Both the position numbers and the translations under genes were made by a program. Positions 1 through 64,000 of a stretch of 64,000 nucleotides of DNA are shown here, one piece after another (the first letter of the stretch is position 1; the number at the start of each line of letters is the position of its first letter). The notes under the pieces were generated by a model that had not been told where the DNA came from, did no database searches, and saw only the letters and a program-made list of their open reading frames with translations. The stretch comes from Ganoderma boninense (lineage: Eukaryota; Basidiomycota; Agaricomycetes; Polyporales; Polyporaceae): assembly GCA_002900995.3 (NCBI GenBank), contig CM035305.1, forward strand, positions 2,278,467 to 2,342,466, given 5' to 3'.

Positions 1-1444
1 GTAGCAAGCGGAAAGCCGTCCTTCCCCCCTCGCTAATCAAGGAGCCACCACCTTCGGTCCCCACCGCATCCGTTGCAATTAAGATCCTGCATCCCCATGT
101 CTCGAAGATGATCAACAGGGATTTGAGCATCATGTCCTTCTTTGCCAACGTGATCACGCTCTTCCCCGGTATGCAGTGGATCTCGCTTCCAGAGGAGGTC
201 AAGGTCTTTGGTGAGATGATGCACGGGCAGCTCGACCTGCGAATAGAGGCGGACAACCTGGCCAAGTTCGAGAACAACTTCGCGGGCCGTAAGCTGCCTG
301 TGTCGTTCCCTCGTCCTCTCAGGGTATGGAGTACACCGAACATGCTGGTGGAGGAGTATGAGAACGCCTTGCCTCTCGAGCTGTTCCTCAAAAATGGCGG
401 CGGCCCATACAACGATACCCTTGCAGAGGTTGGGCTTGATGCTTTCCTGGTGTGTTTTGTGTTTGGATCGTGTTCGCCTACCAAGCTTACGTCGGTGCTC
501 AGAACATGCTCCTCTTGGACAATTTCGTACACTCCGATCTACATCCTGGCAACATCATGATCAAGTTCATGAAGGGTGACAGCAGGCTGCAGTCCAGCCA
601 CTCCTGGCTCCCATTTCCATTCAAAGACGAAGGACGTCCCCTCTCCCAAACGGGAAGCGCCCTCATTGGGTGACATAGCGGTGGACGAAGTTCGCGCTCT
701 GGCTCATGACCCCGAAGCGTGGCGTGCCAAGCTAGATCAGCTGAATGCCCAAGGATACCAGCCCGAGATTGTCTTCGTCGACGCGGGACTGGTGACGACG
801 CTCAACACCCTGAATCGCAAGAATTTTCTCGACCTCTTCCGCGCCGTCGCCGAGTTCGACGGGTACCGCGCGAGCGTCCTCATGGTGGAACGCTGTCGTA
901 CGCCGGAGCTCGCGGTCGACGTCGAGACGTTTGCGCTGCGCATGCAGCACATCGTGCTTAACGTGAAGCGCAAGACGTTCTCGCTCGGACAGATCAAGAT
1001 CTCGGATATCCTCCGGGACGTGCTTCGCGCCGTGCGGAGGCATCACGTCAAAATGGAGGGTGACTTCATTAACACAGTCATCTCCATCTTGCTGCTCGAG
1101 GGTATTGGGCGCCAGCTCGACCCTGGGTTGGATTTGTTCAAGAGTGCTCTGCCGATATTAAGGCAACTGGGTCGACAGATGTCCACGCAGGAGAGCATAA
1201 AGCAACTGCCTGCGGGAGAAGTCGGGACGTTCTTGAAGGTGCGTTTTGTTCCGCGCTGTGCAGCTCGCTCAATCATTGATTCCTGTTTGCATCTAGTTCT
1301 GGGTGTATATGGAGGCACGCGAGCTTGCCTCGGCGGCGCTGGTCAATGCAGACAATCTGATTAAATACGATTGGTATGGTGTCCTTTGCTGCGCCACTGA
1401 GACGATCTAAACCTTGCTCTTTCAGGCTCACTCCCTCAATTTAG
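1..1444 (+). CDS. ABC1/ADCK (UbiB-family) atypical kinase, ADCK2-like, 5' truncated
   Basis: The gene enters from the left edge, so its N-terminus and the KxGQ region are missing. Visible parts include a VAIK-like lysine strand (about 73-100), the alanine/glutamate stretch around DLRIEADNLAKF, the catalytic-loop-like HSDLHPGNIM (about 527-559) and the DFG equivalent FVDAGLV (about 774-794). This order is typical of UbiB/ADCK proteins, which act in mitochondrial coenzyme Q metabolism. Introns fit at 450-502, near 576-630 (boundary uncertain), about 1240-1297 and about 1370-1425. The last exon ends in LTPSI with a stop at 1442-1444. ADCK2 is the closest member by feel, not by alignment. The family call is firm; exact exon borders between 570 and 700 are not. 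Confidence 0.85.
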
Positions 1445-1684
1445 ATGACATTACGGCAGCCCTAGATATTCGCTACGCACGGACAGGACAGGTACATTAG
1501 CTTGTAGACTTTAGACATTTTACAGCATGCATGCATAATGCGCGTTCCGCTCTCTCAACAAGGCTGACGGGTTCCTTGGGAAAGCATCGTGACATCTATT
1601 GTACAGACACGAATACCTCTAATCTTTCAGGGTATGTCCCTTCACCGTGCATCCGTCTTTTACGGCACTCTCTACCAGATTCCT

Positions 1685-3393
1685 TCAGTTCTTTTCCTCA
1701 GCACGAACGGGAGTGAGCATGTCGACCCAACCACGCTCGTATTGGTTCGCCGGCTTCACCGCCACACCAAGTTTCTGGGCAGCGTCGATCGCCCAATGCG
1801 GGTTCCGAATCAGGGCCCGCGCAAGGAAAACAACGTCTGCCTTCCCGTCTCGCAGGTACGATTCAGCCTGTTCGGGCTCGGCGATCATCCCGACGGTGCC
1901 AATCGGTAGGTTAGGATGCGCCTTCTTCAGGGCCTCGGCGAAAGGAGTCTAAATCGCAGATCATCATCAGCTTCGATTCCCACCGAACGTTGAAGGCTAA
2001 CGGAGCAGACCCAGACCCACCTGGTATCCCGGGCCGACCGCGATCTTCTGTTTTACCCAGTTCCCGCCGGTGCTGCAATCGACGAGGTCGACGCCGAGCT
2101 TCTGGAGCTCCCCGACGAAGACCTTGCTCTGCTCCATGCCCCACTGCTTCCACTCGCCAGTCGCGCCCTGTTCTGGGCCTTCGGCCCAGTCAGTCGCGCT
2201 GATCCGGTAGAAGAGCGGCTTGTCCCAGGCGGCCCGGACCTTCTGCGCGACTCGGAGCGGCCACCGGAGGCGATTCTCGAGCGGGCCCCCGTATTGGTCC
2301 GTGCGCACATTGGAGAGGGGAGAGACGAATTCGTGCAGGAGATAGCCGTGGGCGCCGTGGATCTCGATGAAGTCGACTGGAGGTAGGTCAGCAACGAATT
2401 CAATACGATGGGAGAGAACGGTGGCTAACATCCGACTAGCTTGCAACGCTCGACAGCCTGGACGAAAGCGTCTTCGACACGTTGGATATCATCTTCCGTC
2501 ATCGGTTTGGGCTTGGGGTATTGGTCCGAGAAGGGGATGTCACTCGGACCTGGGACTGCAAGACCAAGGGTCGAACTTCGTCAATTTCAAGCGAGGCAAA
2601 CTGCGTGTACGTGAAGTTTACCATCATCTGGCCATCCGCCTTCGTCCTTGCCGGCGACGTACGTCGGAGCCTTCCAGGTCTTGGCGATGTTGGAGTGAAC
2701 CCACGGCGCATAGGTGGAGGACTTACGACCGGCGTGAGCGAGCTGCACACCGATGATGGTCCCATGTGCGTGGGCGAAGTTAACGATCCGCTTGAGAGGT
2801 GCAATCTGACTGTCTGTCCAGAGTCCCTGGATAGCAAGAACATGTGTCAGTCGAGGGTCGCCATGGCGTCGCGGTTGTGTCTACGCTCACTGCATCCTGC
2901 GGGGAAATACGACCTTCGGGGACAACGGAAGTGGCTTCCATGCAAATCGCGCCCACCCCTCGAGTTGCAAGACCCTATACGCGTATATTAGCGAATCGAC
3001 CCACGACAGCGTTTCGCCGGAACATACGCCGATGTGCACGAGATGCCAGTCTGTCGCATGACCGTTATCGGAGCTGTATTGACACATCGGAGACTAACGA
3101 TGATATCGAGGGATTGCTTTAGCTGCCAGATCGAAGTCAAGGCACTCCACAAGACATACGACAAAAATCCTGTTCTTGAACGTTACACCACGGATGGTGA
3201 TTGGTTTGAAGAGGTTGGGGATGTCTGCGTTCTGAGGGTATACATCCTGGGATGGAAAACTTGCTGTCAGCGCGCGGTCGTTTCAGAATGGCTGGAGAAC
3301 AATCAATGCCTTGGTGTATGCAGAACCAATGGAGGGCTCGTTATCAGGAAAGAACTGATCTGCAGCTGGGACACGCTTGTTTATGTAGAGCAT
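1685..3393 (-). CDS. NADH:flavin oxidoreductase, Old Yellow Enzyme family (YqjM-like)
   Basis: This is an FMN-dependent TIM-barrel ene-reductase. Reading the minus strand, the exons give MLYINKRVPAAD at the start, then ITIRGVTFKNRIFV, SPMCQYSSDNG, an H-A-G-R motif (QLAHAGRKSS), FIEIHGAHGYLLHEF, SPLSNVRTDQYGG, and near the C-terminus VVFLARALIRNPHWA. These are the flavin and substrate site motifs of the thermophilic-like OYE class. At least six short introns are needed. The ATG at 3393 is chosen because the exon runs directly into the PAADQFFPDNEPSIGSAYTK segment usual in fungal homologues. It diverges from the fructosamine-kinase gene, about 390 bp apart. The physiological substrate is unknown; reduction of activated alkenes is the family activity. 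Confidence 0.9.
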
Positions 3394-3781
3394 GATAACG
3401 GTAGGACGGGGAGGCGGACAAGTTGTTCTGTGGCTGGAATAAACAAGGAGGAAGACCGGCTTTGTATGGCCGATTGTGGGTGGTTGAGCCAGAGGCTGAA
3501 GCTGTTTATATAGTATGCCAGAGACGGAGACGGCGGGAGACGTAGGGGCAAGTTGGGGCCGTTGTGCCCGAGACGAACGCCGCCAAAACGGGATGGTGTG
3601 GACCACGGCGGTCGTTGCTGATGCATCGTAGACGATGACGACATCGGTTCCCATCTTCTTCCGAAGCTACTGGCCGCCTCCCGATTACCAATCCTACAAG
3701 CACTTGCTTGTCAGCGGGGTACGCCACAACAGTACCATGTCCATGTTTCGCTATGTAATGCCCATACCACAGGCTTCAGCC

Positions 3782-4921
3782 ATGCGTGTCCACCGCGTCT
3801 TTGCCCAAGTCTTGGAGAAGGAGAACCCGGGGATCACGCTATCGCAGGATGGCTCGTCGCTCCGCTCTTCCACTGGCCAGCGGTATTTCGCGAAGATAGG
3901 GAGCGCGAGCGACAAGGACCAGTTTCTCGGAGAGGCCGAGTCTCTCCGGGCGATGTATGCTGCTGCTCCGGGGTTGGTCCCGCGGATGATCGATTCTGGG
4001 GTCATCGACTCCCAATCCAAGGAACGCGACGGCGATATAGGCCGACCCTATTTCTTGTCAGAGTACAAGGACATAGGACCCCTGTCCAATGCCGCTGCAA
4101 AAGTCCTCGGAAGACGACTGGCAACAGAACTACACGCGTGCAAGAGCGAAAATGGACGCTTTGGGTTTCACGTCCCGACATACTGTGGTGCGACCCGCCA
4201 AGATAACGGCTGGTTCGAGACGTGGCCAGAGTGCTTTGACGCACTCATTGGTGGACTCGTGGACAAACTCAGGGTCCAAGGAGGGTACGACGGTCTTTGC
4301 AAAGAGGCCAACCAGGTAAGAAAGCGGTGAGTGTGCGAACTGTGTCGCCAAGCCATAGATCCACTGAATCACATTTGCGTAGCGTAATCCCGAGTCTGTT
4401 GGGCCCTCTGAACATCGAACCTGCCCTTCTCCACGGCGATCTGTGGGTGAGAATACAAATACCTCATGTGAAGGACGACATGGTCTTATCCCGCTCATGC
4501 ATTCAAGAGCGGAAACACGGGGGTTGACCGATCGACTGGAGAACCGGTGATCTTTGACCCCTCATCCTATTACGGCCATAACGAGGCAGAGTAAGCTCTG
4601 TCACCAAAACGCGTCAGCGCAATTGAACAGCATGCCACAGCTTGGCCATAGGGCGTATGTTTGGAGGGATCCCTGAATCCTTCTATGCAACGTACCACGA
4701 ATACCGACCAAAGTCCGAGCCGGAAGATCAATACGATCTTCGGCAGGACTTGTATCAGCTGTACCACTACTTGAACCACACGGTCCTATTTGGTGTACGC
4801 CTACCTTTGCTTGCGCATACAGCAGCCTTACTCATTGATTTATTCGAAGGGAGGATACGCCGGCAGCGCCAGGAGGAAAATGGATGTACTTTTGAGAGAA
4901 GTCCCGGTGACGAAGAAGTGA
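3782..4921 (+). CDS. Fructosamine-3-kinase / ketosamine-3-kinase family protein
   Basis: Family members phosphorylate ketosamines on glycated proteins as a repair step. Exon 1 carries the N-lobe (QRYFAKIGSASDKDQFLGEA, LRAMYAAAPGLVPRMIDSG) and HACKSENGRFGF. Exon 2 (4383-4446) ends in LLHGDLW and exon 3 continues SGNTGVD and VIFDPSSYYGHNEAD, which are the catalytic loop and metal-binding motifs of the aminoglycoside-phosphotransferase fold. The last exon encodes GGYAGSARRKMDVLLREVP. Introns fit at 4327-4382, 4447 to about 4505, about 4590-4640 and about 4795-4848, all in phase, with a stop at 4919-4921. An upstream in-frame ATG at 3737 (MSMFRYVMPIPQ) could be the true start. I chose 3782 because homologues start about ten residues before the PGI segment. 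Confidence 0.88.
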
Positions 4922-5255
4922 AGTCCCGTTCTGCGTGTCTCGCATCCGCTTTCCTTCCCACACTGGATCCGCTCCTAGAATGCCAATTTGTAATGCACAC
5001 CCGTTGTATGTCGGAGTGAATAGACTGTATCCATTTTCTGCAGGCGTTTCGAGGCATACATTTGAAACCGACGATGGTAAGATGAGAACCCTGGCACCAA
5101 AACACTCGCCAACTCGTCAGAAGCACAAGAAGAACAAGTCTTTTCTCCTCTAGTGCTCCGCACAAGGCACATCTTGATGGATAGAAGTCAACGCGGAGCC
5201 CTTCCGTCAGAAGCGATGTATAGGGCACTCACCTATACGTGCGATGCGCACATGC
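4922..5255. other. Intergenic, convergent 3' ends
   Basis: About 330 bp between the kinase gene and the GH7 gene, which converge here. Only short overlapping ORFs are present. It presumably holds both 3' UTRs and terminators; nothing else recognised. Confidence 0.6.
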
Positions 5256-6749
5256 TCAGTATGTCGAGCCGATGGGGCCGAACTTGATGTTCGAGAAGGT
5301 CACGGAGGCGCCAGCGCTCTGGGACTCGACGATGGTGGGGGCACCAGAGTTGGTCGCGCAGGGGCCACGGGAGACACCCGGGTTGGTCGCGGGGACGTCC
5401 GTGGGGTAGTCCGAGTCGAGCCAGAGCATGTTGGCCTCGTGGTCGTCCCAGACGCTCATGACGAGGGTCATACCCTGCGCGAAGGCGTTGCCCATCTGCG
5501 CGAGACCGCCGAGAGACTCGAAAGTGTTGGTGTCGCCGAACGCGCTCTTCTGCGCCTGGCAGAACTCGTCCGTGATCGAGTCGAACTGGTTCATGCCCGG
5601 GATGCTCGTCTGCGAGTTCGCGATCACGCGCCCGTTCTGCACGTACAGGCGACGGATCTCGGAGAGCGTGCCCGACGTCTGGTTGTTGTTCGTCAGGAAC
5701 TGTGTCACGACCGTGAACTTCTGGCGCGTGTCGACGGTGAGGCCGGGCCCGAGGAACGTCTGGTCGCCCATGCGCCACGAGTTGAAGTCGCAGCCGTCCT
5801 TGTCGCAGATACCGTCGTACCGATCGTCACCGTCGCCGCACTGGGTGCCGGAGCAGCGGGTCTGGCCCTGGACGTTGCAGACGTGGGGGGTGACGGCAGC
5901 GCCGTTCAAGTTGGCCTCCCAGATGTCCATCTCGTTACAGCAGGTACCGTACTGGCCGCTACCCGCGTTCGGGTCGGAGGAGGAGCCCTCCCAGCCGAGA
6001 ATGTTGGCCTATGCAGTGCAAGTAATCAGATAGTGTACAACTGCCGGGCCAGGGGACAAGCATACCTCGCCGTTGATGAACTTGATGTCGTGGGGGCACT
6101 GGGTGTCGCAGTAACCAGTTCCGTACTGGGAACCAGCCTTGTTGTTGGCGAAGCGGGACTTGCCACCGTCGGCGTCCATCTCGACGAAGTAGAGCGCACC
6201 GTTGAGACCGCAGGGGAGGTTCGACATGTCGACGTCGAAGGTGAACTCCTGGTTCTTGAGCTGGAACATCTCGTAGGTGGTGTCGTCCTGCGAGAGGAGG
6301 TAGACACGAGAACCGATGTTCTTAGAGTACGGGCCCTGGGTCACGAACTTGAGGGTGAGGGCGTTGCCGCTGGTGGTGATGCCGTAGGTACCTGCCCGAG
6401 TGGCAACAACAGATTAGATTGTTCATGCCTCAGTCCAATGCACTGCAAGCCGCTTACCAGCGTAGTCAGCGCCGTCGAGAGCGCAGTTCTCTGAGCAGGT
6501 AACGGGGTCGGGGCAGAGCGAGGTGTCCCAGGTGTTACCGGTGTAGCAGTTGTTGCTGCCGCTCGTGGCGTGGAGCCAGCGCCAGTTAGAGTCGAGCACG
6601 ATGGAGCGCTGTTGCTGCTGGCAGTTGTTGGCTGACGTACATTGCGACACCGAGAGACGGGGGTGGGATTCAGCCGTAAGGGTGCCGACCTGCTGACCAT
6701 AGGCGGTCGCAAGGAAGGAAAAGGCGAGAAGAGCCGCTGCGGGGAACAT
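5256..6749 (-). CDS. cbh1: GH7 cellobiohydrolase (cellulose 1,4-beta-cellobiosidase, reducing end), no CBM
   Basis: Secreted exo-cellulase acting processively on crystalline cellulose. Exons 6749-6458, 6391-6066 and 6008-5256 join in frame to 1371 nt (456 aa). Residues 1 to about 18 form a signal peptide ([18 protein letters not shown]), followed by mature [12 protein letters not shown]. The GH7 catalytic signature ExDxxE is intact in [11 protein letters not shown]. Also visible are the many paired cysteines, [28 protein letters not shown] and the end [12 protein letters not shown]. The protein stops directly after the catalytic domain, so the Ser/Thr linker and CBM1 of Cel7A-type enzymes are absent. 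Introns are at 6457-6392 and 6065-6009. A TATA box lies about 80 bp upstream. The loop make-up favours cellobiohydrolase over endoglucanase, but I have not aligned it. Confidence 0.96.
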
Positions 6750-6827
6750 TTCGCTCTGAAGAACTGGGAATGCGCTGGAAAGGTCGAAGGTGAGGTCGAT
6801 GATGGTCCTGGTTCAGCATGGCCGCCT

Positions 6828-6833
6828 TTATAG
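6828..6833 (-). promoter_or_regulatory. TATA box of the GH7 gene
   Basis: On the minus strand the sequence reads GTCTATAAAGG, about 80 bp upstream of the GH7 ATG. A clear TATA element is consistent with a strongly regulated secreted-enzyme gene. Confidence 0.65.
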
Positions 6834-6839
6834 ACCTCG

Positions 6840-8663
6840 GAGCCTGAGTTCACACCTGGCAAACAGGCTCAAACTGGTCAGCAACGCGCGACTAGCTTCC
6901 CGTAGAACGAACCAATCACTTGCCAAATCTGCATGGCTCGTGTGGTTCGGGAAACGTCGAAGATGCTGAGACGCACAGCTCTATGCGCGACCGAAGTCAG
7001 TCCGGTTGGCCAAGTGTAGAAGCGCTGTCTCTTTTCCGTTATGTCGGGGCAAAGCTAGACTGGTGTCATTCAGTCAAACCGAGGAGATCCCGAATTTTGC
7101 GAGTAAGGTGGTCTCGAGGTATTCGCGATATTTTTACCCGGATGCTGGAAGAACGGGAAGAAATAGGGGAGGCGACGGTTATGCCTGGCATCCGTCCGAC
7201 GATTATCCTTGTGCGTCTGCCTGGGAAGGTCGTCGACGCTTCTCGGCATATGATAGGCCACGTCGGCGAGAGACAGCCTCGATAAAGAGGAGAATACGGC
7301 GAAACGGAGCGGATGGAAGACAGCCGTCAGGTGCGAGTCCAGTTGGACGATCGCGGGCCAAGTGGCACGGGTTGGCAACTTCTGTCAAAAGAGCAAGTGA
7401 GTTAAAGCCACAGGTTTGGGGTCTGTGGTTACTCACAAATCACTTCGACAGTCGACGCAGCGTCACCACATTCGTGAGTTGAGTTGAGAGAACTGAGCTA
7501 CCCACTCCATTAGATGAAGATTGATCCATTGAATCTACGCTAGACAGAGTACATGTAAACGTGAAAATAAGATGGAACAGCAGCAGTGATCCTTCGGATC
7601 CATGACGATCGGCAACGAAACTTTCCGGCTGAAAAGAACCGAACATACGAGTTCGGAAGCCCAAGCTTCTACAACAGCAATCTAGAGAAGAACTGCCGAG
7701 AACGATCCGCTCCAAGGACGACTGTGCATGTGCAGCCTCGGGACGGAGCATGAGAACCATCGGTCTCAGCTTCGTTCGGCAGGCATATCTTCCGGGAGGG
7801 TGGGGTGTCTGGGTGTATGACGGGACGAGCCGTGCCTGAAGCCGGATGCACCTAGATTCCAGCGTGTTGCCCTAGTTGTTACTTAGGCAGGGCGAGTGGG
7901 CACATTCATGGTGCGCAGATGTCCGTCGACTGTCCGCAACAAGCTCAGTCGCGTCCCGACGCAATGCAAGATGCCCGAACCCTCGGAAGACATCATCTTG
8001 GAGCTCCCCGCATCTACATAGTTTGGTGGCCCTCCCTCACCGCCTCTCGCGTCCTCGATCGCAAGCAGGACGAAGAAATGTTGTATAGGGATCAAAGAGC
8101 CCCAGCGTGTTGCAACCATTACGCTGGTGTAGACTTCTCAGAGAGGTGGAAATCAGAATTGACTCACTTGCACAGGCCCCAGGGCGGCCCGCGGAGCAAA
8201 GGGACATCTGAATCGGTGTCTTCCTGAGGGAAATTCCTCTCTCGAGGGGAGATTTGCGATTGGACTTGTCTCGTGAGCAACTGGAGAGCATGATAGTCAT
8301 CGCTAAGCATACGCATGAAGAGTCAGGGCTCAAGGTACCAGTCGGTCTTTGGATGACGAGTCAGACACAACAATCTGAAGGCGCACAGACGCCTATGGCA
8401 TCGACAGGCGCTTGTGGGTGTTGGTCAGCGAGACGCGTCCGAAGACGCGCCTGCTCGTCGTTGGTCGTCAACGTCGACGTCCCTTCCCCCATTCTTGCCT
8501 CCAAACTCCTTCTCAGCCGCTCTCATCTGTGTCAGTGCTTTGAATTTAACCGGCACGCCTCGACCGACTTCCCTCACCTTTGCTTCTACTTCTCTGGCAC
8601 TGGCATTTGAACTTAGTGGCTTGGGTCTATCTGCCAGACCGCTCGTGATTCACAGTCCTCAAA
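6840..8663. other. Intergenic, divergent promoters of GH7 (-) and RPB2 (+)
   Basis: About 1.8 kb with only short, mutually overlapping ORFs (longest about 158 codons at 7006-7482) and no family motif. Pyrimidine-rich stretches at about 8480-8600 resemble a fungal housekeeping promoter for RPB2. No repeat or RNA gene seen. Confidence 0.5.
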
Positions 8664-11600
8664 ATGAGCCAAGGTGATTTCGATTCGTTGTTCTCCTTGA
8701 CCAATCTGTAGAAATCTAACGTGGATGAGTAGATTTCGATAACTCGCAGTCCTTCTACGACGACGGCTATGGCTTGGACGGCGAGGTGGAGGAGGAGTAC
8801 GAGGAGATCACGCAAGAAGACTGCTGGACGGTCATTTCCAGCTTTTTCGACCAGAAGGGTCTTGTCAGGCAGCAACTAGACTCCTTTGACGAATTCGTCC
8901 AAAATACTATGCAGGAGCTTGTGGACGAAAACTCGGACCTCATCCTCGACCAGGCGGACCAGCACACCGGCCACGACGGAGACGTAACACGTCGCTATGA
9001 GATCAAGTTCGGGCAGATTTACCTCTCACGGCCAACCGTCACGGAGGCGGATGGTGCTGTGGTTCCCGTTTTCCCTCAGGAGGCCCGTTTGCGAAACCTC
9101 ACGTACTCCGCGCCATTGTACATCGAAATGAAGAAGAGGGTCCTGATCGGAAGGGAGGATCATGATGGGAGCGGGGATATGGTTTGGGAAGTGCAGCGGG
9201 ACGACGATCCTGAGGACACCAGGAAAGTGTGGATTGGCAAGGTATGTCATATGAGTCCATGTTTGAGACTTTCACTTCACAGTCGTCGGTCCAGGTGCCC
9301 ATCATGCTGCGGTCCACATACTGTATCCTCCACGAGCTTGGCGAAAAGGAGCTGTTCGATCTCAACGAGTGTCCCTACGACTCCGGAGGATATTTCATTA
9401 TCAACGGTTCTGAGAAGGTACTCATTGCCCAAGAGCGTATGGCGACAAACCACGTCTACGTCTTCGCCAAGGCACAGCCTTCCCCGATCAGTTTCCTCGC
9501 CGAGATTCGAAGTGCGGTCGAGAAGGGTGGGAAGACCATCAGCCAGTTCCAGGTTAAGCTTTACCATAGGAGCCAGGAGCGTTCGGTACGTGGCATGTCT
9601 TTTGTGCTTGCGCAACCGCCGTAGCAAAGCCCCTTACCCTGTTTCACAGCTCGGGAATGTAATGAAGGCTACAATTCCCTACATCAAGGTCGACATCCCT
9701 ATCTGGGTCGTCTTCCGCGCGCTGGGGGTCATCTCAGACCGCGACATCCTGGAGCATATCTGCTATGATATGCAGGACAACCAGATGCTCGAGATGCTGA
9801 AGCCTTGTATCGACGAGGGTTTCGTTATTCAGGACCGCGAGGTTGGTGGGGACGTTTTGCATCGGGAACTCTTTGTTGAATCTTTTTTAGATTGCACTGG
9901 ACTACATCGGTAATCGTGGGACGACAACAGGCTTGAACCGCGAACGTCGTCTGCGTTACGCACAAGAGATCCTTCAGAAGGAAATGCTGCCCCACGTCTC
10001 CATGGCAGAGGGTTCTGAGTCCAAGAAGGCGTACTTCTTCGGCTATATGATCCATCGTCTCCTGCTCGCTGCTTTGGAACGGAGAGACCTCGACGATCGC
10101 GATCACTTCGGTAAAAAGCGCCTTGATCTTGCGGGCCCACTTCTCGCCAACCTGTTCCGCATGTTGTTCCGCAAGCTTACCAAGGATGTATACCGCTACC
10201 TTCAGAAGGTGAGCCATTATACTTGTGTGGTCACAGCTGATATTAACATGCCGTTTCGTAGTGTGTCGAGACGCACAAAGAGTTCAATATCTCACTCGCG
10301 GTCAAGCACAATACCATTACCAACGGCCTGAAGTACTCTCTCGCAACTGGTAACTGGGGAGACCAGAAAAAGTCGATGTCGTCGAAGGCTGGCGTCTCGC
10401 AAGTGCTCAACCGGTACACCTATGCATCGACGCTGTCCCACTTGCGCCGTTGTAATACACCTCTTGGCCGCGAAGGGAAGATCGCAAAACCCCGTCAGCT
10501 ACACAACACTCACTGGGGTATGGTCTGTCCTGCGGAGACGCCAGAAGGACAGGCGTGCGGTCTCGTCAAGAACTTGTCTCTGATGTCTTGCATTTCTGTC
10601 GGTACCCTCTCAGCGCCCGTCATCGAGTTCTTGGAGGAATGGGGTCTGGAGTCTCTGGAAGAGAACGCTCACGCTTCAACGCCATGCACGAAGGTCTTCG
10701 TGAATGGCGTCTGGATGGGTGTCCACCGAGATCCTGTAAAGCTTGTCAGCACGCTCAGGAAGCTCCGCCGCAAAGACGACATCAACTGCGAAGTATCCGT
10801 TGTTCGTGATATCCGAGAACGGGAGCTCCGTCTCTATACGGACGCCGGTCGTGTCTGCAGGCCTCTCTTCATCGTCGAGAACCAGCAGCTCCTCATCCAG
10901 AAGAAACACATCGAAAGCCTAGTCCGTGCGAAGGACGACCCGACGTTATCTTACAACTGGGACAGCCTCCTCAAGGACGGTGTCATCGAGCTGCTAGATG
11001 CCGAGGAAGAGGAGACGGTCATGATCTCTATGACGCCTGAGGATTTGGAGAACTCAAGGCTTCAGTCTGCGGGTATGCATGCGGAGGACGAGAACGACGA
11101 CCCCTCAGCTCGATTAAAGGCGGCCACCTCCGCGCATACCTGGACGCATTGCGAGATTCACCCGAGCATGATCTTGGGTGTTTGTGCTAGTATCATTCCC
11201 TTCCCCGACCATAACCAGGTAAGATTAGGCTACGAACTCAACCCCCAGTCAAGTTACTGACATACGTGTAGTCCCCTCGTAATACGTACCAGTCCGCCAT
11301 GGGCAAACAAGCCATGGGCATCTTCCTCACAAACTTCCTCATCCGGATGGACACGATGGCGAACATCCTCTACTACCCGCAGAAGCCACTGGCCACCACC
11401 CGTTCCATGGAATACCTCCGCTTCCGAGAGTTGCCTGCTGGTCAGAACGCCATCGTTGCTATTCTGTGCTACAGTGGTTACAACCAGGAAGATTCCGTCA
11501 TCATGAACCAGAGCTCCATCGACCGAGGTCTGTTCCGCAGTATTTATTATCGGAGTTATATGGACCTGGAGAAGAAGAGCGGAGTTCAGCAGTTGGAGGA

Positions 11601-12820
11601 GTTCGAAAAACCCACTCGCGACACCACATTGCGGATGAAACACGGAACGTACGACAAGCTTGAAGATGATGGTCTCATCGCGCCCGGGACGAACGTCAAC
11701 GGCGAGGACATCATCATCGGTAAAACTGCCCCCATCCCTCCAGACAGCGAGGAGCTTGGCCAGCGGACTCGGACGCACACGAAGCGCGACGTCTCGACAC
11801 CGCTGAAGAGTACTGAGCAGGGTATCGTTGACCAGGTGCTCATTACCACAAACGCGGAGGGTCAGAAGTTCGTGAAGATCCGTGTACGTTCCACCCGTAT
11901 ACCGCAGATCGGCGACAAGTTCGCATCGCGTCACGGCCAGAAGGGTACGATCGGTATCACCTACCGTCAGGAGGACATGCCGTTCACGGCGGAGGGTATC
12001 ACCCCTGACATCATCATCAACCCCCACGCCATTCCATCTCGTATGACAATCGGCCACTTGGTCGAGTGTCTGCTCTCCAAGCTTGCGACGCTCATCGGAA
12101 ACGAGGGAGATGCAACTCCCTTTACGGACCTCACTGTCGAGTCCGTCTCGCAGTTCCTTCGCCAGAAGGGCTACCACTCGCGAGGTCTTGAGGTCATGTA
12201 CCACGGCCACACCGGACGCAAGTTGCAAGCACAGGTCTACCTCGGTCCGACCTACTATCAGCGTCTCAAGCACATGGTGGACGACAAGATCCACTCACGT
12301 GCGCGTGGCCCAGTGCAGATCCTCACGCGTCAGCCAGTCGAGGGTCGTAGTCGCGACGGTGGTCTGCGGTTGGGGAGATGGAGCGTGATTGTATGATTTC
12401 GCATGGTGTGGCAGCGTTCTTGAAGGAGCGTCTGTTCGAGGCCAGCGATGCCTACCGACTGCATGTCTGTGATATGTACGTCCACACATGGCCGTTACTG
12501 CCCTACTGGCTACTAATGTTCTCTTCTACAGATGTGGTCTTACCGCCATCGCCAACCTGGTCGGTATTTTAACCAAGTTCTGTCTCATAGACGCTAACCG
12601 CTTTCACAGAAAAAGCAAACGTTTGAATGCCGAGCGTGCAAGAACAAGACTGCATGTTCACAGATCTACATTCCTTATGCCGCGAAGCTGCTCTTCCAGG
12701 TGAGGATTGCTCATTATTTGGACTTGCTCATTCCTGGTTGACAACGCTCCCTAGGAATTGCAATCCATGAATATCGCAGCACGGTTGTACACGACATCCA
12801 CAGGACGGATTCGGGATTAA
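8664..12820 (+). CDS. RPB2: DNA-directed RNA polymerase II second-largest subunit RPB2 (apparent 1-nt frameshift)
   Basis: Forms the active-centre cleft of Pol II with RPB1. Ten exons: 8664-8673, 8733-9241, 9295-9585, 9650-9841, 9891-10208, 10262-11218, 11272-12475, 12532-12559, 12610-12699 and 12755-12820. Landmarks in order: MSQDFDNSQ start, fork and lobe regions, [86 protein letters not shown], then the C-terminal zinc site CDICGL...[10 protein letters not shown]. Coding length is 3665 nt, one short of 1222 codons. The reading frame breaks at about 12371/12372, inside the near-invariant GGLRFGEMERD segment, and one missing base restores it. An assembly error is far likelier than a pseudogene. 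The first intron splits the fourth codon. Confidence 0.97.
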
Positions 12821-12908
12821 TGCATCGACTGAACTCTGCATCTCGCTATGATAGAAATATGCGTGTACTCTACATATGATTTATTAAATATGGAAGCCAT
12901 AAGTGTAC

Positions 12909-15322
12909 CTAATCGTCCCTCATCAATCCCTGCCTCTCATCCTCTGCGCCGTCGTGCTGCTCCCCGCGTCGCTTTTTGGGGGTGACGGCATCCTCATCAT
13001 CCATGTCCTCATCGCCGATCTCAAACACGACTGCGTCCTCTCCGACCCCACGGCCAACGAGCGTTGCCGCATCATCGTCCTCCTTGAAGCCGTGCTCGTC
13101 TTCGCGGCGTTCCAGAGATTCAAGGTCATAGTCTTCAGCGTCGGCTGGGTCTTGGGCAAGCTCGTCGAACATCGCAAGCGTGGAAAACGAGAAAGGTAAG
13201 TACAAACAGCAGAGAAGTTTGAATAAGTCGAGAGGACGTATCTTCGGTTGTTCGGCGATGGGCGCCAGAGGTAGGCGATGGCGACGAAGTCAACAAGGTA
13301 GAGAAGAGCAAGCCAGCCATCCAAAAGCCACCACTGTGACCTCCATGACTTCGATCCGTAGTCTGCCCCCGGGGTGAACGATCCCATTTCCGAAAGATGA
13401 CATCTTGAAACGCACCTTCGGCAAGACGTCCAGAGAAGCTCATAGACGACACGACGAAGAAGATAGCGATGACCACTACAGTCATCAAGAGGATGCGATG
13501 GAGCCAAGTGAACATCGACAATTTATAATGCTGCTTCCTAGCTGCGAGCTGCGAGATGGTGGCTACGCGTCCGATATAGTGTCAAACGGCAGAAGTGTTG
13601 GTATAAGGTGATAAGGACGTACCATTCAGGGAATAGATGATCCAGAGGAGGAAACCGCTAAGAGTGAGAGCCAATGGAATGACGAATAGGAGAAGAATGA
13701 ACGCAGAGCTGGATTCAAGTTCCAACTCTACAATGCCGACGGCGTAGAGAACTAGAAAGCAACAGTTCATTCTCAGTCCGAGATGATGAAGGGAATGTGG
13801 TTTCAGAACCGACCTCCGAAGATGAAGTGTGCGCCAGCGAGGAGCTGACATCTGATCATGAGCCTACCGAGGGACTCCTTCACAACACTCAACCCAAGGG
13901 ACACGACCAGAAGCAGGAAGAACGAGAGTGCGTTCCGGCCCGCGTCAAGGATGGCAACTAGATAACTTGTGAGCAAGGAGGTACGACGTCGCCCTTGGCA
14001 AAAGTGGACTTACCGACAATAAGGAATACGGTTGAAGCCGTCCCCTCTCCATGCGCGTTCAAATAACGGTAGTACGCTACGGGTAAATGCGGTTATCTCG
14101 GTCCTACCATGTTTTGTATGAACGCGACGTACCCCAGTTTGCAAGCATTTCAATGATCAAGAAACCAAGGAGACCGGACAGATAGTACTGTAAGCGTATG
14201 AGCGGCGCAGTCAACAGTCCATTTCAGCGGATCGTCACGGACCTGGATGGGAAGGAGGTCCTGCACGTTCTGATAACAGAGCCAACCCCACGCGACGGCC
14301 AGTGCGGAGTACACGAGGAACATTGAGAAGTAAAACTGCAACTCAGGCTGTCAGCGTAATGGCATCGATGTATCAGGCAAGCGGCGCGTACATTGACTTT
14401 AGGATAGTCTGAAGCTGGGAGTTTACCATCGAAGGTATTGCGGAAGAGAACTGTGCCATTGTAGGTGGTGTGATGGGTACCGTTCACGGGTTCTTGCCTT
14501 GGGGTGGCCCCCGCCGGCTCGACAGTAAGGGGAACGACCGCTATAGGGTGATCAGTGCGAAGCGAGAGGATCGGCACAGCTGATACGTACCAACGCAGTA
14601 GTAACCAGTCTTTCTCACAAGATACTGAATGGGTCCCTTGTAGACAAGCATGCTCGTAGGACTCGGATTGAGGGACGCGCCACTCTGTCGAGCCTGTAGG
14701 TCGGCATCCCTACGCCAGGGGGATGTGTAGTTCGCATCTTCCTGGGACACCTTCGGATTTCCCGCAGGGTTGTCCCAAAGGCCACCCACAGAGACCTCTG
14801 ACCCGCTCTCAGAAGAGTTGTTTTGAGAGAGGCTCACTCGTGCTGTCCACAAACTGGTGTCGTTTATGGGCTTCCCCTTTGGCAGGTTGGTGATGAAACG
14901 CCCTTCTTGGGTAATTTCGCAGAATCCGGCCCTCCTAGCGTTGGATGTGCAGACGTAGGTCTTCTGCTATGTAATGCGCGTTTAAGGAGTGCACTGCGGA
15001 CAGCGAGCGTGTACTCACAGGCAGGCCCCCATCACGCGACGTTTCCTTGCCCAAGTACCTGACATCCCCCCACTCATATATGACGGAGGCGAGCTGTCCC
15101 TCTGACCTCGCGTCGAACGTAACTGAGGGAGCAGCTGAGTGGTGACAGCGTATATAGGGGCGCCTGAGACGCACCGTTAATGTACGTGTTCTTGCCTGCC
15201 CACATGCCGGAACATATCTGGCGGTCATAGTCGGTGTGGGCTATTGGGACTTCGTACGCTGCGACAGTGGAGGCGGCAAGAAGAAAGGAGAAGAATGGGA
15301 GCCATGCCCATCTGCAGACCAT
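12909..15322 (-). CDS. GOST-family (lung seven-transmembrane/PTM1-like) membrane protein
   Basis: The start at 15322 gives MVCRWAWLPFFSFLLAAS, a signal peptide. An extracellular/lumenal domain follows (DYDRQICSGMWAGK, VIYEWGDVRYLGKE, KTYVCTSNARRAGFCEIT, several N-x-S/T sites). After that come about seven hydrophobic segments in separate small exons, starting with FYFSMFLVYSALAVAWGWLC, then YYLSGLLGFLIIEMLANWAY, VAILDAGRNALSFFLLLVVS, the LYAVGIVELE helix and LHRILLMTVVVIAIFFVVSS. The tail is acidic, ending in KKRRGEQHDGAEDERQGLMRDD. The architecture matches yeast PTM1 and human GPR107/TMEM87-type GOST proteins of the Golgi/endosomal system. About eight or nine introns. The 3' end lies 88 bp from the RPB2 stop (convergent). 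The family call is good; function is inferred. Confidence 0.85.
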
Positions 15323-15573
15323 GGCTGCCGGTGGAGGAGAAAAGAGTGTGTTGACGGTTGTTGGGCGAGAGACGCGTGTAAGAGTAAGGAGAGACTAGCG
15401 AACTGCCCAGTGCCTGCGCCCTGTCCGCGGTCGGATGCATCCATCTGACGTCGCCGCGCTTCCGTCCTCCCCAGCCTGAGCCGCTCGCCCACTCACCTCC
15501 CCCCATCCAGCCCCGCCCCTTCTCCGCCACCGCGCAGTCTCTTCCCTCACACGCCCTCGCCCACGTCTGCGAC

Positions 15574-17449
15574 ATGCTCGGCGATGACGAGGATGTCTTC
15601 GACAGTGTTACTTGGGAGTCCCCCGCAGCGCCCGTAACGTACGAAGGCAGCTCCGCAGCTCGGACTGGGCCTGGCTTCAGGCAGAGCACATCCGAGAGCG
15701 AAGATGGTCGCGGACCCCACGACCCCAAGTGGGAGGGATACCTCATTACGAGTGTCAAGGACCCAGTCAAGGAGTTGGCAGAGACCAAGGACGCTTACGT
15801 CTCGTATCTTGTGTCTGCGAAGGCGAGTCTTAGTCTGTGCTGCACCCTGCAGCAGTCGCTCACAACCGCAGCAGACGAACCTTCCTATATTCTCCACACC
15901 CAATCCCTCGGCGAGGAGACGGTTCCAAGACTTCGTCTTCTTGCGAACCCATCTTGCTAAGGATTTCCCGGCTTGTGTCGTGCCTCCTCTGCCGGACAAG
16001 CACAGACTTGGTCAGTCTCGCGTACCGTCATTATGTTTCGTTATCGTGATACAGGGACCATGCAGAATATGTCACTGGAGATAGGTTCAGTCCTGAGTTT
16101 ATGGAGCGACGACGCTCGGAGTAAGTCTTGCCCTTGATGCTTTCGAAATACTGGTCTTATCGCATGCAGCTTGCACCGTTTCCTCCAACGCCTCGCCCGG
16201 CATCCTACCCTCCAACGGAGTACACTGCTTCGCGCCTTCTTCGAGTCGACAGAATGGGTACGCTATATACCATCCTTGCACCCCTCCCCATAACTGACGC
16301 ATCTCAGCATGTTATCATGCACCAACACGTCGCGCACCCTCCGGTCCCAGAGCAATCCGCCGGCGTGATTGACAGCATCTCGGATAGCCTCTTGAATGCG
16401 TTCTCGCGCGTACGCAAGCCGGACGAACGCTTCCTCGCCATGCGCGAACACGTGGACAAGTTCGAAGAGGGCGTCTCGCTTTCGGAGCGGCTCTTCAGCC
16501 GCGTCCGAAACCGCACTAACGGTGAGTATTCCCCCTCATCGCTACCCCCTACCGCCTATGCGTGCGAGTGTATCTGAGGCTGAAGGAGACGGCAACCCTG
16601 AACCGGGTGAAGATCTTACTGGCGACTACCACGACCTCGCTGTTGCCATTCAAGGCCTTGGATTCCTCGAGTCGGGCATCACCGACCCGCTTAACCACTT
16701 CTCGAACACACTCCTGGAATTTTCGGCGCTGTTGCGTCACACGGTGCGTCGCCCCGCTTTTGCCATCGCAGGACGTAGCGATGAACAGCATCATCCCCAT
16801 TTTCGCAGACCCAAATGACCACAGACCCGTTCCTCGTCCATCTTCATTCACTGCTTCAGTACTCCCACGCAAACCGTGCGGTGCTGAAGCTTCGTGACCA
16901 GAAGCAGATGGATTTCGAAGAGCTGTCGGAGTATCTTTCGCAGGTCACTGCGGAGCGGGACCGCCTGGCCGCAGTGATCAACGGTCGTGCAGGGAGCACA
17001 GGGCTTGGTCTGGGCGCATACATTCGGGATAGGGTGGATGCTATTCGCGGCGCAGACGACGATCGGACCAGGGTCGAGCGTATGCGCAAGTTGGATACGA
17101 AGATCAAGGAGGTGAAGATATTCATTTTCATCCCCATCTACGTACCTGCTCAACCACCCGAATTGGTGCATAGCTAGAAGACGCAGTTCAGACGGCGCAT
17201 GAGACTTCGGACGCATTTAGCGATGAAACCTTGCGCGAGCAGAAAATCTTCCAGAGCGCGAAGGAGTCCGAGATGAAAGAGATGCTGGGAAACTATGTCG
17301 ACGGCCAGATTGAGTTCTACAAGGCGGTGCGTAGCTTCCTTTTCCTGTCCGTCCATGGAACCCTGCTCAGCAACACTTATTCCTCATAGGCCATGGAAGA
17401 ATGGGAGCGGATCATACCTATTATTCAGCGTATACGAGTGGACGTTTAA
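15574..17449 (+). CDS. SNX4: Sorting nexin SNX4/ATG24-like (PX-BAR) protein
   Basis: SNX4 retrieves cargo from endosomes and supports selective autophagy. Exon 1 gives MLGDDEDVFDSVTWES and KWEGYLITSVKDPVKELAET, the typical start of the PX domain. The next exons give RRRFQDFVFLRTHLAKDFPACVVPPLP (PI3P-binding region; the PPLP loop is clear), then YVTGDRFSPEFMERRR and LHRFLQRLARHPTLQRS. The BAR part follows: AFSRVRKPDERF, LSERLFSRVRNR, AIQGLGFLESGITDPL, the long helix LRDQKQMDFEELSEYLSQVT and a C-terminal EWERIIPIIQRIRVDV. About nine short introns. Stop at 17447-17449. Its 3' end converges on REV7, 137 bp away. Confidence 0.92.
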
Positions 17450-17585
17450 TTTTCGGACTCGGTTTCTGAGCGACATTATTTGTACACTAGCTTGCATTCC
17501 TACACATTGTTATCGAGCTTTCCTGTGCTTGGCTAAGCTTTATGCATGATGGAAACGAGAGCTCTGAGGCACTCATCCGGGCGCC

Positions 17586-18658
17586 TTATCCTTCCCCTTC
17601 TCGTTTGAATGCCTTGCTAGATTCAGTTTGTGTTCCGACTCTTGGACCGCCAAGGACAACTAATGCACGGTTTCCATCAGGTGGAGGCAACTTCCTATGA
17701 AACTGATCGCCAAATACGTTGATAATGCCAGTGTCCACGGCTCGGACCATATGGAGCTCTGCAGCATCGGAAACTCCAGACGTTGTGTGCTGTGTAATTG
17801 CTGGGATCCAAGGCGGAGGGTCCTGAATAGCGACACACCTATTTAACTGCACTGTGCAAACAATGTAGTAAGCGTACCTTTCCGTGAGTCACGGTGGGGG
17901 CCTTGTCGCCCAGCAATTCGAGCAAAATCGCAAACGAAAGATCTGTGTTGGGTCAGAGGTTTCATTTCGCGCGGGAGCGGTGCAAAACACACCATCGCGA
18001 CATATCTGGCCGAGTTGGGCTTCTATCATATTGAGTTTGACGAGGGCTGAACGGAAATATTGTCCCATAGAATCTACAGAGAGGGCCCCGTCGACGCTGA
18101 TCATAGTCTGTCAGTACTGCAATTATAACAGGGTTTGCAATTATATGAGACCTGGTATCTTTGTTGTAACCCTCTACGTCGAGTGTGTGGTGAACAGCAA
18201 AGATAAAACGCTCAAGCGGCTGTTCTTCCACATCCTTGATGACTATGACAACCTTGTCTACATGTCCCTAGATGTTTTGAGCTATGAGACCAACGTAGAG
18301 GTAGACGGGTTTAATACCAAGGACATTTCGTCTATGATGGCCTTGATGGCGCCCGCAATGTACTCGTTCAAAGCAGGGTGCCGGGATTGAAACACAGGAG
18401 TGTCATATTTTCGCCTACGGATAAAAATATCTGCTGGATAGACCTGACGGACGTAGAGGATAGTGTGTATTGCGACCTCTACTTTGAACGCCGAGATTCG
18501 GTGTCAGGAGCGCGCGGGGCAGGTGCAGCTTGCAAAATGAGCTCACTGAACTCGGCAATTCCGCGCACCGCCTCTGGACAACAGATTTTAACTGAGTTCT
18601 ATATATGAGACCGGCCACAATGCTTACGGTTGAAGGTCAACGGTAGGGCTGAGGCCAT
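17586..18658 (-). CDS. REV7: REV7/MAD2L2 HORMA-domain subunit of DNA polymerase zeta
   Basis: Seven small exons join exactly in frame: 18658-18628, 18573-18547, 18481-18318, 18267-18178, 18107-17993, 17942-17878 and 17822-17586, giving 729 nt (242 aa). Residue landmarks: FNQAVRGIAEFIEVAIHTIL, YVRQVYPADIFIRRRKYDTP, VFQSRHPALNEYI, KVVIVIKDVEEQPLERFIF, SVDGALSVDSMGQYFRSALV, LNMIEAQLGQI, DPPPWIPAI and the C-terminal seat-belt segment DAAELHMVRAVDTGIINV. This is the HORMA domain of REV7, the REV3 partner in translesion synthesis. No exon is longer than about 240 nt, so the gene is easily missed in ORF-based scans. The start shares a 249 bp divergent promoter with the Zn2Cys6 gene. Splice sites were read by eye; perfect phase agreement across six introns gives good confidence. 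Confidence 0.93.
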
Positions 18659-18907
18659 TGGACGCTCCTGTCCGTAGCAGTCGAGACGGTGGTTATGTGT
18701 CCACAGTCCAGCCACAGACGGGGCCTGCCGTGGTAAGGGATAGGGGAACACGGCCACGTGCTGGAGGGAGCGGAGGGGCGTCAGAGGAGTTGGAGTAGGT
18801 TCTGCACCGACGTCGGTGATGTCAGGGCCCGCATTCGCCATGGGTCACGGTCCACGGCCCACTCGTCTTTTCTGCCATCCGTCGTCTCCCCCCGGACTGT
18901 GTCCACC

Positions 18908-21900
18908 ATGGCTTCTTTCCAAGAGTTTGCGCACAACCCTTCTTTGCATCTTTCCGACGACGAGGGCAACCCAAATGAACCTGGCTCCAGCAAACACTCC
19001 TCGGTCAGGCGCGGAACCAGAGGTACGCCACCCTTCTACTCTCCACAGCTATGGTCCCAAGTAGTCCCGAAGCATGCGACAGATGCAGGAAGATCAAGAG
19101 CAAGTGCGAGGTCGGCTCCGGGGACAAATGTAAGAACTGTGAGGTCGCAAGCACCTGTGAGTTGCATCTCCCGTCACCAATTTTGTATGCTTAACAAGCA
19201 TCGTCCGGTAGCTTGCACATTCGAAGGTACGCTCGCCTTACAAATCTCGGCGTCTTCTTGACCACAATCCGAAACTGCACATCTAGGCCCCAGCTTCAAA
19301 CGCGGTCCTCCTAAAGGCTACATCCATTCGATAGAGCAACGATGGAACCAAGTCGAATGTATTCTCGCGACCATCATGGAGTCGCCGCGGGCACAAGAGC
19401 TCATCACCGATCTTCGCCACGATGCGTTCGCTAGCGCTATCCTAGACCGTGTACAAGCCGGCCCATATGTTCGTCACCTTGTTGTAACGTCTCAGGATTA
19501 TGCCGACCTTTTTGCAGGGTGCGACGAGTCGGGTACAGCAACGAGATCCGAGCAGCGACAGTTTCTATGCGTCCCTAATTGATGTACCTGAGCACACTCC
19601 TCTGCGAGACGACAGACGCTCCCGCAGACAGTCTCGCGTTTCACGGGAGATAGTCTCTCAAGGTGAGTTGAGGCTTCTTTGCTCCGTACATGTCTTCTTA
19701 CCGTTCGCATTAGACCCCACTGTTTCTGCGACCCCGACCAGAGAGTGGCAGGATCAGTTATCTCGCATGCTTGCACACGACAACCAGTGGCAGTATCTTT
19801 CCTCGCCAACCAGCGCCACATCACGGTCCTCATCTTGTGCAGGTGGGAGTGGGGCCGACTACTCACGGACTCGCAGAAGATTGTCCTACAGTGCTCCTGC
19901 TCAGCAACAGAGGTGGGAAGACCTTTACACCCTGCCCGATGCCAACCGCAAGTGCTTGTATGCTGTTCGAGGTAACGTATCTGCTCATGCCATGCGTAGA
20001 GTCAACATACGGACCTGCACATGTGCCGATGGAGGACACCGCCGAGGCTTTCGGACATCTTTCCGTTGATCAGAACAAAGGAGTGAGTTCTCCAGTCGAC
20101 GAACCAATTGCGCCCATTAACTTTTTTTCACGATAGTTCCGCTACCATGGACCTGCGTCCGGGCTTCCCTTGCTTGCCCAGAGTCACAGGAAAACTGCTG
20201 ATGACGAGCAAGTCAATAGGATATGGTCTGTCTAAATCATTATACCTTACCAACCGTTTTCTTATCACGATCGCATTTTAGGCGGTTCTCTGGGAATGGG
20301 GATTCGGAGCAAACATCGTATGATGCAATCAGGGAGGAAGAGGATATCAGCGTGGAGTTACCTCCACCGGACGTGCAGAGTTTTCTCCTCCACCTCTACT
20401 TCACATACGTCCATCCCTTTTTCCCAGTCATCCACAAACAGGACTTCCTGCATAGCTATAGTGCAATGTGCGTACGTCTCGGCTGTAATCTGGCCTTGCT
20501 CATGCAAATGGCTTTTGTCATGAAGAGACCACAATGTGCAACCGGCACACCAGACGCGGACATTCTTGAACCCCCATCTCATGCAACGACCTTGCAAGAT
20601 GTTGTTGCTCTCCATGTTCGCCATCGCTGCCAGGTATTCGGATCGGCCTGAAGACCACCAAGCGCCAGACGGTCACTTTGTCATTGCTGGTCAACAATAC
20701 GCTCAGGATGCCCATCGACTTCTCGGTTAGTACATGGGCGATGCTATACCGCTTCTTGTGGCTAACTGTGTCGTAGACAGGAAGTACCAGAACAGCCGAC
20801 CGTCTACTTGCCAAGCATTGTTGCTCCTTGCCATTCGCGCGTTTGGCATGGGTACGTGATTCTACGTCGTGTCTGGATAAAGACACTAACTTGCCCCTAG
20901 GCGCGATGGACAAGGGGTGGTTGTATAGTGGTGAGACACTTTTGTCTTCGAATCGTCGATTTCCTCAGCTGACCAGGACCCTCTGTTTGTAGGGACGGCG
21001 ATGAGGATGGTACGTTAACTCTACGTGAAATTAGTGTGATGTCTTGACGGTGCGGTAGGCAGTAGATCTGGGTATGAACCGCAATGCCGACAACTGGACG
21101 ATTGACGGCAAGCAGACCCTCTTCACCGATGTTGAGAAGCAGATTCGCAAGCACATCTGGTGGTCTTGTTGCATTTCAGACAAGTGAGTGAGATCCGCCA
21201 TCGATTGCCTTTGAGATGCGTTTTGACAATCACGGTCAGGCTATCCGCCGTGTGGCTCGGCAGGCCAATTACATTCCGCGCCAATGACTATTCTACACCT
21301 CTACCCGACATAAACGAGGTCTGCACTAGCTCAGCTTTACGTCTATTTGTCTGTATTCACGAGATATTATGACACAGGCTGATGAGACGGAGTTGTGGCA
21401 GCCCTATCCGCCGGGTGCTCTAGGAAATTTCACTCCACAGACAGCTAGATTAATGACATGTTTCCGACAAGCCTGTCACTTGTGTGAGTAGGCCGACCAC
21501 AGACGTTTTCTCAGCTAACATCACCCGTAGCGGTCATCATCACCGATATAATGGATAAGATTTACCCCGTGGAGATATCGGCAACCACATCCCGTCTCCG
21601 AGTCGTTCTTCTGGAGGAGCTCGAGTCGCGCTTGAACAAGTGGTTGATTGAACTTCCTCATGACCTCCTGTATTCGCCAAATGACAGGCATGCGATTGTC
21701 CTACCTCATATCCTCATGCTACATATTGAGTATAACGCGGCCGTCTTGTTGCTTCATCGTGCATTGTACGTGTATATCGTCTCATCTCCATTTACTGGAT
21801 CGCTGAGTGGTGTTTATTCCAGCCTTCCTCCGAACGACGACGAGTGAGTTGATGAGCAGACCAGTAAATGAATAGTACCTCATCCCTTCTACAGAAACGC

Positions 21901-23001
21901 TTCGCAGCAGTCGGCGCTACAAAACGTTCCGCTCGCCATGAAGGCCTTTGAAGTCTGCACAGGTGCTGCCGTGCAAATCAGTGCGATGGGTCAGTGTTGT
22001 TGGCACGACTGAATATACCTTTGCTGATAGAAAAATAGCTGAGTCGTACAGTGAGATGTATGGACTCCAAAGGGCCCCGCCTTTCATGTGCATCTACCTC
22101 CAGAGTGCAGGGTACGTCTCATTCACTTCGAGGTTCCGTATTGAATACTAACGAGACGCGCGCCTCAGAATTATGCACGTTGTCGCATGTGTGTAATATT
22201 CCTCTAATTACATTGTCTGTAGTATTGACAATTACATCAAGTGGCACGACGTCCCTCGGATCCTCAAGCATCCCTTGGTCTCACGAGGTGTATAGAGGCG
22301 TGCAAACGGATCGAGGTTAGTTCAACTCATCTCATTTCACGATCCTTGAATCCCGCTTCAATGAACACCAACAGAGGGTTTGGCCTTTCACCGCTCGTCT
22401 TCGGACGTTGCTAGAGGGTGCCAGGACACACTTGGACGAATACAAGTATTATCCACAGACCGGTAGTGGCCGAAAACGCAACCTGGATGACGCTCTGGGA
22501 AACTACAAGAATCCCGACGTGTCGGTGCGCGATTTGTACGCCATGCCCCCTGTGGACAATTACAGCAGCACCAGTAGTTCAAGCAACAGCAACTGGGACT
22601 CGGCCCAACATGCCCGTATGGTCGCGCACTCTCTGGGCGTGCATGCTCCAGAGGCCGAGGCATCCACGTCTGTTCACCCAGGATACCAGTGGTGGCCAAG
22701 CCAGCTAATGGCCACGGAGGGGCTTCAGCACATACCGGCTTCGGCTCCGACGGACGTCAGCGCACCGCCTTATGGCGCAGGCGCAGCGTCTGGTTACTCG
22801 CAGCAGCAGCGGCACACACCACACCCACCGTCGTCGCACACCCCGCAGACCTCCACGGGGATGCAGGAGCCTTTCACGTTTGGACAGGATCACATGTCGC
22901 AGGACTTCGTCCATGGCGTCAATTACCCTTCCTTCCACTTCGACCGCCACTATCCTTCACAGCCAAGCGGCTCTCGGCACGAACCCGCTCCCCGGCAATA
23001 A
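18908..23001 (+). CDS. Zn2Cys6 fungal-specific transcription factor
   Basis: The N-terminus is MASFQEFAHNPSLHLSDDEG. A binuclear zinc cluster follows: ACDRCRKIKSKC, CKNC, and a last cysteine in a 15-nt exon (19212-19226), with spacing C-x2-C-x6-C-x7-C-x2-C-x6-C. Next comes FKRGPPKGYIHSIEQRW, a linker and dimerisation start common in this family. The middle-homology (Fungal_trans) domain runs from about 20350 (LPPPDVQSFLLHLYFTYVHP, FFPVIHKQDFL) through RAFGMGAMDKGWLYSG and HIWWSCCISDKLSAVWLGRP to LEELESRLNKWLIELP. The C-terminus is Ser/Pro/Gln-rich and ends in HEPAPRQ. About fifteen introns; the segment 22150-22380 is hard to splice by eye. Homologues are often labelled xylanolytic (XlnR-like) regulators by automatic transfer; I do not claim that role. 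Confidence 0.9.
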
Positions 23002-23532
23002 TTACGTGGACTCGCATTAGTGTTAGTGCGTCCACGGTCCTGGACATCGATCTTGACGATTTTTTGTGTTTTTTTTTGCCTTGTTCCTCATGACTATCCT
23101 TTGTTTCGATTGTGCGTAGTCCTATCTTCATGCCGTGTATATGCCTGAGGCGCGACCATACGTCAGCAATGCATATTGCCGTACGCTGGACGGCGTGTCC
23201 TGTTGTTGCTGCTTTTACTTTATGGACAAAAAGAAACAAAGCACTCAGGCTGTTCGTTGACAGACAGTGCCAGTTGAGCTATGCCAAAATCGGAACAGAT
23301 ACACATATTGTGACCCTACCTACCACTGCTTTGTGTCAGATTGAGTTTCATCCTGCACCGCATTGTTATTACTCTCATATAAACCATGTACCCCGAGGTT
23401 ATTGGCATTACCAGCCTCCAGGACCCTCGTGTGCTAGGAGTAACTGTCTAAAGGTCACAGAATGTTATATCCGGATCCATGCCCATGCGCTGATGTGCCT
23501 ACGAAAGCAAGGTATCTAAGATCTACCGCCAT
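23002..23532. other. Intergenic, convergent 3' ends
   Basis: About 530 bp between the transcription-factor stop and the MFS stop. T-rich tracts (for example 23060-23080) suit 3' UTR and terminator function. No coding pattern recognised. Confidence 0.5.
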
Positions 23533-25544
23533 CTATGTCTTCGTCTCAGACGCCAGCCGTTTGGCCCGACGCGCTGCTCTCCACTTGGGCCCGTATTTCA
23601 TCAGAATCCAATAAGTCGGGGAGAAGACCACGCAAATGCCAGATAAAAGGACATATGTCCATCCAGTTCCGAGGCGAGTTAGAATCAAGTCTATGACCGA
23701 GACGAACGCGGCACCGAAGGAACAACGGACAAGATTGTTCTGTGAGACGCAGTCAGCGTCGTAGCCCATGAAGAGATGCGGTGGTACACACGCATGCTGT
23801 AATGGCCGACCCATGTTCTGGGGCAAGGTCGATGATGATTGTTTGAGCACCGTTCATCATTGAGACGGTCACCCAGCCAACTGCACGGGCAGTCAAGGTC
23901 AGAACCCAACGTGCATTGAAGAACCATAGGACTTACTGATGATCTGCAATACTAGCGGCCCCGCCAGGGATACATTGGCATGCAAACACCAACCGTAGCC
24001 GATGGTCGCGACTACAAAAATCGCGAAATACGCTGGCATCGTCCGGAGGCGAGCGTATTCGATGGGGAACAGCTCGTCCCAGGTCAAATGCTCGGCAGTC
24101 ATCTTCTTCTCGGGATCCTGCCCCAACCTTCGCATTGTCTGTCTCTTGATGCGCTGGTAGTCAGCATCCAGTAGCTTCCCTATGACGACGCCACCGACGA
24201 GCATGCCGCCGCCGATGGCGAGGAAACATAAACCGGTGTCGGTCTCGTTCAAGAAGGGGTATGTCGACTGGAAGAGGGTCGAGATGGTCGCGGTAACTGC
24301 GTAGAACTCCGAATATACGAGTGCGTTGAAAAACAGCAACAGAGTTACGTCGGGATAGAGGAAGAGAAGGAGTGGGTTTGCGAACCCCCGATGGGCCCCT
24401 CTGCTTGAATAGTCTGGCTCGTAGGCCTTAGGCCCGATGATAGGGACGATGGGCATGTATGCCTTTGGTGGAGGAACGCTTCCGTTGCCACACATGGCAC
24501 GGAGTGTCTCTGGTATGAGACTATTACATCTGTTAGCATCTGATCGGTGATTGGGAGAAGAAAACAGCTGACAGAATCATGACAATCGCACATATACCCG
24601 AGGAAATAACGAGAAACCAGAAGATAGACCTGGACAAATGCGGACATGAGCCACGGTGGTTATTGCACGTTGGGGACATACCTCCAGCCCAGCTTATCTG
24701 CAAGGGCGCCGCCCAGTACGGGGCCCAGGCAAGGACCAATCATGGGGCCGATGTTCCACAAGCCGAAGAAGCTGCCACGCTCGGAGGGCGCCGCGATGTC
24801 TGCTATTACCCCAGCGCCTGTGGAAGCTCACGTCAGCATGCTTGCTGTCTTCGCCTTCTGCTAAGATACGCACCCAGAGCGACCGTGCTTGCAGAGCCGA
24901 AGGCTTGTAAGCATCGGAGGAGCATGAGACCCCAATACGCATTGGTGGGTACGAGCGCAAGTCCTACACAAGATAACGACAGTATGATCATGCAGCAGAT
25001 GAACATGGGTCTCCTTCCCCAGCGGTCGGATAACGTGCCCCAGAACATGGGAGCTGGAGGCAATGTGGACCTCAGTGGTTATCATGTAATGGTCGATGAT
25101 GCAGTAATACTGACCGACGCCTTGCACTACCATGTACATCGTGACGGTGAGATTGATGAGCTCAGTTGATTTGCCAAAAGCTTTGGAAATAGTGGGTATG
25201 GCCGGAAAGTAGATATTCGCTGTGAGAGGGCTGTGGATAGATCGAATCAGATCCTTTCTTAAGAGGCACAATTGGTGGATATTGTACCTAAACATGGCAG
25301 CAAAAGCAGCTACCGCAAGAATGAACCATCTTTCTCGAGCAGTGTAGATTGTATATGGCTGAGAGGGTTGTAGAGAGTCATTCCTCGCTAGGCAACTTCC
25401 TATTATGAGGCGGTGATGAAGACAAGTGTACAAGAACGCACTCTTCTCGCCTTCCTGGATGCCCGGGGATGTTGACTCGTTCACGGTTATATTGTCGTCA
25501 GCATTATCGACAGAGCTTGTCGCTGGCGGCTTGTCAGATGACAT
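23533..25544 (-). CDS. MFS transporter, DHA1 (drug:H+ antiporter, 12 TM) family
   Basis: The N-terminus MSSDKPPATSSVDNADDN is a cytosolic tail, followed by RERWFILAVAAFAAMF, FSPLTANIYFPAIPTISKAF (TM1), MYMVVQGVAPMFWGTLSDRW and GRRPMF (motif A), LRCLQAFGSASTVALGA, IGPMIGPCLGPVLGGALADK (motif C) and SIFWFLVISSG. A central loop with PPPKAYMPIVPIIGPKAYEP follows, then the second six-helix half. It ends in RRAKRLASETKT. Motifs A and C and the loop pattern match fungal TPO/FLR/QDR-type multidrug exporters. About eight introns; one separates EGEK from TRNDSLQPSQPY in the N-terminal tail. Substrate cannot be read from sequence. The neighbours give no cluster context, so an export role in general stress tolerance is only inference. 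Confidence 0.9.
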
Positions 25545-26026
25545 CTGGAGAAGGGCCACGAAGGAGAGTGGGAGAAATCCCCGAGCCCGAGCGACGAGAG
25601 GACGGCGGTGTGGAGCATCGGAGGAAGCCCTATCGTGTATATAAAAGCTTGAGAAGCCGCCCACAGACACGTACATCGAGTCGCTCTCCCAGGGCCCACG
25701 CCGCCAGAAGCTGCATCGAATCACCGAACCCATCCTTCGACTTGCCGGCTCGCATGCCTTCTCGGTCCGGGGCGTTCTCGGACCACCACAATCCGCTTCG
25801 GCCATCGGCATTTCCCTCCGATCCCCATATGTAGACTTCCCAACAAGTGCAGATCATCTCTTTCCTGCTCCACCAAGAGCAAGCAGGAAATCATGACAAA
25901 CGGTCTGCAGATCGTCGCCGTTGTGCAGCCTGCCGAAATGCCACTGCGGTCACAGCATCTCAAATAAACGACTGGAAACGTACACACTCTCGAATCCACA
26001 GTGCCCCGTGAAAACCATCGACCGTC
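25545..26026. other. Intergenic between MFS (-) and CWC25 (-)
   Basis: About 480 bp containing the MFS promoter and the CWC25 3' UTR. An AT-rich GTATATAAAAG stretch near 25634-25644 reads as a TATATAC-like box on the minus strand, about 90 bp upstream of the MFS ATG. No gene seen. Confidence 0.4.
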
Positions 26027-27426
26027 CTAGTCCGCCCCGACACGCATCTGTCCTCGTCCCCTCCTAATCCGGTCCTCAAGCCCGCCCGACCCTCCAAAGA
26101 CCTTCTTCTGTTCGTGGGAGAGGAATCCGCCCATGCCCTTCGATTTGGCCCGCGCCCGTTCTTCCGTCTCCAGTTCCTCCTTCTCTCGCTCGAGGAGTTT
26201 TGTGAGATGCTCGCGGCGTTCTTGCGTAAGAGACGTGGCGTTGGAAGACATGGCAGCCAGCTTTGCAGCACGGTCCTCTACGCGGTCTGCGGGCCTCGAG
26301 GATGATGTGCGAGGAGGGGGTGGGCTCATTCGCGCTCGCTTGGGAGGTGTAGCGTCGAATCTCCGAGGACTACGACTCGAGTCTCGCCTTCGCTTCCTGC
26401 TGTCGTAGTCATCCTGCCGTGAGATGGGACTGCGGCTCTGCCTACGGCGGGGGTCGTATACGTTGTCGTCTGACTCATCCGATCGGGGCCAGGCCTTGAC
26501 TCTCCCAGCCTCAGGGGACCACCGCCGGTCGTCACGATAGCGCTCGGGAGTGAGTTCGTGGCTGCGGCCACGGCGACTGGAATAGTCGTCCCGTCGATCG
26601 TCCTCATTGCGTGAACGTGAGGGAACAGGCGAACGGGAATGTCGGGTGTATGGACTACGAGAACGCCTGCGAGTGTAGTCGTCCCTTGAATCAGGTCGTC
26701 GTCGGTCTCTATCGTCGTACGGTGAGCGCGAGCGGGAGCCTGCCCTGTGCTTGTCCTTGCGATGTTTATGTTTCTTGTCCTTTTTCGCCTTCTTGTCCTT
26801 CTTAGGTTTGATGCCGTTACGCTCTTGCATCTCGCGGAGGCGGAGAGGGTTGGCCATGAGGGCCTGGTACGCCGCTTGCTCCTGCTGCTTGATAGCAAGG
26901 AGAGGATCCTCACGGATCTTCGCCGCGGTGTCTCGGGCGGTGTTGGCGTACTGAGTAGCAATGAAGTTCTTATGGGAGGCTCCGATCTGTTGCATGTGTG
27001 GTTAGATTTAGTAACGAAATACGTGAGTATGGAGGTCTACACACCTTCTCGTTTTCGTCGGCCGTGAGGATCTTGTCCACCCGTTTCTTGCCGAGGAGAT
27101 AATCTTCTAGGTCGTTGGGATTCTGTCCGCTCCCAGTCGCTGGAGTTGCATACATCCAATCCAGTTTCTCCGTCCTCTTCTTCCCCGTCTGCTCCTCCTG
27201 CATCCTCTGTAGTTCCTGCAGCTGGCGTTCCTCCTCCTTCTCCTTGCGGAGCTGATCCAACTTCTTCTTCTCCTCAAGCTGTAGACGTGGCGTTGTTAGT
27301 GTTTTGACTCTTTGGGAATCTGTACACAGGACGTACCGCTTTCTTCTCCTCCAGCCACACCCGCTCCTGGTTCTTCAACAGGAGCGGGTGCCAGGACTTT
27401 TTCATGTTCAAGTCGCCGCCACCCAT
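26027..27426 (-). CDS. CWC25: Pre-mRNA-splicing factor CWC25
   Basis: CWC25 joins the spliceosome after PRP2 action and promotes the first transesterification. The start at 27426 gives [20 protein letters not shown] and [10 protein letters not shown], the conserved N-terminal Cwf/Cir_N motif. Exon 2 is coiled coil ([20 protein letters not shown]), then [12 protein letters not shown] and [16 protein letters not shown], which is diagnostic. Exon 3 has [20 protein letters not shown] and [20 protein letters not shown], followed by a lysine-rich patch, a long RS/RD-rich region and a conserved C-terminal block ([34 protein letters not shown]). Two introns. Its 5' end lies 227 bp from the next gene on the opposite strand, suggesting a shared promoter. 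Confidence 0.94.
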
Positions 27427-27653
27427 CTTGGCTGCTTGTGTTGGGTACGAAGATTAGATGAGCGGGATGAGGGCAACGAGCAGGAGATGAGAGCAGCAGG
27501 CAGACCAGTGCTGGGTGTCCAAGTTGGAGTCGCGGGCGGATAGGCGCTGCTTGTATGTGTTTGGCAGGATAGGAGTGCCGGGTGGCGCTGCGGAGGCTGA
27601 GGAAGGCCATGGCAAGTCGACGCTCTGGAGCCGTGTCCTTGACTCGTGGACTC

Positions 27654-28679
27654 ATGTCTTCCTCTCCCGACCAACGCCTGGAGGACCTCGAGGCGGGGGA
27701 GGGTGAGCCCCTCACCAACGGCGTCCCCACAACGTACGTACCACCTGTCCCCAGAGACCCTGCCAACTCATGGACACCTAATAGCATGCTCGTCTGCTTT
27801 TTGACACTACAGACCGACCCGCTCAATATATTCTATGACCAAGGATGAGATAACAAAGAACATCGCCAATCGATTCGTTCACTCGCAGACATACATCGTC
27901 CTCTACCTTGCCATGGCGGCGCTTTCGATCACGACAGTCGTCCTCAGCCTAGTCAACGACTGTCCTACTCTTCCCTTTTACATTTTGGAGTTTATCATCA
28001 ACGCAGCGATGATCCTCGAGGTCGGAATACGTTTTGTCGCATTTGGCAGGGTGAGCACTGTTCTACCATGGCATCCATTTCCTCTCCAACCGCGCTCTCG
28101 CCCCGCAGCAATTCTGGAAATCCGTCTGGAACATCATGGACTTGGCTATGACTGCTTTTTGCGGCATCACGCTGCTCGTCATCTTCTTCTCTGGATGCGA
28201 CAACACCAGTAAAGAAGAAGAGTTAGTCGACACCTTCCTTCTCGTCGTCCGAAATCTGCTTCAATTCGGCCGTCTCGCCACGGTTATGCGGCAGTACGTA
28301 TACTTTATGTTGCCCAACGCCCTTCCCCAGCCTTGACCCTGACGGGCGGCATGCTTGCTATGCTTCTCGGGCCTTCTTCTGCCACATCGCTGTTGCCCTC
28401 AGTTGCTGACAGAGGGTTGTTCGTAGGTCTGGACAATCTATATTCACCCGCCCAAAGCCGATTGACCTCTCGGCCGCCCGAAGACGCGGATTCACGATGG
28501 ATATCGACATGGAGGATGAGGAAGACGCGGGGGAGCTCGCGCGACCACTGATACGGAGCGACGTCGTGTTCGATGCTGGCGACGAGCGTCCACAGCGCTC
28601 GGCCATGACGGACATGCCACGGGCTGTACAGGCTGCACAGGAGCGTGATGAGGAGGACATGTGGGCATCATTGGGTTGA
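27654..28679 (+). CDS. Four-TM voltage-sensor-like (ion-transport domain) protein without a pore
   Basis: Four exons encode about 245 aa. An acidic N-terminus (MSSSPDQRLEDLEAGEGEPL) precedes IANRFVHSQTYIVLYLAMAA (S1), a second hydrophobic stretch with FYILEFIINAAMILEVGIRF (S2-like, acidic residues inside), SVWNIMDLAMTAFCGITLLV (S3-like, internal Asp) and LVVRNLLQFGRLATVMRQSG (S4-like, three arginines at uneven spacing). The tail is acidic and soluble (MDIDMEDEEDAGEL) and ends in EEDMWASLG. There is no S5-P-S6 pore. Introns lie near 27738-27812, 28051-28108 and 28295-28424. An upstream in-frame ATG at 27609 is possible. The closest general fold is the voltage-sensing domain of ion-transport proteins; whether it conducts protons, regulates another protein or is only structural cannot be told. 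Confidence 0.75.
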
Positions 28680-31190
28680 CGAAGACGTTGATGTGCGTTG
28701 GACACTTTCACGTTTGTGTTGATCGCTTGATAGACGGAGGTTGGCCTGCAGCCAATGGTCATGATATTTCGCTCGACACAGCCACTCGCAGGCTCTCGGG
28801 TGTGTACTGCCAATTCAGCCACGGATGCTCGAGATACTGATGTCTAAGTACAGACAGATCTGTTCGCCTAATACTTAGATACTTATCGGTCCCCGGACGA
28901 CCTAATGTGCAGTGTATTTACTGGGCACCTCTGCTGAATACCGTGCATGCCTGTTGTTCCAAGATCAACTTGCCGGACACCAACATATCCATGTTCAGCC
29001 ACATTCGGATTTAAATCCAATCAGTTGTCTGGAACCAATAGTTCAGCTAGTTTTCGGCAATTGTAAGTCGACCTTATCTGTTCCTCCGATGCGCGACAAA
29101 CATGGGCACTGTGTACTCAGTACATACTTACATTCACCGAACTTACCCCCGCTGGCGCACACAGTCCCTAACTCCGGAGTCTAGAGGAGTCCGGTTGCTT
29201 GAGCTTGGACGCCGGATGTTCCATCAGGTGTTCCGATTCTGAGGGGCATCCTGAGCGGTACGCCGAATGACTACCAACACGTCATTACATTAATTCATTC
29301 GTGGCCACATGCCCACAGCAGTGCTGAATCGCTGTTCCGTTCGTGTTCGCATTGCAGCAACCTTCAATCCATCTTGAACGCATCGCATCCCGGTGTTTTG
29401 GCGGGATCCGATTGTTGACCGTTTGAGCAAGCTCTGTCAGCTGTCATCTAGCGTGCATGCGTGGCAAATGCGGGGAGGGTGAGTCTTCCTGACGCTTTTT
29501 TGCCTTTGTTCGTTGATCTCACGCCTTACTGTGCTGTGACATGCCACTAGAAGGTGATGTGTTCAATCGAGGCTCCGCTCGGGTCCTGGCGAGGACGCTA
29601 GAACTATTCCTGATTCTATACAGAGGCTTGCCGTTTCAATTGTTCCTCTCCCGACGCGTGTGTACTGAGCCAGGCGAGCGACGGCGCCGGAAGCCTGAGT
29701 CTCGAACAACATTCAGGACCGACGCATGTGAGAAGATACCGATCCAGGCGTGGAGACACGGTGCACAGTCTGGTGACATCTTTCGTCTGGACGTGCTCAC
29801 ACCGCGCCAGATCGCTCCCAGGACTTCGATGTGCAGCTTCAAGGGAGGGTGTCCGGTTCCCGGAGGTTGCACACTCACAAAAATTGACTCCATTCCTCCG
29901 AAGAGAGCGGCCGACGCATCGCATCCATGTATCATAAGTAGGTTGTCTCATCTTCCGAGTGTGTGGCCGGGGCGTTTATCTATCGGGCGCCGAGGCACAC
30001 TCGGAGGATTTGAGTTGTCACGAAAGCAGACGCTGAATAGAATGACGGGCGTCGGGCAGGCTTTCCCCGTACTTGGCGCACTTCGATAGGGCACGGCGTG
30101 ACGGCACCGAACCACGCACGGTTGGTGCTTGGAGTGCGGAATAAGGAGGGTGCGACCCTGATGACCACATATTCATATTTCTCGCCGCGGGCGTTTCACG
30201 TCCAAGGTTGCCCGCGCGACGTGCTTCGTGGCGCACCACTACTTACGGTGGCACGCCACATATAACGCATGCGTGCAACCGCGGTGAGCCGAGCCCTTGC
30301 GAGCGTGTCGGGCGGTTTCAGGCGGGCGGGGTCGATGGTGAGACAGCAATCGCCAGAACACATTGCGGTTTGGTAGACAGGGCACGATCGTGGCATTAGT
30401 GTAATACATGTACATAATCCGAACGTTCAGCTTGATGCGAGGACGGGGGTCGCGGGCCCGCATGGGCACGCGTCTGGTGGACGCGTGCTCATGTGGCAGG
30501 TGCACGTGTCTGGCAGTCTAGACGGAGTCGCATTGTGGCGGAAGGACATTGACCGCATTTGGAGTGCGGCCTGCGAAAGAACACTGCGGACAGAGGCAGA
30601 CCTGCCCTGTTGGGCAGGTTGTCTCCAGAAAGAGGATCGGTAGCGATATTGGTCTGATTGGCGGCAGTGGCGCGATTATGAGGAGGATGGCTGTCGGGAA
30701 GCTGCCCGTGCACACTGGCGAGGATGTCCTACAGGAGGCTGAGGCGGAGGTGGGGGACAATGGGGACGTGGTGGGCGTGGCGAAGGAAGCAGAGGAGGCG
30801 GGGAGGGAAGATTCAGGCGGGATCTGAGAGAAGGGAGGGAGGTTTACGTCAGCCAGGGGCAGGCGAGGAAATTTATTGAGGCAGAAGGGGTGATATGGGC
30901 GGGCGCCTGCCGAACGGACTGGTCGACATCCGCCGTTGCGAAGGCCTCGGGCGATTCCTCGCCTCTGCCCGGACTTTCTGTCCTCTCCTCTCTTCCCCTC
31001 GTCATCGGATCCCTCCTCCGCCGCTCCCCCATTCTCCGCTCCATGTCGTGATCACCCCCAGTCCTACGGTGCGTCGCAGCCAGCCCCCTGTGCTCCGTCA
31101 CATTCCTGTATTGATTCCGCACTGCACTCCAGTTGTACCTGTTATCAGTCCCACACGGAAACACACGCTCTTTTTCCTTCCATTCTCCTT
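28680..31190. other. Long intergenic region (2.5 kb)
   Basis: No ORF here has family motifs. The largest (29541-30089, + strand) has an implausible composition and no splice or start support. A small minus-strand ORF near 30518-30827 has a CPTGQVCLCPQC motif but no clear signal peptide. CT-rich tracts at about 30950-31190 are likely the 5' UTR and promoter of the next gene. No tRNA or repeat recognised. Confidence 0.45.
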
Positions 31191-34100
31191 ATGCCTCCTG
31201 CTCTCGCCCATACCCCAAGCAGGCCGTGGTGGCCACGCTCAAAGTCCTCAAAGGATGCCCTCCGCACCCACCGCTCTGTCTCCACCGTTCCCGATGAAGA
31301 TGAGAAGTGTCCTTCCCCCCCATCCACATCCTCAAAACCGAAGGATGCCATTCCCCCCCGCAAATTCAATACTCTTGCTTCCGCAATCGGTTTCAGGTCC
31401 AAGAAGCTTCCCGCCTTGACAATCCAAGATCCCCCTTCTCCTCGCAGCTCCTCTCATTCATACACCAACTCTCGCCCCGGCTCAGGAACCAGTGCATCCA
31501 GCTCTCCCGCAGTCGTCGACCGCACTCCCTTCTTCACCAACCGACCCCCCGCAAAGTCGGTCTCAACCATCCGGTCCTCCGAATATGACTACGACGCTGC
31601 TTCCGACCCCCATTCAGAGCCACGCACCCCTTCCGACCATCCCCGCGATAGACTGTCCTATCAGCACTCCGTCATGACCTTCACCGAGATGGACCCCTTC
31701 GCATCCGGTGGAATTATCGTTCAGGCCCTCCGTCAGGATCCCAATCGCTTGTCCGTCTATTCAGATTCTTCCATGCTAGACCCCCAACAGAAGCGTCCAG
31801 ATATCCCTCCGCCCATGACCCACCGAGTCTCGTACGGATCTTGTTCATCTAACTCGCACGGTAATCACTCCGATGTACTCTCTCCTCTCTCTGCGACCTC
31901 GTTTGGGAGGTCACCTATTATCAGGTAAGTAACCGGTAGTCTTGCTCGAGGGCTTTTTATTGTTGTGCCTGGTTACTGATGTGGCCGCATTGTGCAATAT
32001 CCAGTCGTTCTGCGTATGATCTTACGCAAAACAACGATCAGTATTCCGGCGATGCGTCGGCGACACAGGCTCAGCGGACGCATCGGACCAAGACGCCGTC
32101 TGGCTCGAACTCGTCAAACTCCACGGTGACGCAGCACGACTTCAGGAACCGGTTGAGTGAACCACCAGCAGGAATGCGTCTACCACGCAAGCGGTCGAGT
32201 CCCTCTCTAGCGCGGCCCAGAGGAATGACTGTCGGTGCTATAGATCACCAGCCAAGTCCAGCACCAGCCGCTGCTGTACCAGATCTCCCACCCTTGCAAC
32301 TCTATCGCAAGGAATCGGGTTCTTCCTCTCCTTCGTCGTCCAATACTCCATCTCCGTCACCAGTAGTCTTCACCCGCAGTCGTAATCCCTCCTGTACCAC
32401 CTTGGAATCGCCTGCGTCTCCCAACTCTACGCAACCGAAGGTACTGTTGCGTAAAGCATCTGCTTCTCGGGTCTATGTTCCTCCTTTACCCGCCGCGCCA
32501 CCTACCGCAAGTCTCCCACCAACCCCGAACCGTCTTCCGCCATTGTCTTCCTCGCCCTATGGCTTATCCCCACTGGAGTTCAGGGCGTCTTCAAGCTCAT
32601 CGAGCTTGGACTTCGCACCAAGTGTCGGCCCGCACGATCTCGATCCAGACGAGCCCATCTTTCAGATTGTGAATGATCATTATGACCTGGGTCCATTTCA
32701 GGCATCGAAGGGCAAGACTCGCAAGAACCCGAGCACGGATTTCCTCAGCGGCGACAGCAGCTCCACTCGACTGTCGGACTTCGACTTGCCTTCACCGTTG
32801 GGCAACTTTCCTCCGGTTCCGACTCTCGTACACGGAGACATGCACCCTAAGGCTGGGAAGCTACTGAAGAAGATGTCATCTCAGCAGAGCTTCTCGCAGC
32901 GGCACTCCGCGACGAGCTTCATGTCTACTGCGTCCGGGCCTCTAGACGATGCGAATGGCCGTATCAACGGGCATGCCACGCCAGCGAAGGCCCCGCGCAA
33001 ACAACGGTCCTTCCATGCCCCCCGTGGGATACCTTTGCCTCTACCACCACTGCCTGGCTTGCGCTCCTCTTCAGGCGGTAGCTCCTCTACCAACGAGACA
33101 CTCCCTCCACCTTGCTCTCCCATCCTTGAGCCTCGTCGGGGCAACGTCATGAGCCCCAGGAAAAGACTGTTCTCCGGGTCGAGTGCGCGGAGAAGTACTT
33201 CGTCTCATGGCCCAACGACCGTTGCTGAGGTGGACGACAAGCGATCAGTCTTCAGTTTCGAGAGTGAAGTCCGTCCATTAACATCCTCTGGAACAGAGAC
33301 GATAGGTAGATCACCGGATACCATTGGAGGCCACTCGCAGGGGACGCGAAACGGATCTATATCACTGTCATCGCTGTGGGACGACGGGGTCGGGGAGATT
33401 GGGACTGACAAGAGGATGTCGCAGTCGGACTACGTGCCACAGTATATTATGTCGCCCGCAGAGCAGCTCAAGCTTGCGGAGAAACTCGAGGACGAGGAGG
33501 CCGCGGCGTCCATACACACATCCATCCATGAGGAAGTGGACTATCCGACCCGCAAGCCGACTTTGGATCTGCACCCGGGTGACTTTGGGCTGACGTACAG
33601 CGCTCTTCCGAGCGCGACCCGCTCGCGGTCCAACTCTGTCCTGTCGCACTCATCGGCAGGCACGCTGGCGTTTGGGGACAAGGCGGGTGCGACGAGGGGC
33701 ACGTCGATCCTCTCTTCGCGGTCGTCGATCAGGTCCGACACTTCGCGGCTGTCCCCGACGAACCCCTCGCCAAGGAAGGTCATTGGTGTGGATCATCCCC
33801 GCAGCATCCCGTCGCGGACTATATCTATGCTCGCGAAACCCGTCGTCCGGCCGCCCCCCTTGAACGTTCGCCCATCGACTGCCCAGGCCAGCATCACTCC
33901 ACCGCGGTCGCCCCAGCGTGCGTGCAACCCGCACACTCCGCACTCACCCGAGACCCCCTCAGCGAGCTTGCCACCCCCTCCCCGGCGGCGGCCGTCCCAC
34001 CACGACCTGCATGACATCGAGGAGTCGACCGACAAGCGCAATAGCGTGGTTCCTATCAACGCGTTATCCCCACCTCCAGTCCGGCCTGCGAACCTGCGGC

Positions 34101-34378
34101 GCCAGGATTCTACGGACACAGCGACGACAGTTGGATCACGCCCTCCTAGCGCGTACGATCGGCAGAAGGCCTTGCAGCGACGGTCGATTATGAAGAAGCC
34201 GTCTTTTCTCGATATCGAGGACGACTTCGACCAAAGCATGGACGACGGGTCCGATGAGGACGAGACAGGGGAGTCTCTCGAGTCACCGACGATGGAGAGC
34301 AGCTTTCTGGATATGGATCGCGGGAAGAACTCGTTCGACACTGTGCGGAGCTACGACAGTGCTTCTTATGTGTATTAA
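31191..34378 (+). CDS. Large Ser/Pro-rich low-complexity protein, function unknown
   Basis: Two exons are joined by an intron (about 31926-32004, donor GTAAGT). The protein is about 1035 aa and begins MPPALAHTPSRPWWPRSKSS. It is rich in Ser, Pro, Thr and Arg and probably mostly disordered. Short ordered-looking patches recur: KFNTLASAIGFRSKKLPALT near the N-terminus, DEPIFQIVNDHYDLGPFQAS in the middle, and SIMKKPSFLDIEDDFDQSMD near the C-terminus. Many RS/SP and RxxS sites suggest heavy phosphorylation. No enzymatic domain seen. Long uninterrupted exon 2 (about 2.4 kb) contrasts with the intron-rich neighbours. I chose the ATG at 31191 because the longer upstream frame looks like a CT-rich leader. 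The gene is probably a real conserved agaricomycete protein; its role cannot be inferred from the sequence. Confidence 0.8.
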
Positions 34379-34955
34379 CATTACCCTCACCCCTACCCCC
34401 ACCCTTATTGTTACTTTGCATCTTGCTGTCGCTTCGTTAGCTTTATGCCAGCGACTCCCCCGCTCTTTCGCTTCTGACTCCCCTTCCCTTCCCTTCGTTG
34501 GTATCTATACCTCTTTATTCGTACGATACACCCCACAACGCTTTGCTCTAGGTACCCACTTGCACATATCTTAACGTTCGCCCGCAACACCTGGTGGTAC
34601 ACGCCTTAATTTCTAGAACATACATCGTCTGCAATGGTTCACCACCCCCGACTACTCACGCACCCTCCCTCGATGTTGTCTGCCGCTCTGCTGGCGTCGC
34701 CGCTCTGGCTCATGATTTTCTACTCACAATCGCCCGCCATTGTACTATACCGCTTGCGCGGGCTTCGGACATCGTATTAAATACAGGAGGCCAGGTCATC
34801 ACGGTCAACCAGGTTCAGAATTGAAGTGCATTCTCACTGCGCGCAAGGTCAGGGTAATGTATATACAAAAGTAACTGTAGCTTGGAAGTCCAATAAGTTC
34901 GTTACAAGTAGGCATTTCAACAATCTCGTTTAGCTGAACCTCCTCGGCTCCTGCT
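34379..34955. other. Intergenic, convergent 3' ends
   Basis: About 575 bp between the Ser/Pro-rich gene and SLA2. CCCTACCCCCACCC runs at about 34386-34404 and T-rich tracts fit 3' UTRs. No gene recognised. Confidence 0.5.
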
Positions 34956-37900
34956 CTAATCCGTCTCATCCGTGTGGTAACCAGCGCGGCGCATCGCACC
35001 CAGGCGGTGGCGAGCCGCGTTGAGATCCTTCTCAAGACGGAGGATCTCGACCTGCTGCTCCATCTCGCGGCGTTTGAACTCGAGGACGGCCATATTCTTG
35101 TAGTCGACGTCATCTTCTTGCACCTGCTTCGCGGCGATCGCCTTGACCTGCTTGACAAGTGCCTTGCACGCCTCCGTGACTGCCTTGGCCGCGAGCTCTA
35201 GTCGCTCCTGCGTCTTCGACATGAGGTTCGCCTTCACGCGCGAAGCGGCAACGAGCTGAGCAGTAGCGGCGGCTACCTCGTTCGAGGCGACAATGAGCTG
35301 CTCGAGCGTGTGCGTACCGGACAGGACGCCATCGGCGCTCTCGATGAGAAGGTTCGTCGCAAACGCAACAGCACGCGCTGCGGAGATGAGGCCCTCTGTC
35401 CAGCGGTTGTTGCGCTTGTAGAACTGCTGCGTCGTGCTTGCACCCTTGCCCTGCGCGACGATCTCCTGCTGTGACTCGGTAGCAGCCTTGATGAGCCGTG
35501 CAATCGCGTTTGTGATGGCGAGTGCGGACGCGAGGATGGCGTCGTGGACCTGAATGTCGACCGCGCTGTAACGGGAGGAGTCACGCTGGCGCGACTGGAG
35601 CTGCTCGAGGCGTGCGGTGGCAGCCTCAATGGCCTGCGCGGCACTCAACATCTCCTGCTCGACGAGATCGCCAAGGTCACCGTTGGTTTTCGGGACTGCG
35701 CCAACCTTGCCGCCCTTCGGTACGAGGCCGTCGACGGCCTCGGAGAGCCTAGAGAGCGCTCCACGGACCTCGCCGTTGTTCCGCATCGCGACTTCCTTGC
35801 GCTGAGTTGGCTGGGCAATGAGGTCGAGCTTGTACGACTGAAGGTTGAGGAAGGTTCTGAGGCCGGTGTCACCGGCAGCCTTGGCAACATTGATGAGCTT
35901 GTCGGAGACCTCATCTTCGACGAGACGGGTGATGCCCTTCGTGTTGATGAGAACATCAGCGAGCGACTGGGCTAGCTCGTTCGCGCCCTTGATTACTTCG
36001 ACATGATCACCACCTGCCTCGCCACCGAGATACAGGTTGAAGACAGTTGCGAAGTCGGTTGCGTTATTGACCGCCTTTTCGATCATGGATAGAGTATATT
36101 CAGGAGTAGAGTTGAGGTTGCCGACTTGCGCAGGCGATTCGAGCTCGTAGATGGCTTCGTCAATCTTCGCCACGCATGCATTGAAGATAGAGTCTAGCAA
36201 GGCATTGAGCTAAACCTATCGAGAGCGTATGAAGCCACATACCAATGATCTGGTTCAACTTCTTCCTGTTGTCCAGGATCAACGTATCTATCTGAGCGTT
36301 GGTCGCCTCTTCATTGAGGCCTTGATTCTACGATAACCATTAGGAGGTGCGTAAAGTTACAAGAGGGATGCACATACCTGCTGCGCCTCGTGAAGCTGTT
36401 GAATGGTAGAGTCCATACCCTCCTGAAGGAGAGAAATTTCCTGGTCCTTCTCGTCGCGCAAACGATCGAGGTCACCACTGGCGTTGTCAAGCTTAGACAA
36501 GAGGTCGTCGATCTGCATTTGCTTGGCCTGTCGAAGAATGAGTGTTTGCCCGACGGACAACGGTTATAAGTCCACCTACCCGCAGAGAGTCCTCGAGCTC
36601 TGTGAGTTGACGATTGTACTTAGCAAGGACACCTGAAACTTCGGAGCTCTTCGAGCGACTCGCATCTTCCGCACGCTCGTTGGCGAAGCTGATTTCGCGG
36701 CGCAGCCTGTCGATTTCATCCTTGTGCGCAGACTTCTGGCGATCAAGGTCGAAACGAGCGCGATCACGTTCGCGGATCATGTCGGCCAACTCGAGGTTCT
36801 TCGCCTTGATGTCGCGCTCCATGCGCTCCATCTTGTCGATCGCCTCTTGTGCTGAGTTTGCCTTGAGCTGCATCTGCTTGAACTTGGAGAGCATGTCCAA
36901 GTGCTCTGTGCGGAGCTGGCTGTATAGCTTGGCAAGTGCCTCATACTTCTTTTGCCACATGGCGACCTGGTCCTGAAGCTGGTGGATGAGCTCGTCCTTG
37001 GACATCATCTGGGAGTTGACGTTCGTGGAGACACTACTCAGTTCGCTCTCCAATGCTTTCACTCTCTATGTTTCCCAACCATGAGCGCGTCTCGTGAATG
37101 CGAAAGACGCTAGTCACGAACCCTGTCGTACTGTTCCAGCATGAGCTGATCTCGCTCATACTGCCCGCGCATGCCAAGTAGCTCGCGCTCAAGGTCGTGA
37201 ACTTGCTGAGCTGCCTGATTGCTGTATTGCATCATTTGCTGCTGCATCTGTTGCTGCATGAGTTGCTCCTGAGCCAGCCTCTCCCTCTCTGCCTGTTCGG
37301 CTTGTCGTTGCTCGAACTCGCGTTGCTGTTGCTCCTCGAGCTGCTTGCGACGTCGCTCCTCGTCTTCTCGGGCTGTCCTCAGAGCTGCTTGCTGGTCTTC
37401 ATATTGTTTGAGCATGCGAGCTTGTTCGGCGACATTAGCCGCGTCCGGAGTGGGGGTGGCGGGCGGAGGGGTCTTCACGGGAGCTGTGGTAGGACGAGCG
37501 GGGAGATCGGGAGCGGAGCCGTTGTCCAGCAAGTTTGGTGGCTCCTGCCAAGGAGGTCAGGGTGGGCAACAAGTAATAGTGATGTGTGAAAGCGTACTTG
37601 ACCAAGTTTGGGGACATTAATCAAACCAGTAAGGTACTTCAAGTTGGAACATTCGTAGTAGAATTTACGGAGCGCATAATGTTGCTGACTATAGCGAGAG
37701 CGTAACGGTTCAAGAGCCTCGATGTCATTTGTTCCTACGATCAAGTCAATTACCATCCAATCTAGCATAACGGCAAGAAGTGTACACTCACGGCGATGCA
37801 TAGCACGAAGCATGCTGGTAATGAATCGATAAATTCCCCAGCTCTCCTTCACGAGAGGCACAAGCGCAGATATACGGCACTCGTTGCTTGCGGAATGCCG

Positions 37901-38733
37901 GAAATGGGCGAAGATCATCCTCTGGAAGGAATCAATCTGGTCCTGAAGCCCCATGAGATCAGAAATTGTCTCATAACTACTCATATTGCGTAAGTGAAGC
38001 TCGACGACATGGCCGAAATTGTACACACCCCTCGTTCGGATCGTCGATGCCTTTGAGTGTGATGTACTCCTCATACTCGAAAAGTCCATTGAACTCTGGA
38101 CGGAGTCTATGGAATCTGAGTTTGGCCAGGAGAAATTGTACGTATGTCCTGATGAGAGGGCCATATCCTACGAAGAAGGTCAAAGATTCCGCGTACTGCA
38201 ACAATGAAAGGCCACGCACCTCGCGCCGTCTCTTGACCCGTAGTTCGTGCGCAAGTCTCAAGCCATCCCGTTTGCCCATGAGCCTCCTTGATTGTCTACG
38301 ACCCATCCCTCAGACCCCGATCATAAAGCGATGACGAGGTCAACGTACCACAGGGTGTCCCTCTTGTAACACCTTGTGCACCGTAATAAGGGCCTTGAAC
38401 GTTTGTACTTCATCGGACAGGATGGGTTGCACTCTAAGGCCGGTCCAGAACGATATTGATGAATGGTAATCCCATGTGTAGACGATGCACTCTGGACCCA
38501 GGGTCAACGTGGAGGCACAGTGAAGCGACCAGCGTACGCACTGCGGACATGTTTCTGTTTGGGCGCGGTTTCGTCTGGGTTTGTAGCTTTCTTAATGTTT
38601 ACAACCAGCTCGCCCTCCGCCTTGTCCTTGTCCACCGGTCGAGTCGGATAGTGGACCTCATCGCCATCAATGCCATAGTCGGCCTGGCGTGCACGGGAAC
38701 CCGAATACCTGGCCAAGCAAACCCGTCAGACAT
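34956..38733 (-). CDS. SLA2: SLA2/HIP1R-like endocytic adaptor (ANTH, coiled coil, talin-HAT/I-LWEQ)
   Basis: Links clathrin and PIP2 membranes to actin. Minus-strand order: DKAEGELVVNIKKATNPDET and KHVRKCIVYTWDYHSS (ANTH, split by an intron), FWTGLRVQPILSDEVQTFKA, ITVHKVLQEGHP, FNGLFEYEEYITLKGIDDPN, DLMGLQDQIDSFQRMIFAHF. A Gln/Arg-rich segment with MQQQMQQQMM follows, then a long coiled coil (about 37060-36360). The C-terminal exon holds the I/LWEQ domain: ESPAQVGNLNSTPEYT, HVEVIKGANELAQSLADVLI, RWTEGLISAARAVAFATNLL, LEQLIVASNEVAAATAQLVA, and an end at AGYHTDETD. The start is uncertain. The ATG at 38733 (MSDGFAWPG) precedes the conserved N-terminus but is one base out of frame, so either a 1-nt error or a small first exon is involved. 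The 5' end faces SURF1. Confidence 0.93.
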
Positions 38734-38782
38734 TCTTGCCAGCTACTCTAAGAGGGGAATACAGACATAATTCTGGGGTAAG

Positions 38783-40006
38783 ATGGGGATGGGGAGGGAG
38801 AAAGTGGATGAGGGAAGGTGGTCGAGATTGGAGGTTATAGCCCCCGGCTGCGGACGTACACGGTACAGCGAGGGCGCTCAGCGCTGCCTACGGTCAGTCG
38901 TCTCCACAAACACTGCGCCTTGCGGTGTTCCATTCTCTGTCTTTGCGGCTGCTACCTCATCTGGACTTGGACTATATGCGTCGTCTAGGACGTTTTCTCG
39001 GGCATATCTCTCAGTTTCAACGGCACGGCGCAATGTCACCCTCCCGAAAAGGTCGCTGACCACCGGAAGCACGTCCTCCACGAGCTACAAGGCCAAGCGG
39101 GAACCATGGATCACGCCAACGATGGTTTTGGTCGGCCTCATACCAATATTCACGTTCGCGCTGGGGACCTGGCAAGTGCAACGCCTCAAGTGGAAGGTCG
39201 CGTTTATCGACGAGTTAGAAGAAAAGCTGCAGCGAGAAGCGATGCCCTTGCCATCGCACGTAAAGTATGATGCACTGGACTCATGTTCTCTCATTTCCTC
39301 ATGTCATTATTGTCAAGCCTCGCTGCTCTCCCGGATTTCACTTTTCGAAAAGTCGTCTTGAAAGGCCGCTGGGACACCGCGCATATCATGCTTCTCGGAC
39401 CTCGAGTGCGAGACGGCACCAACGGTTATCACGTTGTTGTTCCCTTCATTCGCTCGGACGGCACAACTGTACTCGTTGATCGTGGTTTCGTTACAAAGGA
39501 ACTCGCTCAGACTGCTAAGCGGCTTCTGATCGGCCGAACAAGGCGAGGTGGAGATCCTCGGCATGCTTCGCACTGCCCAAGCACGCAACTATTTCACTCC
39601 CGAAAACCACCCGGAGAAAGGAGAGTGGTATTGGGCAGATATTGATGCCATGGCTGGATTCGTAGGGGGTCAGGAGGCTGGCGTCCAGCCCGTCTTTGTG
39701 GAGGAAGTCTTTGGTACGTGCCACTATACTCCTGCAGTAATTTATTTTAATAATCCGTCAGAGGGCCATGCCGGAGAGGCATCCTCGCGGTTGGCTCGCG
39801 GTTTCCCCATCGGTAGATCACCATCCGTTGATGTGAGGAATTCGCATGTGTCGTATATTGTCACTGGTGAGACTGCCTACATTTTCAAACTTTTCAATGG
39901 TCGTGCTAAAATAACATTCAGGTACTCACTGTCCGCCTTTACTTCTGTGATGTTTGTCCGTTTGTTGCTGAGACGACGAGCGGCTTTGGCTCGCATACCT
40001 CGGTAG
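38783..40006 (+). CDS. SHY1: SURF1/SHY1 cytochrome c oxidase assembly protein (with apparent indels)
   Basis: Inner-membrane factor for complex IV assembly. Visible: an Arg/Ser-rich mitochondrial presequence, [20 protein letters not shown] (TM1), [20 protein letters not shown], then after an intron (about 39264-39320) [76 protein letters not shown] and [20 protein letters not shown], then the C-terminal [21 protein letters not shown]. Two joints do not keep frame. One extra base near 39534/39535 separates KRLLIG from EQGEVE. One base seems missing at the last exon end near 39865, where the family's invariant T-W-Y would be split by the intron. No sensible intron repairs either. The start codon is uncertain; 38783 is the farthest in-frame ATG. 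Confidence 0.85.
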
Positions 40007-41825
40007 ACAATACGGATCTGACCCATTTCACTTCTCATCAACAATGTGTTCGCCCAAAGCAACACGCGTGCTCATAGTCACCTTCGTGCACGACTGATGA
40101 TATGAGTCTTCACCCGCCGAAAATGACAATTGCTGTGAGTGCGTAGTCTGACTGAGAGTTTACTGTGGGGCTATACTCAGCATCTCCATAATCAGGAGAG
40201 GTCGAGGCGTACCCACGGGACTTGTCGCCACGTTCACCGCCCGATTGTCAGCCAAATATCTATGCGCCATACTCGAGTGGCCATGCCAAGGCCAGTGTTT
40301 GTTTATTCATGTAGGTCCGACTAGCGCTTTGGACGACGATGGACGCCCATCGAGAAGTGTGCAGCATACATAAAGCAACGCCCCATAGATCCTTCTGCGG
40401 ACCCGCCATTTTCTTGTATACAGCAGCAGCACCCCGTCCGCCACTTGAATCGCTGACTCATTGTCTTCACCCTCAGTCTTAACCACACTGTGTGGATCAG
40501 CGCCACCAAATTCGACAAACACCGACCATGATTCCCTCCTCGCCCTACACCCATCCATGTCCGCATACCCTTTATGAACCTCCCGTGGCAAATCAACCGG
40601 GGCAACCTGTGACTAGGCATTCGGCCGAGGCAGGACTCGGCGCAATTCGCCCCGCAAAATGTCCTGAGCAGGAGGTGGTCAAACATTGGTGGTCCCAGTG
40701 TAACGCGGGAGAGGAGAGGGGTTTCCCCGTCCACTCTGTGGAAGGTCTGTGCCCAGTATATTGTATGCTGAATGCGTATTCATTAATGTTCTGTTAGACG
40801 ACAGGCCAATCGTCAGTACAGCGCAAAGACACAAGCGCCACGAAGCGAGGAAAACGAACAATTTATCATACGAGCCAGGAAAACCTTTCCAGTCCGTTGT
40901 CAACATTACGACTCGAATCATGTGTGTCGACCCCCGGCGTCCCCGTCATAAGTCTTCTTCTCTATTGCGGTGTATAGACTCTGTTGGCGGCACGATGCAT
41001 CGTGACTTGCGGATAAGTTCACAGTCGCCTCGGTTTTCCCATAGTGAGAGGCTTTAGCATGCACTATCCTGGAGATAGTCTATGTTAATAAAATCGTTGC
41101 TAATTCGCAGGACATCTGACCGCGGAAGATCCTGAAGACGCTTTCAAGCCTTCATTCGCCCTCCAAGCACCGAAGTGGGCATCGTCCTTCACGATCCCAT
41201 TCATCTTCCCTTCGTCAGAGCCTTTCCAGGCCTTCCTCTCAGCAGTCGCTTGTCGCAGATCCTGCTGCAAATACCATCTCACGGGCCCGCACGTGGAGCG
41301 CTAGCAAGCTATTAAGCCTCGTGAAGCGACTTGCCCCTCTCCCTCGCTTCAACCCATACGGGCGTTCCAGAGCTGACTCCATGTCAGCTATTGTGGATGA
41401 CTATCGCCGAAAGGAGGATCAGGTTTCGCAAAAGTGCCGAAGGAGGTGCAAGTCTGACTCCATGGTTCTCTCGTAATGCGCAGTCTTGTTCATTCAACTT
41501 CATTCTATCTTGGCAAACGCCTCTTAGTTATCAGGTTATTGCTATGTCTATCTCGCTATTCCCTGTACTCATCTTTCTGAAATCTACCACGACAAACGGA
41601 AGGGTTAACATGAGGCACTGCATGCGCATGACCCGTGGTGTCGGATCACAGCTGGCGAATATGGACTGCTGTGCCGCGGGCGCTGAGAGGATGCTTGTGA
41701 TTCCTTGCGACTCGCATTGCGAGTCTGCCTTGACCTTTGCACCGCTGTCGCCATCCTCTGTATCTCCACCATAAACTGGCTCCTACCAACGGGAAGACTC
41801 GCGGACATTTGTTCGAAGGAGATTG
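40007..41825. other. Intergenic region (1.8 kb)
   Basis: Only short ORFs on both strands, none with recognisable motifs. A 60-codon patch at about 41100-41290 looks coding-like on both strands (plus strand GHLTAEDPEDAFKPSFALQA) but is bounded by stops. It may be a gene relic. The right part is the promoter of the coiled-coil gene. Confidence 0.4.
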
Positions 41826-44800
41826 ATGGCAGAGGCTGGGCCATCATCCCCTGCCCGGCCTGTATCTCCGCCTACCACGCCTTCCTCTTCCTCACACCAG
41901 AGAGTTGGACGCATCCACTTCCCCGCCGAGCACACTTCTGCAAACGACAACGGTGCACATGTTGCCCTGCATTCTCTTGGCCTTGGACCTCCCCCTGCTC
42001 TTCGAAAGTCCGTCAATCAACCCGGCTCCTTTTCGTTCCAGCAGGATGACAAGAGGCGGCGGGTCAAGTCTGTCGATGCATCCAATGCTTTCGACCAGGC
42101 ACGCTTTTCAGACGTCCGCCAAGGCCCATCTCCCCGGAGGACTACAAGCTTCAGCAGGAGAGCCGAGCATAGGGAACCGATGTTGAAGGGCGTTGCAACC
42201 GGTATGCTTGAGACGTTCTCCGACGAGTTCGACCTTTGTAAGTTCCTCCGCAAGACAATATATAATGCCAACTCACAGTTCCTTTCTAGCACGAGAAGGT
42301 GTGTCTATGATGGATGCTCGTTCAATATCGGTGTCTTTAATTGCGTCATCATAGACCCCGGCGTTCTTGAAGATGTCCAACGAGCCTTGCGTCTCAAGGC
42401 TCGGCGTGAAGCCCGTCTCAAGGCTCACCCTGCTCCTTTACATGTCGAGACCCCCAACGACGCTGCATCTCTATCTTCTGTATCTGCACGCTCTCTACCT
42501 GGCCAAGCTACCCTGCCCCCTTTCTTTCCACGTCAACCTCGCGTGTCGGGCGACTCTGAAATTGACTTCAGTCCGTCGATCGGGGTTATGCCCTTACATC
42601 CAGTCCCGTCTTCTTCGGATGGTGGCACTACGCTTGATTGGACTACACCTATGATGGACGATGGAAGAGAACGGCGCTGGTCTCTCTCCAAGGGCAAGCG
42701 GAAGTCGAAAGAACAGTCATCCTTCTCAGCCAACAAAGCTGCCGCTGAAAAGCAGGAATCTTTGTATGCCAGTAAGTCCAGTTCTCTACGATTGTGATTG
42801 TGTCACACGTAATCTCACTTTCGCATCATAGCCAAGTTGGAACAGATCCGCGCGACCGTTCAGCCACAAACTCTCCGGAAAGCCGAGATTGTGCGCGACC
42901 AACTCGCTCGCAAGTATACGCTTTTGGTCGCGAACGGCCGGTCTCCTTCCGTATCCATACTAGAGGCGGCTCGCTGGTATAGCAAACAGGATTCTAAAGT
43001 CCGAGCCAGCTTAGATCAGACCGAACGAGTCACATGGATGAAGCACATTTGGGAGAAACATGCGACTCCTGCTGGCGGTCATTCGATGTGGAGTCCTACG
43101 GCCCTCGTTATGGAGGAGTATGTCAGGTCTCGCTCAAGTTCTCAAACTATGGATACCATCCCCGAGAACGAGGTCATTTTGCCGGCGTCGCCCCACACCC
43201 CTTCCTTTTCCGAAGCACGGTCCCCTACCACCAGTTCGTGGATCACCCCTCGCCATTCCTTAGAGGCGGCTATTTCTCGCAAGCGGTCTTCATACGACGT
43301 TTCAGTGTCTTTTGGGCCCTACACTGAACCTGGTCGCGACCCTGGTGGATCTAACTCTCGACGCAGTAGTGACAATCATAAGAATGGGAGAAGCGGAGGA
43401 GACTCGGCGCCGAGCTCTTTGTACAGCATGCTTTCCAGGGGCACCTCTCCGAATAGCAGCCGCAAGCGATTACGTGACTTCGGGAGACGACTCACTCCCC
43501 GTCTTAGCGATGAAGTGCTCTCTCCGCTCAAAACTCGATCTCTGAGAACAGTGGTCATAGTGCGTCGGAAGACGGCGGTCATCCTGGACATCAGAAGGGC
43601 GTTACGGTCCGCGTGTATAGCAGACCAGCTAGCCTTCATCTACACGCTTCCCCACACCCTCCCCCGACTCCGAGCTCTTCCGCAAACGGCGTTTCACACC
43701 CCATTACACCTGAAGCACTCACGACTGCCACACAAAGCAGCACGGTCTTTCCAACGTCTGCTGAGCCTACACCGCGTGCCGAGGTCACTCGGGCCTCTTC
43801 CAGGGAACTAGCGACTATACCCCGACGTCGGCATAGGCGGTCGCTTCCTTCTTCAAGTGACGTTTTTGCGCTGCAGCGGGAGAGACGACAGCGTTCTGCA
43901 GGCGAACACAAGGAGCGCGAGGAATATGAGGCCAAATCTCGGTAAGTGTCAAGATTTATGTGAAGCTCGTTGATGCTAACATGCTTGTAGGGTTCTGAAC
44001 GATACCATGTCTCAGAACTACCGCATGCGCTCCCTGCTGCAGCGCGTGTGCACAAATCTACGTGAATACGATTCAGTGCAGATGAATTTATCGGATATCC
44101 TTCATATATCATACTCCAAGATACCCCAGGAGGTTCTGGACGCCTTCCTCCACGACCCATCCGCAGTGATTGGCAAAACACGGCGGAAACATGGCTGGCG
44201 AGCTGCTGAGGACATCCATCTTCGCGTACAGAGACAGCAGGAGACTCTGCATGCCTACCGATGCTCCCTCCTCGAAAGCGGTTCTATCACTCCTCCACAG
44301 AAGGTGTTCAAGGACCCTGTCGCTAGCCTTATGCAATCTCTAGATCAACTCGCTGCTCAACGCGAATACCTTACACGCAAGGCCGAGGACGTCTCGAGGG
44401 TTTTGAAACATGTCAAGGGGATACAAGCCTCCGTCAAGAAGGAGTACAACGATACCTTGGTCCACACGTCACTAGTCTACCCAGAAGTGCGCCAATGCCT
44501 GCTGTGTTCACACCTGATGATTGCTCATTGCAGTATTAGCTATCTCAAATCGCCGCCTTGGATGAAAACATTAGAAATCATTATCAACAATTTTGGGATA
44601 TTGGTCTGGATGCCCTCACATTTATCCTCGATACCGTTACGCCATTCTGGCGGAACTATGGCAAGGTCATCGGCGAGGACATTCAAGACTTCCTCATCAT
44701 TCCCTTGTACCGGAACGAATTCACTGGCGAGCCGAAAAGATACCCCATCGAGCAATTCCCGCGCCGCTCGCTTCGCCACTGGTGTGGCCTGGCCTTTCTC

Positions 44801-45034
44801 TCCTTTCTCAGTTTTTCGGTCGCTATTCTTCAGACACGCGCTGCCTGGTCTTTGACAGTCAACATCAATCTCCCATGGATCAGCCATATGGGACTACGCT
44901 GGATCATCATCCCCGTTTACGTTATTCTTCTCCTCCTTCAGTGGTGCGCTGTGCTGGTTGAACTCTGTATCCTTGCTGCGCAGGCGGGCGTCATCGTTTG
45001 GTGGATGGGTTGGTTTATCAAGTTGGTCTCATAG
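41826..45034 (+). CDS. Large coiled-coil protein with C-terminal membrane segments, function unknown
   Basis: Starts MAEAGPSSPARPVSPPTTPS. Exon 1 runs to 42237; a 9-nt microexon (42290-42298) is followed by DPGVLEDVQRALRLKARREA. Next come a Ser/Pro-rich part, KLEQIRATVQPQTLRKAEIV, RDQLARKYTLLVANGRSPSV and a long disordered region. A helical part follows: YRMRSLLQRVCTNLREYDSV, EVLDAFLHDPSAVIGKTRRK, HLRVQRQQETLHAYRCSLLE, ASLMQSLDQLAAQREYLTRK. The end is DFLIIPLYRNEFTGEPKRYP, then two or three hydrophobic segments (CGLAFLSFLSFSVAILQ; LRWIIIPVYVILLLLQWCAV; LCILAAQAGVIVWWMGWFIK). Between 43500 and 43620 the frame changes by one; either a 71-nt intron or a missing base fits. The layout (long soluble N-side, C-terminal anchor) suggests a tail-anchored organelle or nuclear-envelope protein, but I recognise no named family. 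Confidence 0.75.
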
Positions 45035-45185
45035 ATCGTAGTGCTGTCGACCATCCTATGCTTGTATTATTATAGTAATACACCGTAACGGCTACTGTAT
45101 CATTCCAATGTGTAGTAAACCATTAAAGGCGTGAAATTATCCTTTGCCGTCACCCTGAAGGGCCCGGATTCGACTGCAGTGTTGC

Positions 45186-47028
45186 TTATTCCGGTACAGT
45201 CGGATGGTTGAAGGGTAGGGATGAGGACGGTGGGGCTGGAACCGAGCTCTGGCTACGGGGAACCGCAGCGGGGGCGCTAGGTCGGGGTGGCTCCATCGGG
45301 ACAAATAAGAATTTCTGAGGACGAGGCGCCACGGCGCTCTCGCGGACCTGTGGAACCTGAGGGACATCTGCTACCGCTTTACCCGCATCTATGCATGTCC
45401 GACAATATCCTGGTAGAATCGGCCTCAGAGGGCATGCATGCAAGAAGCTCGCAAAGCACTCACTTCCTCCCATCATCAACGGGACGTCCGTCTGGCCACA
45501 TGCGTGGCATGCAATCGGGGTCGGTGGCAGAGATGGTTTCGTCTTGAGGGACTGTCGTCGTTTCACCGGTGCTGACTTCACCGGTGCAGGGAACGGCGCA
45601 TCGGATACGATGAGAGTAGGCTTTCGAGAGACCGACTTCCGTTTTGCCCGGTTACTGTCCGCTCCTGGAGGTTTGATAGACTTCATCGTGTATGGGGGCG
45701 CAACAGCCTGAGGCCAAGGGTCAGAAAAGGGAGCAACATCTGATCGGAATGGACGCACGTTTTGAACCTCGGTCAACAGTTCGCCCTCCGGAAGACGATG
45801 TTGCAGATAAGATTGAGGGGCGCTCGCCTTCACCTGTGGTTATAGTCAAATAGTTACTCGGGAAGGTATGCCAAGCGGGAGCTCACCATTTCTACAAGCT
45901 TCGCCTTGCTTTCTTCCATCTTTTGCGAGCCCCCAGCCCATGCCAGTAACAATTCCCACAAGGATTGTGGCATCCTTGAGAAACGGAAGCTCACTACCTC
46001 TGCAGTATGTGTCTCGGGAGCCTGTTCGCTAGATATGTCCGTGTGCGGACTGGAGGATGTGACAGTCGTTGTGATGACCGCATCAGCATACCTCGACCAG
46101 ACGCCCTCAGCAATGCCCACTCGCTCGCAGAAAACATCTCCTCGAGGTAGTATCCATTTGTCGGACGGCCTCTCGTGAAACTCGAGTATAATGTCAAAGG
46201 GTTTCGGCGAAACAGGCCTGAACGGAGGTGCCACAGCCAGACTGGGAGTCGAAGGAATATTTGAGGCTTCAAGCTCCGGGATACCTTCCAGTTGACGCAC
46301 CAGAACGCCGAGCCTCTTAACCTGTTCAGCAGTCGCAGTGCGGTTGATGACCGCACTGAGCAAATTGGCGAGGATGGGGTCTGTCTGTGCGGCGGTTGCT
46401 ACCCTGGAGGAAAGAGCCGGGGTCACATAAGATGACGATGAGCTTGAGGGCGAAGATTGGGACGCCTGTGGATAAGTTGGTGCTACAGAGTGTGAGGGGA
46501 GCGGGGATGTTTGTGTAGCTGTAGGCGTCTTCATTGAATATATGTCTTTTGAAGAGCTAGCAACATACGTTGAGCCTCAGCGCCGCTATGCTGGTCCGCA
46601 GATGGCAGGTAGTGAACTTCGTATACTGCAGTACCGGAGAATATATGCGGCCCAATACGCAAGTCGTACTTCCCATGAGCTTTGATGGTATGGGGAGGAG
46701 GCGTGATTTCCGCGGCTTTGCCTCGAGTCTTGGTAGAGAATTTTGGAAACATCGAGGTAAGCCATTTATTCCGTGCTGTATAAAGGTCAGGGGGGGGCAG
46801 ACAAGGGCATGAAGCGAAGGAGACTCACACTGCCTCAGAGACTGCAACAGGACGAGGCTATATGAGATAACCCAAGCAGGGACAGACCTGAGCTATGTAC
46901 ACAGTTGCAATTCGAGAGACTGACCTTTCCGCGACGCTTCTGAAGTGCAGACCATCTGGAGGCGGACTGTGTTCTTCTAACTCCCATCCAGGCTGGGGGC
47001 CAGTGGGCAAGTCTACTGAGCGTTGCAT
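45186..47028 (-). CDS. Hypothetical protein with C-terminal C-x2-C-x13-C-x2-C zinc finger
   Basis: The start at 47028 gives MQRSVDLPTGPQPGWELEEH, then small exons with VYIAQSLRQS and RNKWLTSMFPKFSTKTRGKA, followed by HTIKAHGKYDLRIGPHIFSG and TAVYEVHYLPSADQ. The central exon (about 45900-46520) has VATAAQTDPILANLLSAVIN, AEQVKRLGVLVRQLEGIP, PFDIILEFHERPSDKWILPR and SLWELLLAWAGGSQKMEE. The C-terminal exons carry a basic stretch and ACHACGQTDVPLMMGG / RYCRTC, a GATA-like treble-clef candidate split by an intron, and end in NHPTVPE. The composition suggests a nuclear, possibly chromatin-associated protein. I do not recognise a named family. About five introns. Its promoter faces BDP1 with a MITE in between. 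Confidence 0.75.
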
Positions 47029-47128
47029 AGGATGTCAGGAGGGTTCAAGCTTGGTTGGGAGCCACTGCCGGGGAACAAAGAGGGCGGTGATGGTAAGTGC
47101 GTAGCTGTGGAGACTGCTCAGTAACTGC

Positions 47129-47131
47129 TAA
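47129..47131. repeat. Target-site duplication TAA, left copy
   Basis: TAA directly abuts the left inverted repeat of the MITE and matches the TAA after its right end (47594-47596). Three-base TWA/TAA duplications are the PIF/Harbinger signature. Confidence 0.8.
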
Positions 47132-47593
47132 GGGTCAGTTCGGGTACCAGGTTCTGAGCCGGAAACCGGTGGAAACTGGTTTCTGCCTCCGATCTTCCGA
47201 GAGGGCGCTTACGTGACTGATCTGTGACACAATTATGATACCGTGACCCGTCACTACGGACCGACGCGGTCCGCGCCCAATCCACCTCTTTGCTGAGTTC
47301 ACTGTACTTGCTCTCCCCCAGACGCCTACGCCATTTTAAACTTCATACATAATCTTCTAGCCACATATCACGCGTCAAAATGCCTTTAAAAAGATGTTTC
47401 GCATATGTGAGAGCCGACGGAAGGCGAGAGGACGACATTCCCTCATGAGCGCGTAGGCAGAAGGATCCAAGCGCCGTGACTACCAGACAAGGTAAGGTGA
47501 CCTTAGGCGCCCCCAAGTGACAGCTCGGAAGATCCGAGGCAGAAACCAGTTTCCACCGGTTTCTGCCCCGGAACCTGGTACCCGAACTGACCC
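47132..47593. mobile_element. Non-autonomous PIF/Harbinger-like MITE, 462 bp
   Basis: Terminal inverted repeats at 47132-47201 and 47524-47593 are 70 nt long. The outer 22 nt are identical, there is a 27-nt identical inner block, and only about six to eight mismatches overall. Both ends begin GGGTCAGTTCGGGTACCAGG on their own strand. Each arm also contains a shorter near-palindrome (AAACCGGT...ACTGGTTT). TAA flanks both ends. The inside has no transposase ORF, so the element is a MITE mobilised in trans. The GGG start and 3-bp TAA duplication point to PIF/Harbinger (Tourist-like); other superfamilies are less likely. It lies between two divergent genes, 104 bp from one ATG and about 198 bp from the other. 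Confidence 0.9.
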
Positions 47594-47596
47594 TAA
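47594..47596. repeat. Target-site duplication TAA, right copy
   Basis: The right-hand TAA directly follows the CTGACCC end of the MITE, matching the left copy. Confidence 0.8.
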
Positions 47597-47790
47597 GAGC
47601 ACTGAGCTCGCCGCCACCCGCCGCGTTCCTGACTCCGAGGGAACGGCCCGCACATGGGCGCCTATCTGTATGCTGCTTGTCCTCGCCTCCATTTCTCGTC
47701 GCGTCCTCGTCGTGCCAAACCAATCGCGACCAGCCACTCAAAGCTCTCATCGGAATCAAGGAGACCAAGTCTTGACGAGCTTTCTCGACA

Positions 47791-49946
47791 ATGTCGCAAC
47801 GCGTCCGTGAGTCAATCAATGCCCACCACCTTTTCACTCGTCCTCCTAAAGTAATCCACAGAGAAGGGTAGCACCGTCTTCCGACCAGTAGCACGGCCAC
47901 GAGCCCGTCCTGCTGCAGAGTCCCGTCAGTCTTCAGTTCTTCCTGAGGCTGCCGCCCCAGGCCCCAGTCGCTCGCAAGACAATGTCGTTCAACAAGTTGC
48001 TCCTATGCCCCCGCCGTCCGTCGTTTATCCCAGACCACCGGTCGAGCCCAATCATTCCCATCCCGCGACCCCCGCCTTGCAAGATGGTATCTCATATTCG
48101 AGAGAAACCTTGACCCCACAACCATTCTCTACCTCAGCCCACACGTCGAGCGTGACTGTGGCTTCGTCTGCGGTCCGCAATTCCTCTCGAATGCCCCCTA
48201 CCGTTGGTTCCACACAACACCCCTCCGGCCACAGTGCTCTTCCAGACCCCCTCCCAATGACCCATGCTCCTCCTGCTCCTCCTCCCAGGAGTACCGTTCC
48301 TTCTGCGCCGCAAACGGTCCCCCCATTGCATCGTCTTCTTGAACATAACTCTAGTTTGTTTGATGACTACCGTGCCATGCCCCCACCTCTGCCAAACCAT
48401 CTAGCTGCCGTTCATTTCCCCGTTGACGGCACCCAGATCGATCCACAACTTATGGGCATTGTGGGACTTGGGCCGCCGGGCGTGCCGTATGCTAGCCACA
48501 CACTGGATAACAGACCAATGTCCCCTGAAAATGCCCCCGTCACGAAGAACCCGAGGTCTAGACGGTCCAGACGAAGGCGATCCGAAGTGGAAGCTTCCGG
48601 TGCAGAAGCTGCTTCACGTGAGTGCTCTGTCTATCACCCTCATTCAAGTTTGCGTTGAACGTTAATTTTGAAGAGCAGCCGGCGAAGATGGGTCCGCCGG
48701 CCCATCGAAGAGGCGACGTTCGAGAAAGAAGGACGCTGAGGGAAATGCCGACGTGACCGAACCTCCAACGAAGAAACGGAAGCTCTCCAGCTCTGAGTCC
48801 AGGTCTGACCGTCCACGAACCCGCCAACCTTCTCTCCCTCCGTTTGACCCAGAGGCCGATCCAGGAGAGGAGCTAGACCCTACCGTCGTGACTATGGCTG
48901 CGCTTTGCGATGACACTGGGAAGGGTCGTGTTAGTACCAGAGCTGCTCAGATCGTGAGCAATCATGCTGCTTGGCGAACATCGAATCGTGAAAAAAGGAC
49001 GCGGATGAAGGCCATTATGGAGGCGAAGAAATACGGGAGGAATCCCGATGAGGAGGAAGAAAGTGCAGCTCGGGCTCTGCCGGACTCCCAGACAGGAGAG
49101 TCCACGGATCCGGTAGATCCCGGATCCACCTCTCGTTCAGGGACCCCTGCCGTGAACGAGGACCCGACGAGACGAGTGGACGGTGGAACAGACGGCGAGA
49201 GTGGCACGGGTGTCGACGGTTTCGACTACACCGAGAATCTTGCTGTGAGCAGATACAACGTGCAAGTTCGCATTGGAGCGAACGGAGAAACCATCATCGA
49301 CGAAGATTCGTTATTCGTCAACCGAGACGAAGAACACCAGACGGAGGATTACGCACATGTTGAGGAGTCCGATTTCACGAAGTTCGTAAATTCGTCGACA
49401 TACAGCAAGAAGGCTCGCGGTTCACGTTGGAGTGCTGAAGAGACAGAGTTGTTCTTTGATGTTCAGTTCTTTTCCCTCTTGCCTACAGCGCTCTCGTTGC
49501 TGAAGTCACCATTAGGCTCTGTCTCAGTTTGGTGAGAACTACGAACTGATCTCATATGTTCTCCCTGGTCGCGACCGTAAGGCGTGCAAGAACAAGTTCA
49601 AATCTGAGGATAAGAAAAATCCCGCACGTATAACGTTCTGTCTCGCCAACCGAAAACCATACGGTATGTTCACCCTGAAGTATGCGGCGGCGGCAAAGTA
49701 ATGGCCTCTTTGTCAGATATCGCGACATTAGCTCGCATGACTGGGAAGGATTTCTCCGGCCCGACCCCAGAAATTCGAGCACCCACTCCGGTGCGCTCCA
49801 CGGAATTGCCAGTCAATGGGCCCACCACCGCATCACCACGATCGACGCGCAAGAAGAGCCGGACACCCAGTGTGCACGATCCCCATGTCGAGATTGTTGG
49901 AGGAATAGACGAGTTCGACAAAGACGACGCCGGCATAGACACTTGA
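47791..49946 (+). CDS. BDP1: TFIIIB subunit BDP1 (B'', SANT/Myb domain)
   Basis: BDP1 completes TFIIIB with TBP and BRF1 at Pol III promoters. Start MSQRV, then an intron, then QKGSTVFRPVARPRARPAAE, the conserved N-terminal motif. A long Pro-rich region follows (about 48000-48600), then basic KKRKLSSSESRSDRPRTRQP. The core begins DPTVVTMAALCDDTGKGRVS, then DFTKFVNSSTYSKKARGSRW, SAEETELFFDALSQFGENYE (SANT; one intron removed), LISYVLPGRDRKACKNKFKS and EDKKNPARITFCLANRKPY. The end is DKDDAGIDT, with a stop at 49944-49946. The core order (KARGSRW, tryptophan of the SANT helix, R-x-x-x-x-x-NKFK) is diagnostic. Introns: 47807 to about 47860, about 48619-48677, about 49462-49516 and about 49663-49720. 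Its promoter contains the MITE. Confidence 0.94.
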
Positions 49947-50283
49947 GCATCTTGCTGCGCGATGTATTAGACTCGAATTGGTTTCATGAGCTAGGCAAAT
50001 ACCCCGTAGTGCGCGGGTGTGGTGTCTGGTCGTTCGCGCCACTCAACTCACATTGCATCGAATACTTCCTCATTCCCAGAGCTACATAGTACGGACTTCA
50101 CTGGTACGTCGGTACCTGCCGCTGCTCGGTCGCCTGTGCCGCTGCTTACGTCATCAGTCACGATCACGTGGCTTTCCGGTGGGCATTCTCGGTACGGGGC
50201 AGGCCTTTCGGACTCTTGCTCTCAGTATTCTTCCTCAGGCCACGGGCTTTTGCATCCAGCATTCTCCCTGAATATTTTCCCAT
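49947..50283. other. Intergenic between BDP1 and DMC1
   Basis: About 335 bp; 3' UTR of BDP1 and promoter of DMC1. No gene seen. Confidence 0.5.
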
Positions 50284-52323
50284 ATGGTCCGCCGTGCGCA
50301 GTCGCAGAGCGTCGCTGCCTCTCGTCCGCCTAGCCCACCTGGCGACGACATTGATGAGGTAAGTACCTCGTGAGTCGTCATGGGTTGGTCCCGTGCAGCG
50401 CATATAGTGACTGTTTATTTTGCAGGGGCCATACTTTGATAGCGTTGATGAGCTGCAACAACACGTAGAGCATTCTATGGAATATCTCACTCGCAGAGAC
50501 TGATTGAGCCGTTTCAGGGTATCAATGTGCAAGACATCCTCAAGTTGAAGGTATGGATGCACCTCGTGTAAACAGCGACGCGCACGCTAACTTGTCCATA
50601 GTCGGCGGCGATCAACACGATATCTGGTGTTAACATGACAACTCGAAGACAGATGCTGAAGATCAAGGTAAAATCCCTCTCCTTTGACAAGCTTCTCCTT
50701 TCTCAGCCTCCCCTCGTAGGGAATGTCGGAGGCTAAAGTCGAGAAGATAAAGGTATGTATAGAGATTCTCGCTGTAACATGGCCCCCGCTTAATCTTTCG
50801 CTTTTTAGGAGGCAGCCCACAAAATTCTGGTAATCTGAATTAATCCGCATGCATATAGTCGGTTTGTACTACACGGCGACTCTCTAGGGGTCCTCCTTTG
50901 CCACCGGGCTAGAAGTGCAAGAGAAGAGGAAGAGAGTGCTGTTCATAAGCACCGGAAGTAAAGCCGTTGATACAGCGCTAGGAGGTAGACGTCTCGGTTC
51001 CTCCTCCAATATCGTCGCTAACACGCCGAAGGCGGTATAACGTCTCAATCTATTACCGAAGGTGCATTTCCTGAGGCTTCTGCTTCATGTTTGTTGATGA
51101 TGTTGATGTTCGTTGCAGTCTACGGAGAGTTCAGAACCGGAAAGACCCAACTTGCGCACACTATGAGCGTCGTTGCCCAACTACCTTCCGATATGGGAGG
51201 TGCATCAGGGAAGGGGAGTGTATCTTCCTTATGAGCATTCTAGTAATCTTACCATCGAATTCCAGGTTGCATACATAGATACAGAGGGCACCTTTCGCCC
51301 GGCTCGTATCCGGTCAATCGCCGATCGCTTCGGAGGTACAAAATTGTCTTCCTCGCGTAGCCCGTTCGCAAGACTCTAATGCATGTTGCACAGTTGACGG
51401 TGACATGGCTCTAGAAAACATCCTCTATGGTGAACACCTACTGTGTACGCTCGAAGCTCATTATTTTTAACAAACCCACCAGCTCGTGCGCATAACAGCG
51501 AGCATCAGGTGATGGTTCCTTAGTGATGGCCGGCGTAGCTAACTGACATGACCCTGGTTGACTAGATGGAGCTCATTAACGAGTGCTCTATACGCTTTGC
51601 GGAAGACAAGGATTTTAGACTCTTAGTAAGTCATGTGTGACTCAAATATCAGTCAGGTTCTTGACTACTTTTTAGATTGTTGATAGTATCATGGCGCTGT
51701 TTCGAACCGACTACTCTGGCAGAGGCGAACTAAGTGAACGTCAGCAGAAGGTGAGCCGTTGCTTCTTTCGCAATGTGCTCTCTGACCCTGCTGTTTCACG
51801 ACCAGCTTGCTCAGGTTAGTAGCTCAAAAGTCTACATAAGGATGAGTACTCATTGTCATCTGCAAGATGTTATCGAAGCTGAGCAAACTATCCGAGGAAT
51901 ATAACGTATGTTAGTTCCTGCTACCTTGCCCTAATGGCCTAGCTCATGAAAAGATCGTTCCAGATTGCGATACTGATAACCAATCAAGTTCAATGCATGT
52001 CTTTCGGACAAGCTTGCAAGCCATGCACGTCACACTAACTGTTTCACAGCCGATCCCGGAGCAACCATGACGTTTGTCGCTGGCGGAGCTTTGAAGCCTA
52101 TTGGGGGCCATATCCTCTCTCACGCCTCTGCAACCCGAATGTTCCTCAGAAAAGGTACTATATCAGCCGTAGTACCTTGGTTGTCCATGTTGCCCACCTG
52201 TTCCATCGCTCCGTGGATCTAGGTCGCGCTGAAGAACGTGTCGCGAAGCTAGTGGACAGCCCGGACAAACCTGAAAGTGAAGCATCTTACAAGCTTGACG
52301 AGGGCGGTTGGGCCGATGTGTAG
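50284..52323 (+). CDS. DMC1: Meiotic recombinase DMC1
   Basis: RecA-family strand-exchange ATPase of meiosis. I read 19 exons, all in phase. Segments in order: [119 protein letters not shown] (Walker A), [54 protein letters not shown] (Walker B), [35 protein letters not shown]...[10 protein letters not shown], and an end at DEGGWADV (stop 52321-52323). [16 protein letters not shown] and the LSERQQKLAQMLSKL block point to DMC1 rather than RAD51. A 9-nt microexon lies at 51806-51814, and one intron (about 51993-52049) has a GC donor. Confidence 0.95.
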
Positions 52324-53138
52324 ATCCAGCGCTGGACCAACCACATTGAGCACGTGCGTTCCTATATGCCCTGAGGGTCGGCTGTTTCTTGGACCCCCTC
52401 TGTACATGTCTTCGAACCACTGGTCATGCATCTCGTTTTCTTATTGCCACAGCGAGTCTCCGTGTACATAATGATGTACTGCGTACGCAATGACCATTCG
52501 CTCCTGTTCCTCCAAAGTCGACTTTCAGAATCATTAGAAATCCAAAGCGTCCTCAACGTCTCAAGCTCTGGCTCTGGCCGATCCCACACGAGGCCTATCC
52601 ATCCCAGCACCTTGACTCGTACCTCAACGCCAAGAGGCATGTCCTAGCGATCATATGTGTATTGAAGGGATACTTAGAATGTCCTGGTACGCTGTGTTCG
52701 AGAGGCCGAATGGACACTGGAAGCTCTCATGCGGCGGAAGTGACAAGTGGACGCAAGGGGAGGGGTCACAACCCGCCACCAGAAAAGATATCCCTTACAT
52801 AGATTCTGGCTGCCGAGGTCGGAAATTCTTATTCCCCTGACGTTTCGCCCGACTTCCGTGATCCACATATTCAGGCACTCGAGTCGTCGTCGTCGCGTCG
52901 TCACCGCAGACAAGCTCGACGCGTGATGGGTGGCTCCGGTTGGCTGATGTGCACTGGATCCTACTGGATCCCCGCGTCGGCGCCCCTTTGCATGTGGAAC
53001 AATCTCCTCGAGCCTCACGGCATGCGATAGCACGTTTGCTCTGCTGGACACTATCCTCCGTCCAGCCTCCGTCTATAAAGCTCCTAGCATGGCCTTCGCG
53101 ATCGCGCGTCGCTCTTCCGCACACCGAAGTAGTCCGAC
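52324..53138. other. Intergenic between DMC1 and RNase T2
   Basis: About 815 bp with short ORFs only. The right end holds the TATA box of the RNase gene. No repeat or RNA gene recognised. Confidence 0.5.
53074..53079 (+). promoter_or_regulatory. TATA box of the RNase T2 gene
   Basis: CGTCTATAAAGC lies 60 bp upstream of the RNase ATG. It resembles the box upstream of the GH7 gene in this window. Confidence 0.65.
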
Positions 53139-54289
53139 ATGGCAGCTGTGTTTGGTCTCGTCTCCGCTCTCCTCGCCGTCCAGGGCGTGAGTGCCTCGTT
53201 CTTCGACCTCCCCAATACGTACCCCAACATCACGGCCTGCGCCAGCGAGCCCATCGCCTACTCCTGTGAGAACACCACTGCCATCCAGAATACGTGCTGC
53301 TCCCCCACACCAGGTGGTTTGGTACTCCAGACCCAGTTCTGGGATACCTACACTGGCTTCGAGAAGCGCGGGCAGCTGCTGCCTAAGGACAGCTGGACCA
53401 TCCATGGCCTCTGGCCAGACAACTGTGATGGGTGAGTTTTTGTGCGCATGGGTCGTATATTTGAATTCTTTGGAGTTCTGGCGCTTACCGCTGGGTTCTA
53501 CAGGTCTTACGAGCAGTACTGCGACTTGTCGCGCCAGTATGACCCCACCCCCCCGGCTCATCTCCCTAACGGTACTCCGATACCCGCGTACACTGGCCCC
53601 AGTCTCGACACTTTTGTCGCCGAGTTCGGTCGGTTGGACCTCCTGGACTACAGTGCGTCACTTCATCTTCTCCACATCGCAACTTCTACTGACATGTGAA
53701 CCGTCCTAGTGAACAAGTACTGGGTCAGTCAGGGTAGCCTTAACAGCGCTTTCTGGGGACATGAAGTACGTCCCCTGTGCCCTCACCCTCATGCACACTA
53801 TTCATTTGTTATGGCAGTTCTCCAAGCACGCCACTTGCACGTCCACATTCGACGTTGCGTGCTACGGTCCCGACTACCAGAAGCACCAGGATGTCGTAGA
53901 CTTCTTTGATGCCGTCGTGCGCGCGTTCAAGATATTCCCCACGTTCGACATGCTGGCCGCGTCAGGTATCTTCCCATCGAACAAAACGACCTACTCCCTC
54001 TCGCAGATTCAGACGGCCCTGAAGGCGCAGACCGGCGCGATTCCCTACCTTGGGTGTGGTTCGAACGGAACCGTGCTCCAGGAAGTGTGGTACTTCAACC
54101 ACGTCATTGGCACTGTGAGTTTATCACGATGGTACACGTTCCGGAAGCTGTTGACGACGTAAATAGGAGCAATTCGGTAACTTCAAGACTATCGACTCGA
54201 CCACCAAGTCGACCTGCTCGCCCACCGCCGGTATATACTATTACGAGCGCACTCCTACTTCCGAGCGGGAGGTTAGGCTCTGGCCTTGA
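53139..54289 (+). CDS. Secreted ribonuclease T2
   Basis: The signal peptide MAAVFGLVSALLAVQGVSA ends at about residue 19. The two RNase T2 catalytic blocks are present: CAS I (SWTIHGLWPDNCDG) in exon 1 and CAS II (SAFWGHE joined over an intron to FSKHATCTS). Further segments are YEQYCDLSRQYDPTPPAHLP, YWVSQGSLN, ALKAQTGAIPYLGCGSN, VLQEVWYFNHVIGT and a C-terminal TPTSEREVRLWP. Both catalytic histidines and the glutamate of GHEFSKH are intact, so the enzyme should be active, cleaving RNA to 3'-nucleotides through a cyclic intermediate. Cysteines and N-x-S/T sites (NIT, NTT, NKT, NGT) fit extracellular or vacuolar location. Four short introns; stop at 54287-54289. Confidence 0.95.
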
Positions 54290-54667
54290 AAGTATTTGTA
54301 CATATAGTTGTACTGCAATACGCCAAAATTGATGTAACGTCGGAAGCCATTGCCTGCGTTCTATATATTTCACGGCAATCTTGGCCATAGCCTAAAGCTT
54401 GACCTTGAAGCCCCTGAACTTTGAAGCGGAGTGGGACATCCAACACACTAATAGCGAGACTATGTACGGGCTGCGCTCCTTGCTCTTTGTGCGTGCGCAC
54501 CGCACCAGTGCCATGGCCTTGCATTTCGTACAGCGGCATCTTGCTCCCACGTTTGCAGCCTGCAGCTGCTTGAGAAGGCACAAACATAATCTTCTCGGAG
54601 CTTGTCTCGTATTCCGTGGGCGCTCCACACATCTCTTCACAAACATCCATCCTCCCCCGACCTCGAC
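54290..54667. other. Intergenic between RNase T2 and the methyltransferase gene
   Basis: About 380 bp; 3' UTR and promoter. No gene seen. Confidence 0.45.
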
Positions 54668-55480
54668 ATGCCGCCGGATTACGAGATGGAGTCCTATTGG
54701 AATGCGCGATTTGAAAACGAAACTCATTTCGAATGGCTAGGGGACGGTTCGGATACTATTATCCCTCACCTGCACACACATCTCCTTTCTCTCCGCGTCC
54801 CCTCACCATCCCGGCCCGCTCGACTACTGCACATCGGCGCGGGGACATCGTCTCTCTCGGAACGGATCCGCGAACTTTATCGCAACGTGTATGGGACCCA
54901 AGTAGACGAACAGGCGATCGTGAACATGGATTTTGCAGAAAAGGTGGTGGCGAGGGAACGAGAAAAGGAGGCGGCACTTGCGGTAGGTGGGTTGGGAAAC
55001 GGGATGCAGTGGATCTGCGCGGACGCTTTGAAATGGAGGGAGCTGAAGGCTGCGCTGGATCCTGGCGGGGAAGAACGCACCTTTGATCTCGTCGTCGACA
55101 AGAGCACGTCGGATGCCATCTCGTGCGCGCAGGATATTTCGTATAGCAAACCCGACCCAAGTTTCCATCCGGTTCTGAAGGAACTTCTGGCGTTGCAAGA
55201 AGGTCGGAAGCTCGACATCCCTCCCGTGCAGCTTCTGGCCATTCATCTTGCGTCGCTGGTGCGTCCTGGAGGCCTGTGGGTTGCCCTGACCTTCTCTTCC
55301 ACTCGCTTCTCTTTCCTATCCTTTTTGGAGCGGGGAGAGAATGTCCCACGGCTATGTGCAGCGACATACTGGGATGTAGAGAGGATCGTCGCTTTAGATG
55401 CACCAACCGGGATGGAGAACAGTGCATACGCCCCCGTTGTGCAACACTACGTGTTTCTGATACGGCGCAAGGATGCATGA
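54668..55480 (+). CDS. Class I SAM-dependent methyltransferase, METTL13/EEF1A-lysine-methyltransferase-like
   Basis: Single exon, about 270 aa, starting MPPDYEMESYWNARFENETH. YWNARF and FEWLG precede motif I, RLLHIGAGTSSLSERIRELY. Motif post-I is GTQVDEQAIVNMDFAEKVV, then MQWICADALKW (acidic loop) and TFDLVVDKSTSDAISC (motif IV region; the DK-S/T-DA block is typical of METTL13 and eEF1A lysine methyltransferases). The C-terminal strands are RPGGLWVALTFSSTRFSFL and VVQHYVFLIRRKDA. Lack of introns is unusual in this window. The HIG in place of the more common VLG in motif I is noted but still fits SAM binding. The substrate is inferred from the family, not seen. Confidence 0.85.
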   Translation: MPPDYEMESYWNARFENETHFEWLGDGSDTIIPHLHTHLLSLRVPSPSRPARLLHIGAGTSSLSERIRELYRNVYGTQVDEQAIVNMDFAEKVVAREREKEAALAVGGLGNGMQWICADALKWRELKAALDPGGEERTFDLVVDKSTSDAISCAQDISYSKPDPSFHPVLKELLALQEGRKLDIPPVQLLAIHLASLVRPGGLWVALTFSSTRFSFLSFLERGENVPRLCAATYWDVERIVALDAPTGMENSAYAPVVQHYVFLIRRKDA

Positions 55481-55935
55481 AGGTATAATCTCCCTCCCGT
55501 GATCAGGCTCTTTCGAGATTACTCGCGGAGTTGCGACTCACGATTCTCGGCCTCTAGGATCGCAGGGGGGCCTTGGGACCCGATTGTTGGCGGCAAGAAA
55601 GTGGCATGAACGCGGAGAAGGGGCAACGATAGGTGTAGGCTGCCAAGTCGGGGACATGAGCCGATCTGTGGGCCATTAGCAGCAGTGTATGAATGAGACG
55701 AATGTCGAGTGTGAAGCGAGACGTGTTGGGTGGTGGGGTGGGCTGCATGAGCGAATGGAGCTCAGGGAGCGATCACGTGTGCTACGCGAGGAAATACGCG
55801 AACTGTTGAACTCGCAGCCACATTCGCGTTAAGCGCCAGCAGCCCCTCTTACTCGCGAACCACGCCCATCCCCGTCGCCCCCTTCCGCCTCCCCCGCTTC
55901 ACGCGTCACCCTATTCTTCTCTGCGCGTGTATACC
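55481..55935. other. Intergenic between methyltransferase and sirtuin genes
   Basis: About 455 bp; short ORFs only. A CT-rich tract at about 55855-55925 precedes the sirtuin start. Confidence 0.5.
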
Positions 55936-57644
55936 ATGCCTGTCACCCTAGACATGGACGCGTCCACTTCAGACGCGCCTGCGCGCAGACAGCTCGCCAA
56001 TCTTTCCCTGGCAGTAGCCAAGTGCAAGAAGATCGTGGTTGTCACTGGTGCTGGCATCTCCTGTTCATGTGGCATTCCGGTATGCTTATAGTGAGCTGTG
56101 CGCCTCTTGAAAAACTAACACGCGCACAAGGATTTCCGGTCGTCGGACGGTCTGTATGCCCTCGTCAAGCAGCAGTATCCCAACGTGGTGCTCAAAGGCC
56201 GCGACCTCTTCGATGCGTCCCTCTTCCGTGATCCAACGTCTACCGCAGTCTTCTATACCTTTATTTCACGGCTCAAGAAGTCCATTGATATTGCGACGCC
56301 CTCCCCTACCCATCGCTTCCTCAAAACCTTGGACTCCAAGCGGAAGCTACTCCGTTCATACACCCAGAACATTGACGGCCTCGAGGAAAGGGCCGGACTT
56401 GTCGGTACGTCAAGCGACGAGGTCAAAACTCACGGGAAGGGAAAATCGAAGATCAAGACCAGGGAGGTTCGCAATGTTCAGCTACATGGCGATATCCATC
56501 GTGTACGGTGCACCTTCTGCTCGGCCGACTACCCTTGTGCCTCTGAGCACCTCGAAACCTTCCTCGCCGGCATGGCCCCAGACTGTCCGGAGTGCGCTGT
56601 GCGATGTGAGTACATATGTGCATTCGTGCAATGTCATCTCATGAATTGACGGCACTGCTACCTAGCCACCGCGCGTGTAGCCCGGTCTGCCCGCGCCCTC
56701 AAAGTGGGCAAGCTGCGTCCTGCTATCGTTCTGTACGATGAACCTCATCCACTCGGCGACGACATCGGGACCATTCAAAGTGCAGATATTGCCCGAAAGC
56801 CAGACATGCTCATCATTATGGGCACGTCGCTCAAGGTGCACGGCTTCAAGAAGCTTGTCAAGGGCTTCGCCCGTACTGTGCACGAGTCTGCACCACACCC
56901 TTCCGTATCAGCAGGTTCGCCGATGAAGAAGAATGCGAAGAACTTCGCCGGGAAGGTCATCTTCGTAAACAAGACCGCCCCCGGGAGCGAATGGGATGGC
57001 ATCATCGACTACCATATCGTTGGCGAGACAGATCGATGGGTCGAGAAGGTCATCGAGGACTGGAAGAAGGCGCGCCCATCCGACTGGGAAGTGCAGAAGA
57101 CCCTTGTCGCCACTGGGGACGCCACCACCGGTGGTACCTTCAATGTCGCGAAGGAGATCACGAACACCATGGGCACCAAAGCGGGCAAAGGTTCGTCGAT
57201 TTGCAATAAGGAGTCCTTGAGGGCACTGGAGTTGACGCGGGTACCACAGGTGCGCAGCGGAAGGCGGTCCGTCAGCGCGAGAACACGCAACTGCCCGAAG
57301 ACGAGATTTGGGATATCAGTCTCCCTTTGCCAGAAGCACCTCCTTCCCCCTCCAAAAGGCCACAAAGCCGGTGTCACTACCACGACATCGAATCGAGCCC
57401 GTCAAAGAAGTCACGGGAGGGAGCGCGAGCCGTTCGCGAGCCCATACACTTCGAAGAACGCGGGCTACTTTTTGGCAACACTACGAACTCCAAAGTTCGC
57501 AATGCGCCAGAGGACGACTTTGACCTTGGGGAGAATGTTCGGAAGTCCAAAGCGGCGAAAAAGATCTCCAAGCCCAGGATTCCCACCTCGCGGGTCGAGG
57601 TCGTGCTGGAATCGCGGCTTTCCTCAAGGAAGGCGTTGACTTGA
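55936..57644 (+). CDS. Sirtuin (NAD-dependent deacetylase), HST3/HST4-like
   Basis: Start MPVTLDMDASTSDAPARRQL. The Rossmann and catalytic motifs are KKIVVVTGAGISCSCGIP, DFRSSDGLYALVKQQYP, LLRSYTQNIDGLEERAGL and NVQLHGDIHRVRC (catalytic His). Two zinc Cys pairs follow: CTFC and CPEC. Then come LRPAIVLYDEPHPLGDD, PDMLIIMGTSLKVHGFKKLV, VIFVNKTAPGSEWDGIIDYH and a basic C-terminal extension. Class I sirtuins of the HST3/HST4 group remove H3K56 acetylation. A lysine-rich insert (about 56420-56470) sits before the HGD motif, as in this subgroup. After VGTKAGK the frame changes because of an intron at about 57191-57249, then AQRKAVRQRENTQLPEDE to the stop at 57642-57644. Introns also at about 56080-56131 and 56605-56665. 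Subgroup is a judgment from motifs. Confidence 0.9.
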
Positions 57645-57910
57645 CTGCACACCAAAGCTTTGCTGCTCATCGTAAACCATGTGTATTATTATTCATACAT
57701 AGCGTATACCACAACTGCTCTCTGCATTCGAACCACATACAGCAGTGCACGTGCCACTAGTGTTATTTTGCGAGGACATACTGTGAATATGCATCGCAGA
57801 AATGAGAAATGAGGTACCAGGAAGCGTCGAATACTATAACAGCATAACAAAAAGTACAGGTTACTATCACCTATGCAGGTCCCCAACAATGGAGACTTCA
57901 GCCAGTATGC

Positions 57911-58586
57911 TCAGTCGGTAATGAGCTCAGAAACACTCCAATCTTCGAAACTACCATCGGGCAAATATCGTCGAATGATCAAGGGGATTTTGCGTTGGGA
58001 GAGTTCCTTGATAGCGATCTGGAGTGCGTCCGTTTCACCGTCTAATGGTACCAACACAGGTGCGTTCATACTGGCCGTAAATGCTTGTAAACGGGTCTGG
58101 TGTCGAATGATGGACAAGTAGCTACATACCTGATTTGCAATGCCCTTGTCCCCAGAACTCGTGCACGCTCGTACTTCGTCAGGTAGGGCGTCGTCACCCG
58201 TACCTTGTTGGGTTGCCGTTCTCCCTGTGTGGCGGACCGGGACGCCTCGGCTGGTGCCTGTTCGCCATTCGGTTGTTCTTGGGAGTCTGCGCCGTTCGCA
58301 CCAGGGTAGCCATTCGCCTGCTCGCCTTCGCCGGTGTTTTCGCCGTCCGGGAGTTCTGTGGCAAGCAGGTCGTAATTTTCATCCTGCATTCATCCATGGA
58401 GGGATCTAAGGCACGCTTCATAGCCTTAAGCGACATATATACGCACAAAGGCATCCTCATTGAAACTATATGGAACGCCTCCTCAGCTACTAGGCCGCGA
58501 GCCAGATGAAATATGGAGACTTACCCGGGTCCTTCGTAATCATAATCATCCCCACCGCCACCGCCGCCATATCCGTCATCAGACAT
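57911..58586 (-). CDS. RPB6: RNA polymerase I/II/III shared subunit RPB6 (ABC23)
   Basis: RPB6 is common to all three nuclear polymerases and stabilises the clamp. Start at 58586: [20 protein letters not shown], a glycine/acid N-terminus, then exon 2 with [16 protein letters not shown] and [20 protein letters not shown] and RALQI. After an intron come [40 protein letters not shown] and the end [10 protein letters not shown] (stop at 57911-57913). The block [20 protein letters not shown] and the [18 protein letters not shown] motif are diagnostic. It has two to three introns. Confidence 0.95.
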
Positions 58587-59978
58587 TGCTTAATTGGGGT
58601 TCAACAGGCGTGCACAACGCAGAAATCGGACGGAGAGATGAGGATGGCCTCAGGCGTAGGCGACACCGAAGATGTGGAAGAGCGACGAGAGCTGACGAGA
58701 AGTAGCTCTGGCGCCCGTAAACAAGGATGTGTCACGTGAAGTTGATGCCACCGATGGGCGCTCCTCGTTTTGGGAGGTGCGACGCCAGGGTGCGGTTGGT
58801 CCGTTGGCTGCTTCTGTGTGTCTTAAGGTTCAGTCTGGTCCGGCTTCTCATCCAATCCCAGACATTCCTCTTCTCCTCGGCAACTTATGGCCCAGTCACA
58901 ATCCATAAAAGTAGACGCGATCACCGCGCGTTCCACCCGCTGGCCTGGGTGTGACCCTTCGCAGGTTATTCGTACTTCCGCAGGACTGCCTATGTGCAGG
59001 AGAACAGTGCTGGTTGGATTTAACCAAGGTTCGTCTGTGTTGAAGTTCCATCCAATTTGGCTATACACCGCATGATGTCTTCGCCGGACCTCAATGAAAT
59101 CGCTCTCCGTCGATTTCGGCGAGCATCGCTCGCTTCCTCTGTCGATGCGTGTCCGCCTACGTGACTTCTGACTTTTGACAGCCTTTAATTCATGACGTCC
59201 GCTCGCCGAGTCCATGCTGGGTGAGTGGTCGTCTGTATCCCTACGAGGTGTTTTATGAAAAGATCTATAGCTCATGTCTCCTTTTCTCTCGCAGACGTTC
59301 TCGCGGGCCAGGGTTACGCCCTCGTGCACTCGTCCATGTCGCGGGAGAGCTAAGCTCTCGCGGAACCCACATGGAGGATTGCAAGGGACAAGGAGACGCA
59401 GTGTTTTGGATCGATCTTCGGCTGTCACTGAGTGCAGGGAACCTTGCTTAAGGTTTGTTTTGCGATTGAGGGGGATCTTCCTGGGCGGAGAAGGCGCCGA
59501 GGCCTGTTCCGCACCCTTCTACAGAGTTCGGCGCTGTGCACGGTGACTGGCCCCCGCAGGCCGTGGAATGAATATTTCGGTCATCGTCATTGCCGTTCGC
59601 CGCCTCTGTCACCGATGTCCACCCTTTTCGACCGCTAACCGCTCAGTGTCTGCCAACGACAGAGTGCGCCTGGCGGGGTGGCGCACGAGGGCATACGAGA
59701 TGTGGCGCTGTGCCGCAGAAGCGGGGATCTCGCAGGAGAGACGGAAGGCCAACAGGCGGACAAGGAGATGGGTCCTTGGGCCTGTCACGGTGACGAGGTG
59801 GTGTCCTCGCTGGGGCCCACTCCTCCACGGGCCCGGCCGGAGTTTGTATGGCTTCGCGCCCCGTCCTGCTTCTCCCCCTCCGCTATAACGTTCCTTGTCC
59901 CCCCCACAGCCTCCCTCCCATCCAACCACTACACTTTCAACACCTCCCTGCTATCCTATCCACATCTCCTCTCCCTCC
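58587..59978. other. Intergenic, divergent promoters of RPB6 (-) and the RRM gene (+)
   Basis: About 1.4 kb. A 201-codon minus-strand ORF (58823-59428) lacks motifs and I do not call it. A strongly pyrimidine-rich tract at about 59850-59980 precedes the RRM ATG, as in other housekeeping promoters here. No RNA gene recognised. Confidence 0.45.
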
Positions 59979-62900
59979 ATGTCTCCCAAACACGTTCCAC
60001 GGGACCGCACCTGGGGCACACGCTATGATACTCTCGACATCTCTCCCCCCTTGTCTCCCCCGGCACAACGCGCTGCAACCACTGAACCTCCACACACTCC
60101 TATCACTTCCACTTTTAGTCAAGACCATCCCTTAGGCCCCATGGACAGTGAAGCCGCCTCGGCCATGACTTCTGACCGCGGCATAGTACAAAACTCCACA
60201 CCCCACGATGCTAGCATCTTTGTCGGAAGGCAGGTATATGCATCACTGGGCGATTAATGCAACTTACCGTGCCATTTGCGTTGAACAGCCTTCCTGCCTC
60301 CGTAGAACACGGCGAATTGACTCAGGATTATCCGATCACCTCTCCTCCTATTCTCAGATCAAAGCAATCAAGGTTGTGCGTGACAGTCGCGGTGGCGTCT
60401 GTGCGTTCGTGCAATGCGAGGTAGGGCTGAACCTCACCGTGTTTTTTTTTCGTTCTCATGGACGATCGTCCATCCAGAGTCCTTCTGCTGCGGGTGGTCT
60501 CTTGCGACAGCTCCAAACGGATCCACCGAGACCCTTCCTGGGTCGGTTTCTACGATTTGAACCAGCTAAGGCCTTCCGCACTCTCCTCATTTCTTATCGG
60601 TATGTCATTCTACCCTTTTGCATGGGGCCAGCCAATAATCCATATCCCTCAATGCAGAACGCCTGCATGGTCCACCACCCTGGGTTCGAGTTGTTCCATC
60701 GCCGACGAACAGACCACGAGCTCGCGACTAGCCAGCGCTATGCGAATCTTCCGTCCAAAAAGCGGAAAGTGAGTTTGCCATGCAGTAGTATGGAATCGTC
60801 TACTATATGCGCCTTTATTAGGTACCTGGGACTTCTTTACGACGCGGATGCCATCCACTACACTGCAGCAGCTACGGATGAGTCCTCGGAAGGTGTACAA
60901 CACGACCCCTTCAGCGGGGACGGGTTACTCATTCAACCTCTACAATACGACGCAGAGGTAGGCAAAGATCGCCGGATGGAGAATAGAGTGTCTGAGTAAT
61001 TCTTCCTGCAGACGCTTCAGAATTTGGCCAGCGCATTTGGTCCACTAGAGAGTTTCGAGAAGCATTTGGTCCGGACAGAAGGTTGTACAGTATGCCGTTT
61101 TTCGTACAGGGCTCGTCGTTGATTTCACCTTGGGCCGTTTATAGGGCCTACACCCATCGTTCCATCACTGTATCCTTCCCCCCACGCGGCTCCCCGTTTC
61201 CCGGAGATGGCAGTGGGGGTTTGGGAGGTTAAATGGAAGGACCGGGAAGACAGTGTCGTCGCGCTCCTTGTGAGTTCTATATCTGTTTTTGTTGTCCCTT
61301 CATAATAATCATGCCAGTATCAGACACTCCGGCGTGTACCTCATTTGACAGTCAGTTGGGCTCATCATCCTGCGCCGGCAGGCGCATCCGGCCGTGGACT
61401 TTTGAGGCCGAGTGCGCTTACGCCTCCGGGGTCCTGGATGTCTCCTGGCAGAGGAAGACATTTCGATGGTCGTCTTATCAACGGGGTCTCTCACCCACCG
61501 CCCGGCAGGCCTATGGTCCTGCACACACCGGTTGCTGTTGGATCGCGTACTTTGATCTCGCCTACTCCTAGCCCCAAAACGGAAGGCCTATCGACGTGGG
61601 CAATCGATGCTACTCCCTCTCCTAGCATACGCTGTGGTAGGGCTGGCACATCCAGCGCTCCATGGGCGGATCAGGTTACTGAGTTTTATGAAGGCAACGC
61701 GACCTCTTTGTCATCGCTATCTCTAACCATATCAGCTTCAGGACAAACGACCATTGATAGTTCTACATCTTCGTCGGTGCTGCGACCCACCGCTGCCTCG
61801 TCACCAATCCACAGCCATTGCGAGTCATCGCCGGTCAATATCTCAGTCACATCCGGGTTGGACACAGACCACGATCAGGTGGATGCCAATGCACTACTTC
61901 GCGAACGGGTGGCTGGAATTGCCACCGTACCATCACAGGTCAAATTGCACCTGACTCCCAAGTTAATCCAACCTGCCCTCAATGGTGGCCCGGTCATCAC
62001 TCGCGATTGGCACAAGGAGGTCGATCCCTCCACTGTGTTCGTTGGCGGTCTGGATATCCCGGGACGTGAGACTTGGGACGAAAATAAGCTACGTGGTATC
62101 TTCGAACGATTTGGAGACGTTGAGAATGTCCATATTGTACGACCTCGTGCGTAATCCATTTGCCATCTTCACTGTTGGATTGACTTTGATGAAGACACAG
62201 TCAACAAGAAGACGGCATTTGCCTTCGTGAGGTTTTCAAGTGCCGAGTCCGCGATTCGTGCTGTACAGGAAGAGGTCAGCATATTCCAGTTCAGTTGACT
62301 GATATAATTGGCCAAGACACCTGTTGTTTAGCACAATCGTGTACACGACGGATATCCCATCCGAGTGCAGCTGCGCGACCGCAGTGCGGTATCTCGTGGA
62401 GTATGGAGACCGGGACGCGGGCGCGGACGGGCGCCCTTCGTTCCTCCGCACGACGAACGACAGCCTTCAACCTACGGCTCCGTACGCCACTTTGCTGTTG
62501 GCGAGATTCAGGCGACTGGTTTGCCTACCATCCCTCCCGAGCAATCTTCGTCTACTTCGCACGAAGTGACTCCACCACGCAGCGTGTGCGATTCTACGGA
62601 CCAGATCGATGACTGTATGCGTTCCCTAAGTATTCAGGACCCCTCTGGTTCCAGTACCTCCTCCGTGTCCTCAAGCACGACGAAGGTCCCCTCTTTGAGA
62701 TACGAAAACTCTCATAGAGCCTCAAGTACTGCTGCATCGTCAACTCCACCACCTTCGAGTACATCCGTGTCCACATCAATGTCATCGTCACTTCCGGCAG
62801 CCCCGTATCCCATAAACATGGGATACTTTCCCCCACAGCCCTGGGCTCAACCGTATGGTCCTCCATATCCCTACGCTGTCCCTGTGGTCCCGGGATATGG

Positions 62901-63763
62901 GTACGCAGGTTACCCGTATCCTTCTATCCAGCCCTTCCCTCCAACCTTCTTTACAAGAGAGGCCAGTCTGAATGCCGCACCGAGCTCGTCAGGGGCGGTT
63001 TGGACTCCACCCATTGCGGATAGAACGTACAAGGTATGTCATTCAAGATACACGTACTAGATACATGGGGCTCACCGTGGTATTACGATAGGATGTGGCG
63101 GCCTGCGCTGGCAGTCGTTCTTCCGCATATATCAATACCCATCAGCAGATGGTGCAGCCTCCACTACGGGCCACGGGTTTCATCCAAAATGAGCACGGCA
63201 CCCTGATCCCGGTCTATCAACGGGAGGCATTGGATCAATATATGGCCAATGCTCACGGACGCCAGCTAGCACTGTCGCAATCGGGGACTCTTCATCAACC
63301 CGGGCAAGCTTTAGCAGCCGCCAGCGGTACGCCATGGCATCAACCTCCCGCTTTGCCGTTAAGCTCCAGTGGATATTCCGTCGGCATGCCAGCTGCTGGT
63401 GTAGCCCCTCCCTCGTCCCTGCATCCACCGGTTGACCAACGGTTCTGGGCTCCAGGAACGGTTCCATACGGGCCTACGGCGCTTCCTGCGTCTAACCATC
63501 ATCCGGTTTCGACGCCTCTGTCATCCGCCTCCATAGCGCCTGTTAGTCCCCCACGCGCCCCGCCCTTGTGTCGATCACATGTCGCACAACGCAATGGCCC
63601 TCCTCCAAGGCGGCTGGCCCGCCGAGACCACTACCATGTTCAGGGTAGCCCAAGCAATGGACCTCAGAGCAACGTGGCGGCGGTCGACTATTCTAGGCAA
63701 GCCTTACGGAGCTACGGTCACAACGGGCACCACTATCGGCGACCCCAAGCTCCCAGTTGTTGA
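59979..63763 (+). CDS. RNA-binding protein with multiple RRM domains (apparent 1-nt indel)
   Basis: Starts MSPKHVPRDRTWGTRYDTLD. RRM1 covers ASIFVGSLPASVEHGELTQ and HLSSYSQIKAIKVVRDSRGG to VCAFVQCE, then PFLGRFLRFEPAKAFRTLLI. A second RRM-like part runs through MRIFRPKSGKYLGLLYDADA, LIQPLQYDAETLQNLASAFG, ESFEKHLV and GVWEVKWKDREDSVVALLTL. A Ser/Pro-rich linker follows, then RRM3: STVFVGGLDIPGRETWDENK, RGIFERFGDVENVHIVRP and TAFAFVRFSSAESAIRAV. The C-terminus is Pro/Tyr/Ser-rich (YPINMGYFPPQPWAQPYGPP) and ends in HHYRRPQAPSC. Several multi-RRM fungal regulators have this form (Nrd1/Msa-type in fission yeast), but identity is not proven. Near 60328 the LTQ-D-LSDHL joint is out of frame by one base; the preceding intron (about 60229-60289) needs a GC donor. 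About eight introns. Confidence 0.88.
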
Positions 63764-64000
63764 ATAAGATCGATCTTCTCGGGTTCATTCACGGTTACCT
63801 TTCAGTCGCTTCGATAATCGCCCTCTACCGTTGATATCATATGCAGGCCACATGCAGGACCCGTATCAGCTCGTTCCGAGGGTGGTTGTTGCATTGCATG
63901 CCAATGATGCCATTGGCAGATGGCGTACTATTTGGGGATATGCTCGGCGGGCTCTGTCGTAATAGTGGCAAGGCTGATTTCGATGTTGTGACTGCGAGGG
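63764..64000. other. Right-edge non-coding sequence
   Basis: About 237 bp downstream of the RRM gene; no gene recognised. The 3' UTR probably lies here. Confidence 0.4.

What the first reader, a model, noticed from the sequence alone, without database searches (positions are those of the whole stretch)
47129..47596. PIF/Harbinger-like MITE in a divergent promoter
A 462 bp element has 70-nt near-perfect inverted repeats, a 5'-GGGTCAGTTC terminus on both strands, a TAA target duplication and no transposase. It lies between the zinc-finger hypothetical (ATG 47028, -) and BDP1 (ATG 47791, +), so it now supplies much of the promoter DNA of both genes, including an essential Pol III factor. The high similarity of the two arms suggests recent movement, and each arm also contains a smaller internal palindrome.
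Basis: partly seen in the sequence, partly recalled or inferred. Interest (0 to 1): 0.75.

Follow-up and report, generated by a model that had tools for sequence, protein, structure and literature searches.

The report
Short Harbinger transposon between two genes
A 462-base, non-coding relative of a known family of cut-and-paste transposons sits in the short stretch between two oppositely oriented genes of a bracket fungus, one of them a core transcription factor; the element is real, but of an ordinary kind.

Summary
Confirmed. Window 47132-47593 is a 462-bp element without a recognisable gene; its 70-nt inverted ends match at 65 positions and TAA flanks it. The same genome holds three more short copies (one split) and two long copies with the same ends. 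The 3114-bp copy on C9 encodes a DDE_Tnp_4 transposase and a Myb/SANT protein, the PIF/Harbinger pair. All six copies have 3-bp duplications. The C8 copy interrupts a Gypsy element: 9 of 20 sampled relatives align across the site without insert, the four closest with a single TAA. The window copy lies 103 bp from one start codon and 197 bp from the predicted BDP1 start, filling 61% of the spacer. With four short copies it is MITE-like in anatomy, not in number. Effects on expression were not testable. The host looks like a Ganoderma; PIF/Harbinger elements and MITEs are already reported there.

The parts
47129..47131 (.). target site duplication TAA, left
47132..47201 (+). left terminal inverted repeat, 70 nt (65/70 identical to the right one)
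47153..47192 (.). inner imperfect palindrome of the left arm (14 of 18 pairs)
47132..47229 (+). 98 bp shared with one end of the long copies (92.9% with C9)
47230..47456 (+). interior found in the four short copies and, for a part of it, in the C17 fragment; not found in the two long copies
47457..47593 (+). 137 bp shared with the other end of the long copies (87.7% with C9)
47524..47593 (-). right terminal inverted repeat, 70 nt
47533..47572 (.). inner imperfect palindrome of the right arm (16 of 18 pairs)
47594..47596 (.). target site duplication TAA, right
45186..47028 (-). flanking gene (exons joined by eye), conserved in Polyporales and beyond, with a CxxC...CxxC motif (by eye; no Pfam match for three of its open pieces); start codon at 47028 matches homologues
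47791..49946 (+). flanking gene BDP1 (TFIIIB B''), SANT domain at about 49419-49664 across an intron; both ends of the gene read by eye

Best explanation
The feature is a short non-autonomous DNA transposon of the PIF/Harbinger superfamily. Shown here: it has the same ends as a 3.1-kb copy in the same genome that encodes a DDE_Tnp_4 transposase and a Myb/SANT protein; copies are flanked by 3-bp duplications; a sister copy interrupts a retrotransposon whose closest sampled siblings keep the unoccupied site with a single TAA. Inferred: the Myb/SANT protein and the transposase of the long copy recognised the shared ends (the inner palindrome of each arm being a candidate binding site) and moved the short element in trans by cut and paste into a TAA between the two divergent genes. 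It now makes up 462 of the 762 bp between the two start codons. Whether that changes expression of either gene is unknown; the likeliest case is that it is tolerated and has little effect.
For: Ends and duplication. Six copies in the genome. Three-base duplications in 6 of 6 copies: TAA in C2, C8 and C9, TTA in both C7 copies, CTA in C4. Long copy C9: DDE_Tnp_4 E 1.8e-19, Plant_tran E 6.2e-6, no stop in the DDE domain, Myb_DNA-bind_3 E 9e-11 after splicing by eye. One search scored 1709 candidates and found 1113 proteins at E <= 0.001 for the transposase; of the 120 listed, those that carry an organism name are from basidiomycetes. Empty site: 9 of 20 regions align ungapped over 449-451 nt across the joined C8 flanks; in 4 of these 9 a single TAA stands at the site, in the 5 more distant ones the site is also empty but reads TGA.
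Against: Only four short copies, so no amplification of the usual MITE kind. The interior (227 bp) was not found in either long copy, so it is no simple deletion derivative of those. No empty allele of the window locus itself: the flanks occur once in the assembly. No evidence of current activity. The terminal word alone is no evidence: TWAGGGTCAGTTC with one mismatch allowed gave 69 matches against 129 for the reversed control; of its 9 exact matches 8 are ends of these six elements and one (C7 1873551) was not followed up.
Confidence: 0.96

Rival explanations
1. It belongs to another superfamily (for example hAT, Kolobok or Tc1/mariner) and only resembles PIF/Harbinger.
For: Short elements are easily misassigned from ends alone; the terminal word CAAGGGTCAGTTC also occurs on opposite strands 3.3 kb apart on C2, which could be another element type.
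Against: The C9 long copy with the same ends encodes DDE_Tnp_4 and Myb/SANT; duplications are 3 bp, TAA or TTA in 5 of 6 copies.
Confidence: 0.02
2. It is a conserved regulatory inverted repeat of the divergent promoter and not a mobile element.
For: It lies between two conserved genes and its arms could form a hairpin.
Against: The same sequence occurs at other places, one of them inside a retrotransposon gene; in the 3-kb search around the window copy only the element itself, not its flanks, matched elsewhere.
Confidence: 0.01
3. The insertion has altered the shared promoter and now controls BDP1, its neighbour or both (functional co-option).
For: Ends 103 bp and 197 bp from the two start codons and makes up 61% of the spacer; fewest private changes of the four short copies (2 of 458 columns).
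Against: No expression data; few changes fit youth as well as constraint; no Rfam match and no empty allele to compare with.
Confidence: 0.12

Closest known systems
PIF/Harbinger superfamily with Tourist-like MITEs (mPing and its Ping/Pong partners in rice; PMC2836001, start of the abstract and passages seen)
   Same: 3-bp TAA/TTA duplication, two separate proteins (DDE transposase and Myb-like ORF1) in the long partner, short non-coding form with the same ends
   Different: 70-nt ends with an inner palindrome; four short copies only; interior not found in the two long copies; fungal host
PIF/Harbinger transposases and MITEs reported in Ganoderma sinense (PMC4457147, passages seen)
   Same: same superfamily and probably the same host genus
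   Different: the passages give superfamily-level statements; this family's ends and this insertion are not in the passages seen
Second Harbinger family of this genome, ends GGGCCAGTTCGGCGCGGGTC (C1, 3040 bp, with DDE_Tnp_4; C10, 715 bp, short form)
   Same: first 12 bases with one difference, TTA duplication, a palindrome inside the ends (9 of 10 pairs), a long and a short form
   Different: no BLAST match between the window element and the C1 element; its short and long forms are 97-98% alike at the ends

Membership tests
PIF/Harbinger superfamily | terminal inverted repeats | tested here: met
   65 of 70 identical
PIF/Harbinger superfamily | 3-bp target duplication, usually TWA | tested here: met
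   6 of 6 copies have a 3-bp repeat, 5 of them TAA/TTA and one CTA; single TAA in the 4 closest of 9 empty sites
PIF/Harbinger superfamily | partner element with DDE_Tnp_4-type transposase and the same ends | tested here: met
   C9 2625049-2628162
PIF/Harbinger superfamily | second gene with a Myb/SANT domain | tested here: met
   PF12776 E 9e-11 on exons joined by eye; below the curated cut-off on the first exon alone
PIF/Harbinger superfamily | precise excision | not testable with these tools
   needs an assay or strain comparison
MITE | short, non-coding, inverted ends, moved in trans | tested here: met
   462 bp, no Pfam match; ends shared with the long copy; movement in trans is inferred
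MITE | high copy number of uniform copies | tested here: not met
   four short copies, one of them split, in searches that give lower bounds; hence filed as a short non-autonomous PIF/Harbinger element, MITE-like

The most novel reading that the evidence does not exclude
The insertion has turned the spacer into a transposon-derived bidirectional promoter that ties BDP1, and through it Pol III output, to the neighbouring gene, with the inner palindromes serving as sites for a Myb/SANT protein.
Probability: 0.06. Interest if true: 0.5.

Novelty: new member of a known kind. Interest (0 to 1): 0.2.

Why it matters
It documents a small PIF/Harbinger family with matching long and short forms and a clean empty site in a Ganoderma-like genome, and gives a natural case for asking whether a transposon may occupy most of the promoter region of a core Pol III factor without harm. 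As a kind of element it is ordinary.

Tried and rejected
Arm similarity as a clock: rejected, since left and right arms differ at mostly the same places in the other short copies. Empty site at the window locus: the flanks occur once only in the assembly. Empty site at the split C7 copy: a diverged copy of its right flank exists, but similarity begins 525 bp from the element; nothing in the first piece tried. C17 match (85 bp, 83.5%): no match to the element's ends in the 2 kb fetched, treated as a fragment. A first alignment had two copies in the wrong orientation; the oriented one is, where the C8 and C4 rows carry one extra flank base at each end (such columns drop out of the counts). One search compared the wrong file and says nothing; it was redone. 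A bacterial promoter scan does not apply to a fungus; Rfam gave no match. Papers: searches on PIF/Harbinger, MITE and fungi, on Harbinger binding (47) and on Ganoderma with Harbinger (71). Judged by the titles and abstract starts listed (15 of 258, 10 of 273, all listed in the others), none is about this family. Passages only were seen of PMC2836001, PMC4457147 and PMC4289320. PMC3342255 (G. lucidum genome), which mentions Harbinger once, was not opened.

Full report
What is there. The element spans 47132-47593 (462 bp) with TAA on either side. Its 70-nt ends agree at 65 positions; the first 10 bases are identical, and 24 of the first 25. In 30 mononucleotide shuffles of the surrounding 1200 bases the best 70-nt inverted match was 42, so this is not chance. 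It has no recognisable gene: two ATG-started frames of at least 30 aa touch it, both running in from outside, and four stop-to-stop frames crossing it gave no Pfam match. Each arm carries an inner imperfect palindrome: in the 12 arms of the six elements the same place pairs at 10 to 16 of 18 positions. For 11 of the 12 no one of 2000 mononucleotide shuffles of the block reaches the observed number; for the twelfth, in the long C7 copy, 11 of 2000 do. The place was chosen from the window's right arm, and the arms are related, so these are not 12 independent tests.

Where. The window lies on contig C2 of a 55.6-Mb assembly of 74 contigs. The best homologues of the minus-strand neighbour are from Ganoderma: G. 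adspersum 79% and G. sinense 74% over the whole query, G. leucocontextum 76% over three quarters of it. I therefore take the host to be a Ganoderma or a close relative; no call names it.

Other copies. The whole element finds 22 matches in its genome. They resolve into four short copies: the window (C2), C8 (97.2%), C4 (92.0%) and one on C7 split in two (94.5 and 96.3%; identities); two long copies, C9 2625049-2628162 (3114 bp) and C7 1736967-1753588; and one 85-bp fragment on C17. The search with one 79-bp end finds 12 places, that is both ends of these six elements; the tool calls its counts lower bounds. Each of the six has a 3-bp direct repeat at its ends: TAA (C2, C8, C9), TTA (both C7), CTA (C4).

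The partner. The C9 copy has, on one strand, two open stretches that together look like a HARBI1-type transposase: DDE_Tnp_4 at E 1.8e-19 and Plant_tran at E 6.2e-6 in one (only a weak HTH match, below cut-off, in the other), no stop inside the DDE domain, closest named relatives 64-65% identical in Trametes sanguinea and T. cinnabarina. On the other strand it has a protein that, with introns removed by eye, matches Myb_DNA-bind_3 at E 9e-11. Published work on mPing describes these two proteins, both needed, with 3-bp duplications and short elements moved in trans (PMC2836001, passages). The short copies share 98 bp at one end and 137 bp at the other with the long copies; the 227 bp between were found in the short copies and partly in the C17 fragment, not in the long copies. 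So the short form is not a simple deletion of either long copy seen here.

Mobility. The C8 copy lies inside the pol gene of a Gypsy retrotransposon (frames identified by eye). I joined its flanks with one TAA and compared them with 20 stretches upstream of integrase domains of this genome, chosen by eye from the 150 hits listed to sample different score classes. 9 of 20 align without a gap over 449-451 nt, 4 at 90.6-92.7% and 5 at 78.6-80.6%; 11 of 20 gave no match. A 21st sequence in that comparison, the Gypsy element in L042, matched in short pieces elsewhere but not across the site. At the site the four closest read CCTTAA-TGAAC, one TAA; the other five read TTGA-CAAAC, also without insert. 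This shows a clean insertion with a 3-bp duplication for a sister copy. It is not a test of the window copy, whose flanks are found once only.

Age. The arms of the window copy differ at five places. At four of them (positions 24, 26, 28 and 30) the left arms of the other three short copies carry the window's left-type base in 12 of 12 cases, and their right arms the right-type base in 10 of 12 (counted by eye), so most of the difference was in the founder. A better measure is changes private to one copy: among 458 comparable columns of the four short copies, window 2, C8 5, C7 10, C4 23. The window copy is thus the least changed; the C4 copy is rich in C-to-T and G-to-A changes. No absolute date follows without a rate.

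Promoter. Of 49 homologues of the minus-strand gene found I printed the starts of 16: 15 begin with a form of MQRSVHLPTGP (P0140 only loosely), the sixteenth, P0127, has another start. This supports the start codon at 47028. The element ends 103 bp from it and 197 bp from the predicted BDP1 start, and fills 462 of 762 bp. BDP1 is secure by its SANT domain; its first codon was read by eye. Whether transcription of either gene starts in the element or depends on it could not be tested.

Verdict. A real, ordinary non-autonomous PIF/Harbinger element, MITE-like in anatomy but low in number, well placed to matter for two genes but with no evidence that it does. PIF/Harbinger transposases and MITEs are already reported for Ganoderma sinense (PMC4457147, passages).

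Noticed in passing
C7 of the own genome: 3078299-3078492 and 3287576-3287852 (L012, L013, L039, L042): One short copy of this family is split into complementary halves (3 bp overlap, same strand, TTA on both outer sides) about 209 kb apart. The inner ends look like Helitron ends: about 93 bases of one and 38 of the other recur as four pairs 1.24-1.29 kb apart on C13, besides unpaired matches, and a Helitron_like_N/PIF1 gene lies at the 5' end. Six 3-kb samples of the 209 kb hold gene-like frames (of 6 scanned, a carboxylesterase and a KDZ-associated CxC2 frame matched Pfam); only 2 of the 150 scored integrase hits fall in it. Of 3 samples searched for second copies, two have one at 91% and 88% about 4 kb and 60 kb outside the halves, the third only at 72% on C1; the right flank too has a 90% copy inside. 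A giant Helitron-bounded insertion, a tandem duplication, or two haplotypes joined in assembly: unresolved. In Pleurotus, HELPO1 Helitrons are 1.5-13.7 kb and HELPO2 3.9-10 kb (PMC4289320, passages).
   Followed up: partly
C7 of the own genome 1736967-1753588 (L010, L011): A long Harbinger copy (93-95% to C9) carries a 13.5-kb insertion with an 8-bp duplication GGATAGGT and 18-bp inverted ends TAAGGCTGAACGTAGGTC, hAT-like in anatomy; two of its open frames gave no Pfam match.
   Followed up: partly
C1 1735549-1738588 (L040) and C10 697252-697966 (L041): A second Harbinger family with related first bases (GGGCCAGTTCGG), TTA duplications, a long form with DDE_Tnp_4 and a short form, and again a palindrome inside the ends.
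   Followed up: partly
C10, C11, C12, C16 of the own genome: The word TAAGGGTCAGGTC recurs on the same strand at spacings of 14.2-14.4 kb, one pair on each of the four contigs, which suggests a large repeat that bears this word twice.
   Followed up: no
C2 1992262-1995527 and C7 1873551 of the own genome: CAAGGGTCAGTTC on opposite strands 3.3 kb apart on C2 without a matching 3-bp direct repeat, possibly another element type with a similar terminus; and one lone exact TAAGGGTCAGTTC on C7 outside the six elements.
   Followed up: no
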